46,585 bases of DNA, taken from NCBI GenBank assembly GCA_025451375.1, contig JANWKL010000013.1, forward strand, positions 1 through 46,585, written 5' to 3'. Position numbers and translations under genes: made by a program. The notes under the pieces were generated by a model, which saw nothing but the letters and a program-made list of their open reading frames with translations, was not told the origin of the DNA and searched no databases. This document shows positions 1 through 46,585 of this stretch, piece by piece (positions within the stretch are counted from its first letter, which is position 1; each line of letters opens with the position of its first letter). Source of the stretch: Steroidobacteraceae bacterium (GTDB lineage Bacteria; Pseudomonadota; Gammaproteobacteria; Steroidobacterales; Steroidobacteraceae).

Positions 1-231
1 CCGCGCCAGGGCGTCGACGACCGGCTGCTCGTCCGGACGGCTGCGGAGCGTGCGGAAATACTGGGTAACCCGGGCATGCGCCGAGGACGCGGGACGTGAA
101 CCGGCGCGGCCGGGCTCCGCCGCGGCGGTCAGCTCGACGCGGTCGGTGGGAAACCCGTCGGTGACCAGTCGCGTTCGTACTCGATCCGCGGTCCCGAACT
201 CGTCGAACACAGCGAGTATCACGGCGCTCAT
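1..231 (-). CDS. Partial hypothetical protein, stress-protein (YflT-like) N-terminus
   Basis: The first 77 codons of a gene that runs off the left edge. The ATG at 231-229 follows a good ribosome site (GGTGAGG) and the frame is open to the window edge. The protein begins MSAVILAVFDEFGTADRVR and continues with a GFPTDRVEL segment. This 'VFD..ADR....L...GFP.DRVEL' pattern resembles the first beta-alpha-beta unit of general-stress YflT/DUF1269-like proteins. The match is by eye and the rest of the gene is outside the window, so the function is open. It is transcribed away from repeat copy 1. Confidence 0.6.
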   Translation of the reverse strand, partial: MSAVILAVFDEFGTADRVRTRLVTDGFPTDRVELTAAAEPGRAGSRPASSAHARVTQYFRTLRSRPDEQPVVDALAR

Positions 232-323
232 GTCCTCACCTCACCCTTGTCGGCAGGCGCGAAGCGCGCGCCCGCGGGTAAAAAAGTCTACGCCCTGAAG
301 GCAGCATGCGGCTACTGCTCCAA

Positions 324-472
324 GGGCCGAAATCGCATCGAAGCGATTTCGGCGGACAGTAGTTTCGTTTTCGCCGGCCTTGGGCGTGGCTCGATGCCCA
401 CCGGCCGCGATCACCTCAGCAGCCGAGCACTTCGCGGCAAGCTTGGCGCAGGGGCTTTGGCCGGCTGCGGCG
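324..472 (+). repeat. Structured dispersed repeat, copy 1
   Basis: A 149-bp block that aligns without gaps to 33120-33268, with 25 mismatches by my count (about 83% identity). 34 bases at 404-437 are identical in both. Predicted stems: P1 327-336/343-352 (10 bp, perfect here); P2 353-356/364-367; P3 373-379/459-465 closing a multi-branch domain; P4 383-386/395-398; P5 405-410/432-437. P2 and P4 differ between copies by G-C to G-T changes that keep pairing. It is not a tRNA, riboswitch or REP class that I recognise. It ends 34 bp before the DUF1697 start codon. A structured RNA and a miniature mobile element are both possible. Confidence 0.8.
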
Positions 473-490
473 GTGCGGCTTTCAGGGGCC

Positions 491-496
491 TACAAT
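491..496 (+). promoter_or_regulatory. Candidate -10 box, DUF1697 gene
   Basis: TACAAT ends 9 bases before the ATG at 506, so the transcript would start close to or at the start codon and no ribosome site would fit. No convincing -35 is visible. It lies directly after repeat copy 1. Confidence 0.45.
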
Positions 497-505
497 CGCA
501 CCTGC

Positions 506-1045
506 ATGAAGACCTGGATCGCGCTGTTCCGTGGCATCAACGTCATGGGCAACAACAAGCTGCCCATGAAGGATCTGGCCGCACTCCTGCGCAGGCTGAA
601 GCTCCAGGACCCCAGGACCTATATTCAAAGTGGCAACGCGGTATTTGCGAGCACCGGCACGGCCGCGGCTCTTGCGGCACGCATCAGCGCTGCGATCGAG
701 CGGCAGTTCGGCTTCTGTCCTTATGTGGTGCTTCTCGAGGAGCGGGAGCTCGCTTGCGCGGTGGCGAAGAACCCGTTCCCGGAGGCCAGCGCTGCGCCCG
801 CATCCGTGCATTTGTGGTTCCTGGAGGATCGCGCGGCAGCGGCGGCACCGCTCGGCCTTGAGGCCCTCCGGTCGGCGAGTGAACGGTTCGCACTCCACGG
901 CAAGGTGCTCTATCTGCACACCCCCGAGGGTTTCGGTATCTCCAGGCTCGCCTCGCGCGCGGAGCGGATTCTGTGCACCCGGGCAACTGCGAGGAACTGG
1001 CGCACCGCGACTACGCTGCTCGCCATGGCCCGAGGCGAGAAGTGA
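506..1045 (+). CDS. DUF1697 family protein
   Basis: A 179-residue protein of unknown biochemical function, about the usual length for DUF1697. It begins MKTWIALFRGINVMG, and the 'ALFRGINV(M/G)G.N.(L/I)PM..L' opening is the hallmark of the family, followed by 'YIQSGNAVF' near residue 40. The frame stays open upstream, but the family start and the TACAAT box place the start at 506. No signal peptide or membrane segment is seen, so it is probably cytoplasmic. It stands alone and converges on the DUF4340 gene, which ends 21 bases further on. Confidence 0.88.
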   Translation: MKTWIALFRGINVMGNNKLPMKDLAALLRRLKLQDPRTYIQSGNAVFASTGTAAALAARISAAIERQFGFCPYVVLLEERELACAVAKNPFPEASAAPASVHLWFLEDRAAAAAPLGLEALRSASERFALHGKVLYLHTPEGFGISRLASRAERILCTRATARNWRTATTLLAMARGEK

Positions 1046-1066
1046 AAAGCGTTACGCAGGTCGCGG

Positions 1067-2101
1067 CTATCTGGCTTTCGTGCCGCCGGCCTTCCTGACG
1101 GGTTCGACCGGCTTCTGCAGCAGCTCTTCGAGCGGCTTGAAGAGGGCGACGTAACGGTACCCGGGGATCTCAAACTCCCAGCCGTCCAGGCGCGCGGCGA
1201 GTTTCTGCGCCTCGGCCTGGGTCTGAGGATCGCTGGAGTGGGCGCTGATCGTGATCAGTGACCGCGAGCCGTCCTTGCGGCCGGCGACCCTCACTTCCAG
1301 GCCGTCAAAGGTACGGAACACTGCGTGCGCGTCGGGGGCTTCAGGGGCGGGCGCGTTTGCCCGCCGCACATCCTCGAGGTTTAGCGCATTCAAGGCCGCC
1401 GCGATCGGTTCTGCCACGGCCGGCCCGGTAAGCAACCGTCCCTTGGGTAGTGGGCTGACGGTGAACTCGGGCGCGTCCTTCTTCACGCGCGTGGCCGTAT
1501 AGGCCGGCGTGCCGGCCGGACGTTCTTCAATCTCGCGCACACGGTCGCCGCCCAAATCGATGAGCGTGTGATCGAGCCAGCTCTTCGGGTCGGCATCCGG
1601 CGCGAGCAGTGGCGCCGCCAGCAGACTTTGCGGCGCGCCCGCGATGCGCACGTACCCGGACTTGCCGCTGGAGGACTTGCCGATGATCACCGCAAAGGTC
1701 CTGGCAGGTGTTATCGCGTCGATGCGGGTGCCGCTCGCCTGCGGCGACGTCACATCCTCGACGCCAAGCTGCGGGTAGTTCGCCGCGAGGCGGGTTTTCT
1801 CCTCAACGATGTTGAGGGCCCCGAGATCGAGCACCAGCTTGCGCAGCCGGGAGGTATCGGCCGGCCAGCCGCGCTCGGCAACATTCCAGCCCGCGCTGTC
1901 CTTCCTGAGAGTGGTGCGCGTGCCGTCGCCCTTGCGCAGGTCGACCTCGGTCACGGTGTTGGCCGAGTGCTCCAGCCCCGGCAGCACCGGATCGCCGGTG
2001 AGGGTGCTGCGCTCCAGGTGCCGGGTCGATGCCACCCACATTGAGAAGGCGATCACCATCAGGCCGGCGGCGAGGAGCAGGGCGACGCGTCGGGCGGTCA
2101 T
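1067..2101 (-). CDS. DUF4340 domain protein of ABC exporter operon
   Basis: 344 residues with one N-terminal membrane anchor (about 5-24) and a periplasmic DUF4340 region, recognisable from repeated 'V.EV.L.KGDG..TTL.KD..GW.V' and 'W....RYPA/GYRY' style segments. It is the last gene of a four-gene leftward operon and its start overlaps the upstream GldG-like gene by 4 bases (ATGA). DUF4340 proteins usually accompany GldA/F/G-type ABC systems, where they are thought to be extracytoplasmic accessory parts. The substrate is unknown. Confidence 0.85.
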   Translation of the reverse strand: MTARRVALLLAAGLMVIAFSMWVASTRHLERSTLTGDPVLPGLEHSANTVTEVDLRKGDGTRTTLRKDSAGWNVAERGWPADTSRLRKLVLDLGALNIVEEKTRLAANYPQLGVEDVTSPQASGTRIDAITPARTFAVIIGKSSSGKSGYVRIAGAPQSLLAAPLLAPDADPKSWLDHTLIDLGGDRVREIEERPAGTPAYTATRVKKDAPEFTVSPLPKGRLLTGPAVAEPIAAALNALNLEDVRRANAPAPEAPDAHAVFRTFDGLEVRVAGRKDGSRSLITISAHSSDPQTQAEAQKLAARLDGWEFEIPGYRYVALFKPLEELLQKPVEPVRKAGGTKAR

Positions 2102-3981
2102 ACGGCTTTCTCCTGGCGGCGTCGTCGCCAGACGCCAAGCAGCAGTGCGATGAGAGCAAACACCGCCGGCATTACGACGATGTTGAGTACCTTGAGCCGC
2201 GTGCCCAGGCTGGCGATTTCCTGGTCGAGCCCGGCGCGCACCGCGCGCAGTTCCTTTCTGATGCGCAGCTTCTCGGCCTGGAAATGTTCGAGCTCCTGTT
2301 CCTGCGCGGGGGTCAGTATCAGCGCGGATTGGCTGCCGCCCTTCGCCGACTGCAGGGCCGTCAGTTTCTCCTCCGTCTCGCGCAGCTGCTGCTCGAGCTC
2401 CTGTTCCTTGGAATGAAAGCGGTCATCCGCCGCGTGCCGCAGCTTCGCCACGCGTTCGAACGGCCGTGCGTAGGAGGCGCGGCCGCGCACGCTGATGAGG
2501 TCGGCGCTGCCGGCAAGATTGTCGAGCGCGTTCTGCACCAGGTCGCCGTTGCTGGCCCAGGCCTGCAGCATGGTCTGGCCAAAAAAGTTCTGGGCGTGCA
2601 CCCACAGGTTGTCGGACAGCAAGTCCGTATCGGCAAACACAATGAGGTTCAGCGGCTTCGCGGATTGCTTCAGCGCAGCCACACCCGCGGGCAGCGTCAC
2701 CCCCGCCGGCGGGCCTGCGGGGAACGCGCTGGGCACGTCACCGGTGACGCGGGCGGCGAGGGTATAGCGGGTACCGGTTGGTTTGAAACCATCGCGCAGC
2801 GTGCCCGGATCCATGAGCACCCGGAAGCGTTCCACGGGCAGGAGCGCGGCGTCGGTGCTCGATTGCAACAGCGGCTCGAAGCGCACCTTCGAGCCCTTGA
2901 TGGGATCGAGGTGGCCGGCCATCGCTACATTGACGTTTGAGAGCCCGGCCGTGACCACGTCGTCGCTCGTAAAGCTCGACTTGTCGAGTCCCAGGACTCC
3001 CAGGTGCATCACCGGTTCCGCATCCTGGCGCAGCGTTACCGACAGCGCGTGGCCGCGATCGGCGACCACCTGCGTCGGGTCGAACTTAACGCCCCAGGCG
3101 CGAAGCAGTGGCTCCAGGTGTGAGGCCTTGTCGGCCGTCATGCGCGCCATAGGGTTCTGTGGGTCGGCGCCGGAGGAGTCGGTTTCCGCGAGCGGATCAA
3201 CGAACACCAGGATGTGACCGCCACGCAGCGCGTACTGGTCGATGGCGAACTGGGTCGCGGGTGAGAGGCTCTTCGGGTGCACGAGCACCAGCACGCTCAC
3301 GTCAGCGTCGATCTTGGCGGCGGTCGCATCGAGTGGGCGCAGGTCAAAAAGCTGCTGCGCCTCGCTGTACACGGCCCAGGCGGGGCGCGTCTGCCCGCTC
3401 TGGGGGTCGTAGCCTGGGCCCATGGGGAGCGAGGAGAGCCAGGCGACGACTGGTTTTTTGGGGTTGGCGAGTTCGTACACGAGCTTGACCACGTCGTACT
3501 CGAGGAACTGCTCCTTGTTGGGATCGAAAAACTCGATGGCCGCGTGCCCGTCGGTGGAGTTGGTGGCGGCGAGTCCAAAGTAGAACTGTCCGCCCGAGGC
3601 GCCGAGGGGCGCACCGCGTACGCCCAGTTCCGAGGCCCGGTCCTCATCCTCGGAGAACGGCTGCGGATCGATCACATGCAGGTGCAGCTTGCCGTTGGAG
3701 CGCGCGGCGAGTTCCTCCAGGAACTCCCGTACCCGCACCCCGTAGGTCTGCAGCTGCGGAATTTGCTGTGCAGCCTTGGCCGAGAAGAAGAAGTACAGGT
3801 TGATAGGTTCCTTGATGCCGGCAAGGATGCGCCCGGTTCCAGGAGCGGTCGTGTACAGGTGATTGTGCGTGAGGTCGAGCCGCCAGCCGCGCAGCGTAGA
3901 GTTGCCGAGCACCGTCAGGCCGATCAGGAGCAGCGCCAGCGCGATCAGCGCACCGCCGCCCAATGTGGAGCGTGGGTTCAT
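2098..3981 (-). CDS. GldG-family ABC transporter auxiliary protein
   Basis: 627 residues: N-terminal transmembrane helix (about 10-30), a long periplasmic GldG/ABC_transp_aux region starting 'RLDLTHNHLYT' near residue 34, a charged coiled coil at about 505-595 (many E, Q, R, K), and a C-terminal helix (about 600-620) followed by RRRRQE. In gliding bacteria GldG works with GldA (ATPase) and GldF (permease). Here the homologues are co-transcribed and overlap by 4 bases on both sides. Such operons in non-gliding proteobacteria are widespread and their cargo is not known. The coiled coil suggests contact with another envelope part. Confidence 0.88.
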   Translation of the reverse strand: MNPRSTLGGGALIALALLLIGLTVLGNSTLRGWRLDLTHNHLYTTAPGTGRILAGIKEPINLYFFFSAKAAQQIPQLQTYGVRVREFLEELAARSNGKLHLHVIDPQPFSEDEDRASELGVRGAPLGASGGQFYFGLAATNSTDGHAAIEFFDPNKEQFLEYDVVKLVYELANPKKPVVAWLSSLPMGPGYDPQSGQTRPAWAVYSEAQQLFDLRPLDATAAKIDADVSVLVLVHPKSLSPATQFAIDQYALRGGHILVFVDPLAETDSSGADPQNPMARMTADKASHLEPLLRAWGVKFDPTQVVADRGHALSVTLRQDAEPVMHLGVLGLDKSSFTSDDVVTAGLSNVNVAMAGHLDPIKGSKVRFEPLLQSSTDAALLPVERFRVLMDPGTLRDGFKPTGTRYTLAARVTGDVPSAFPAGPPAGVTLPAGVAALKQSAKPLNLIVFADTDLLSDNLWVHAQNFFGQTMLQAWASNGDLVQNALDNLAGSADLISVRGRASYARPFERVAKLRHAADDRFHSKEQELEQQLRETEEKLTALQSAKGGSQSALILTPAQEQELEHFQAEKLRIRKELRAVRAGLDQEIASLGTRLKVLNIVVMPAVFALIALLLGVWRRRRQEKAV

Positions 3982-4712
3982 AGGTCTTTGCGCAGATCAA
4001 GCGCGACCGCGGTCGCCAGCAGGAAAAATCCGGTCAGCATCACGAAGTACAAGAGGTCGCGCACGTCGATCACGCCTTTGGAGATCGACTCAAAATGGGT
4101 GAGGAACGAGAGCGAGGCGATTGCGTCCACCAGGACCTGCGGCGCCCAGCTGCGGAACACATCGAGCACCAGCGGAAAGCCGGCCAGCAGGAAGGCGAAG
4201 CACACCGCTACCCCTAAGATGAACGCCACGACCTGGTTGCGTGTCAGCGCGGACATGCACGAGCCAATGGCGAGAAAGCCCCCGGCGAGCAACAGGCTTC
4301 CCAGATAGCCGGCGAGGATCGCGCCGTTGTCAGGACTGCCGAGGTAGTTGACGGTGATCCACAGCGGGAAGGTCAGTCCCAAGGCGAGGGCGGTGAACGC
4401 CCAGGCGGCGAGGAACTTGCCGAGTACCGCGTCCCACAGTTTCACCGGCTGGGTCATCAAGAGCTCGATGCTGCCGGACTTGCGCTCCTCGGCCCACAGC
4501 TTCATCGACAGGGCCGGGATCAGGAACAAGTACAGCCACGGCTGGAAGGTGAAGAACGGCGCCAGATCCGCCTGGCCGCGCTCATAGAAGCCGCCGAGGT
4601 AGAAGGTGAAGGCGTTCGCCAGCACCAGGAAAATCAGGATGAAGACATAGGCGAGCGGGGTTGCGAAATAACTCGCAAGTTCCCGACGCGTGATGATGCC
4701 CACGTTGTGCAT
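3978..4712 (-). CDS. ABC transporter permease (GldF-like, ABC-2 type)
   Basis: 244 residues with six predicted membrane helices and an N-terminus 'GIITRRELASYFATPLAYVF' typical of ABC-2/GldF permeases, where the gene opens with an amphipathic segment before helix 1. The 'WAEERKSGSIELLMTQPV' cytoplasmic loop near residue 75-95 is the conserved coupling motif of this class. It lies between the ATPase (21 bases upstream) and the GldG-like gene (4-base overlap). It should form the membrane channel of the exporter as a dimer with the ATPase. Confidence 0.9.
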   Translation of the reverse strand: MHNVGIITRRELASYFATPLAYVFILIFLVLANAFTFYLGGFYERGQADLAPFFTFQPWLYLFLIPALSMKLWAEERKSGSIELLMTQPVKLWDAVLGKFLAAWAFTALALGLTFPLWITVNYLGSPDNGAILAGYLGSLLLAGGFLAIGSCMSALTRNQVVAFILGVAVCFAFLLAGFPLVLDVFRSWAPQVLVDAIASLSFLTHFESISKGVIDVRDLLYFVMLTGFFLLATAVALDLRKDL

Positions 4713-4733
4713 GGTTCTCCAGGGAGCTGCCTT

Positions 4734-5657
4734 TCAGGCGGTAATGGTGCGGAACACTTCGTCGAGGCGCCCGGCTTCCAGGTGCAGCTCCTTGAGCTTC
4801 AGTCCCGTGCGCGCGGCGAGTTCGGAAACGGGCGCGAAGATCAGCGCGCCGGGCTTTGGCAGCGCGGTCACCCGCGCCTCGCGTTCGCTCACTTCGACTG
4901 CCGCGACTGACGGCAGCGACGCCACCGCGGCGCGGGCGGTCTCGAGCTGCGACGCTTCCGCGAGCTGCATGGAGACCGCATTGTGATAGCGCGAGCGGGC
5001 GGCAAGTCCGGCGGGCGTGTCATCGGCGACGATGCGGCCGCGGGCAATGATGATGGCGCGCGTGCACACCGCGTCGACCTCCTCGAGGATATGGGTCGAG
5101 ATGACGATGATTTTCTCGCGCGCCATGTCGTTGATGAGCGTGCGCACTTCGTGCTTCTGGTTTGGATCAAGCCCGTCGGTCGGCTCGTCCAGGATCAGGA
5201 CCGGCGGATCGTGCACGATGGCCTGTGCAAGTCCCACGCGGCGCCGGAAACCCTTCGACAGGGTATCAATGGTCTGTCCGAGGACCCCGGCGAGGTGCAG
5301 ATTGCCGATGACGTGATCGAGGCGCGCCGTGCGGCGTGCACCCTCGAGGCCCCGCAGGTCAGCGATGAACTCGAGAAAGCGACGCACCGTCATTTCGCCG
5401 TAGCTCGGCGCCCCTTCGGGCAGGTACCCGAGCGCCGTCTTGGCGGCGAGCGCATCGGTCGCGACGTCGTGGCCGCAGATACTCGCGGAGCCGCTGGTCG
5501 GGGCGACGAACCCTGCCAGCATGCGCATGGTGGTGGTCTTGCCGGCGCCGTTGGGCCCCAGGAACCCCAGCACCTCGCCCGGGCCCACCTGGAAGCTGAC
5601 ATCGTCAACCGCCTTGAGCTGGCCGTAGTGTTTGGTGAGGTGGTCGGTCTTGATCAT
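4734..5657 (-). CDS. ABC transporter ATP-binding protein (GldA-like)
   Basis: 307 residues. Walker A GPNGAGKTT at 34-42, signature LSKGFRRRVGLAQ near 134, Walker B VLILDEPTDGLDP near 154, and a switch histidine in 'VISTHILEE'. The C-terminal 80 residues form the extension common in GldA/CcmA-type exporters. It is the first gene of the operon. The ATG at 5657 is chosen because the ABC fold starts at once (MIKTDHLTKHYG). Expression probably starts from the promoter at 5720-5748. Confidence 0.92.
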   Translation of the reverse strand: MIKTDHLTKHYGQLKAVDDVSFQVGPGEVLGFLGPNGAGKTTTMRMLAGFVAPTSGSASICGHDVATDALAAKTALGYLPEGAPSYGEMTVRRFLEFIADLRGLEGARRTARLDHVIGNLHLAGVLGQTIDTLSKGFRRRVGLAQAIVHDPPVLILDEPTDGLDPNQKHEVRTLINDMAREKIIVISTHILEEVDAVCTRAIIIARGRIVADDTPAGLAARSRYHNAVSMQLAEASQLETARAAVASLPSVAAVEVSEREARVTALPKPGALIFAPVSELAARTGLKLKELHLEAGRLDEVFRTITA

Positions 5658-5719
5658 GAATGCGCATCCACAGGCAACGGCCGCAGCGAGAAGTTCCCGT
5701 CATCTTTTTGCAGCGCGCG

Positions 5720-5765
5720 ATTGTGACGGCCACCTCGCCTTGATTCAAGGAAAGATAATTTCTTT
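5720..5765. promoter_or_regulatory. Leftward promoter with two adjacent dyads
   Basis: On the minus strand TTGAAT (5748-5743) and CACAAT (5725-5720) are spaced by 17 bases and fit a sigma-70 promoter for the ABC operon. The -35 lies inside a palindrome, CCTTGA-T-TCAAGG (5738-5750). A second dyad, AAAGA-TAATT-TCTTT (5751-5765), abuts it. This AT-rich patch stands out from the GC-rich surroundings and could hold one or two operators. No regulator gene sits beside it. Confidence 0.5.
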
Positions 5766-5780
5766 GTAATATCAGGCGTC

Positions 5781-5786
5781 TAAAAT
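5781..5786 (+). promoter_or_regulatory. Candidate -10 box, rightward
   Basis: TAAAAT in an AT-rich patch, 134 bases before the GTG at 5920. It is the best rightward -10 candidate in the 5658-5919 gap. No clear -35 accompanies it. Confidence 0.3.
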
Positions 5787-5919
5787 CGAATCCTCAGGTG
5801 GAACGTGGGACACGCGCGGCAGCGCGCGTCACGCATCCGCCACGGGCGCGTCATATCCGCGTCAACACCACCCCACACACTACGCTCCCGTGAAGGCCAA
5901 CAGCCGAAGGGGCGCGACA

Positions 5920-6192
5920 GTGCAATTGCCGAGTTTCCGCGCCGCGCGCGGCGCCGAGGATGTGCTGAGCGCGAATCAGGAGCTCGAACGCGGTGCGGCG
6001 TTCTGCGACAACCCGCGGTGCGCGCTGCACGTGCGCCTCCAGGACCTGCACGTCGAGGGCGGTGGCAACTGGGTTTCCCTGCCTGACGGCCGCACTTTTG
6101 GGCGCAGCCGCTTCGGCGACACACTCCTGTGCGATGCCTGCGGCACCTGGCGCGGGCCCGTGAGACTGCGACCGGTGCTGGTTACGAACTGA
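5920..6192 (+). CDS. Small Cys-motif hypothetical protein (possible zinc binding)
   Basis: About 90 residues beginning at GTG 5920 (VQLPSFRAARG); an in-frame GTG at 5890 is the alternative. Two cysteine pairs, CDNPRC and CDAC, are spaced like a split zinc ribbon around a 'ALHVRLQD' strand and a turn-rich centre. No signal peptide or membrane segment is seen. I do not recognise the family. The cysteine pattern and placement between two well-defined transcription units support a real gene. Its end overlaps the end of the rhomboid gene by 11 bases on the other strand. Confidence 0.55.
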   Translation: MQLPSFRAARGAEDVLSANQELERGAAFCDNPRCALHVRLQDLHVEGGGNWVSLPDGRTFGRSRFGDTLLCDACGTWRGPVRLRPVLVTN

Positions 6193-6772
6193 ACCGGTGA
6201 CGCGCGCGCCAGTAGAGGATGCACAGCGCGCCGCCGAGCATGCCGCCCAGGTGAGCGAAATGCGCCACGCCCTGCTGGGTTCCCGTCACGCCCAGGAACA
6301 GTTCCAGCAAACCATACAGGGTCACGAACAGCCACGCCGGCATGGGGATCGGCGGGAATAGCAGGATGATGCGCTGTTTCGGGAAGTACCAGGCGAATGC
6401 CAGCAGCACGCCGAACACACCGCCCGAGGCGCCGATTACTTCTTCCTCGGCGCCGCTCGGAAATTGCACCGCGAGCTGCGTCAGCGCCGCGGTGAGCACA
6501 CACACGAGGTAGAACAGCACCAGGCGCCGCCCGCCCCAGTAGCCCTCGAGCGCGCCGCCGAACATGTAGAGGGCGAACATGTTGAAAAAAATGTGCAGCA
6601 CGCCACCATGCAGGAAGGCGTAGGTAATCAGCTGCCAGGGGCGAAAGCCGGCGCCGAGCGGCCATAGGGCAAACAGCTGCGTGATGCTGTCGCCTGCGAC
6701 CTGCTGCAGCAGGAATACGGCGACGTTGATGAGGATCAGGGCCCGCGTGGCGGGCGGTATGGCGGGGAACAT
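6182..6772 (-). CDS. Rhomboid family intramembrane serine protease
   Basis: 196 residues with about six membrane helices. Catalytic serine in GASG (Ser116), catalytic histidine in AHLGG (His174), and the supporting HxxxN pair (His60, Asn64) of helix 2 are all present, so it should be active in the inner membrane. The ATG at 6772 is preferred over upstream starts because the first helix begins soon after it (ALILINVAVFLL). It is the last gene of a leftward operon, 10 bases after the GNAT gene. Substrates are unknown. Confidence 0.9.
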   Translation of the reverse strand: MFPAIPPATRALILINVAVFLLQQVAGDSITQLFALWPLGAGFRPWQLITYAFLHGGVLHIFFNMFALYMFGGALEGYWGGRRLVLFYLVCVLTAALTQLAVQFPSGAEEEVIGASGGVFGVLLAFAWYFPKQRIILLFPPIPMPAWLFVTLYGLLELFLGVTGTQQGVAHFAHLGGMLGGALCILYWRARHRFSS

Positions 6773-6782
6773 GCCCGCAATC

Positions 6783-7292
6783 TTACCGGTCGCCGACCCG
6801 GCGTTGCAGAAAAACCAGATCCAGCCAGCGGTCGAACTTGTAGCCAACCTCGCGCAGGTGACCGACTTGCGTGAACCCCAGGCGCTCATGGAAGCGGATG
6901 GAGGCCGCGTTCGCGGCGTCTACTCCCGCGATCATCACGTGCTTGTTGCAGGCTGCCGCCCGCGGCAGGAGCGCCTGCAGGAGCTGCGTGCCCACGCCCC
7001 GGCCGCGGCAGTCGGCGCGCACGTGCACCGAATGCTCGACCGTGAAACGGTAACCCGGCCAGGCGCGAAAATCACCGAAGCTGGCAACACCGAGCACGCT
7101 CGTCGCCTCGGCCGCCACCAGCACCGGGTAGCGCAGCGCAACCCGCGCGCGCCACCACTCGCCCCGGTCGGCGAGCGTCACCGGCTCGTACGAGTAGATG
7201 GCGGTGGAGGTGGCGATGACCTCGTTGTAGATGGCGACGATGCCGGGGAGGTCAGCCTCGGTCGCATCGTGGATTTGAACGGGCCCCGTCAC
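6783..7292 (-). CDS. GNAT N-acetyltransferase (phosphinothricin acetyltransferase-like)
   Basis: 169 residues with a full GNAT fold. The N-terminal 'IVAIYNEVIATSTAIYSYEP' is characteristic of the Pat/Bar/MnaT subgroup, the acetyl-CoA loop reads 'CRGRGVGTQLL' near residue 95, and 'FHERLGFTQVGHLREVGYKF' follows. Members acetylate phosphinothricin, methionine sulfone/sulfoximine or related amino acids. The start overlaps the DUF1501 stop by 4 bases (ATGA), so it is translated with that operon. The natural substrate cannot be told from sequence. Confidence 0.88.
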   Translation of the reverse strand: MTGPVQIHDATEADLPGIVAIYNEVIATSTAIYSYEPVTLADRGEWWRARVALRYPVLVAAEATSVLGVASFGDFRAWPGYRFTVEHSVHVRADCRGRGVGTQLLQALLPRAAACNKHVMIAGVDAANAASIRFHERLGFTQVGHLREVGYKFDRWLDLVFLQRRVGDR

Positions 7293-8515
7293 CAGAGGAG
7301 TTTAAGATCGACGGGCGCGACCTGCGGGAAAATCTGCGCGCATTGCGTGGGCGTGAGCGCCCACATGGAGCGGAACAAACCGCCGAGCACCGCACGGTAA
7401 TCGTTCAGCACCGGATAGTCGCGATCCTGAAACAGGTTGGCGCGCTCGAGCCGCTGCTGCGCGCCAGCGATGCGCCCGCCGTTCACCGCGCCGCCCAGCA
7501 CCCAATACACGCTGCCGTGCCCGTGATCGGTGCCGCGATTGCCGTTCTCGCGGAAGGTGCGGCCGAATTCCGACAGCACCACGACGACGGTGTTGTTCCA
7601 TTCGGCGCCGAGGGATTGGGCAAAAACGCTGAGGCCGCGTCCGAGGCCCGCAAGGTTGGCGGCGAGTGCCCCTTGCGCCGCCCCCTCGTTGACGTGGGTG
7701 TCCCAGCCGCCGATATCCACGAAGCCGATGCGGTAGCTGTCGCGCATGAGCCGGGCCATACGCTCGGCCTCGAGCTCAAACCCCTTGATGCTGAGTGCGT
7801 TGCGGCTCGAAGAGCGCATCTCATCATCCATGGTCTGCATGGCCTGCGCCACCTGCCGCCGCAGTTCCAGACCGCTCGCAACCGCTGGTTCAAGCGGATG
7901 GCCGGCGTACATGTCGGTGAGGATACGCATCTGGCGATCATCGAAGGGCGGTTTGCCGACGCTCTTCAGGGAAATGTTGGGTATCGGTTCGGGACCCTGA
8001 AAGGCGAGCGGCAGGGCGTCCGTGAAGGAGATGGCGGGGATCGGGGCTGCGCCGGCTGGCACGAGGCTCGCGTGCAGGCGCGCCATGAAACCCGAGCGGT
8101 AGTCGCGCGCGCCGCCGATGGGCTGCCCAAGCTCGATGCTGTCCTGGGTCTCGAAATGACTGCGCGTCAGATCCTGGGTGCCGGCAAAAGGCACGAACGC
8201 GACCTGTCGCTGCTGGTAGAGGGCGCCGACGGAATCGCGCAGCGCGGGCGCGAGCGCCCAATCCGGATCGAGCGCCAGGGCGCCGCCGCTCACGGCCGGA
8301 TCAGGACGCGGGATCGCGATGTTGGGCCGCGCCTCGTAGTAGAAGCTGCTGGAGTAAGGGATCAGCGCGTTGGTCGCGTCATAGCCGCCGCGCAGGAAGA
8401 CCAGAAGAAAACGCGGGCCGTCGGGCGGCGCCGCATACAGGCGGGCGTTGACTCCGGCGCTCGCGAGCGTAGCGCCCGCGAGCTGCAGCCATTGACGGCG
8501 GCTCACCTTACTCAT
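7289..8515 (-). CDS. DUF1501 domain protein, Tat-exported
   Basis: 408 residues. The N-terminus SRRQWLQLAG followed by a hydrophobic stretch and 'NARLYA' is a twin-arginine signal peptide. The body has DUF1501 landmarks: 'FLLVFLRGGYDATNALIPY' near 35-55, 'DIGGWDTHVNEG' and 'VVVVLSEFGRTFRENGN', and an 'DHGHGSVYWVLGG' segment. DUF1501 proteins belong to the alkaline-phosphatase/sulfatase superfamily by fold and almost always pair with DUF1800, as here (8-base overlap with the upstream gene). They act in the periplasm and their substrate is unknown. Confidence 0.92.
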   Translation of the reverse strand: MSKVSRRQWLQLAGATLASAGVNARLYAAPPDGPRFLLVFLRGGYDATNALIPYSSSFYYEARPNIAIPRPDPAVSGGALALDPDWALAPALRDSVGALYQQRQVAFVPFAGTQDLTRSHFETQDSIELGQPIGGARDYRSGFMARLHASLVPAGAAPIPAISFTDALPLAFQGPEPIPNISLKSVGKPPFDDRQMRILTDMYAGHPLEPAVASGLELRRQVAQAMQTMDDEMRSSSRNALSIKGFELEAERMARLMRDSYRIGFVDIGGWDTHVNEGAAQGALAANLAGLGRGLSVFAQSLGAEWNNTVVVVLSEFGRTFRENGNRGTDHGHGSVYWVLGGAVNGGRIAGAQQRLERANLFQDRDYPVLNDYRAVLGGLFRSMWALTPTQCAQIFPQVAPVDLKLLW

Positions 8516-10091
8516 AGTTCATCTCCGGCGCGGCCAGAAGAAAGGTGTTCCACTCCTGGGGAGAACTCGCCTGGGCGAGCGCGGCGCGGGTTTTCGCGGC
8601 GAGGAAAGGTTCGATGGCCTCGTAGTACAGCCGGTTGGAAAGCTGCGGGAAACCGGCGGTCGGGGCGCTGGCGCTGTCTTGCGGATCGAACAGGTGCACG
8701 TTGCCGGTGCCGATGGCGCGCGCAATCTCGAAGCGACGGCTCATCTGCCCGGGACTCGCCCAGCTGGCCGCCGTGAGCGGGTAGCCATCGGGCGTCTGGT
8801 GGGCGAAGGGTGCCTCGCCGAGTGCGTTCAGCCAGTCGAGCAGCGGCCGGGTGTTGCTGATGGTGCGCCCGTCATAGGCCACGCGTACTGCGGACAGCAC
8901 GTAGCGCATGGGGTCCTTGAACTTGCCCGCGCCCGGGGCGGTGAATTCGTCGGCGAGAAACAGGGTGCGGAGCGTCGCGGCGATATCGCCATCGGTCTTC
9001 TGGAAAGTCTGCGCCATGGCCTCGACCAGGCGCGGCGGCGGTATGTCGCCGACGAAATACGTCGCGAGCTCGCGGGAGATGAAGCGCGCGCAGGCCTTCT
9101 GGCGCACGATCAGAGTCACCGCCTGCTGAACTTCTGCGAAGCCCTGCGGCTGGATGTTGTGACCTAACAGCACCTTGGGCGAAAAATCATGCCGCGCGGG
9201 ATTGAACTCGAACGCGCCGCGCCGCAGGTACAGCTGCTGCCATTGCGGCCTCAGGCGCGGGGCGGGACCTGCGTTGATTCCAACACCGGTCAGTACGCGC
9301 GCGAGCTGCTGCACATCCTGCTGCGTGTAGCCGCCGTTGACCCCGAGGGTATGCAGCTCCATGAGCTCACGCGCGTAGTTCTCGTTGATGTGACCGGCGG
9401 CGTTCTGGGCGTTGTCGAGGTATTGCAGCATGGCCGGGTGTTCGAGGGTGGCGAGCACCAGCTCGCGAAAATTCCCCAGCGCATGCGGGCGGATGGCGTG
9501 TTCCTCGTAGTCCGCCACCAGCCAGCGCAGATCGCTTTTGTACTGAAACACGCTGAAATGATTCAGCCAGAACCACACCATCTGCTCGCGCAGCTGCGCC
9601 GGGGAATAGACGGCGCGCAACAGCTGCAGACGCACGGCCTGGTAGGCGGCCCGGTTGCCATCCTCGTTGAGGGCTTTTCTCGCCTGGTCCCTGTCCGGCC
9701 CGTCCGTCATGGCGTTTGCGGCTTTGCGCCGTTGATGCAGCCCCGGCAGGATCTGAGCGGGATCATGCGGCTGGGCCTGCAGCAGTGAGTGAACCTGGGC
9801 GGCGATGGGTGCCGGCAGGGCTTCGTTGGTCGGCGCGAGTTGCTCATCGAGATAGCGCTCGCGGCCGAGACGCCGCCAGGCGGCGACCGTCCCGCTGTCG
9901 AGCCCGAAGCTGACACGCTCGAGCCACACAGCATCGCCGCGCTTGAGCGCGGCGAGATCGGTGGCGGCGGGCGGCGCGCTGGTACGGCTTGCCGGGGCCG
10001 CACAGGCGGCAACACCCAGCGCTGCGAGCAACACCACTGCGGCGCGCAGTGCGTGGCGGGGCGCGTGAACCCGTGACAGAGGTTCTGACAA
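8508..10091 (-). CDS. DUF1800 domain lipoprotein
   Basis: 527 residues. A signal peptide ends in a lipobox (LGVAAC, about residue 30), so it is probably a lipoprotein. The DUF1800 core is clear: 'WLERVSFGLDSGTV', 'LREQMVWFWLNHFSVFQ', 'NENYARELMELHTLGVNGGYTQQDVQQLARVLTG' split over the middle, and 'RFISRELATYFVGD'. It is the first gene of the operon with DUF1501, GNAT and rhomboid genes. A minus-strand TACAAT at 10129-10124 may be its -10. Function in the envelope is unknown. Confidence 0.92.
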   Translation of the reverse strand: MSEPLSRVHAPRHALRAAVVLLAALGVAACAAPASRTSAPPAATDLAALKRGDAVWLERVSFGLDSGTVAAWRRLGRERYLDEQLAPTNEALPAPIAAQVHSLLQAQPHDPAQILPGLHQRRKAANAMTDGPDRDQARKALNEDGNRAAYQAVRLQLLRAVYSPAQLREQMVWFWLNHFSVFQYKSDLRWLVADYEEHAIRPHALGNFRELVLATLEHPAMLQYLDNAQNAAGHINENYARELMELHTLGVNGGYTQQDVQQLARVLTGVGINAGPAPRLRPQWQQLYLRRGAFEFNPARHDFSPKVLLGHNIQPQGFAEVQQAVTLIVRQKACARFISRELATYFVGDIPPPRLVEAMAQTFQKTDGDIAATLRTLFLADEFTAPGAGKFKDPMRYVLSAVRVAYDGRTISNTRPLLDWLNALGEAPFAHQTPDGYPLTAASWASPGQMSRRFEIARAIGTGNVHLFDPQDSASAPTAGFPQLSNRLYYEAIEPFLAAKTRAALAQASSPQEWNTFLLAAPEMNYE

Positions 10092-10123
10092 GGCGATCGG
10101 CTTTCGGTTACCGCGTGGTAGTC

Positions 10124-10129
10124 ATTGTA
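10124..10129 (-). promoter_or_regulatory. Candidate -10 box, DUF1800 operon
   Basis: TACAAT on the minus strand, 32 bases before the DUF1800 start codon. The matching -35 region is poor. It is the only good -10 in the 109-base gap between the two leftward genes. Confidence 0.4.
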
Positions 10130-10200
10130 ACGGCCGGAATATGGCCAGGTTGACCACTGCGGGTGCAGCCGCGGTCAGGGGAGGGACAGTCAGCTGCGGT

Positions 10201-10791
10201 TCACTTTGCCACCATCGCGACCGCCGTGGCGCCAAGCGCCACCGCCATACTGATATTAAAGATCCGGCGATTGCGCGGCGTGGCGAGCAGCGCCTTCAGG
10301 GAACTGCCGAATAACGCCCAGATCGCCAGACACGGAATCCCGAGTGCTTCGATGATCCCGATCATGTAGGCGTTGCGCGCCAGGAAGCTGAATTCGCGCG
10401 GCAGAAACACCGCCGCGGCGGTAATGGACATCACCCACGCCTTGGGATTCAGGAACTGGAAGACCAGGCCCTCCAGCAGGCTCACGTGGCGCGCGCCTTC
10501 GCGCACCTGCACCGGTGTGCTGCGCAGCATCTGCCAGCCGAGGAACAGAAGGTATGCAGCCCCGACCCAGCCGAGCGTGCGCTGCAGCCCCGGCCAGCGA
10601 TCGAACAGCGCGCCGAGTCCTGCGCACATGGCGAACGCCTGGATCGCCGCCCCAATGCAGATACCCGCAATGTGCGGCAGCGTTCGCCGGAACCCGAAGT
10701 TGGCGCCCCCCGCGGTCAGCATGAGGTTGTTCGGCCCCGGCGTGATTGACATGACGAAGGTGTAGGTCACGAACGGCAGGGGATCGATCAT
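10201..10791 (-). CDS. LysE/RhtB family amino-acid exporter
   Basis: 196 residues, about six membrane helices, with the family signature 'SITPGPNNLMLTAGGANFG' near residue 15-33 and 'LNPKAWV' mid-protein. It follows phnW by 52 bases on the same strand, so the two are probably co-transcribed. PhnW makes one alanine per AEP consumed, so export of surplus alanine or another amino acid is a reasonable guess. The family also exports lysine, threonine and homoserine, and the sequence does not decide between them. Confidence 0.87.
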   Translation of the reverse strand: MIDPLPFVTYTFVMSITPGPNNLMLTAGGANFGFRRTLPHIAGICIGAAIQAFAMCAGLGALFDRWPGLQRTLGWVGAAYLLFLGWQMLRSTPVQVREGARHVSLLEGLVFQFLNPKAWVMSITAAAVFLPREFSFLARNAYMIGIIEALGIPCLAIWALFGSSLKALLATPRNRRIFNISMAVALGATAVAMVAK

Positions 10792-10843
10792 GAGCGTGTC
10801 GACCGTTTACTGGCGGCGCCGATGGGCGCGGGCACGGGCGGGA

Positions 10844-11992
10844 TCAGACCCAGTACATCGAGGCTTGCACCGCCTTGATGAGACGATCGATGTCTTCCGG
10901 GAAAACATGGCCGATGGTGCCGATGCGGAAGGAATCAATGTTCGTTACCTTCCCGGGGTAGATGACGAAGCCACGGCTCTTGAGTTCCTGATAAAACTTC
11001 GCGAACGAGTAGTCCGGGTGCTGGGGCGAGTGGAATCCGGTGATAATCGGACTGTGCAACTCGCGCGGCAGGACGCAACGAAAGCCGAGACTCTCCATGC
11101 CGTTGAGCAGTCGGCGCTGGTTTTCGCTGTAGCGCTTGTAGCGCGCCGCGACCCCGCCTTCCGCTTCCAGCTCCTGCATGGCCTGCGCGAAGGCGCGCAC
11201 CACGTGGGTGGGACTGGTGTAGCGCCACTTGCCGTGACCCTTTTCCATCCCCTGCCACTGGTCATACAGATCGAGCGAGAGGGAGCGGGCGCGGCCCTGG
11301 CATTTCATGAGCTCGTCCCGACGCGCAATCACGAAGCCAAAGCCGGGTACGCCCTGAATGCATTTGTTCGCGGAAGAGACCAGGAAATCGATTTTCAGCT
11401 CCGCCATGTCCATCGGGATGCCGCCGAAGGCGCTCATGGAATCCAGCAGCAAGGTGCGGCCGCGACCCTTTACGATCGCGGCGATTTCCTTGATCGGATT
11501 GAGCATTCCGGTCGTGGTCTCGTTGTGCACGCAAACGACATGGGTAATTGCAGGATCGCCTGCGAGGCTCGCCTCAAGCTTTCCCAGGTCGGGGGCTGCG
11601 AGTTCGCCGGTGTCATGGATGAGGTGCGGAATTTTCAACGTGGCGGCGATGCGTCCGAGACGGTTGCCGTACTCGCCGTTGGCGAGGACCAGGAGCTTGC
11701 CGTCCTGCGGCACTGTCGAGCCGATCATCGCTTCGACCGAGAAGGTGCCGGAGCCCTGCATCAGCACTGAAGTGAACAGTTGCGGCTGGGAGGCGCTGGC
11801 AAGCCGCACCAGTCCGTCGCGGATGGGTGTAACGATTCCCAGGTTGTACTCGTCGTCCCAGGTGCACCAATCCCGCAGCATGACGGCACGCACTGTCGGA
11901 CTGGTGGAGAGCGGTCCCGGGGTGAGCAGGAGGTAGGGATTCTCCCAGTTGAATTCGGGGGCTTGTCCCGCCGTGACGCTGCTCGTTCGCAT
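10844..11992 (-). CDS. phnW: 2-aminoethylphosphonate--pyruvate transaminase
   Basis: 382 residues, a class V PLP aminotransferase. It transfers the amino group of AEP to pyruvate, giving phosphonoacetaldehyde and alanine. '[25 protein letters not shown]' spans the N-terminal signature (about residues 20-45), '[12 protein letters not shown]' and '[11 protein letters not shown]' line the cofactor site, and '[15 protein letters not shown]' carries the PLP lysine. The ATG at 11992 is chosen by family length and the AGGG ribosome site. The neighbours phnA and phnY make the assignment firm. The promoter overlaps the palindrome at 12055-12069. Confidence 0.95.
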
Positions 11993-12031
11993 CGAGTTAC
12001 CCTGTCCTGGTGGTGAGTAGATCGGGCAGCG

Positions 12032-12060
12032 AACGTAGACTGTGAATCGCAAAGTGTCAA
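12032..12060 (-). promoter_or_regulatory. phnW promoter
   Basis: On the minus strand a consensus -35, TTGACA (12060-12055), is followed after 17 bases by TACGTT (12037-12032). This would give a leader of roughly 30-35 bases before the phnW ATG. The -35 lies inside the palindrome at 12055-12069, so a bound regulator would block it. Confidence 0.65.
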
Positions 12061-12069
12061 CTGTTGACA
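12055..12069. promoter_or_regulatory. Palindromic operator between phnW and gntR gene
   Basis: TGTCAAC-T-GTTGACA is a perfect 7+1+7 inverted repeat in the divergent region. Each half contains TTGACA, so it overlaps the phnW -35 and could overlap a rightward -35 too. FadR-family regulators bind short palindromes of this size, and one is encoded 66 bases away. Its role as the operator is an inference. Confidence 0.65.
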
Positions 12070-12134
12070 GTACGCAATCGGCCGTGCTTCCATGCCACCC
12101 CTTCACGGAAGGTACCGACCCGGATGACGACGCC

Positions 12135-14050
<1,916 letters not shown>

Positions 14051-14069
14051 ACGCCTAGCGGAGCATCCC

Positions 14070-15524
14070 ATGTGCGCCGTACTTGCATCGCCCCCGGCCC
14101 GAGAGATCATCCACGAGGCGCTGCGCATCGCCGGTGAGAAAGTCCAGCGCGAGCGAGTGATCGAAGTCAGGCATCCCTACACCGGTGCCGTGGTCGCGAC
14201 CGTACCCAAGGCTACGCTCGCGGACGTGAAGCAGGCGCTGCGCATTGCCCGTGACTACCGGGCGAAGCTGACGCGCTATGAGCGCTACCGGATCCTCATG
14301 AAGGCTGGCGAGATCGTCGCCGCGCGGCGCACGGAAATTGCCCGCCTCATCACGCTCGAGTCCGGGCTGTGTTTGAAGGATTCGCACTACGAAGTCGGCC
14401 GCGCCTCCGACGTGCTGCTGTTTGCCGCCAACCAGGCGCTCGTCGATGACGCCCAGGTGTTTTCGTGCGACCTCACGGCACACGGCAAGAGCCGCAAGGT
14501 CTACACGCTCAAGGAGCCGCTGCTGGGCGCGATCACGGCCATCACGCCCTTCAACCATCCCCTCAACCAGGTGATCCACAAGGTCGCGCCGGCTGTGGCC
14601 ACTAACAACACAGTGGTGCTCAAGCCCAGCGAGAAGACGCCGCTCGCGGCCTTGGCGCTGGCCGATGTTTTGTATGAGGCGGGTTTGCCGCCGCCGATGC
14701 TGTCGGTGCTGACCGGGGATCCGGCGGAGATTGCCGACGAACTGCTTACGAGCCCCGACGTCGACCTGGTCACCTTCACCGGCGGCGTCGCCATCGGCAA
14801 GTACATCGCCGCCAAAGCGGTCTACAAGCGTCAGATCCTGGAACTCGGCGGCAACGATCCCCTCATCGTGCTCGAGGACGCCGACATCGAAGAAGCCGCC
14901 ACCCTGGCGGCCGCGGGCTCCTACAAAAACTCCGGCCAGCGGTGTACCGCGATCAAACGCATGCTGGTGCAGGAGCCGGTCGCCGACCGCTTTGTCGAAC
15001 TGCTGGTCGAGAAGACCCGCGCCGTGAAATACGGCGATCCCTTCGATGCGCAGATGGACATGGGCACGGTGATCGACGAGCGCGCCGCGGTGCGCTTCGA
15101 ACAGGTCGTGAACGAAGCGATCGCGCAGGGCGCGAAGCTGCTGGTGGGCAATGTGCGCCGCGGCGCGCTGTACTCGCCCACGGTACTCGACCAGGTGAGG
15201 CCGGACATGACGGTGGTGCGCGAAGAGACCTTTGGTCCGGTGTCACCGGTGATTCGCTTCAAAACGGTTGACGAGGCGATCCGCATCGCCAACGGCACCG
15301 CCTACGGTCTGTCCTCGGCGCTGTGCACCAACCGTCTGGATCTCATCACCCGTTTCGTGCAGGAACTCAATGTTGGCAGCGTCAACGTCCGTGAGGTGCC
15401 GGGCTATCGCCTGGAGATGACGCCCTTCGGCGGCATCAAGGACTCGGGCCTGGGCTACAAGGAGGGGGTGCTCGAGGCCATGAAGAGCTTCTGCAACACC
15501 AAGACCTATTCGTTGCCGTGGTGA
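14070..15524 (+). CDS. phnY: Phosphonoacetaldehyde dehydrogenase
   Basis: 484 residues, NAD-dependent aldehyde dehydrogenase superfamily. It oxidises phosphonoacetaldehyde from PhnW to phosphonoacetate for PhnA. Landmarks: 'ITPFNHPLNQVIHKVAPA' (cofactor binding), 'FTGGVAIGKYIA', 'LELGGNDPLIVLEDAD' (general base Glu), and the catalytic cysteine in 'SGQRCTAIKR'. Family assignment to PhnY rests mainly on the flanking phnA and phnW. The start at 14070 follows a GGAG site. Its stop overlaps the next gene's start. Confidence 0.93.
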   Translation: MCAVLASPPAREIIHEALRIAGEKVQRERVIEVRHPYTGAVVATVPKATLADVKQALRIARDYRAKLTRYERYRILMKAGEIVAARRTEIARLITLESGLCLKDSHYEVGRASDVLLFAANQALVDDAQVFSCDLTAHGKSRKVYTLKEPLLGAITAITPFNHPLNQVIHKVAPAVATNNTVVLKPSEKTPLAALALADVLYEAGLPPPMLSVLTGDPAEIADELLTSPDVDLVTFTGGVAIGKYIAAKAVYKRQILELGGNDPLIVLEDADIEEAATLAAAGSYKNSGQRCTAIKRMLVQEPVADRFVELLVEKTRAVKYGDPFDAQMDMGTVIDERAAVRFEQVVNEAIAQGAKLLVGNVRRGALYSPTVLDQVRPDMTVVREETFGPVSPVIRFKTVDEAIRIANGTAYGLSSALCTNRLDLITRFVQELNVGSVNVREVPGYRLEMTPFGGIKDSGLGYKEGVLEAMKSFCNTKTYSLPW

Positions 15525-17989
15525 AGAGCGTCAGCGAACCCTCCCACGCGCGCGTCGTCATCATCGGCGGCGGCATCGTCGGTTGCTCCACTGCCTATCA
15601 TCTGGCGAAGCTCGGCTGGCAGGACGTGGTCCTGTTCGAACAGGGGCGGCTTTCCTGCGGCACGACCTGGCATGCGGCGGGCCTCGTCGGCCAGCTGCGC
15701 TCCCAGGAGAGCATGACCAAATTGATCCGCTACTCGACCCGGCTCTACAGCGAGCTGGAAGCGGAAACCGGGCTTGCGACCGGCTGGAGTAACTGCGGCT
15801 CCCTCACGGTGGCGCGCACCCCCGAGCGCATGACGCAGCTGAAACGAACCGCCGCCATCGCCCGCGCCTATGGGGTGGCCTGCGAACTCATCGGTCCGCA
15901 GGAAGCCGGCAAGTTATGGCCTCTCATGCACACCGATGATCTGGTGGGCGCGGTGTGGATCCCCGGCGATGGCAAGGCCAATCCAACCGACCTGACGCAG
16001 GCGCTCGCCCGGGGCGCGCGCAATCGGGGCGTGCGTATTTTCGAGGGCACCCGCATCACCGGCATCGACACCGCTGAGGGCAGGGCATCCGGGGTGAGCT
16101 GGAAACGCAAGGACGGGGAGCAGGGGCGCATCAGTTGCGAGGTAGTCGTGAACTGCGCCGGACAGTGGGCCAAGGCGCTCGGCCGGCTGTGCGGGGTGAC
16201 GGTGCCGCTGCATTCCGCGGAGCACTACTACATCGTCACCAGCGAAATCGCCGGCGTGCAGCGCGATCTGCCGGTGATGCGCGACCCGGACGGCTACGTG
16301 TATTTCAAAGAGGAGGTCGGCGGTCTCGTCATGGGCGGCTTCGAGCCCGACGCCAAACCCTGGGGTATGAACGGCATCCCCGATGACTTCGAATTCCAGC
16401 TGCTGCCTGATGACTGGCAGCAGTTCGAAATCCTCATGCAGAACGCGATTGTTCGCGTGCCGGCGCTCGAGTCCACCGACGTCAAGCAGTTCTACAACGG
16501 TCCGGAATCCTTCACGCCCGACAACAACTTCCTGCTCGGCGAGGCGCCGGAACTCAAGAACTTTTACGTCGGCGCAGGCTTCAATTCCATGGGGATCGCC
16601 TCGGCGGGCGGCGCGGGTCTGGCGCTGGCCGAATGGATCATCGCCGGCGAGCCCACCTCGGATCTGTGGCCGGTCGACATCCGCCGTTTTGCACGCTTCA
16701 ACGGCAACGATCGCTGGCTCAAGGATCGGGTCAAGGAAACGCTGGGTCTGCACTACGCGATGCCGTGGCCGAATCGCGAACTCGAGAGTGCGCGGCCGCT
16801 GCGCCGCTCGCCTGTCTATCATCTGCTCAAGGAGCGCGGGGCGTGCTTCGGCAGCAAGATGGGCTGGGAGCGCGCCAACTGGTTTGCGCCGCCGGGCGTC
16901 AAGCCACAAGTCGAGTACTCGTTCGGCGCGCAGAACTGGCTGCCGCACTCGGGTCGCGAACACCTCGCGGCGCGTACCGGTGTGGCGTTGTTCGACATGA
17001 CGTCGTTCTCGAAGTACCTCCTCAAGGGTCGCGACGCGCGGGACGTGCTGCAGTACCTGGTGAGTAACGATGTCGACGTGGCGGCCGGCCGGACCATCTA
17101 TTCCGCCATGCTGAACGAGCGCGGCGGCTACGAGTCAGACTTCACCTTGACGCGCCTTACCGACGAGCAGTACCTGATCGTCACGGGCTCCGCCCAGAGC
17201 ACCCGCGATTTCGACTACATCGGGCGCCGCATTCCCAGGGACAAGCACTGCGCGATCGTCGACGTGACCGGTATGTATGCGGTACTGGCCGTCATGGGGC
17301 CGCGCTCGCGCGAACTGCTGGCGCGGGTGTCGCGCGCCGATTTCAGCAACGCGGCGTTTCCCTTCGGCACCAGCCGGGAAATCGACATCGGCCATTCGAC
17401 GGTCCGGGCCACGCGTCTGACCTACGTGGGCGAGCTCGGCTGGGAACTGTACGTGCCGGTTGAATTTGCGGTGGCCGTGTATGAGGCGCTGCAGGAAGCG
17501 GGCGCTGACCTCGGGCTCTGCAACGCCGGCTACTACGCGATCGAGTCGCTGCGCATCGAGAAGGGCTACCGCGCCTGGGGACGCGAGCTCACGCCGGACT
17601 ACACGCCATTTGAGGCGGGGCTCGCTTTCGCGGTCAAGCTCGACAAGGAAATTCCGTTCCGGGGCCGCGAGGCGCTGCAAAAGCTGCGATCCCGTGGCGT
17701 CGCACGCCGTCTGGCGATTCTGACCGTGGACAACCCGGATACCGTGCTGTGGGGCGGCGAGCTCATTGTGCGCGACGGCAAGCCCGCCGGTCATCTCACC
17801 TCCGCCGCGTACGGGCACACCGTCGGCTGCGCCGTCGCGCTGGGCTACGTCGTCAATGACGCCGGAGTTGCGGACAACGCCTTCATCGAAAGCGGCCGCT
17901 ATCAGATCGACGTGGCGGGGGAGCTGGTGAACGCAAGCGTCGGGCTGCGTGCGCCCTACGATCCGAAGTCGGAGCGCGTCAGGGCCTGA
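15518..17989 (+). CDS. Dimethylglycine/sarcosine dehydrogenase-like flavoprotein with folate domain
   Basis: 823 residues: Rossmann FAD site 'VVIIGGGIVGCSTAYHLAK' (13-31), 'TWHAAG' at 50-55 whose His52 matches the covalent-FAD histidine of DMGDH/SDH, a DAO fold to about 390, an FAO_M linker with 'GWERANWFAPPG', and GCV_T plus C-terminal GCV_T_C folate domains. Members oxidise N-methyl groups and pass the one-carbon unit to tetrahydrofolate. It starts at GTG 15518 or 15521, overlapping the phnY stop, so it belongs to the phosphonate operon. This placement suggests an N-methylated AEP as substrate (inference); dimethylglycine or sarcosine remain possible. Confidence 0.88.
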   Translation: MVKSVSEPSHARVVIIGGGIVGCSTAYHLAKLGWQDVVLFEQGRLSCGTTWHAAGLVGQLRSQESMTKLIRYSTRLYSELEAETGLATGWSNCGSLTVARTPERMTQLKRTAAIARAYGVACELIGPQEAGKLWPLMHTDDLVGAVWIPGDGKANPTDLTQALARGARNRGVRIFEGTRITGIDTAEGRASGVSWKRKDGEQGRISCEVVVNCAGQWAKALGRLCGVTVPLHSAEHYYIVTSEIAGVQRDLPVMRDPDGYVYFKEEVGGLVMGGFEPDAKPWGMNGIPDDFEFQLLPDDWQQFEILMQNAIVRVPALESTDVKQFYNGPESFTPDNNFLLGEAPELKNFYVGAGFNSMGIASAGGAGLALAEWIIAGEPTSDLWPVDIRRFARFNGNDRWLKDRVKETLGLHYAMPWPNRELESARPLRRSPVYHLLKERGACFGSKMGWERANWFAPPGVKPQVEYSFGAQNWLPHSGREHLAARTGVALFDMTSFSKYLLKGRDARDVLQYLVSNDVDVAAGRTIYSAMLNERGGYESDFTLTRLTDEQYLIVTGSAQSTRDFDYIGRRIPRDKHCAIVDVTGMYAVLAVMGPRSRELLARVSRADFSNAAFPFGTSREIDIGHSTVRATRLTYVGELGWELYVPVEFAVAVYEALQEAGADLGLCNAGYYAIESLRIEKGYRAWGRELTPDYTPFEAGLAFAVKLDKEIPFRGREALQKLRSRGVARRLAILTVDNPDTVLWGGELIVRDGKPAGHLTSAAYGHTVGCAVALGYVVNDAGVADNAFIESGRYQIDVAGELVNASVGLRAPYDPKSERVRA

Positions 17990-18971
17990 GCGCCACTGCG
18001 CCGGTCATCCACGGCAGCCGGTCCAGATCGAGGTTGCCCCCCGTGAGCACGAGACCCACGCGCTGGCCGGGGAAACTCAAGACCCCGCTGGCGATGGCCG
18101 CGTACGGCACGGCGCCCGAAGGCTCGATGATGATTTTCATCACCTCCCACAGCTGGCGCATCGCGGCGATGATCGCCTCGTCAGGCACGGTCACGATGTC
18201 GTCGACGCGGGCGCGAATCGCCGCGAACGGCCGCACGCCGAGCGTGCCGCGCAGGCCATCCGCGATGGTGTTGGGCTTGAGGCTCGGCTGGATCCGGCCG
18301 CTGCGGAACGAGTGCGCGGCATCAGCGGCGCCCGCGGGTTCGACGCCGATTACCCGGATCGCGGGTTTGAGGGTTTTGGCGGCGACCGCGTTGCCGCCGA
18401 GGAGGCCGCCACCGCCTACCGGGCAGAGGATGACATCCAGATCCGGCACCGCCTCCAGCAGCTCGACGCCGGCGGTGGCCTGGCCGGCCATCACCGCCAG
18501 ATCGTCGTACGGGTGTACCAGCACCGCGCCGGTCGCGGCGAGGATCTCCCGCGCCGCTCGTTCGCGCGCGGCGAGCGTCGGCTCACACCAGCTGATTTGC
18601 GTTTGCGCGCCGCCGTAGCGGGCGACTGCGGCGCGCTTTACCTGCGGGGTGTTGTCGGGCATCACGATATACGCCGGAATGCCGCGCAGCCGCGCCGCAC
18701 GCGCCAGGGCCGCCGCGTGGTTGCCCGAGGAGTGCGTGGCGACTCCGCGCCGCGCCTCCTCGGCAGACAGCGCGAACACGGCATTGGTCGCACCGCGCGC
18801 CTTGAACGCGCCGCACTTCTGGAAGTTCTCGCACTTGAAGTAAAGGTGCGCGCCGCTTTGCGCGTCGAGGCTGGCGCTGGTCAGGACCGGGGTGAGGTTC
18901 ACCTTGCCCGCGATCCGCTCGCGCGCCTCGGCGATGTGATTCCAGCTCAGCTCGGGAGAGGCGTCTGCCAT
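17979..18971 (-). CDS. Threonine/serine dehydratase, PLP fold type II
   Basis: 330 residues. The PLP lysine is Lys57 in 'ENFQKCGAFKARGA'; 'HSSGNHAAALA' and the glycine-rich phosphate cradle 'CPVGGGGLLGG' follow. Length matches catabolic threonine dehydratase, serine racemase and hydroxyaspartate ammonia-lyase, which lack the regulatory ACT domain; those three cannot be separated by eye. It converges on the flavoprotein gene with an 11-base overlap, so it is not part of that operon, though an amino-acid by-product link is conceivable. Confidence 0.88.
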   Translation of the reverse strand: MADASPELSWNHIAEARERIAGKVNLTPVLTSASLDAQSGAHLYFKCENFQKCGAFKARGATNAVFALSAEEARRGVATHSSGNHAAALARAARLRGIPAYIVMPDNTPQVKRAAVARYGGAQTQISWCEPTLAARERAAREILAATGAVLVHPYDDLAVMAGQATAGVELLEAVPDLDVILCPVGGGGLLGGNAVAAKTLKPAIRVIGVEPAGAADAAHSFRSGRIQPSLKPNTIADGLRGTLGVRPFAAIRARVDDIVTVPDEAIIAAMRQLWEVMKIIIEPSGAVPYAAIASGVLSFPGQRVGLVLTGGNLDLDRLPWMTGAVALRP

Positions 18972-19033
18972 GCGCGCGAGAGCATGGACACGGCTGGCGG
19001 GGCGGTCAAGGCGCGAGTCGCACTGCCAATGGT

Positions 19034-20257
19034 CTAACGCGCGCTCAGCCGTGCCCCGGCATCCTTTGCATCGAGCCGCGACAGCGCGGCGTTTACGTCA
19101 ATCGATGGCGAGCCCGCCTCATGAGCGCGCAGCAGTGCCGCGATCGTCTCACCCGACAGGCGCCCGTGCGACGCGGACATGAGCAGCGCAATGACACCCG
19201 TCAGCTCCGCGCATGCGACCGAAGTGCCGGATTCAAAATCGTATTGCGCGTTCGGAAGCGTCGTCAGCACGTGGACCGAGGGCGCGGGGAAGGCACCTTC
19301 CGGCAGGGGTTGTTCGCTGCCCGCAGCGCGCAGCACCCCGGGGATGGAACCCGGGAAGCCGGCATCCGGCGCGGCCGCCGCGACGAAAACCACACCGCGC
19401 TTGAGTCCATTCTCGACGAGGGCGGTGAGGAGAGGATCGGAGGGGCCGGCGAGACTCAGGTTCACCAGCGGCGTACCGGCGGCGAGCGCTGCGGCGAGCG
19501 CCTGGGCCAGAGTGAACGTGTTGCACGCCGCCCCGTCGTCCGCGGCGTGCAGCTGCCAGCAGGCCTCGAATACCTCCAGCCGCGCGAGCGGCGCAATGCC
19601 GACGATACCAACATGATTGTTCGCGACCGCCGTGATCAGTCCCGCCATGGCCGTGCCGTGACGCAGATCCGCCGGCCGCCGTGGCGGCGCGGTAATGAAA
19701 GATGACGTGTGCGCGATGCGCCCCTGCAGGTCCGGGTGGGCGCTGTCGACACCGGTGTCGATGAGCGCAATGCGTACGCCGGCACCCTGGGCACGCCCAT
19801 GTGCACGGGCGATGCCGAGCGCGACGAGGTTGGTCTGCAGGTCGTACAAAGGATCGTTGTAGGCCGGCGCATCCGTGAGGGTGTGGAACTCCTGCAACGG
19901 CTGCGCCAGCACCACGTGCGAGTCGCGCGACAGCGAGGCGAGAACCTCTGCCGGCGGCCGTCCGTCGGCAATCTCGTACACGACGCAGTGCATTCCTAAC
20001 GCCCGGATCGGCCAGCTCGCCACCTGCCGCAGTCCGTAGTGCGCCGCGACGCGCCGTGCCTGGGCGTGAGCATCCTGCGACACGCGATAGCCGTCACCGC
20101 TGTAGCGGTTGCCCGTGGCGCCGGCCGGACCCGGCAGTGTGTGGGGGGCATTGGCAAACCCCACGACGATCCGCGGCGTCGTCGCCACGGTGGCGTACGC
20201 AGACTGCGCGCTGAGCATTGCCAGCCACAGGAGGCACAGGCGCGCGAGCGTGCGCAC
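19034..20257 (-). CDS. S8 family (subtilase) serine peptidase with altered oxyanion site
   Basis: 407 residues from GTG 20257, 5 bases after the anti-sigma gene. Signal peptide (1-22), a propeptide-like region (about 28-125), then the subtilase domain. The triad is present: Asp167 (ALIDTGVD), His200 (RHGTAMAG), Ser346 (ESGTSVACA). The oxyanion-hole motif, normally AAAGN, reads AAAAP at 293-297, so the stabilising asparagine appears to be missing. It is probably secreted or periplasmic. Cleavage may be slow or absent. It is the last gene of the sigma/anti-sigma operon. Confidence 0.88.
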   Translation of the reverse strand: MRTLARLCLLWLAMLSAQSAYATVATTPRIVVGFANAPHTLPGPAGATGNRYSGDGYRVSQDAHAQARRVAAHYGLRQVASWPIRALGMHCVVYEIADGRPPAEVLASLSRDSHVVLAQPLQEFHTLTDAPAYNDPLYDLQTNLVALGIARAHGRAQGAGVRIALIDTGVDSAHPDLQGRIAHTSSFITAPPRRPADLRHGTAMAGLITAVANNHVGIVGIAPLARLEVFEACWQLHAADDGAACNTFTLAQALAAALAAGTPLVNLSLAGPSDPLLTALVENGLKRGVVFVAAAAPDAGFPGSIPGVLRAAGSEQPLPEGAFPAPSVHVLTTLPNAQYDFESGTSVACAELTGVIALLMSASHGRLSGETIAALLRAHEAGSPSIDVNAALSRLDAKDAGARLSAR

Positions 20258-20262
20258 CTTAC

Positions 20263-20925
20263 TCAGGGTTCCGTGAGCGGCTCGACCCAGCGCACGCGCG
20301 TGTCGGTGCGCAGGCGCGTCTCGAGCCTATGCAGTTGCGCGGGCGTCGCGGCCGCGAGCGGTGCAATTCCGAACACGCCGCTCGCGTCGGGTCCGGTGAC
20401 CACGTGCGCGCCAGCCGTGCGCAGGATGTCGGCCACTTCCCCCACCGGCACGCCGCGATCGAAGGCAACATGCAACACACCCGGGGCGGAGCTGGCGCCA
20501 AGTGTGTGGGTGGAGTAGAGCGGCTGCGACCAGCGATAAGTGGTCGCAACGATTCCCGTGAGCCCAACCGCCAGCACGACGCTCGCCGCCCAGGCAAGTC
20601 CCGGTGGCCGCCACGCCTGGCTTGATCCGGAAACGACCCGCGTGGGACGCGCGGTCACGCAGGGGCTGCGCGGCGCGGCTTCCGCGTGGCCGTCGATGCG
20701 ATCCAGCAACTTGCGGAACGAGGGGCCTGGTGCCCAGGTGACCCGATCCGGCTCACCAAGCGCCTGGCACATCCGGCGCTGCAGTGCGAGCTCTTGCGCA
20801 CAGGCCGCGCAATTCCCGACGTGCTCTTCCGCGCTCGCGCGCTCGTGCGCCGGCAGCCGGCCGTTGGCCAGCCACGGCAGTAGCAACCACGTCGTGGCGT
20901 GTTGGGAAGAGTCGTTGGCTGTCAT
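20263..20925 (-). CDS. Anti-sigma factor with zinc finger and propeptide-like C-terminal domain
   Basis: 220 residues. The HX3CX2C zinc anti-sigma motif is His35-Cys39-Cys42, a membrane helix spans about 109-130, and a periplasmic domain covers 149-220. That domain has a beta-alpha-beta-beta-alpha-beta pattern ending 'RTDTRVRWVEPLTEP', which resembles subtilisin propeptide (I9) ends and also the subtilase's own 'SRDSHVVLAQPLQEF'. The ATG at 20925 lies 4 bases after the sigma gene; six further residues upstream are possible. It should hold the ECF sigma factor at the membrane. Confidence 0.85.
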   Translation of the reverse strand: MTANDSSQHATTWLLLPWLANGRLPAHERASAEEHVGNCAACAQELALQRRMCQALGEPDRVTWAPGPSFRKLLDRIDGHAEAAPRSPCVTARPTRVVSGSSQAWRPPGLAWAASVVLAVGLTGIVATTYRWSQPLYSTHTLGASSAPGVLHVAFDRGVPVGEVADILRTAGAHVVTGPDASGVFGIAPLAAATPAQLHRLETRLRTDTRVRWVEPLTEP

Positions 20926-20929
20926 GGTT

Positions 20930-21547
20930 TTAGGGACTCGCATGGCCCGCGAGTTGCGGCAGGAATTTCTGCAGCTTCGCGCGGGCGTGGAACAGGCGGG
21001 TTTTCACGGTGTTGACGGGGCAGCGGGTGATGGCGGAAATCTCCTCGCAGGAATATCCAAGTTCGTAGCACAGCTGCACCGCCAGCCGCTGTTCCGGCGG
21101 CAGCTGCGCGAGCGCCTGCTGCAGCCAGTCGCGCAGTTCCTCGGCCACGAACGGCTCGCTCGCGAGTGGGGCGGACTGCGCCTCGAGGCTGGCGTGTGCC
21201 GCCAGGCGCGAGACGGAGCGAAACGAGTTGCGGGCCTTGCGGTATGCAATCCCGAATATCCAGGTCGAGGGCTGCGATTCGCCGCGAAACTCACGCGCCT
21301 TGCGCCACACCACCCAGAACGTATCGTTGATGATCTCCTCGGCCAGGTCATAGCGGTGCGTGAGGCGCATCAGGAAACGCGCCATGCGGCGATGGTAGAG
21401 GTTGTAGAGCTCCTCGAACGCCTTACGGTCGCCCGCGCCGATGCGCGCGATGAGCTCCACTTCGCGCGCGGCCGAGGCCGCGCCACGGTAGACCGCATCC
21501 GCCTTACCCGTCTCGTTACGACTCGTTGGCTGTACTCCCACGCTCAC
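20930..21547 (-). CDS. ECF RNA polymerase sigma factor
   Basis: About 205 residues from GTG 21547 (GTG 21541 is the alternative). Region 2 shows 'LYHRRMARFLMRLTHRYDLAEEIINDTFWVVWRKA' with 'STWIFGIAYRKARN'; region 4 shows 'LPPEQRLAVQLCYELGYSCEEISAI' and 'PVNTVKTRLFHARAKL', the recognition helix. It is followed directly by its anti-sigma gene. It lies 41 bases after the porin gene on the same strand, so it is either co-transcribed or has its own promoter in that gap. Confidence 0.9.
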   Translation of the reverse strand: MSVGVQPTSRNETGKADAVYRGAASAAREVELIARIGAGDRKAFEELYNLYHRRMARFLMRLTHRYDLAEEIINDTFWVVWRKAREFRGESQPSTWIFGIAYRKARNSFRSVSRLAAHASLEAQSAPLASEPFVAEELRDWLQQALAQLPPEQRLAVQLCYELGYSCEEISAITRCPVNTVKTRLFHARAKLQKFLPQLAGHASP

Positions 21548-21575
21548 ATGCCGTAAGTGTCCGCCGCGCCTATCC

Positions 21576-21582
21576 GGGTTCA
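21576..21582 (-). promoter_or_regulatory. Possible ECF-type -35 element before sigma gene
   Basis: TGAACCC on the minus strand, 29 bases before the sigma start codon. The GAAC core is common in ECF -35 elements, so it may mark self-regulation. The -10 part is not clear. Confidence 0.25.
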
Positions 21583-21588
21583 AAGCGC

Positions 21589-22395
21589 TCAAAAACGCCA
21601 GCTTACCGTGCCCGCCACCTGCCGGTTCGCCGCCGGGTAGGGGAACAGCTGCTGCGCCCGGTTCTGGGCCAGAAAGTACCCCACATCCACCCGCCATTGG
21701 CGCTCCTCGTAGGCGAGGCCCACGTTCCCGTAGGCGTAGCCAGCCCCGGCCTGCTCGCCCGCTCCTGCGCTGGTCGAATAGTAGTACCCGATAGCCCCGG
21801 TCACGGAAACGCCCCGCCCGAGCAGCCATTGACCGGCCGTATCGGCAACCCAGGCCGGACTGCGGTTCAGTCGGACATACCCGTACCACCGCACCGCGTT
21901 CGGAATCGCCGCCAGCGTGAAGGTCCAGCGGTCGAGCCACGCAACCGAGGCGGAGAGCTCCTGGAAGTCCGCAGAGGTCTGGCTCGGGCGCAGAAAATAG
22001 TGGCTGCGCGCGCTCAGCGTGGCGCTCCAGGTGTTGTCCAGGTTGAAGCGGTGGCCCAGATAGGCTTCCAGTTCGCTGGACGCGCCCGGTGGGAAATCCC
22101 GGTCGCGAGTGGACGCCCAGGCCCCGAGGAACCACCCGCCGGCACCTGCGTGCACATCGGCCTGCAGGGCGGGGTGGCCGTCGCTCTCCGACACACCCTG
22201 ATAGATATAATCGCTGGTTATGGCGACATTCCCGCCGGCGCTGAAATTGTCCTGTGATTCCCCTGCATAAGCGGCGCCGTGTGTCGCGGCGGCAAGCGCC
22301 GCGCAGGCCGCCAGAAGCCCTCTGGAGAGCGTTCGGCGCGGTCCACAGTCAGCGCGGCGGTACGCAACGCGCCGCCCCGCGGAGGGCGTTTTCAT
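21589..22395 (-). CDS. TorF-family outer-membrane protein (TIGR02001)
   Basis: 268 residues. A long cationic signal region (about 1-45, ending 'HGAAYA') precedes 'SAGGNVAITSDYIYQGVSESDGHPALQADV', the hallmark opening of the TIGR02001/TorF family. The rest is alternating beta strands ending 'VAGTVSWRF', with the C-terminal phenylalanine expected of an outer-membrane barrel. The ATG is 36 bases from fdsG on the other strand, so the two genes share a very short divergent promoter region. Substrate or role is not known. Confidence 0.85.
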   Translation of the reverse strand: MKTPSAGRRVAYRRADCGPRRTLSRGLLAACAALAAATHGAAYAGESQDNFSAGGNVAITSDYIYQGVSESDGHPALQADVHAGAGGWFLGAWASTRDRDFPPGASSELEAYLGHRFNLDNTWSATLSARSHYFLRPSQTSADFQELSASVAWLDRWTFTLAAIPNAVRWYGYVRLNRSPAWVADTAGQWLLGRGVSVTGAIGYYYSTSAGAGEQAGAGYAYGNVGLAYEERQWRVDVGYFLAQNRAQQLFPYPAANRQVAGTVSWRF

Positions 22396-22416
22396 GTCCT
22401 GCGGCTGTGCGGGACG

Positions 22417-22422
22417 TATACT
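22417..22422 (+). promoter_or_regulatory. Candidate -10 box, fds operon
   Basis: TATACT, 9 bases before the fdsG ATG at 22432. The transcript would begin at or near the start codon, leaving no room for a ribosome site. The -35 side lies within the TorF gene's start and is weak. Confidence 0.45.
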
Positions 22423-22431
22423 GGGAATTAC

Positions 22432-22908
22432 ATGCAGACGCTGGTGCCAGAGACGGACGTAGTGAAACGGATTGTGGCGGAACGCCGGGGGCGCCCCGGC
22501 CCGCTGCTCGAAATCCTGCATGCGATTCAGGGCGAACTGGGCTACATCCCCGGCGGGGCCGTGCCGGTCGTGGCGCAGGGTCTGAATCTCTCGCGTGCCG
22601 AAGTGCACGGGGTGGTCACCTTTTATCACTATTTTCGCCGCTCGCGTCCCGGCACGCACACCGTGCAGATCTGCCGGGCCGAATCGTGCCAGTCCATGGG
22701 CGCTGAAGCGCTCGCGGAACATGCGCGCGCGCGCCTCGGGATCGATTTCCACGAGACCACCGCCAACGGACGCTTCTCCCTCGAGCCCATCTATTGTCTC
22801 GGTAATTGCGCCTGCTCGCCCGCCGTCATGATCGACGGGCAGCTTCACGGCAGAGTAACGCCCGAGCGCTTCGATGCGTTGATCGCCGCCGGCGAGAAAG
22901 CCAAATGA
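22432..22908 (+). CDS. fdsG: NAD-dependent formate dehydrogenase gamma subunit
   Basis: 158 residues, NuoE-like thioredoxin fold. Four cysteines bind a 2Fe-2S cluster: Cys81 and Cys86 (CRAESC), Cys122 and Cys126 (CLGNC). The N-terminus 'LLEILHAIQGELGYIP' is typical. It passes electrons between FdsA and FdsB in the soluble, oxygen-tolerant FdsABG formate dehydrogenase. It is first in the operon and overlaps fdsB by 4 bases (ATGA). Confidence 0.93.
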   Translation: MQTLVPETDVVKRIVAERRGRPGPLLEILHAIQGELGYIPGGAVPVVAQGLNLSRAEVHGVVTFYHYFRRSRPGTHTVQICRAESCQSMGAEALAEHARARLGIDFHETTANGRFSLEPIYCLGNCACSPAVMIDGQLHGRVTPERFDALIAAGEKAK

Positions 22909-24446
22909 CCACTATCGTGTACGTTCCTGGGGACGCCGGGGCGCTGTCTTTGGGCGCCGGCGAGGTCGCCGCGGCGATACTTGCCGAGGCAAAGCGGCGC
23001 GGGGCCGACGTCACCGTGGTACGCAACGGCTCGCGCGGCGCGTACTGGCTTGAGCCGCTGGTAGAGGTCGTCACTGCCGCCGGGCGGGTGGCCTACGGAC
23101 CGGTGAGCGCCGCGGACGTGCCGGCGCTCTTCGCGGCGGACTTCCTGCGTGGCGGTGTGCACCCCAAAGCGCATGGCGTGACGGACTCCATCCCCTGGTT
23201 GCAAGGCCAGCAGCGTCTCACCTTTGAGCGCGTCGGAGTCATCGATCCGACCAGCGTCGCGGACTATGTAAAACATGGCGGTTACCGCGGGCTCACGCGC
23301 GCGCTGTCCATGTCGGGCGCCGACATCGTCCAGGCGATCACGACTTCGGGGCTTCGCGGGCGTGGCGGCGCCGCCTTTCCCACCGGCATCAAGTGGAAGA
23401 CCGTGCTCGACCAGCGCACGGCGCAGAAATACGTTACCTGCAACGCCGACGAGGGCGACTCCGGCACCTTCGCAGACCGCATGCTCATGGAAGGCGATCC
23501 GCTGTCACTCATCGAAGGCATGACCATTGCGGGCATCGCCGTCGGCGCCACCCAGGGCTACATTTATCTGCGCGTCGAGTACCCGCACGCGCTACGCACC
23601 TTGCAGGCCGCGATCGCGGCGGCAACCCAGGCGGGTTACCTCGGTGCGGACGTCGCCGGCAGCGGCAAGCGCTTCGACCTCGAAGTGCGCGTGGGCGCTG
23701 GGGCTTACATCTGCGGCGAAGAGACCTCGATGCTCGAGAGCCTGGAGGGCAAGCGCGGCGAGATTCGCGTGCGGCCGCCCCTGCCGGCGATCAAAGGCCT
23801 GTTTGGACAGCCGACCATCGTCAACAACGTGATCACGCTCGGCAGCGTACCGTGGATCCTCGATCATGGCGCCGATGCTTATGCGAATTTCGGCACCGGC
23901 AAATCCCGCGGCACCCTGCCGATCCAGCTCGCCGGCAACATCCGTCGCGGCGGGCTCATCGAGCGCGCGTTCGGACTCACGTTGCGTGAGTTGCTGTATG
24001 ACTATGGCGGCGGCACCGCCACCGGTAAGCCGATTCGCACCGTGCAGGTCGGCGGCCCGCTCGGCGCCTACATTCCCGCGTCGCAGTTCGATACCGCGGT
24101 GGACTATGAGGCCCTGAGTGGCATCGGCGCGCTGCTCGGGCACGGCGGCATCGTGGTGTTTGATGACTCGGTCGATATGGCGCGCATGGCGCGCTACGCG
24201 ATGGAATTCTGCGCGATCGAATCCTGCGGCAAGTGCACGCCGTGCCGGATCGGTTCCACGCGCGGCGTGGAAGTGATCGAGCGCATCATCCAGGGGATCG
24301 ATGCGGAGCGGAACGTGCAGCTGCTCGAGGAGTTGTGCGACCTCATGGTGCAAGGTTCCCTGTGCGGCCTGGGCGGCATGGCGCCGTTTCCGGTGCAAAG
24401 CGCATTGAAGTATTTTCGCGAAGATTTCCGCGCGCGGCCCAGGTAG
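22905..24446 (+). CDS. fdsB: NAD-dependent formate dehydrogenase beta subunit
   Basis: 513 residues: an N-terminal thioredoxin-like region (about 1-110), then a NuoF-like domain with the FMN/NAD site 'GLRGRGGAAFPTGIKW', 'CNADEGDSGTFADR' and 'GAGAYICGEETSMLES', and a C-terminal 4Fe-4S site (CGKCTPC and a later LCGLGG cysteine). It hands electrons to NAD+. The fused NuoE-like N-terminus is normal for FdsB. It is followed 17 bases later by fdsA. Confidence 0.95.
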   Translation: MTTIVYVPGDAGALSLGAGEVAAAILAEAKRRGADVTVVRNGSRGAYWLEPLVEVVTAAGRVAYGPVSAADVPALFAADFLRGGVHPKAHGVTDSIPWLQGQQRLTFERVGVIDPTSVADYVKHGGYRGLTRALSMSGADIVQAITTSGLRGRGGAAFPTGIKWKTVLDQRTAQKYVTCNADEGDSGTFADRMLMEGDPLSLIEGMTIAGIAVGATQGYIYLRVEYPHALRTLQAAIAAATQAGYLGADVAGSGKRFDLEVRVGAGAYICGEETSMLESLEGKRGEIRVRPPLPAIKGLFGQPTIVNNVITLGSVPWILDHGADAYANFGTGKSRGTLPIQLAGNIRRGGLIERAFGLTLRELLYDYGGGTATGKPIRTVQVGGPLGAYIPASQFDTAVDYEALSGIGALLGHGGIVVFDDSVDMARMARYAMEFCAIESCGKCTPCRIGSTRGVEVIERIIQGIDAERNVQLLEELCDLMVQGSLCGLGGMAPFPVQSALKYFREDFRARPR

Positions 24447-24463
24447 CGCGAGCGAGGAGAAAC

Positions 24464-27370
24464 ATGTATTCGATTGACTACAAAGACCTTGGTACGCCGG
24501 CTGCGGTGATCCCCCGGGACCCGCACGGCGCCAATGGTGCCAATGGTGCGGCCGCCGTCGCCAGCGTGACGCTCGAGATCGACGGTCATCCGATCACGGT
24601 GCCGGATGGTACGTCCGTCATGCGCGCTGCCGCACTCGCCGGCGTCAGCGTACCGAAGCTGTGTGCCACCGACACGCTGAAGGCGTTCGGCTCGTGCCGC
24701 CTGTGCCTGGTCGAGATCGAGGGCCGCAAGGGCTACCCGGCCTCGTGCACGACCACGGTCGCTGCGGGCATGAAGATCCGCACCCAGTCCCCGAAGCTGC
24801 TGCAGCTGCGGCGCGGTGTGATCGATCTGTATGTGTCGGATCATCCGCTCGACTGCGAGGGGTGTCCTGCCGAGGGCCACTGCGAGCTGCAGGACATGGC
24901 AGCCGCCGTCGGTGTGACCCACAGTTCGTACGCGCCCGGCGCTGTGCACCGTCCGGCGCTCAAGGACGAGAGCACTCCCTATTTCACCTTCGACCCGGAG
25001 CTGTGCATCGTGTGCTCGCGCTGCGTGCGCGCTTGCGATGAGGTGCAGGGCACCTACGCCCTGACCATCCAGGGCCGCGGCTTTGAGTCCAAGGTATCGG
25101 CAAGCCAGGACGAGTCATTCCTGGAATCCGAGTGCGTGTCGTGCGGCGCCTGCGTCGAGGCTTGTCCCACGGCGGCACTGACTGAAAAATCGATCATCGG
25201 TCTGGGCAAGGCGGAGCGCGCCGTGAAGACCACCTGCGCCTACTGCGGCGTGGGCTGCAGCTTCCAGGCCGAGCTGCGCGGGGACGGCGCAGATGTTGAA
25301 GTGGTGCGCATGGCGCCCGATCGTCACGGCGATGCCAACCACGGCCATGCCTGCGTGAAAGGGCGTTTTGCCTGGGGCTATGCCACGCACGCGGATCGCA
25401 TCGTGAAGCCCATGATCCGCAAGAGCATCCACGATGACTGGCGCGAGGTTTCCTGGGAGGAAGCGATCAGCTACGGCGCGAGTGAGCTGCGCCGCATCCA
25501 GGCAAAGTACGGCCGCGACTCCATCGGCGGCATCACCTCTTCGCGCTGCACCAACGAGGAAACCTTCCTGGTGCAGAAGCTGGTGCGGGCGGCCTTCGGC
25601 ACCAACAACGTCGACACCTGCGCGCGTGTGTGCCACTCGCCGACCGGCTATGGACTGAAGAACACGCTCGGTGAGTCCGCCGGCACCCAGGCTTTCGATT
25701 CGGTGATGCAGGCCGATCTCATTTTCATCATCGGGGCAAACCCTTCAGATGGCCACCCGGTGTTTGCATCGCAGATGAAGCGACGCCTGCGCCAGGGCGC
25801 GAAACTCATGGTCGCCGATCCGCGTGAGATTGGGATGGTGCGGGCGCCGCATGTTGCCGCGGACATTCACCTGCCCCTGAGGCCGGGCACCAACGTGGCG
25901 CTCATGAACGCGCTCGCGCATGTGGTCGTGAGCGAAGGGCTCACCAAGGATGCCTACGTGGCCGCGCGCTGCGAGGCAGACAGTTACGCGAAGTGGAAGG
26001 CGTTCGTCGCCGAGGCACGTAACTCACCGGAGGCCTCGGAAGAGATCACCGGCGTACCCGCCGCCGACGTGCGGCGCGCGGCGCGCCTGTACGCGAGCGC
26101 CGGCAACAGCGCCATTTACTACGGCCTGGGCGTGACCGAGCACAGCCAGGGCACCACCACCGTCATGAGCATCGCGAATCTGGCGATGGCCACGGGCAAT
26201 CTCGGCCGCGAAGGCGTGGGCGTGAGCCCGCTGCGCGGTCAGAACAACGTGCAGGGCTCGTGCGACATGGGCTCCTTCCCGCACGAATACACCGCCTACC
26301 GGCACGTGTCGGACCCGGTGGTACGCAAATCCTTCGAAGATGAGTGGGGTGTGCCGCTGCAGGGTGAGCCAGGCCTGCGGATCCCCAACATGTTTGAAGC
26401 GGCGCTCGATGGCACGTTCCGCGGCATGTACGTGCAGGGCGAGGACTTCGTGCAGTCCGATCCCAACACGCATCACGTCAGCGCTGCCATGGCCTCCATG
26501 GAATGCGTCATCGTGCAGGACCTGTTCCTCAACGAGACCGCGAAATTCGCGCATGTGTTCCTGCCCGGGTCGTCATTCCTGGAAAAGGATGGCACTTTCA
26601 CCAACGCCGAGCGGCGCGTGTCGCGGGTGCGCAAGGTCATGGAGCCGCTGGCCGGCTACCAGGATTGGGAAGTCACGGAGCTCCTGTCCAACGCGCTCGG
26701 CTACCCGATGCACTACAACCATCCGTCGCAGATCATGGAAGAGATCGCGCGCCTGACGCCGACCTTCTCCGCGCTCACCTATGAGAAGCTCGACGCCCTC
26801 GGAAGCATCCAGTGGCCGTGCACGGACGCCGCCCCCGAGGGCACCCCGACCATGCATGTCGATGAGTTCGTGCGTGGCAAGGGCAAGTTCTGGCAGACCG
26901 AGTACGTGCCTACGAGCGAAAAGGTCACCAGCCGCTTCCCGCTGATCCTGACCACCGGTCGCATCCTGAGCCAATACAACGTCGGTGCGCAGACGCGGCG
27001 GACCAACAACGTGGTCTGGCATGCCGAGGATGTGCTGGAGATCCATCCGCATGACGCGGAAGTGCGTGGCATCAGCGACGGCGACTGGGTGGGGCTCACC
27101 AGCCGCGCCGGCGACACGGTGCTGCGCGCCACGGTTTCCGCCAAGATCGCACCGGGAGTGGTGTACACCACGTTCCACTTCCCGGAGACCAACGCCAACG
27201 TGGTCACCACCGAAAACTCCGACTGGGCGACCAACTGCCCGGAGTACAAGGTGACCGCGGTCGAGGTGGTGCTCGTCAATCAAAAGGACGCCTGGAGCAA
27301 GCGCACGCAGGCCGAGCGCGAGCTCACGCGGCCCACGCGCTACGCGAAGCACAAGCCAACGCATGCCTGA
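24464..27370 (+). CDS. fdsA: NAD-dependent formate dehydrogenase alpha (molybdenum) subunit
   Basis: 968 residues. Order: 2Fe-2S domain (SCRLC, about 60-95), His-Cys cluster (HCELQDM), two ferredoxin 4Fe-4S sites (CIVCSRCVRAC and CVSCGACVEAC), the Mo-domain cluster (CAYCGVGC), and the catalytic Mo ligand Cys390 in 'CARVCHSPTG'. It is a cysteine, not selenocysteine, enzyme. Molybdopterin domains follow to the end. It oxidises formate to CO2 with a bis-MGD cofactor. A GAN-rich tandem repeat lies in the N-terminal linker. A GAGGAGA site precedes the ATG. Confidence 0.95.
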   Translation: MYSIDYKDLGTPAAVIPRDPHGANGANGAAAVASVTLEIDGHPITVPDGTSVMRAAALAGVSVPKLCATDTLKAFGSCRLCLVEIEGRKGYPASCTTTVAAGMKIRTQSPKLLQLRRGVIDLYVSDHPLDCEGCPAEGHCELQDMAAAVGVTHSSYAPGAVHRPALKDESTPYFTFDPELCIVCSRCVRACDEVQGTYALTIQGRGFESKVSASQDESFLESECVSCGACVEACPTAALTEKSIIGLGKAERAVKTTCAYCGVGCSFQAELRGDGADVEVVRMAPDRHGDANHGHACVKGRFAWGYATHADRIVKPMIRKSIHDDWREVSWEEAISYGASELRRIQAKYGRDSIGGITSSRCTNEETFLVQKLVRAAFGTNNVDTCARVCHSPTGYGLKNTLGESAGTQAFDSVMQADLIFIIGANPSDGHPVFASQMKRRLRQGAKLMVADPREIGMVRAPHVAADIHLPLRPGTNVALMNALAHVVVSEGLTKDAYVAARCEADSYAKWKAFVAEARNSPEASEEITGVPAADVRRAARLYASAGNSAIYYGLGVTEHSQGTTTVMSIANLAMATGNLGREGVGVSPLRGQNNVQGSCDMGSFPHEYTAYRHVSDPVVRKSFEDEWGVPLQGEPGLRIPNMFEAALDGTFRGMYVQGEDFVQSDPNTHHVSAAMASMECVIVQDLFLNETAKFAHVFLPGSSFLEKDGTFTNAERRVSRVRKVMEPLAGYQDWEVTELLSNALGYPMHYNHPSQIMEEIARLTPTFSALTYEKLDALGSIQWPCTDAAPEGTPTMHVDEFVRGKGKFWQTEYVPTSEKVTSRFPLILTTGRILSQYNVGAQTRRTNNVVWHAEDVLEIHPHDAEVRGISDGDWVGLTSRAGDTVLRATVSAKIAPGVVYTTFHFPETNANVVTTENSDWATNCPEYKVTAVEVVLVNQKDAWSKRTQAERELTRPTRYAKHKPTHA
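24527..24550 (+). repeat. Short tandem repeat in fdsA linker
   Basis: A 9-base unit, GGYGCCAAT, repeated twice plus a partial third copy. It encodes Gly-Ala-Asn repeats between the first residues and the 2Fe-2S domain. Slippage would add or remove three residues without a frameshift. Confidence 0.6.
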
Positions 27371-28172
27371 GCCGGTACCGGAGGCGGTGAGTGCGACGCT
27401 TACCGTCGAGCGCTGGACGCGCGGTACCCTCACGCATGCCACCGACCAGATCGCCGAGGAAATGCCGGTCGCGCTCGTCTACCACGAGGTGCCGCACGTG
27501 GTGATGCTGGCGACGCCTGCGGATCTTGAGGACTACGCGGTCGGGTTCACCTTGAGCGAGGGGCTTGTCGCCCGCGCGGACGAAATCCGCGGCGTGGAAG
27601 TCATCCAGGGCGCGGCTTCCGCGGATGTGAAGATCACCGTGGCCTGGGAGCGCTTCACGCAGCTCGTGCAGCGTCGCCGCAATCTCGCGGGGCGAACCGG
27701 CTGCGGGCTGTGCGGGGCGGAAACCGCCGCCGATGCCATCCGCAATCCTGCGCCGGTGCCGGCCGGGGTGAGCATCACGGCCGCCGAGCTGCACGCGGCG
27801 ATCGCACAGCTCTCGGGACGACAGCCCATCAATGCCCGCACCGGCAGCGTGCATGCGGCGGCCTGGGTCATCCCGGGCGCGGGGATCCAGGTCGTGCGCG
27901 AGGATGTCGGCCGGCACAACGCCCTCGACAAGACCATCGGCGCGTTGTCGCGTGCCGGGAGCAATTTTTCCGCCGGCTACATGCTGATCACCAGCCGTGC
28001 GAGTTACGAGATGGTGCAGAAGTGCGCGACGCTCGGGATTTCACTGCTGGTGGCGCTGTCCGCGCCCACGGCCTTTGCCGTGCGACTGGCGCGCCAGAGC
28101 GGCCTTACCCTGGTGGCGTTCGCGCGCGCCGATCAGCACGTGGTATACGCGAACCCTCAGCGCCTGAAATAA
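27363..28172 (+). CDS. fdhD: Formate dehydrogenase sulfurtransferase
   Basis: 269 residues. The conserved CxxC loop is Cys114-Cys117 in 'TGCGLCG', and 'REDVGRHNALDKTIG' and 'SRASYEMVQKCATLGI' are FdhD family motifs. FdhD moves sulfur from IscS to the bis-MGD cofactor, needed for an active FdsA. It overlaps the fdsA end by 8 bases, so translation is coupled. Confidence 0.94.
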   Translation: MPEPVPEAVSATLTVERWTRGTLTHATDQIAEEMPVALVYHEVPHVVMLATPADLEDYAVGFTLSEGLVARADEIRGVEVIQGAASADVKITVAWERFTQLVQRRRNLAGRTGCGLCGAETAADAIRNPAPVPAGVSITAAELHAAIAQLSGRQPINARTGSVHAAAWVIPGAGIQVVREDVGRHNALDKTIGALSRAGSNFSAGYMLITSRASYEMVQKCATLGISLLVALSAPTAFAVRLARQSGLTLVAFARADQHVVYANPQRLK

Positions 28173-28181
28173 TGGATACCC

Positions 28182-28448
28182 ATGAACATTGACCTGCTCG
28201 TCAAGATGGCCAACGAAATCGGCGCGTTCTTTGCCGGTACCACCGATACGCAAGGCGCCTCGGCCGAGGTCGCCAGGCACCTCAATCGCTACTGGGAACC
28301 GCGTATGCGTGCACAGATGCTGAGCTACTATGAGGAGCGAGCGGGGGCCGGTCTTACCGAGATCGCCAAGGGCGGCGTCGCGCTCATGCACGCCGCCAGC
28401 AAGGCCACCCCGACCGCCGCCGCGCCCCCGGCAGGCGCCAGGGGATGA
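28182..28448 (+). CDS. fdsD: Formate dehydrogenase delta subunit
   Basis: 88 residues, mostly helical: 'LVKMANEIGAFF' near the start and 'LNRYWEPRMRAQML' in the middle are the FdsD/DUF family landmarks. FdsD assists assembly or stability of the FdsABG enzyme. It starts 9 bases after fdhD and overlaps the next gene by 4 bases (ATGA). The Ala/Pro/Thr-rich end is not conserved in my experience of the family. Confidence 0.88.
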   Translation: MNIDLLVKMANEIGAFFAGTTDTQGASAEVARHLNRYWEPRMRAQMLSYYEERAGAGLTEIAKGGVALMHAASKATPTAAAPPAGARG

Positions 28449-29395
28449 CGCCGGAGCCACGGCCCGGGCGGGCACTGATCTGTGGCTCCATGGCGTACGA
28501 CACCATCATGGTGTTTGGCGACCGTTTTGCGAATCACATCCTGCCGGACAAGATCCATCTGCTTAACGTGTCGTTTCTCGTGCCGCAGCTGCGGCGCGAG
28601 TACGGCGGCTGCGCGGGCAACATCGCCTATAACCTGACGCTGCTGGGGGAGGACGCATTCCCCATGGCTACCGTCGGGCGGGACTTCGGTCCTTATAAGG
28701 AGTGGATGGCGAGCACCGGCGTCGCCGCCGACTACATCCGCGTGATCGAGGCGGAGTTCACCGCCCAGGCATTCATCACCACCGACCTGGACCACAACCA
28801 GATCACCGCGTTTCACCCCGGCGCCATGCAGCACTCACACGAGAACTCGGTGAGTGATACGCGCGGTGTTGCCATCGGCATCGTGGCGCCCGCCGGGCGC
28901 GAGGGCATGATCCGGCACGCAGCACAGCTGGCGGCGGCGCAGATACCTTTCATCTTCGATCCGGGCCAGCAACTGGCGATGTTCAATGCCGAGGAGCTCG
29001 CGCGGTTCGTGTCGCAGGCGTCCTGGGTGACGGTGAATGAATACGAGTGGCAGGTGGTGAGTGCGCGCACCGGCTGGAGTGAACGGGAGCTGGCGCAGCG
29101 GGTGCGGGCGCTGATCGTCACCCGCGGCGCAGCGGGTTCCTCCATTCACACTCGAGAGGGCGAGCTGACGATCCCGGCCGCCGCGGTCCAGCAGGTGGTC
29201 GATCCGACCGGATGCGGGGACGCGTACCGCGCCGGTCTCATCCATGGCCTGCTGCGGGGCCTGGACTGGCGCACCACCGGGCGCATTGCCTCGCTCATGG
29301 GCGCCATCAAGATCGAATCGCGCGGCACCCAGAATCATCGCTTTACGCGCCCGGAATTCGACGCCCGGCTGGCGCGGGCTTTTCCCGGCAAATAA
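28445..29395 (+). CDS. PfkB-family kinase, probable adenosine kinase
   Basis: 316 residues, ribokinase/PfkB fold: 'REYGGCAGNIAYNLTLLG' near residue 50-67 and the anion-hole/catalytic motif 'DPTGCGDAYRAG' near 253-264 (catalytic Asp in GCGD). Sequence style matches bacterial adenosine kinases; ribokinase-like sugar kinases are the alternative. It overlaps fdsD by 4 bases and lies 75 bases before metK, with ahcY next. AhcY releases adenosine, which this enzyme could salvage to AMP. Confidence 0.85.
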   Translation: MTPEPRPGRALICGSMAYDTIMVFGDRFANHILPDKIHLLNVSFLVPQLRREYGGCAGNIAYNLTLLGEDAFPMATVGRDFGPYKEWMASTGVAADYIRVIEAEFTAQAFITTDLDHNQITAFHPGAMQHSHENSVSDTRGVAIGIVAPAGREGMIRHAAQLAAAQIPFIFDPGQQLAMFNAEELARFVSQASWVTVNEYEWQVVSARTGWSERELAQRVRALIVTRGAAGSSIHTREGELTIPAAAVQQVVDPTGCGDAYRAGLIHGLLRGLDWRTTGRIASLMGAIKIESRGTQNHRFTRPEFDARLARAFPGK

Positions 29396-29438
29396 CACCC
29401 GGCCGGCGCGCAGCCCGGCGGCATGCTGCCAGTTAGGC

Positions 29439-29444
29439 TAAAAT
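29439..29444 (+). promoter_or_regulatory. Candidate -10 box, metK
   Basis: TAAAAT, 27 bases before the metK ATG, in a local AT-rich patch. There is no good -35, so metK may also be read through from the kinase gene. Confidence 0.4.
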
Positions 29445-29470
29445 AAACGTCTTTGGGCGGAACGATCTAC

Positions 29471-30643
29471 ATGGCGCACGAGTACCTTTTTACCTCCGAG
29501 TCTGTCTCCGAGGGTCACCCCGACAAAGTGGCGGACCAGATTTCGGACGTGATACTCGACGCGATCCTCAAGGACGACCCGCGCGGCCGCGTCGCCTGCG
29601 AAACGCTGGTCAAGACCGGAGTAGTCATTGTCGCCGGCGAGGTCACGACCAGCGCCTGGGTGGACGTCGAGGCGCTGGTGCGCAAGACCGTACTCGACAT
29701 CGGCTACAACCACTCTGACATGGGTTTCGACGGCGCCAGCTGCGGCGTGCTCAACATCATCGGCAAGCAGTCCCCGGATATCGCGCAGGGCGTCGACCGC
29801 AAGGACGAGCGCCGCCAGGGCGCCGGTGACCAGGGACTGATGTTCGGCTACGCGAGCAACGAGACCGACGTGCTCATGCCGGCGCCGATCACGCTCGCTC
29901 ACCGGCTCGTGAAGCGCCAGGCGCAACTGCGCAAGGCCGGCAAGTTGAGCTGGCTGCGGCCGGACGCCAAGAGTCAGGTCACCCTGCGCTACGAGGATCA
30001 CAAGCCCGTCGGGCTTGAGGCCGTGGTGCTGTCCACGCAGCACAGCCCGGACATATCAACGAAGAAGCTGCGCGAAGCGGTGATGGAGGAAATCATCAAG
30101 CCCGTGCTGCCCGCCAAGTGGCTGGACAAGCGCACCAAGTACCACATCAACCCGACCGGGCGCTTCGTCACCGGCGGACCGGTCGGTGACTGCGGTCTCA
30201 CGGGCCGCAAGATCATCGTCGACACCTATGGCGGCTATGCGCGTCACGGCGGCGGCGCATTCTCGGGCAAGGATCCGTCCAAGGTCGACCGCTCCGCGGC
30301 CTACGCGGCGCGCTATGTCGCCAAGAACATTGTCGCGGCGGGCCTTGCCGAGCGTTGCGAAGTGCAGGTGTCGTACGCCATCGGCGTGGCCGAGCCCACC
30401 TCCATCATGGTGGAAACCTTCGGCACCAGCCGCCTGTCGCGCGAACGGCTGACGCAGATCGTGCGCAGGCATTTTGATCTCACGCCTTACGGGCTGCGCG
30501 AAATGCTGGATCTGGTGCGGCCGATCTACCAGAAGACCTCCAACTACGGTCACTTCGGGCGCAACGAGCCGGAATTCACCTGGGAGCGTACGGATATCGC
30601 CGCCGAGCTCGCCGCGGAAGCCAAGGGGATGCGCGCCGCGTAA
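29471..30643 (+). CDS. metK: S-adenosylmethionine synthetase
   Basis: 390 residues. It makes SAM from methionine and ATP. '[20 protein letters not shown]' at the N-terminus, '[12 protein letters not shown]' (ATP binding) near 118-129, and '[19 protein letters not shown]' near 255 (phosphate loop) are all intact. The ATG at 29471 fits the family start [11 protein letters not shown]; an upstream in-frame start is less likely. It lies between adenosine kinase and ahcY, completing an activated-methyl-cycle block. Confidence 0.97.
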
Positions 30644-30675
30644 TTCATCAGCCGCATTTAGCGGCAAACACGCTT

Positions 30676-30759
30676 GCTGAGGAGCGTTGCGACGGACCGG
30701 GTGGGAGCACCGCGGTTCGCCAGGCTCAGCGGGTCGTGTCAAACACTACGGCGCTCGCT
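30676..30759 (+). promoter_or_regulatory. S-adenosylhomocysteine (SAH) riboswitch
   Basis: P1 GCTGAG (30676-30681) pairs with CTCAGC (30725-30730). The ligand core GGAGCGTTGCGACGG follows P1, an internal hairpin (about 30695-30718) comes next, and GAGCG (30682-30686) can form the pseudoknot with CGCTC (30752-30756) in 'ACGGCGCTCGC'. This matches the SAH riboswitch consensus. It lies 24 bases before the ahcY ATG and would switch on ahcY-folD when SAH builds up. Confidence 0.92.
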
Positions 30760-30782
30760 TCCGACATTTCGGAGTATCGGGT

Positions 30783-32204
30783 ATGAACGCCACACTAAAA
30801 GCCACTGCCAACACCGCCGACTTCAAAGTCGCGGATCTCGCGCTCGCCGACTGGGGACGCAAGGAGATCGCGATCGCTGAAACCGAGATGCCCGGTCTCA
30901 TGGCAATCCGCGAGGAGTACGCACGCACCCAGCCCCTGAAGGGTGCGCGCATCTCAGGCTCGCTGCACATGACGATCCAGACCGCCGTGCTGATCGAGAC
31001 GCTGCAGGCGCTGGGAGCCCAGGTGCGCTGGGCTTCCTGCAATATTTTCTCGACCCAGGACCACGCCGCCGCCGCCATCGCCGCGCGCGGCAGCGCGGTG
31101 TTCGCCTGGAAAGGCGAGTCGCTCGCCGATTACTGGGACTACACGCACCGCATCTTCGAGTGGGCGGACGGCGGCTACTCCAACATGATCCTCGACGACG
31201 GCGGGGACGCGACGCTGCTCTTGCACATTGGCGTGCGGGCAGAGAGCGATGCGAGCGTGATCGGCAAGCCTTCGAGCGATGAGGAGGCGGCGTTGTTCGC
31301 CTCCATCCGCGCCCGGCTCAAGGCGGATCCCAAGTGGTATTCGGCGCGCATCGGTCACGTCCGCGGCGTCACCGAGGAGACCACCACCGGGGTGAAGCGG
31401 CTTTACCAGATGGCGAAAGAGGGCAAGCTCGCCTTCCCCGCCATCAACGTCAACGACTCGGTGACCAAGAGCAAGTTCGACAACCTGTACGGCTGCCGCG
31501 AATCACTGGTTGATGCGATCAAGCGCGCCACGGACGTCATGATCGCGGGCAAGGTTGCGGTGGTATGCGGTTATGGCGACGTCGGCAAGGGTTGCGGCCA
31601 GGCGCTGCGGGCGCTGTCGGCGCAGGTGTGGGTGACCGAGGTCGACCCGATCTGCGCGCTGCAGGCGGCAATGGAAGGTTACCGCGTCGTCACCATGGAG
31701 TACGCGGCCGACAAGGCGGACATCTTCGTCACCGCGACCGGCAACTACCATGTGATCACCCACGATCACATGAGCCGCATGAAGCACAATGCGATCGTGT
31801 GCAACATTGGCCACTTCGACAACGAGATCGACGTCGCGAGCCTCAAGCAATACAAGTGGGAAAACATCAAGCCGCAGGTCGATCACGTCATTCTCCCGGA
31901 TGGCCGGCGCATCATCCTGCTGGCGGAAGGCAGGCTCGTGAACCTCGGCTGCGGCACCGGTCACCCGAGCTACGTCATGAGCTCGAGTTTCGCGAACCAG
32001 ACCATCGCGCAGGTGGAGCTCTTCACGCAGACCGCGAAATACCCGGTCGGCGTCTACGTGCTGCCGAAACACCTGGATGAAAAAGTGGCAAGGCTGCAGC
32101 TGAAGACGCTCAACGTGCAGCTCTCGCAGCTCAACGACACCCAGGCGGCCTACATCGGCGTGGACAAGACCGGTCCGTACAAGCCGGATCACTACCGCTA
32201 CTGA
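30783..32204 (+). CDS. ahcY: Adenosylhomocysteinase (SAH hydrolase)
   Basis: 473 residues. It splits SAH to homocysteine and adenosine using bound NAD. Landmarks: '[15 protein letters not shown]', '[13 protein letters not shown]', the NAD site '[17 protein letters not shown]', and the C-terminal '[10 protein letters not shown]'. The length includes the insert seen in many proteobacterial enzymes. The ATG at 30783 follows GGAG at 30771 and the SAH riboswitch. It overlaps folD by 1 base (TGATG). Confidence 0.97.
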
Positions 32205-33136
32205 TGAATGCTCCCGCCACGGTTGCGGGAGCGGGCGCGCCGGCACGCGTGAGCGGCGGCGCGATCCTCCTGGACGGCAAGGCAGTCGCGGCGAAGGTTC
32301 GCGCCGAAGTTGGCGCGCGCGCGGCGCGTTTCGCGGCCAACCAGGGTCGTCCGCCGGGACTTGCGGTCGTGCGGGTGGGGGAGGATCCGGCCTCCGCCGT
32401 TTACGTGCGCAACAAGCTCAAGGCCGCGCGCGAGGCCGGTATTGCCTCTTTCGCGCACGACCTGCCGGTGAGCGTGAGCGAGACGCAGCTTCTGACACTC
32501 ATCAATGAGCTCAACCAGGACCCGCGCGTGGACGGCATCCTGGTGCAGCTGCCACTGCCGGCGGGTGTGAATGCCAATCGCATCATGGACGCGGTCGATC
32601 CGGCCAAGGACGTGGACGGATTTCATCCGGTGAACACGGGCCTGCTGGCGCAGAAGCGACCCCGGCTGCGGCCGTGCACGCCGTACGGGGTAATCCGCCT
32701 CGCGCAGGAGTACGGCATTGCGCTGCCGGGAATGCGCGCCACTGTTGTGGGCGCGTCGAATATCGTCGGGCGGCCGATGGCGCTCGAGCTCTTGCTGGCG
32801 CGCGCGACAGTCACCGTCTGTCACACGGGCACGCGGGACCTGAAGGGGGAGGTCGAGCGCGCGGAGCTGGTGGTGGCTGCGGTTGGCAAGGCGGGGTTTA
32901 TCCCCGGGGAGTGGATTCGCCCGGGAGCCGCGGTTTTCGACGTCGGGATCAACCGCACGGCCGCCGGGACGCTGACCGGGGACGTCGAGTTTGAACCGGC
33001 CGCACGGCGCGCCGGCTGGATCACACCGGTTCCGGGAGGCATAGGCCCCATGACCATTGCCATGCTGCTCAGTAGCGCGGTCGACGCCGCCTGCGCGCGG
33101 GCCGGCCTCCCTAGTCAATGGGCCGAAATCGCTTAG
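32204..33136 (+). CDS. folD: Methylenetetrahydrofolate dehydrogenase/cyclohydrolase
   Basis: 310 residues. It interconverts methylene-, methenyl- and 10-formyl-tetrahydrofolate. 'SAVYVRNKLKAA' holds the catalytic lysine, 'VQLPLPAG' and 'KDVDGFHP' form the folate site, 'VVGASNIVGRP' the NADP site, and 'PVPGGIGPMT' the C-terminal signature. Translation is coupled to ahcY, so the SAH riboswitch controls it too. The stop codon and last five residues lie inside repeat copy 2, so the element may have replaced the original end. Confidence 0.95.
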   Translation: MNAPATVAGAGAPARVSGGAILLDGKAVAAKVRAEVGARAARFAANQGRPPGLAVVRVGEDPASAVYVRNKLKAAREAGIASFAHDLPVSVSETQLLTLINELNQDPRVDGILVQLPLPAGVNANRIMDAVDPAKDVDGFHPVNTGLLAQKRPRLRPCTPYGVIRLAQEYGIALPGMRATVVGASNIVGRPMALELLLARATVTVCHTGTRDLKGEVERAELVVAAVGKAGFIPGEWIRPGAAVFDVGINRTAAGTLTGDVEFEPAARRAGWITPVPGGIGPMTIAMLLSSAVDAACARAGLPSQWAEIA

Positions 33137-33268
33137 CAGCGATTGCGGCGGACAAAGGCTCCGTTGCCGCCGGCCAAAGGCGTGGCTCGACGCCCACCTG
33201 CCGCGATCACCTCAGCAGCCGAGCACTTCGCGGTGGGGTGAGCGGACGGACTTTGGCCGGCTGCGGCG
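33120..33268 (+). repeat. Structured dispersed repeat, copy 2
   Basis: Same 149-bp element as at 324-472, same strand, ungapped alignment. P1 33123-33132/33139-33148 has one A-G mismatch here, and the folD stop codon (33134-33136) is in its loop. P2 is 33149-33152/33160-33163. P3 is longer here: 33169-33179 with 33251-33261 (11 bp, perfect). P4 is 33179-33182/33191-33194 and P5 33201-33206/33228-33233. The next gene is an ECF sigma factor starting 111 bases later. No flanking direct repeats are obvious. Confidence 0.8.
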
Positions 33269-33305
33269 TTGGCCGGTTGTGTACGGGCAACATGCCCTAT
33301 GGGAA

Positions 33306-33311
33306 TAAAAT
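33306..33311 (+). promoter_or_regulatory. Candidate -10 box, second ECF module
   Basis: TAAAAT, 68 bases before ATG 33380 and just after a small hairpin (33285-33297). A matching -35 is not clear. Confidence 0.3.
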
Positions 33312-33379
33312 CCGGGTGCGGTGAGTCTTTACTGCAGGGCTTAGGGCCGCACCGCGTGAAGCTTGTGTCGGGTTCCCCA

Positions 33380-33925
33380 ATGGATGACAAACGCGGTCGT
33401 TTCGAGGCGCAGGTGATGCCACACCTGGACGCGGCGCACCGCTTTGCGCGCTGGCTGGCGCGCTCACCCGGGGAGGCAGACGACATCGTGCAGGAGGCTT
33501 TCCTACGCGCCTTCCGCGGCTTCGAGGCGCTGCGCGGATCAGACGTGAAGGCCTGGCTCCTGACGATCGTGCGCAATTGCCATGCGACGGCTCGCACGCA
33601 ACAGCAACGGCGCGCCGAGTCGCCGCTGCCGGACGCTGACGAGGTGCAGTTTGACGCGGCCGTCGTTGCCAGCGAGCCGGGTCCGGAGAGTGCCTCGATC
33701 GAGCACGATGACCAGCGCCAGCTTGAGCGGCTGATTGCCGCACTGTCACAGGAGCATCGCGAAGTGCTGCAGCTGCGCGAGATGGAGGAGATGACTTACC
33801 GGGAGATTGCGGTGGTGACACAGCTGCCGATCGGCACCGTGATGTCGCGGCTGGCGCGTGCGCGCGCCGCACTGAAGCTGCAGTGGCTGCAGGAATGCGC
33901 AGGAGAGCCGCATGCCGTGCGTTGA
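33380..33925 (+). CDS. ECF RNA polymerase sigma factor
   Basis: 181 residues from ATG 33380; GTG at 33356 or 33365 is possible. Region 2: 'SPGEADDIVQEAFLRAFRGF' and 'DVKAWLLTIVRNCHAT'. Region 4: 'LSQEHREVLQLREMEEMTYREIA' and 'PIGTVMSRLARARAAL'. It overlaps its anti-sigma gene by 14 bases. The downstream genes (metallophosphoesterase, cupredoxin, cytochrome-like) may be its targets or partners. It lies just after repeat copy 2. Confidence 0.92.
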   Translation: MDDKRGRFEAQVMPHLDAAHRFARWLARSPGEADDIVQEAFLRAFRGFEALRGSDVKAWLLTIVRNCHATARTQQQRRAESPLPDADEVQFDAAVVASEPGPESASIEHDDQRQLERLIAALSQEHREVLQLREMEEMTYREIAVVTQLPIGTVMSRLARARAALKLQWLQECAGEPHAVR

Positions 33926-34697
33926 AGCGCTGCGTTTGCAGGCCTGGTTCGACGGCGAACTCGATGCGGTCGCCGCCGCGGATATCGAACGGCACACCGA
34001 GGGCTGTTCCGAGTGCCGCGCGCTGCTCACAGACCTTACGGGAACGCGCCGTTTGATTCGCGACCGGCTTACGTTTGGCGCGGCTTCCCCCGCACTGCGC
34101 GAGCGTGTCACGCGGATGCTTGATCAGGAGATGCCAGCGCCGATCCGGCGACCGGATCTTGCGCGACAGGCGGCCTGGCGCACGCGGCCGTTCTGGTTCG
34201 GCGCCCTGGGAGGTGTGACTGCCGCTGCGGCCGCGGCCACGATCGGCTTCCTGCTGCTGTCCGCCAGGGTTCCGGATGTATTCCTCGATGAGCTCGTCGC
34301 CGCCCACGTACGCTCGCTGATGCCTACGCATCTGACGGACGTCGTTTCCACCAGTCAGCACACGGTGAAGCCGTGGTTTGCGGGCCACGCCGATGTCTCG
34401 CCCGTGGTCGCCGACTTCGCACCGCAGGGCTACACCCTGGTAGGGGGACGGGCCGACTACATCGAAGGCAAGCGTGTCGCCGTGGTGGTGTACGAGCACG
34501 GCCCTCACGTTATCAACGTGTTCAGCTGGGCGGGTGGACCGGCTTCGTCACGTCTGACCACCCGCAATGGCTACCACGTGGTCTTCTGGAAGGCGGGCAA
34601 CCTCGATTACGGCGCCGTTTCCGATGCCGGGTGGGAGGAACTGCAGGGGCTCGTGCGCCTGTTGCGCGAGCGGAGCGAGCAGGACGCGCGGGAATAA
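33912..34697 (+). CDS. Transmembrane anti-sigma factor
   Basis: 261 residues. A zinc anti-sigma motif near the N-terminus has His28, Cys32 and Cys35 in 'ERHTEGCSECRALL'. One membrane helix spans about 93-117 ('FWFGALGGVTAAAAAATIGF'). The periplasmic part carries 'GYTLVGGRADYIEGKRVAVVVYEHG', split here over two strands, found in several membrane anti-sigma factors. It overlaps the sigma gene by 14 bases, which fits tight co-translation. Confidence 0.88.
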   Translation: MPCVEALRLQAWFDGELDAVAAADIERHTEGCSECRALLTDLTGTRRLIRDRLTFGAASPALRERVTRMLDQEMPAPIRRPDLARQAAWRTRPFWFGALGGVTAAAAAATIGFLLLSARVPDVFLDELVAAHVRSLMPTHLTDVVSTSQHTVKPWFAGHADVSPVVADFAPQGYTLVGGRADYIEGKRVAVVVYEHGPHVINVFSWAGGPASSRLTTRNGYHVVFWKAGNLDYGAVSDAGWEELQGLVRLLRERSEQDARE

Positions 34698-34717
34698 ACC
34701 TTGCGGACCTTAAGTCT

Positions 34718-34746
34718 TCTCCTGCAGGAGAGCACCTCCTCAGGAG
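34718..34746 (+). promoter_or_regulatory. Possible translation switch before metallophosphoesterase
   Basis: TCTCCTGCAGGAGA (34718-34731) is a perfect palindrome. CTCCT at 34719-34723 can pair with the ribosome site AGGAG (34742-34746), whereas AGGAG at 34726-34730 can pair with CTCCT at 34736-34740 and free it. The two folds exclude each other. Confidence 0.35.
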
Positions 34747-34752
34747 ACCGAC

Positions 34753-35694
34753 ATGCCGGACAAGACCTCGACAAGAACGCGTCGCGAAGCGCTGAAATGC
34801 CTGGCCTTTGGCGGGGCCGGCACGCTCTTCACCCTGGCGGGCGGGGTGCTGACGCCCATCGATCTGGCGGTGGCGGCCGCCGACCAGCGCGCTGCAGCTC
34901 GACAAGGAAAACCGCTGTTCGTGCAGATCAGCGATACCCACATCGGATTCAACAAGGAGGCGAACCTGGACGTCAGCGGCACGCTGGCGCAGACCATCCG
35001 GCTCGTCAACGCGATGCCCGAACAGCCCGCGCTCATGATCCATACCGGCGATATCACGCATCTGTCGAAGCCCGCCGAGTTCGATCTGGCCCAGCAGCTG
35101 TTCGCGGGGCTGCGCACGAGCGAGATGCACACGGTGCCGGGCGAGCACGACACCACCGATGCCACGGTCACGGAATACTTCGATCGCTTCGGCAAGAATT
35201 CGGATCGCAAGGGTTATTACAGTTTCGATCACGCGGGCGTGCACTTCGTGGCGCTCGTCAACGTGCTGCAATTCAAGCCCGGCGGTCTGGGCACGCTTGG
35301 CACGGAGCAACTGGCGTGGGTTGCCGCTGACCTCAAGGGACGCACGTCCAGTACGCCGCTCGTGGTCTTTGCTCACATGCCGTTGTGGACCATCTACGAG
35401 CCCTGGGGCTGGGGTACCGGGGACGCGCCGCAACTCATGGAGGAGCTGCGCCGCTTCGGTTCGGTCACCGTGCTCAATGGCCACATCCATCAGATCGTGC
35501 AGAAGGTCGAGGGCAACGTGACCTTTCACACGGCGCGTTCGACCGCCTACCCGCAACCTGTGGCGGGGGTTGGGGCCGGACCCGGCCCGCTCAAGGTGCC
35601 GGCCGATCAACTGGCGGGCATGCTCGGCGTCACCAGCGTGTCGGTTGTAAGACATCCGCGAACGCTTGCGCTCAATGACGCGACTCTCGCCTGA
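34753..35694 (+). CDS. Tat-exported metallophosphoesterase (calcineurin-like)
   Basis: 313 residues. A twin-arginine signal ('TRREALKCLAFGG', 8-20) is followed by a hydrophobic stretch. Metal-site motifs occur in order: 'QISDTHIGF' (D, H), 'HTGDITH' (D), 'VPGEHD' (E and H; the usual GNHD Asn is replaced by Glu), 'FAHMPLW' (H), 'NGHIHQ' (H). The family includes phosphatases and nucleotide or lipid phosphodiesterases. It follows the anti-sigma gene and precedes a cupredoxin, an envelope-stress or metal-linked setting. Confidence 0.9.
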   Translation: MPDKTSTRTRREALKCLAFGGAGTLFTLAGGVLTPIDLAVAAADQRAAARQGKPLFVQISDTHIGFNKEANLDVSGTLAQTIRLVNAMPEQPALMIHTGDITHLSKPAEFDLAQQLFAGLRTSEMHTVPGEHDTTDATVTEYFDRFGKNSDRKGYYSFDHAGVHFVALVNVLQFKPGGLGTLGTEQLAWVAADLKGRTSSTPLVVFAHMPLWTIYEPWGWGTGDAPQLMEELRRFGSVTVLNGHIHQIVQKVEGNVTFHTARSTAYPQPVAGVGAGPGPLKVPADQLAGMLGVTSVSVVRHPRTLALNDATLA

Positions 35695-35717
35695 CACCAT
35701 CGTGAAGGACTAAGAAC

Positions 35718-36062
35718 ATGGGAAAGCGATTGCTGCTGACGGCGGCGGGCGCCGCGGCCTTGTGCTGGGCCGCGGCCGGCCCGGTCGCGGTGGCGGCGGG
35801 TGCTGCCGCTGCCGCTCCCACGATCGTGGTGGCGAAGGAGTTCATGTTTGCACCGCTGTCGTTGAACGTCACCGTCGGCTCGACCGTCACCTGGACGAAC
35901 CAGGACGATGAGCCGCACACCGTGGTCAGCGACACGGGAATGTTTCGCTCGGGCGCGATGGACACCCACGAAAGCTTTTCTTTCCGGTTCGACAAGCCCG
36001 GCACCTACCACTATGCGTGCTCGATCCATCCGCGCATGGTGGGAACGATCATCGTTCAGTAG
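35718..36062 (+). CDS. Cupredoxin domain copper-binding protein
   Basis: 114 residues with a signal peptide (about 1-27). The blue-copper ligands are all present: His in 'DEPHTVV', then Cys, His and Met in 'YACSIHPRM'. It is an amicyanin/plastocyanin-like electron carrier of the periplasm. It lies 23 bases after the metallophosphoesterase and 5 before the cytochrome-like gene, and probably once passed electrons to that partner. Confidence 0.92.
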   Translation: MGKRLLLTAAGAAALCWAAAGPVAVAAGAAAAAPTIVVAKEFMFAPLSLNVTVGSTVTWTNQDDEPHTVVSDTGMFRSGAMDTHESFSFRFDKPGTYHYACSIHPRMVGTIIVQ

Positions 36063-36067
36063 CGCGC

Positions 36068-36337
36068 GTGAACCGCATAGCTTCAGTGGCCGCGGGCGTG
36101 GCCGTTACGCTCGCCGTCTTAGGTGTAGGCGCCGGTGCGTTCATCCCGCCGAATCTCGGGCAGGAGGCCCCGCCGGACGCGCGCCGGGCGTTCTGGACCA
36201 TCAAGCACGGTATCAAGATGAGCGCGATGCCCGCCTGGGGAAAAACTCTCGACGCTGCGGCCATCCGGGATCTCGTCGCGTTGGTTCGCGGACTCCCGGA
36301 CCTAACCCCGCAAGCGTACCAGCAGCTTGCGCACTGA
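36068..36337 (+). pseudogene. Cytochrome c-like remnant without haem motif
   Basis: 89 residues from GTG 36068. A signal-peptide-like N-terminus (about 1-24) leads directly into 'AFWTIKHGIKMSAMPAWGKTL', which in intact mono-haem cytochromes of this type is the C-terminal part with the methionine ligand. The CXXCH haem-attachment site that should lie between them is absent, and I find none in the other forward frames here. It looks like an in-frame internal deletion. A retained, haem-free role is possible but less likely. Confidence 0.6.
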
Positions 36338-36343
36338 GTGGGT

Positions 36344-36389
36344 AGCGCGCGGTTGTCGGCTATTGCCGACGCCGTCAGCGGCGCGCGCT
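36344..36389 (+). other. Nested inverted repeats after cytochrome remnant
   Basis: AGCGCGCG (36344-36351) pairs perfectly with CGCGCGCT (36382-36389). Inside it GTCGGC-TATT-GCCGAC (36355-36370) forms a second perfect hairpin. There is no U tract, so it is not a standard intrinsic terminator. It lies in the 199-base gap 36338-36536, which otherwise holds only the promoter of the next gene. Confidence 0.55.
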
Positions 36390-36486
36390 GTTACCGCAAG
36401 TTGGTGTTGGCCGCTACTGCGCGGTGCGCGCACTTCCAACATGTTACCGATCGTTTTGTCTGGGGACTTTCAGACGGGCATGGGTG

Positions 36487-36492
36487 TATGAT
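36487..36492 (+). promoter_or_regulatory. -10 box of SANT-like small gene
   Basis: TATGAT, 44 bases before the ATG at 36537. The leader ends in an AT-rich stretch and a strong GGAG ribosome site (36524-36527), suggesting high expression. The -35 is not clear. Confidence 0.5.
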
Positions 36493-36536
36493 TCCCAGCC
36501 GCCCTCACGGGCAATTTCTTTTTGGAGTAACAAGTA

Positions 36537-36740
36537 ATGGCAAAACGTCCCCCCAATGATGGCGCCGGCTGGAGCGCGCGTGAGCTGAAGACGCTTAAGG
36601 CGCTCGCGAAGTCGGGAACGCCGACCGGTCAGGTGGCGAAGAAGCTCGGTCGTACTGCAGCTGCGGTGCAGCAGAAGGCCATGCGCTCGGGAATCTCCTT
36701 CCGGGCAGCGAAGCGCTCTGGAGCGCGGAGAAAGAAGTAA
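36537..36740 (+). CDS. Small basic SANT/Myb-like protein
   Basis: 67 residues. 'WSARELKTLKALAKSGTPTGQVAKKLGRTAAAVQQKAMRSG' spans a helix-turn-helix of the SANT/Myb type seen in many small proteobacterial proteins, ending in a basic tail (RSGARRKK). It is very likely a DNA-binding or nucleoid-associated protein in the cytoplasm. The GGAG site 9 bases before the ATG and the nearby TATGAT box are the best expression signals in this half of the window. Confidence 0.85.
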   Translation: MAKRPPNDGAGWSARELKTLKALAKSGTPTGQVAKKLGRTAAAVQQKAMRSGISFRAAKRSGARRKK

Positions 36741-36754
36741 CCGCATCTGGTTTT

Positions 36755-37624
36755 ATGGGCCGGGACGCCCGCCCGACGGGCGGCGTCCGGCTCGTGTTTC
36801 CCGCGCTCCGGCGCGCAATTTTCCCTTTCCGTTCCACGGTTCTCGCGCCGGTAAGCCTGGCGCTGCTGCTGTGCGCCTGTGACGTGCGGGTAGAGGACAC
36901 GACTCCGAGTGCCTACCCGGCCGAGCACGGCATCGGCATGTACGAGCTCTCCGCGCACATCACGGCCGATCCACTGGTCACCCCGCACTCGGTGGTGCTG
37001 TTTGCAATCAGCGATGGCCAGAAGCTCACGCTCACCCCTGACGCTGACTTCCGCCACTACCGCGGCTTGTATTCGGTGCGCTGCCACGACAGCTTTCCAC
37101 TGCAACTCTACGCGGTGTGGCGCCTGCAGGGCCTCACGACTGCGCGCAAGCTCCTTCCCGCACAGCCGCGGCAGATCCGTCTCATCGAACCGCCGCAGCC
37201 ACGCGAGGCGAGGTTTGACGCCTCGGGCAAGGCGCCGCATGGCGGCTGGCAGGGCGGGGTGCCGTTCAGGTTTGTGACGGTGCCGGGCGCGCGCATCACC
37301 GCAGCGCGCATCGAGCCTGCGAGCGGCTCGGCGGAGGATGTCGCCGCGGCGCGCGCCATCTCGGTCACAACTGCTTTACCGGTGGATGCGGACTGCGGCA
37401 CGGCCGTGCAGGTGCGACTGGCGGCGAGCGATCCGCACGCGCACGGGACCCTGGTCATCGACACCGATCACCCGGCCGTGCCGCACTGGCAGACGCGGGT
37501 AGAGTTTTATGGTTCATCGCCGGCTGCGGTGCATCTAGAATCTAGACTGCGGGGGGCGGAAAGGAAGCGCACCGGCATGCGCGGGCTCAAATCCGAGCGT
37601 GCTTTAAAAAGTGCCCGTCCTTGA
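36755..37624 (+). CDS. Hypothetical lipoprotein
   Basis: 289 residues. A long N-terminal stretch leads to 'VSLALLLCACDVRVED'; the second cysteine follows Leu-Cys-Ala and fits a lipobox, so the protein is probably lipid-anchored with its body in the periplasm. There are no motifs that I recognise. Paired cysteines (in 'SVRCHDSF' and 'DADCGTAVQ') could form a disulfide. The tail is basic and low-complexity. It starts 14 bases after the SANT-like gene. A later start near the signal peptide is possible. Confidence 0.65.
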   Translation: MGRDARPTGGVRLVFPALRRAIFPFRSTVLAPVSLALLLCACDVRVEDTTPSAYPAEHGIGMYELSAHITADPLVTPHSVVLFAISDGQKLTLTPDADFRHYRGLYSVRCHDSFPLQLYAVWRLQGLTTARKLLPAQPRQIRLIEPPQPREARFDASGKAPHGGWQGGVPFRFVTVPGARITAARIEPASGSAEDVAAARAISVTTALPVDADCGTAVQVRLAASDPHAHGTLVIDTDHPAVPHWQTRVEFYGSSPAAVHLESRLRGAERKRTGMRGLKSERALKSARP

Positions 37625-37705
37625 ATTGTTGGGCCGCTCGGGAGCACGTCAGCCGGTGCGTGGGTGAGTATCTGCCCGCGAACCTGAACGTGTGGTGAAT
37701 GCCGT

Positions 37706-38428
37706 TCAGTTTCGCAGCCGCGCGCGCAGCGCCGCGATTTCCTGCGGCGTAAGCCCCAGCTTTTCGAGGTAGGCGTGCACGCCTCCGGCGGCGTCGAGGA
37801 ACTCCAACATGTTGTACGCGCCTTCCTCCGGACAGCGCAGCGCCTCGAGAATCCGCGCGCGATCAGCTTCCGGGTAGCGCTTCAGGTAGCCCTCGCGCAG
37901 GTCCTGTGCGCTCTGCGCGTAGTCACGCGCGATTGCCGCAGGCGTGGCATCGGCAAGCGCCAGCAGCAGAGCCGCTACCAGCCCGGTGCGGTCCTTGCCG
38001 GCGAGACAGTGAAACAGGAGCGGGCCGGGCGTTGCGCCGGCGATTACCTGCAGCACCTGCTTGAGTTCGCGCCCGGTGCACTCGAGCGCCGCGCATTTCC
38101 ACAACTCCTTGACGACGTCACGGCTGCGCAGGCGCCATTCGTCCTCGGTGTTGGTGAGGAGCGAGACCCGCTGATAGCGGACCCGCGGCAGGGCGAGAGG
38201 CACCGGACTTGGGTGCCGTGCCGCCTCCTCGGGCCAACGCAGATCGAGGACAGTCTCGACGCCGTAGGCATCCAGGGCAGCAACTCCGGCGGGCGTGAGT
38301 TGCACCAGGTCATCCGCGCGCAACAGCGAGCGGGTGCGCGTGCGCCCGCCGTCCAGTGTCGGCAGGCCGCCCAGGTCGCGCGCGTTGAGGAGCGCCGGAA
38401 ACTCCAGCCGGCGTTGGGTCTCGTCCAT
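37706..38428 (-). CDS. Tyrosine-protein phosphatase (Y_phosphatase3-type)
   Basis: 240 residues. The N-terminal 'NARDLGGLPTLDGGRTR' and the catalytic P-loop 'HCLAGKDRTG' (CX5R, cysteine near 139) are the family signature; 'ETVLDLRWPEEA' lies between. No signal peptide is present, so it is cytoplasmic. Members act on phosphotyrosine and on phosphoinositides. It starts 3 bases after the DMT transporter gene on the same strand, so the two are co-transcribed; I see no functional link. Confidence 0.9.
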   Translation of the reverse strand: MDETQRRLEFPALLNARDLGGLPTLDGGRTRTRSLLRADDLVQLTPAGVAALDAYGVETVLDLRWPEEAARHPSPVPLALPRVRYQRVSLLTNTEDEWRLRSRDVVKELWKCAALECTGRELKQVLQVIAGATPGPLLFHCLAGKDRTGLVAALLLALADATPAAIARDYAQSAQDLREGYLKRYPEADRARILEALRCPEEGAYNMLEFLDAAGGVHAYLEKLGLTPQEIAALRARLRN

Positions 38429-38431
38429 GTC

Positions 38432-39367
38432 CTAAGCCGGGCGCTGCTGGCTCAAGGCGACTCCGGTGAGGATCAACGCGCCGGCAACGCCCATGGTCAG
38501 CGTCAGGGGTTCACCCAGGATGAGCCAGGCCCAGATGACCCCGAAAAACGGGATCAGATAGGTGACCGTAGAGGCGCGCATCGCGCCAATCCGGGCGATG
38601 AGCCGGTAATAGAAGACGAATGCAATGCCGGTACACAGCACGCCGAGCAACGCTGCGCTTCCCCATGAGGCGGCCGCGATCGCGTGCGACGGCCAGCTGT
38701 AAACGGCCAGTGGTGCGAGCACCAGCGAGCCGGATACCAAGGTCGCGGCCGCGATGGCGACCGGCGGATAGGAGGTGAGGTGGCGGCGCACGAGATTGAT
38801 GCCAATTCCGTACAAGAGCGCCGCCGTCGTGCCGGCGAGGGCCGCCGGCCAGACGCTCGCGCCGGCGACCCGCCCGCTGGCGAGGAACACGACTCCGGCG
38901 AAGCCGGCGGCGAGTCCGAGCATCCGCCGCCCGCTGATGCGCGCACCGTAGAAGATGAAGGCCACGAGCGCGGTGAACATGACGGTCATGGCGTTGCTGA
39001 TTGCGCCGATGCCGGCCGGCGCCCGCTCGGCCCCCCAGGCAAAGAGCGCAAACGGGACCACCGAGTTGATGGTGGCGATGCCGGCGATCATGAGCCACAG
39101 CCGCAGGCTGAACTGCGCGCGGGCCTGCCACAGGAACGGCAAGAGAATGAGCGCGCCCAGACTCAACCGCACCTCTACCAGCGGCAGGGGACCAAAGTCC
39201 GCAGCCGCGACTCGCATGAACAGGAACGAACCGCCCCAGATGGCTCCGAGTACGGCCAGTTCCAGCAGCGTTCGCCAGGAGCTGACGGGTGCCGCGTGCG
39301 CCAGAGGCGCGGCGGGCGAGGGTAGCGGTGTCGGCGCTCTATCCGCGGTGGTGCATTCACTTGGCAT
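38432..39367 (-). CDS. EamA/DMT family transporter
   Basis: 311 residues with ten predicted helices in two EamA repeats. 'LGAIWGGSFLFMRVAA' near residue 40 and 'YLIPFFGVIWAWLILGEPLT' near 265 are the repeated family motifs. It moves small metabolites across the inner membrane, often outward; the substrate is unknown. A 30-residue Pro/Ala-rich head precedes helix 1, so a later start is possible. It is first in the operon with the phosphatase. Confidence 0.9.
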   Translation of the reverse strand: MPSECTTADRAPTPLPSPAAPLAHAAPVSSWRTLLELAVLGAIWGGSFLFMRVAAADFGPLPLVEVRLSLGALILLPFLWQARAQFSLRLWLMIAGIATINSVVPFALFAWGAERAPAGIGAISNAMTVMFTALVAFIFYGARISGRRMLGLAAGFAGVVFLASGRVAGASVWPAALAGTTAALLYGIGINLVRRHLTSYPPVAIAAATLVSGSLVLAPLAVYSWPSHAIAAASWGSAALLGVLCTGIAFVFYYRLIARIGAMRASTVTYLIPFFGVIWAWLILGEPLTLTMGVAGALILTGVALSQQRPA

Positions 39368-39433
39368 GCGCTCATTCTAAGGGCGAAGCTGGCGGATGCC
39401 ACCCGATCCTTGCGGCGCATTAGAGAGAGGACA

Positions 39434-40201
39434 ATGAAAAATATGACCGGGCCCACCGAGCGCTTCACAAACTGCGCGGACGCTTACGCCCGCTATCGAC
39501 CGAGTTACCCTCCCGAGGCGGTCACGCTGCTGCAACAGCGTTGTGGTCTGTCAGCGCAAGCGGTGGTTGCAGATGTTGGATCCGGCACCGGCATCCTGAC
39601 CGCGCTGCTGCTGCAAAGTGGCGCCGAAGTCTTCGGTGTCGAGCCGAATGGCCCCATGCGCGCGCTAGCTGAGGCGGCGCTGAGCCACTGGCCGCGTTTC
39701 CACAGCGTGGACGGCACGGCGGAAAACACGAAGCTGCCGGGCGCGAGCGTCGATCTCGTCGTGGTGGGCCAGGCATTTCACTGGTTTGACCCCATGCAGG
39801 CACGGCGGGAGGCGCTGCGCGTGATTCGTCCGGGTGGCTCAGGAGCGCTCTTGTGGAATGAGCGGCCGAACGCTGCGACCCCGTTTCTTACTGACTATGA
39901 GGCCATGCTCAGGCGCTATGCCCCGCAGTACGCGACCATCACGGCCAGCCGCGCCAACGAGGCCACCATGCGCGAGTTCTTCGGGGGCGCCATGGAGTGC
40001 GCTACGTTCCCGAATCAGCAGGATCTGGATTTCGAAGGTTTGCGCGGACGCCTGATGTCCTCGTCATACGCCCCCGAGCCAAAGCACCCCGGGCACGCTC
40101 CCATCATGGCGGCCTTACGGCGGGTGTTTGACACCCATGCCCGCGAGGGGCGGGTGGTGCTGCCTTACCAGACGCTGGTGTACTTCGGCCCTCTCAGGTA
40201 A
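39434..40201 (+). CDS. SAM-dependent class I methyltransferase
   Basis: 255 residues. It opens with 'TERFTNCADAYARYRPSYP', typical of this methyltransferase group, then motif I 'VADVGSGTGILTALLL', the acidic 'GVEPNGPM' and 'VVVGQAFHWFDP'. The ATG at 39434 follows a GAGAGAGG site; an upstream TTG is less likely. The substrate is not known. It converges on the M13 peptidase gene with a 3-base gap. Confidence 0.88.
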   Translation: MKNMTGPTERFTNCADAYARYRPSYPPEAVTLLQQRCGLSAQAVVADVGSGTGILTALLLQSGAEVFGVEPNGPMRALAEAALSHWPRFHSVDGTAENTKLPGASVDLVVVGQAFHWFDPMQARREALRVIRPGGSGALLWNERPNAATPFLTDYEAMLRRYAPQYATITASRANEATMREFFGGAMECATFPNQQDLDFEGLRGRLMSSSYAPEPKHPGHAPIMAALRRVFDTHAREGRVVLPYQTLVYFGPLR

Positions 40202-40204
40202 GCC

Positions 40205-42289
40205 CTACCAGACCGGCACCCGATCCGCGGGGGCCAGATAAAGCCTGGCTCCTGGCTTCACGTCGAAGGCTTTGTACCAGGCGTCGAGGTTGCGAACGGT
40301 GTCGGCGCGATACTCTTCAGGGGCGTGACTGTCCGTGACCAGTCTTTGCCGCGCGGCCGGTTCGCGTAACTTGTCGCGCCAGGACTGGGCGAAGCTCAGG
40401 AAAAACAACTGCTCGCCGCTGAATCCCGCTTCCCCGACTGCGGGTTTGCCATTGAGCGTCAGGCGCCACGCATCATAGGCAGCCGACAGTCCGGCGACAT
40501 CGGCGATGTTTTCGCTCAAGGTCAACTTGCCGTTGACGGCCACGTCGGGGAAGGGACGGTACCGATCGAACTCGGCGGCGAGCTTTTTTCCCGCGGCCTC
40601 GAAGTGCGCGAAGTCCTCCTTGGTCCACCAGTTGCGCAGCCGCCCGGTGGCATCGAACAGCGCTCCCTGGTCATCGAAGCTGTGACTGATTTCATGTCCG
40701 ATCGTCGCTCCAATGGCCCCGTAATCCAGTACCGCGTCGCGCCGCGGATCGAAATACGGCGGCTGCAGGATCGCTGCCGGAAAGTTCAGCGCATTCATCG
40801 CCGGGAGGTTCACCGCATTCACCAGTTGCGGCGTCATCACCCACTCACCGCGGTCCACCGGGGTGCCGAATTTCTTCAGGTTACGGTGATACTCGAACAG
40901 TTGCGCGCGCTCGGCGTTGCCCATGGCGTCGCCACGCACGACTTCAAAACCGGAATAGTCGATCCAGTGATCCGGATACCCGAGGCCCACTTTCAGGGCC
41001 GCAAGTTTCGCCTTGGCCTGCACCCGGGTCGCCGGCGACATCCACTTGAGGTGATCGATGCGCGTGGCGAAGGCAGCCAACAGGTTCTTCACCATCGCCT
41101 GGGCACGGGCTTTTTCCTCCGGCGGAAAGTAGCGCTCTACATACAGTTTGCCGACCGCCTCGCCGAGGGCGAAGCTGGTGTCGTCCACGGCGCGCTTCCA
41201 GCGGTCGCGCTGCTGTGGCGTGCCATTCAGCGTGTGTCCGTAGAATTCGAACGCTTCGGTTACGTAGGCCTTGGGCAGGTAGCGCGCATTCACGTCCAGC
41301 AGGTGAAAGCGCAGGTACTCCTTCCAGGTCTCCAGAGGCTCGCTCGCGACGAGGGCGCTCAAGCCGGTGAGGGCGGCCGGCTGCCACACCACGAAGGTTT
41401 TCTGCTGCTCAAGTCCGGCCGCTGCGAAGAACACCGTCCAGTCGAGGCCGGGTGCGCGCCGCGGGAAATCGGCGGCCTGCCAGTGATTGTTGCCCTTGAG
41501 CACATCCTCGGACTCGGCGCGGCCGCCGTGCACTTCGGCCATCCGGTGTTCGAGCGCGAAAATGCGCTCGGCGGAGCCCTTCGGGTCCGGCTGATGCGCC
41601 AGCTCGAGCATCGCCTGGATATGTTGCTGGTACTTGGCGCGGATGGCCGCCATCGGCGCGGAGGCGTCCAGGTAATATTCGCGGTCGGGGAGCAGCAGGC
41701 CGCCCTGCAGCAGGAACGGCGCGTAACGGCCGGGATCATCCAGATCCTGCGCCACCCACAGCCCAAACAGATTTGGAGTCTGGAAGTTGGTGCTGTTGAG
41801 CACATCCACGTCCGCGCGCAGCGACGCGCCGAGCGCGCGCGCGAGGTCCTTGCGGTTCTTGATGGCGTCGATGCGCCTCAGGGCGGGTTCGAGCGGCGCG
41901 AGGCCGCGCTTTTCAATGGTCGCCTCATCCATGAAGCTCGCGTAGTAGTCACCCACTTTGCGCGCGTCCGAGCCGGGCGCCGACGCCGCGGCGGCTGCGC
42001 GGATCAGGTCTGCCGTGCGCTTCGCCGTCAGCTCCGTGAGCTGTGCCCCGGTGCCGTAGGAGCTGCGGTCGGGCGGAATCTCGTGCGTCTTGAGCCACGC
42101 GCCGTTGGCGTAGCGGAAGAAATCATCCCCGGGCGCAACGCTGCGGTCGATGCCGGCGACATCCAGGCCGTGGGACGCTGGGGTGGCCGTGTCCGGGGTG
42201 GCTGCCGCAGCGGCGAGATTCAAGGTCAAGGCGCCGGCAACGGCGCAAACACGGACGAGAGTGCTCAAGGAAAACGCGGCGCGAAGCAT
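40205..42289 (-). CDS. M13 family zinc endopeptidase (neprilysin-like)
   Basis: 694 residues. Signal peptide (about 1-30), then the N-terminal M13 domain starting 'RSVAPGDDFFRYANGAWLK' and the catalytic domain with HEXXH as 'GHEISHSFDDQG' (near 533) and the third zinc ligand Glu in 'SENIADVAGL' (near 593). The end 'RVPVW' is the usual C-terminus. It cuts small peptides in the periplasm or outside. The ATG at 42289 follows a GGAAG site. It is divergent from the nuclease gene. Confidence 0.94.
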   Translation of the reverse strand: MLRAAFSLSTLVRVCAVAGALTLNLAAAAATPDTATPASHGLDVAGIDRSVAPGDDFFRYANGAWLKTHEIPPDRSSYGTGAQLTELTAKRTADLIRAAAAASAPGSDARKVGDYYASFMDEATIEKRGLAPLEPALRRIDAIKNRKDLARALGASLRADVDVLNSTNFQTPNLFGLWVAQDLDDPGRYAPFLLQGGLLLPDREYYLDASAPMAAIRAKYQQHIQAMLELAHQPDPKGSAERIFALEHRMAEVHGGRAESEDVLKGNNHWQAADFPRRAPGLDWTVFFAAAGLEQQKTFVVWQPAALTGLSALVASEPLETWKEYLRFHLLDVNARYLPKAYVTEAFEFYGHTLNGTPQQRDRWKRAVDDTSFALGEAVGKLYVERYFPPEEKARAQAMVKNLLAAFATRIDHLKWMSPATRVQAKAKLAALKVGLGYPDHWIDYSGFEVVRGDAMGNAERAQLFEYHRNLKKFGTPVDRGEWVMTPQLVNAVNLPAMNALNFPAAILQPPYFDPRRDAVLDYGAIGATIGHEISHSFDDQGALFDATGRLRNWWTKEDFAHFEAAGKKLAAEFDRYRPFPDVAVNGKLTLSENIADVAGLSAAYDAWRLTLNGKPAVGEAGFSGEQLFFLSFAQSWRDKLREPAARQRLVTDSHAPEEYRADTVRNLDAWYKAFDVKPGARLYLAPADRVPVW

Positions 42290-42428
42290 GGTTTTTCTTC
42301 CGTTCGGAGGTGGCACGCGAGGTCGGCGAGTCTACATGAAGGTTGCACGTTGGATATCGGGCCGCGGTGCGTGAATACTGGGCGTTCGGATCACGCCTTG
42401 AAATACTTGCCGGAGACGCGCCGCGCCC

Positions 42429-43304
42429 ATGAATATGAGAAAGAGTAACGCTCTGGCCGTCGTACTGGCACTCGCTTGGGCGTACGCCCCGCTCGCCCTG
42501 GCGTGGGGTCCGCAGGGCCACCGCACCGTTGGAGCCATCGCTGACCGGTTGCTGACTGCGCAGGCCCATGCGGCGGTCACGCAGCTCCTGAGCGGCGACC
42601 TGGACAAGTTCGGGAACCTGTCCGGGCGCACGACGCTCGAGGCGGTCTCGGTGTGGGCGGATGAGCTCTACGGCACCCCGTCGGCCCACGCGACCTGGCA
42701 CTACGATGATGTGCCGATATGCGGTACGCAGCCCAAGGCACGTTACTGCCCGGACGGGCAGTGCAACACCGAGCAGTTGAAGCGCCTGATCGGCGTGCTC
42801 GCCGATCGGCGCGCGGCACCGCGTGATCGCAACGAGGCCCTGAAGTGGGTCGTGCACCTGGTCGGGGACATCCACCAGCCGATGCACGCGTCCGACAACG
42901 ACGACCGCGGCGGCAATCGCGTGCAGGTCGCACTGTGGGGTGTGCGGACCCGCGGGCGCGAGAACCTGCACCGCGCCTGGGACAGCGATCTGGTCCAGCT
43001 CGCACTGAACACTCGCAATCGCCAGCAAACCCCGGATGACATCGAGGCTCTTGCGGTCGAAGCCCGCGGACTTGTGAATGACGCGGGTCAGGGCTCACCG
43101 GATCAGTGGGCCTTTGAATCCAACAACCTGGCGCGTAACGTGGCCTATCACTACCCGGGGGTCGCCTGCGACAGCGTGCCGCAGAACATCGTCGTGCTGG
43201 ACAACGGCTACCAGAGCGACGCCGAGCAGATCGTGCGCGAGCGGCTGCTGCTCGCGGGCGGGCGCCTCGCGAACCTGCTGAATCAGGCCCTGGCCAGCCG
43301 CTGA
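42429..43304 (+). CDS. S1/P1 family nuclease, secreted
   Basis: 291 residues. After the signal peptide the mature chain begins at Trp26 ('WGPQGHRTVGAIAD'), whose N-terminal amine and His31 bind zinc in this family. Further ligands lie in 'VSVWADELY', 'ATWHYDDVP', 'VVHLVGDIHQPMHASDNDDRGGN' (split over the core) and 'NLHRAWDSDLV'. It degrades single-stranded DNA and RNA. ATG 42429 or 42435 could be the start. It may serve phosphate or nucleotide scavenging. Confidence 0.93.
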   Translation: MNMRKSNALAVVLALAWAYAPLALAWGPQGHRTVGAIADRLLTAQAHAAVTQLLSGDLDKFGNLSGRTTLEAVSVWADELYGTPSAHATWHYDDVPICGTQPKARYCPDGQCNTEQLKRLIGVLADRRAAPRDRNEALKWVVHLVGDIHQPMHASDNDDRGGNRVQVALWGVRTRGRENLHRAWDSDLVQLALNTRNRQQTPDDIEALAVEARGLVNDAGQGSPDQWAFESNNLARNVAYHYPGVACDSVPQNIVVLDNGYQSDAEQIVRERLLLAGGRLANLLNQALASR

Positions 43305-43414
43305 GCCCGCAGAAATCGCAGTGTTGCATCCGGACGACACGCGGATGGGCCCCTTGTCGCTGCGCGGCGGGACTGCATGCTAAATTAAGCGTTCCCGCAT
43401 GGAGGGCTGCTGCC

Positions 43415-44698
43415 GTGAATGCCTGCGACGAGAGTCTGGTATCCGGGTCCAAGAGCACCGCTGAAACCGCGCGTCCGTCGGCCGCGGCGGATGTTACCGC
43501 GCAGCCAGCAGCGGGCAGCGGCAGCGTCACCGATCGCTGGTTGCTCATGCGCCTGCGGGGCGTCCTCGGCAACCCGGCGGTGGATTTCGCGGTGCGCGGC
43601 AGCGCGCGTGTTACCTGTTCTGCGGCACCTGTGGCCAGTGTGACTTTCGCAAGCCGCGCGACACTGCTCTCGATCCTCACGGATCCGTGGGTGCGTTTCG
43701 GGGACGCCTACAGCGCCGGGGACGTGCAGATTGACGGCGACCTGGTGTGGCTCCTGGAGGCGGTGTACCGCGCCAGCGGCATGGGCAAGAAGCGCCCTTC
43801 GATGCTGCGCCGGGCGCTGGCGCTGCGGCATCGGAACACGCTCGCCGGTTCACGCGACAACATCCATCACCACTACGACATCGGCAACGATTTCTACGCC
43901 CTGTGGCTGGGCGAGACCATGGCCTACACCTGCGCCTACTATCCGACGCCCACGGCGACTCTCGATGAGGCACAGACCGCGAAAATGGATCACGTGTGCC
44001 GGAAGCTGCTGCTGAAGGCCGGTGAGCGCGTGGTTGAGGCGGGCTGCGGGTGGGGCGTGTTTGCCTTGCACATGGCGCGCCACTACGGCGTGCGCGTGCG
44101 CGCCTATAACATCTCGCACGAACAGATCGCCTATGCGCGCGAGCGCGCGGCCCGCGAGGGACTTGCCCGGCAGGTCGAGTACGTCGAGGACGACTATCGC
44201 AGCATCAGCGGTGAGTACGACGCCTTTGTCTCCATCGGCATGCTGGAACACGTGGGCGTGAAGAACTACGAGACGCTGGGACGCATCGCCTCAAATTCCA
44301 TGGGCGACCATGGTCGCGGACTCATTCATACCATTGGGCGCAATAGCCCGGCGCGCCTGCAGCCGTGGATCGAGAAGCGGATCTTCCCGGGCGCGCATCC
44401 ACCTGCACTGTCGGAGATGGCCGAGATTTTCGAACCCTGGGAGCTGTCGATCCTCGATGTCGAGAATCTGCGGCTGCACTACGCGCAGACGCTGCGGCAG
44501 TGGCTCGCGAACTACGAGGGCGCGAGTGAGCGCGTGCGCGCGATGTTCGATGAGAAGTTTGTGCGCATGTGGCGGCTGTATCTCGCCGGCTCGGTGGCGG
44601 CGTTCTCGACCGGCACGCTGCAGCTGTTCCAGGTGCTGTTCGCGCCCCGCGGCAACAACGACATCGCCTGGACGCGCGCCCATCTGTACACCCCCTGA
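43415..44698 (+). CDS. Cyclopropane-fatty-acyl-phospholipid synthase-family methyltransferase
   Basis: 427 residues from GTG 43415, 8 bases after GGAGGG. The N-terminal lipid-binding region leads to 'DNIHHHYDIGNDFYALWLG', the SAM site 'EAGCGWGVFALHMARHY', 'GMLEHVGVKNY' and a C-terminal 'GTLQLFQVLFAP'. These are CFA-synthase hallmarks. It methylates unsaturated fatty chains in phospholipids. Because a flavoprotein of the geranylgeranyl-reductase type follows directly, the product may not be a plain cyclopropane fatty acid. Confidence 0.9.
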   Translation: MNACDESLVSGSKSTAETARPSAAADVTAQPAAGSGSVTDRWLLMRLRGVLGNPAVDFAVRGSARVTCSAAPVASVTFASRATLLSILTDPWVRFGDAYSAGDVQIDGDLVWLLEAVYRASGMGKKRPSMLRRALALRHRNTLAGSRDNIHHHYDIGNDFYALWLGETMAYTCAYYPTPTATLDEAQTAKMDHVCRKLLLKAGERVVEAGCGWGVFALHMARHYGVRVRAYNISHEQIAYARERAAREGLARQVEYVEDDYRSISGEYDAFVSIGMLEHVGVKNYETLGRIASNSMGDHGRGLIHTIGRNSPARLQPWIEKRIFPGAHPPALSEMAEIFEPWELSILDVENLRLHYAQTLRQWLANYEGASERVRAMFDEKFVRMWRLYLAGSVAAFSTGTLQLFQVLFAPRGNNDIAWTRAHLYTP

Positions 44699-44718
44699 TC
44701 TGGCGGCGCGCTTCCCAC

Positions 44719-45726
44719 GTGCGCAGCTGTGACGTCCTCGTTGTCGGTGGCGGCCCCGCCGGTTCCACCGCCGCCGCGAAACTCAAGCGCGCGGGCGCTG
44801 ACGTGCTGGTGCTGGACCGGGAGCGTTTGCCGCGCCTGAAGCTGTGCGCGGGCTGGATCACCCCGGAGGTGGTGCACGACCTCGGGATGGACCTCGCCTC
44901 CTACCCACATCGCCTGCTGACATTTCCGCGACTGCGGGTGCACCTGGGAAGAATGCATATCCCGGTGCCGTGCGTGCAGCATTCCATCCGCCGCTTTGAA
45001 TTCGACGCCTGGCTGCTGGAGCGCTCCGGGGCGCCGGTGGAGCAGCACAACGTCCGCCATATTGCCGCCGACGAAAAAGGCTTCGTGGTCGATGAGGCGT
45101 ACCGCTGTCGTTATCTCATCGGTGCGGGCGGCACGCGTTGCCCGGTCTATCGTGAGCTCTTCCGCGAGCTGAATCCGCGCGCCCACGAGTTGCAGATCGT
45201 GACGCTGGAACACGAGATCGAGTATGACTGGCAGGATCCGGACTGCCACCTGTGGTTCTTCGAACACGGCCTGCCCGGATATTCCTGGTACGTGCCCAAG
45301 GAAAAAGGCTGGCTCAACGTCGGTGTCGGCGCCCTTGCGGCGCGCCTCAAGAACAGCGGTGAGGACATCAAGGCGCACTTCGCGCGCCTGGCCGCCCGAC
45401 TGGGCGCCGGCCTCACCCCTGGCGCGCAGTTTGATCCGGGTGGCTTCAGCTACTACCTGCGCGGGCGCGTGGATGTGGTACGAGCGGGCAACGCCTTCAT
45501 CACCGGGGATGCGGCGGGCCTGGCGACCCGTGACCTGGGGGAGGGCATTGGACCTGCGATCAGAAGCGGCATGCGCGCGGCCGAAGCAATCCTCGAGAAC
45601 AGGCCTTACCGGATCGAGGACGTGACGGGTCTGAGCGTCACGAGCATTGGCCGCAGCCTGCTTGATCGTGCCGCGCGCGCCCGGGTGTTTCCCGGGGAGC
45701 GCCTGCGCGCAGCGGACCGGAACTGA
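44719..45726 (+). CDS. Geranylgeranyl reductase-family FAD oxidoreductase
   Basis: 335 residues from GTG 44719. The FAD Rossmann motif 'VLVVGGGPAGSTAAAKLKRAG' sits within the first 30 residues (shown here in part), followed by 'LPRLKLCAGWITPEV' and the second FAD motif 'FITGDAAGLATRDLGEGIG'. The group reduces double bonds of prenyl or lipid chains. It starts 20 bases after the CFA-type gene, with a weak ribosome site, so the pair is probably co-transcribed and may act on the same lipid. Confidence 0.82.
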   Translation: MRSCDVLVVGGGPAGSTAAAKLKRAGADVLVLDRERLPRLKLCAGWITPEVVHDLGMDLASYPHRLLTFPRLRVHLGRMHIPVPCVQHSIRRFEFDAWLLERSGAPVEQHNVRHIAADEKGFVVDEAYRCRYLIGAGGTRCPVYRELFRELNPRAHELQIVTLEHEIEYDWQDPDCHLWFFEHGLPGYSWYVPKEKGWLNVGVGALAARLKNSGEDIKAHFARLAARLGAGLTPGAQFDPGGFSYYLRGRVDVVRAGNAFITGDAAGLATRDLGEGIGPAIRSGMRAAEAILENRPYRIEDVTGLSVTSIGRSLLDRAARARVFPGERLRAADRN

Positions 45727-45730
45727 GCGC

Positions 45731-46585
45731 CTAGCGGATACGCACCGCGGCGACGTCCACCTCAGTGCTGCCGCGCGTGGTCACATTGATCTCCGCGCGC
45801 CCGGAGTTGGTGAGCGTCCAGGGCAGCGGCAGGTTGTCCGGCTGCACGCTGATCACATGGTGGCCCGCGGCCACCGCCGGGAAGGTGAACCGGCCGCTGG
45901 TATCGGTCTGGATGGAGAAGCGCCCATCCAGTACTACCGTCACGTTGGGCGCGCCGGCCTCGCCGGCATCGAAGATGCCGTTGCTGTTGGCATCCAGGTA
46001 GACCATTCCGGTGATGGCACCGGATCCGCCGCCGCGCACACCGCCCAGGGGTGCGAAGTGTGACCCCGCGGCTCGCTGGTAGCGAAACGTCAGAAATACG
46101 CCGCGCTCGGCGGTCGAGGGAACCACCGTCGCCATCGGCGGCGTCAACGGGGAGACCACCGTCGGCGGCGTCCAGGATCCGGTCTGGGTTTCGTAGTAGG
46201 TACCCAGGATCTTCCAGTGATCAGACAGCTCCCAGGTCAGTGAAACGTCGGCGGACACGATCGGTGCGGCGCGGCCCTGGATGGCCGCCGCCCATTGCAC
46301 ATTGCCATCGAGGCTCAAGCGCGACGTGAATTGACCGCCGCCGTTGGCAGCCAGCCCGAGGATGGTGCTGTTCTGCTGCAGATCGTTGAAGAGGGCACCG
46401 CGGATGAATTCGACGAAGGCCGAGGTGCTGAGCCGGATGCCGGTCGTGGCTGACCAGTTCTGATTGAGCGTCAGCGTGGTATTGCGGCCGGTCTGCGTAT
46501 CGGCGAAGTCCGCCTGCGCGCGACCGGTACCCCAGGCATTGACATGATCGACGTAGCCTTCCAGCGACCAGTTGTTGCCGCCGTC
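45731..46585 (-). CDS. Partial surface beta-barrel protein with SdrD B-like end domain
   Basis: The last 284 residues of a gene that enters from the right edge; the frame is open to position 46585. The first ~180 residues are alternating strands like an outer-membrane barrel ('VDHVNAWGTGRAQADFAD', 'SADVSLTWELSDHWKILGTY'). The end is an SdrD B/carboxypeptidase-regulatory-like domain with a calcium-loop style 'VYLDANSNGIFDAGEAG' and 'SGRFTFPAVAAGHHVI'. It is probably a large secreted or usher-like surface protein; most of it is out of view. Confidence 0.75.
   Translation of the reverse strand, partial: DGGNNWSLEGYVDHVNAWGTGRAQADFADTQTGRNTTLTLNQNWSATTGIRLSTSAFVEFIRGALFNDLQQNSTILGLAANGGGQFTSRLSLDGNVQWAAAIQGRAAPIVSADVSLTWELSDHWKILGTYYETQTGSWTPPTVVSPLTPPMATVVPSTAERGVFLTFRYQRAAGSHFAPLGGVRGGGSGAITGMVYLDANSNGIFDAGEAGAPNVTVVLDGRFSIQTDTSGRFTFPAVAAGHHVISVQPDNLPLPWTLTNSGRAEINVTTRGSTEVDVAAVRIR

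Follow-up and report, generated by a model that had tools for sequence, protein, structure and literature searches.

A family of small two-hairpin DNA repeats in Steroidobacteraceae, probably mobile with YTAR ends and often found just behind stop codons

The 46,585-nucleotide stretch analysed here (the window), from a Steroidobacteraceae bacterium, carries two copies of a structured repeat on its forward strand, the second of which lies in the gap between folD and an ECF sigma gene. The original prediction had set these at 324-472 and 33120-33268. Alignment of the two segments is gap-free at 83% identity, with the 25 mismatches in 149 bases that had been counted by hand, and the identical stretch of 34 bases is indeed common to both copies. 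The borders had to be moved. Aligned copies with their flanks place the start about 9 nt before 324 and 33120, at the CTRG of a CTRG-TYCAT-TGG motif, and copy 2 probably reaches to about 33299 at its 3′ end, judged from the empty folD site of a sister genome (G137). The features of the window are as follows.

315-469, + strand: copy 1, long form, repeat core (CM R1 match G000:C13:315-470, 162.2 bits; alignment A2)
326-353, + strand: P1 hairpin of copy 1 (covarying helix 1, alignments A2 and A3)
373-465, + strand: P4 helix of copy 1, formed by 373-383 and 455-465 around the inner module (covarying helix 2)
388-452, + strand: inner module (about 65 nt) of copy 1, which short forms lack (comparison of sites L362 and L006; borders by eye)
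32204-33136, + strand: folD (ORF), with its last codons AGT CAA TGG GCC GAA ATC GCT TAG inside the repeat
33110-33299, + strand: long-form copy 2, probably the complete insertion, running from CCTAG to CCCTA (CM R1 33111-33266, 166 bits)
33122-33149, + strand: P1 hairpin of copy 2 (covariation)
33169-33261, + strand: P4 helix of copy 2, formed by 33169-33179 and 33251-33261 (covariation)
33184-33248, + strand: inner module (about 65 nt) of copy 2 (comparison of short and long forms; borders by eye)
33262-33299, + strand: 3′ tail of copy 2, diverged, ending CAACATG-CCCTA, compared with GTGTTAACACGCC-YTAR elsewhere (tail alignment with full-length copies of sister genomes)

Copy 1 has a degenerate 5′ end (CTGCTCCAAGGG), and its 3′ tail is not clearly recognisable. 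The limits of copy 2 are based on G137, where the site between folD and the ECF sigma gene is empty and the end of folD has a different sequence, and the copy 2 tail scores below the tail threshold given further on. Neither copy was matched in Rfam 15 at the gathering threshold, and 270-530, around copy 1, was unmatched at E ≤ 1; with the Rfam searches empty at the repeat, a known RNA was rejected. The sole Rfam match in the window at the gathering threshold is an SAH riboswitch (RF01057, 30673-30763, + strand, 54.6 bits), which extends over the first start listed for the ORF at 30687-32204; the true start of that ORF is probably further in. A sigma70 and terminator scan of 200-700 gave no promoter-like site and one antisense terminator-like site, with 0.5 expected.

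The repeat is dispersed through the host genome (G000), a 2.66-Mb MAG that is 93% complete. Genome-wide BLAST with the 149 bases, in which 40 of 90 candidates were scored, returned at least 45 host matches, far more than chance would give; three of these are short reverse-strand echoes of the P1 palindrome. CM R1, built from 29 long copies, gave at least 104 host matches (150 of 3166 candidates scored), two of which overlap copies lying on the other strand. The top 30 of these matches are long, at 154-167 nt, and 40 of the other 74 measure 85-92 nt; long and short forms are about equally common in the host. Among 36 R1 matches in genome G002, one exceeds 150 nt, and as far as seen the short form prevails outside the host. 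A short-form model, R2, built from 73 copies, was matched at E ≤ 1e-4 in 37 of the 58 genomes searched in the genus, a count that includes the host, with at least 74 matches in the richest of them (top 75 candidates per genome scored). At order level, 17 of 296 genomes had a match at E ≤ 1e-5; all of them belong to the same family, and they fall in 5 of 68 genera. Whenever R2 was run against more than 40 genomes, the filters were stricter, and weak matches are lost under them. Units are also arrayed in direct tandem with a period of 79-85 bp at L033 (G017:C390), at L111, L119 and L130 (G003) and at L121 (G043), and no tandem array was found at L189 of G002. Within the L033 array, the 5′ arm of P1 in later units differs from that of the first.

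Copies occur in both orientations. The window copies had been described as upstream of a rightward gene, which is correct for both and is what a 5′-leader cis-regulatory RNA or riboswitch would predict; the family, in contrast, lies mostly downstream of at least one gene. With genes called by a codon-usage ORF caller made for this analysis, not taken from annotation, one of 122 copies falls inside a called gene. Among copies with called genes on both sides, 1 of 22 long copies, 3 of 43 short or irregular copies and 2 of 28 copies in G002 sit between divergent genes, the remainder being downstream of at least one gene. These positions speak against the 5′ regulatory element that had been among the options proposed, and, together with the two orientations and tens of model matches per genome in many genomes, they render a leader RNA exceedingly improbable.

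The short form, of about 90 nt, contains two strongly covarying hairpins, P1 and P4, with compensatory changes in 16 of 19 pairs. Across the aligned copies, 96.7% of cells are paired compared with 83.0% in shuffles, and double-change cells number 165 compared with 42.8; by four of five measures no shuffle out of 500 reached the observed covariation, and by the fifth 5 of 500 did. P1 occurs as several quite different sequences, all of which retain the hairpin. The DNA fold of copy 2 surpasses all 200 shuffles in stability (z -4.0), and the RNA fold of copy 1 surpasses 196 of 200 (z -2.5). The P1/P4 fold is maintained, whether as RNA or as single-stranded DNA. The element proposed as a structured RNA is structured by the measure of covariation, but covariation cannot separate RNA hairpins from DNA hairpins, and the P4 pair table, with four GU and two AC/CA pairs, holds too few of either to separate an RNA from a DNA constraint. 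Of the five stems originally drawn, P1 and the long-range P4 carry strong covariation, and those of the inner module are partly supported.

The inner module has two stems, each with 73% of cells paired; in one of them 3 of 5 pairs show compensatory changes. It also has a possible pseudoknot (GCTCG/CGAGC) that is nearly constant. Its relation to the short form can be read at an orthologous site where G137 has a short copy (L362) and the host a long one (L006). The two share their first 52 nt without a difference and show one further mismatch before the P4 loop, in which L006 has 64 nt, between GGCGT and GAC, that are absent from L362; the upstream flank of this site contains a 17-nt gap. The length difference is observed, and from it we infer that the long form gained the 64-65-nt module. 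At one host locus (L170, G000:C145:9460-9609) the inner module occurs twice in tandem without the usual P1.

Many copies begin at a near-fixed distance behind a stop codon. Copies that start 5-7 nt past a codirectional stop, hereafter docked copies, make up 36 of 73 in the host; the counts are 9 of 30 for G002, 18 of 32 for G137 and 7 of 19 for other genomes taken together. The host sample comprises 26 long and 47 short or irregular copies, with the weakest R1 rows excluded and about ten fragmentary long copies removed before counting (L022, L024, the long L025, L026, L028, L051, L052, L053, L057 and L059b); the G002 sample is 30 of 36 matches, and the G137 sample is 32 copies, where R2 gave at least 72 matches (75 scored). 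An upstream gene in the same direction is present for 50 host copies; 36 of these are docked, 25 of them at exactly 6 nt. The docked stops are also biased. TAG accounts for 22 of 33 in the host (TGA 8, TAA 3), compared with 36 of 124 other host stops (TGA 69, TAA 19; Fisher p 1.8e-4 for the TAG excess), and in G137 for 10 of 13 (TAA 3), compared with 10 of 40 others (p 0.002). Docked host stops are preceded by C in 23 of 33 cases and followed by T in 25 of 33, against 60 and 14 of the 124 others, respectively. Copies L010, L174 and L051 are directly preceded not by a stop codon but by a stretch of T residues, and at L010 this stretch follows an inverted repeat resembling an intrinsic terminator.

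Homologs without a forward copy retained the same protein end in 10 of 12 comparisons and were one and three codons off in the other two. These homologs had at least 45% identity and aligned to within 12 residues of the end, a filter that drops very different ends, and L118 and L157 among the 12 are homologs of each other. As homologs mostly share the stop position, the repeat sits mostly at native stops and does not truncate genes. The folD gene of the window is an exception to docking: it enters the repeat in another frame, leaving the CTAG of the repeat out of frame, so that its C-terminal codons are repeat-derived, and the G137 ortholog has a different C-terminus. The closest relatives of this FolD come from gammaproteobacterial MAGs, some labelled Steroidobacteraceae.

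CTAG occurs six times in the window, where about 146 occurrences are expected from base composition, and the YTAR tetranucleotides together (CTAG, TTAG, CTAA and TTAA) have 35 sites, of which 15 are intragenic, 15 intergenic and 5 at stops. Because YTAR is rare in the window, an element inserting at YTAR would be steered to gene ends, and a YTAR requirement combined with purging of intragenic insertions would explain the TAG bias and some 3′ docking. Docking at TGA is incompletely explained by this model, since CTGA is common in genes (121 of 137 window sites lie inside them). Nor does it fully account for the excess of sense docking, in which the 5′ end faces the stop in 36 host copies and the 3′ end in 3 of 73 (two of the three doubtful), with 18 and 5 of 32 in G137. 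A further possibility would be a targeting of stops that goes beyond YTAR rarity, with the machinery or a repeat RNA sensing the termination site in sense orientation and the module being a nested, independently mobile, pseudoknotted RNA; we regard this combination as decidedly unlikely.

Docking and covariation also bear on a second alternative, in which the repeat is a selected 3′-end mRNA element whose hairpins behind the stop stabilise transcripts, block exonucleases or limit readthrough, and has spread and is kept because it helps the host gene. The strong covariation argues for it, as does a distance between stop and P1 that stays close to 5-7 nt in the host, G002, G137 and other genera. 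So does a single gene whose stop is docked at four loci (L148 in the host, L354 in G137, L033 in G017, and L331), where P1 varies in sequence or an array is present; the same stop with different hairpin sequences across species calls for repeated insertion or sequence conversion. Against such a role, 37 of the 73 host copies examined are undocked, homologs without a forward copy are common and empty sites exist, and P4 lacks a clear excess of GU over AC pairs. We consider a selected 3′-end element unlikely.

Comparison of orthologous sites revealed empty and filled states in both directions. G137 lacks the repeat in the folD/ECF sigma gap of the window, and the L021 site is filled in the host and empty in G137. 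At L132, G137 is empty with TTAG and the host carries a CTAG-element. The clearest site is empty in the host, with a single CTAG, and filled in G137 as CTAG-element-CTAG, with 11 additional bases just upstream in the filled state. For two more G137 copies the host site lacks the element and other indels are present, and empty/filled sites other than the clearest show larger indels or lost tails. One gap holds a short copy in G137 and a long copy of opposite orientation in the host.

Full-length copies in the host and two sister genomes end in a recognisable tail. The pattern GTGTTAACACGCC-YTA, allowing one mismatch, occurs 24 times in three of the ten genomes searched (the host, G137 and G138), whereas a reversed control pattern found no match in those ten. 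With a tail threshold of 10, which shuffled tails never reached (none above 8), 25 of 159 copies score above it; the last 11 nt hold YTRR/YTAY in 20 of these 25 and strict YTAR in 14. The ends, CTAG-TCCATTGG and ACACGCC-CTAG, show no terminal inverted repeats by eye. Four loci (L389, L395, L398 and L399) are deletion derivatives that have wholly or mostly lost P1 and P4 and kept both ends. L382 (G138:C243) is a solo right end (GTGTTAACACGCCCTAA), with no recognisable 5′ half in the 235 nt upstream.

Searches for a mobiliser were directed at several transposase families. Y1_Tnp (PF01797) gave no match in the host or in G002, both incomplete MAGs; over 25 genomes of the genus, host included, scored for both the repeat and Y1_Tnp, it was found in 1 of 14 with the repeat and in 6 of 11 without it, three of these six being weak partial matches. 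IS110 (PF01548) was absent from the host, G017 and G043 and found in G002, G021 and G133, and with PF01548 missing from the host an IS110/bridge-RNA relative was rejected. DDE_Tnp_1 (PF01609) was found in three of nine element-bearing genomes (G002, G139 and G162); its absence from the host and G137 led us to reject an IS5/IS4-type parent. No parent insertion sequence sharing the right end was recognised among the 24 tail matches from three of ten genomes, in which up to 235 nt upstream were viewed and no transposase-bearing copy was recognised: wherever a 5′ end could be made out, the match was this repeat or one of its deletion forms, and at L393 and L397 the locus stops short.

REP-system transposases cut at CT next to a hairpin, according to the accessible part of PMC8266576, and for this reason the mobiliser may possibly be a lost or distant enzyme of the REP-transposase class. 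The same cleavage preference would fit a GTAG-REP/RAYT system, in which an IS200-like tyrosine transposase of the same genome moves the hairpins, as would the TAG-containing tetranucleotide adjoining the hairpins and the directly repeated 79-85 bp units arrayed in G017, G003 and G043. The motif, however, is not GTAG but CTAG followed by a spacer of about 5 nt, and Y1_Tnp is absent from the host and commoner in congeners without the repeat, and we judge such a system very unlikely.

Together, these results make it probable that the family is a small non-autonomous mobile DNA repeat of the REP/MITE kind with YTAR ends, and not a 5′ regulatory RNA. Taken as a whole, the original interpretation is partly supported. 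The miniature mobile element that it listed among its options is the one we favour, on the strength of dispersed copies in both orientations, empty and filled orthologous sites and deletion copies that keep their ends. A unit would consist of YTAR, about 5 nt, P1, a linker of about 22 nt and P4, to which the host and its two sisters add a tail of about 40 nt and a second YTAR. Insertion would take place at YTAR, best at CTAG, and leave YTAR on both sides, as one empty site shows and as we infer for the rest. Intragenic insertions would be purged, and YTAR, by the window count, is rare in this GC-rich genome; the survivors would then be intergenic insertions and those at stop codons (TAG, TAA), which often form part of YTAR. 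The compensatory changes may maintain the hairpins because a mobilising enzyme recognises the folded strand, or because hairpins transcribed behind the stop are useful or tolerated in mRNA. What sets the long form of the window apart from the short form is a separate structured module of 64-65 nt in the P4 loop.

Several observations tell against this explanation. No transposase is linked to the repeat, in a host MAG that is 93% complete, and terminal inverted repeats are not seen by eye. Extra bases or indels accompany even the clearest empty/filled site, and the tail exceeds its threshold in 25 of 159 copies, with strict YTAR in 14 of them. The sense 5′ docking excess is unexpected for simple insertion at a palindromic CTAG, TGA stops are docked although CTGA is common in genes, and different hairpin sequences at one stop would require repeated insertion or sequence conversion. 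A mobile repeat of this kind suggests a simple route by which such elements may come to lie frequently at gene 3′ ends, through a tetranucleotide that is avoided in GC-rich coding sequence and present at stops. The natural series of empty, short, long, tandem and deleted sites is suited to testing REP-like movement without a RAYT; for CGTC-REPs, movement without a dedicated transposase is called an open question in the available text of PMC3733652. In the literature searched, with subscription journals mostly outside its scope, we found no description of this repeat. It is a family unmatched by Rfam 15, ordinary in kind and unusually neat.

REP and MITE repeats are known kinds of element. The view that no known RNA or REP family fits holds for Rfam 15, where nothing matched, but the kind itself has precedents in REPs, MITEs and GTAG-REPs. 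GTAG-REPs lie mostly downstream of ORFs and often supply TAG stops to flanking ORFs, as the consulted portion of PMC3733652 describes, so docking as such has precedent. Like GTAG-REP/BIME elements, as far as the accessible parts of PMC3733652 and PMC8266576 portray them, the repeat has short palindromic hairpins in tens of copies, intergenic and mostly downstream of ORFs, with a TAG tetranucleotide at the stop. Unlike them, it reads CTAG-TYCAT-TGG-hairpin (A3, G137 copies) with a spacer of about 5 nt and lacks an unpaired GTAG directly 5′ of the hairpin. It also has two different hairpins in fixed order, YTAR at both ends when full-length and a nested inner module, and no RAYT was found in the host.

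The repeat might instead belong to the CGTC-REP superfamily, extended to a two-hairpin unit; in the sections of PMC3733652 available to us, CGTC-REPs lack a dedicated transposase, carry CCA tails and include TGTC variants. On the opposite strand P1 is preceded by TGTC, a named variant tag there, and followed by CCA (GGACA/ATTGG around P1, by eye), so the tag and CCA tail are both present, and the P1 loop is about 4-5 nt (alignment A3, by eye). The P1 stem, however, is about 10-11 bp long instead of 8-9 and does not start with A-T pairs, and P1 is part of a larger unit with P4 and a tail, the second hairpin and the YTAR ends lying outside the definition. This makes membership highly improbable.

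With ERIC, Correia/NEMIS, RUP and YPAL, as outlined in the accessible part of PMC2229807, the repeat shares a length of 100-200 bp and a non-coding, intergenic and structured character. With YPAL it also shares empty and filled sites, and the target duplication of MITE-like repeats, described in the same part of that source, may compare with the CTAG that is doubled at our clearest site. Unlike MITE-like repeats, it shows no terminal inverted repeats (15-30 bp sought, by eye), has CTAG/YTAR instead of TA ends and docks exactly at stops. As it misses at least one defining feature of each known family, we do not file it as a member of any of them; it appears to work like a REP or MITE repeat.
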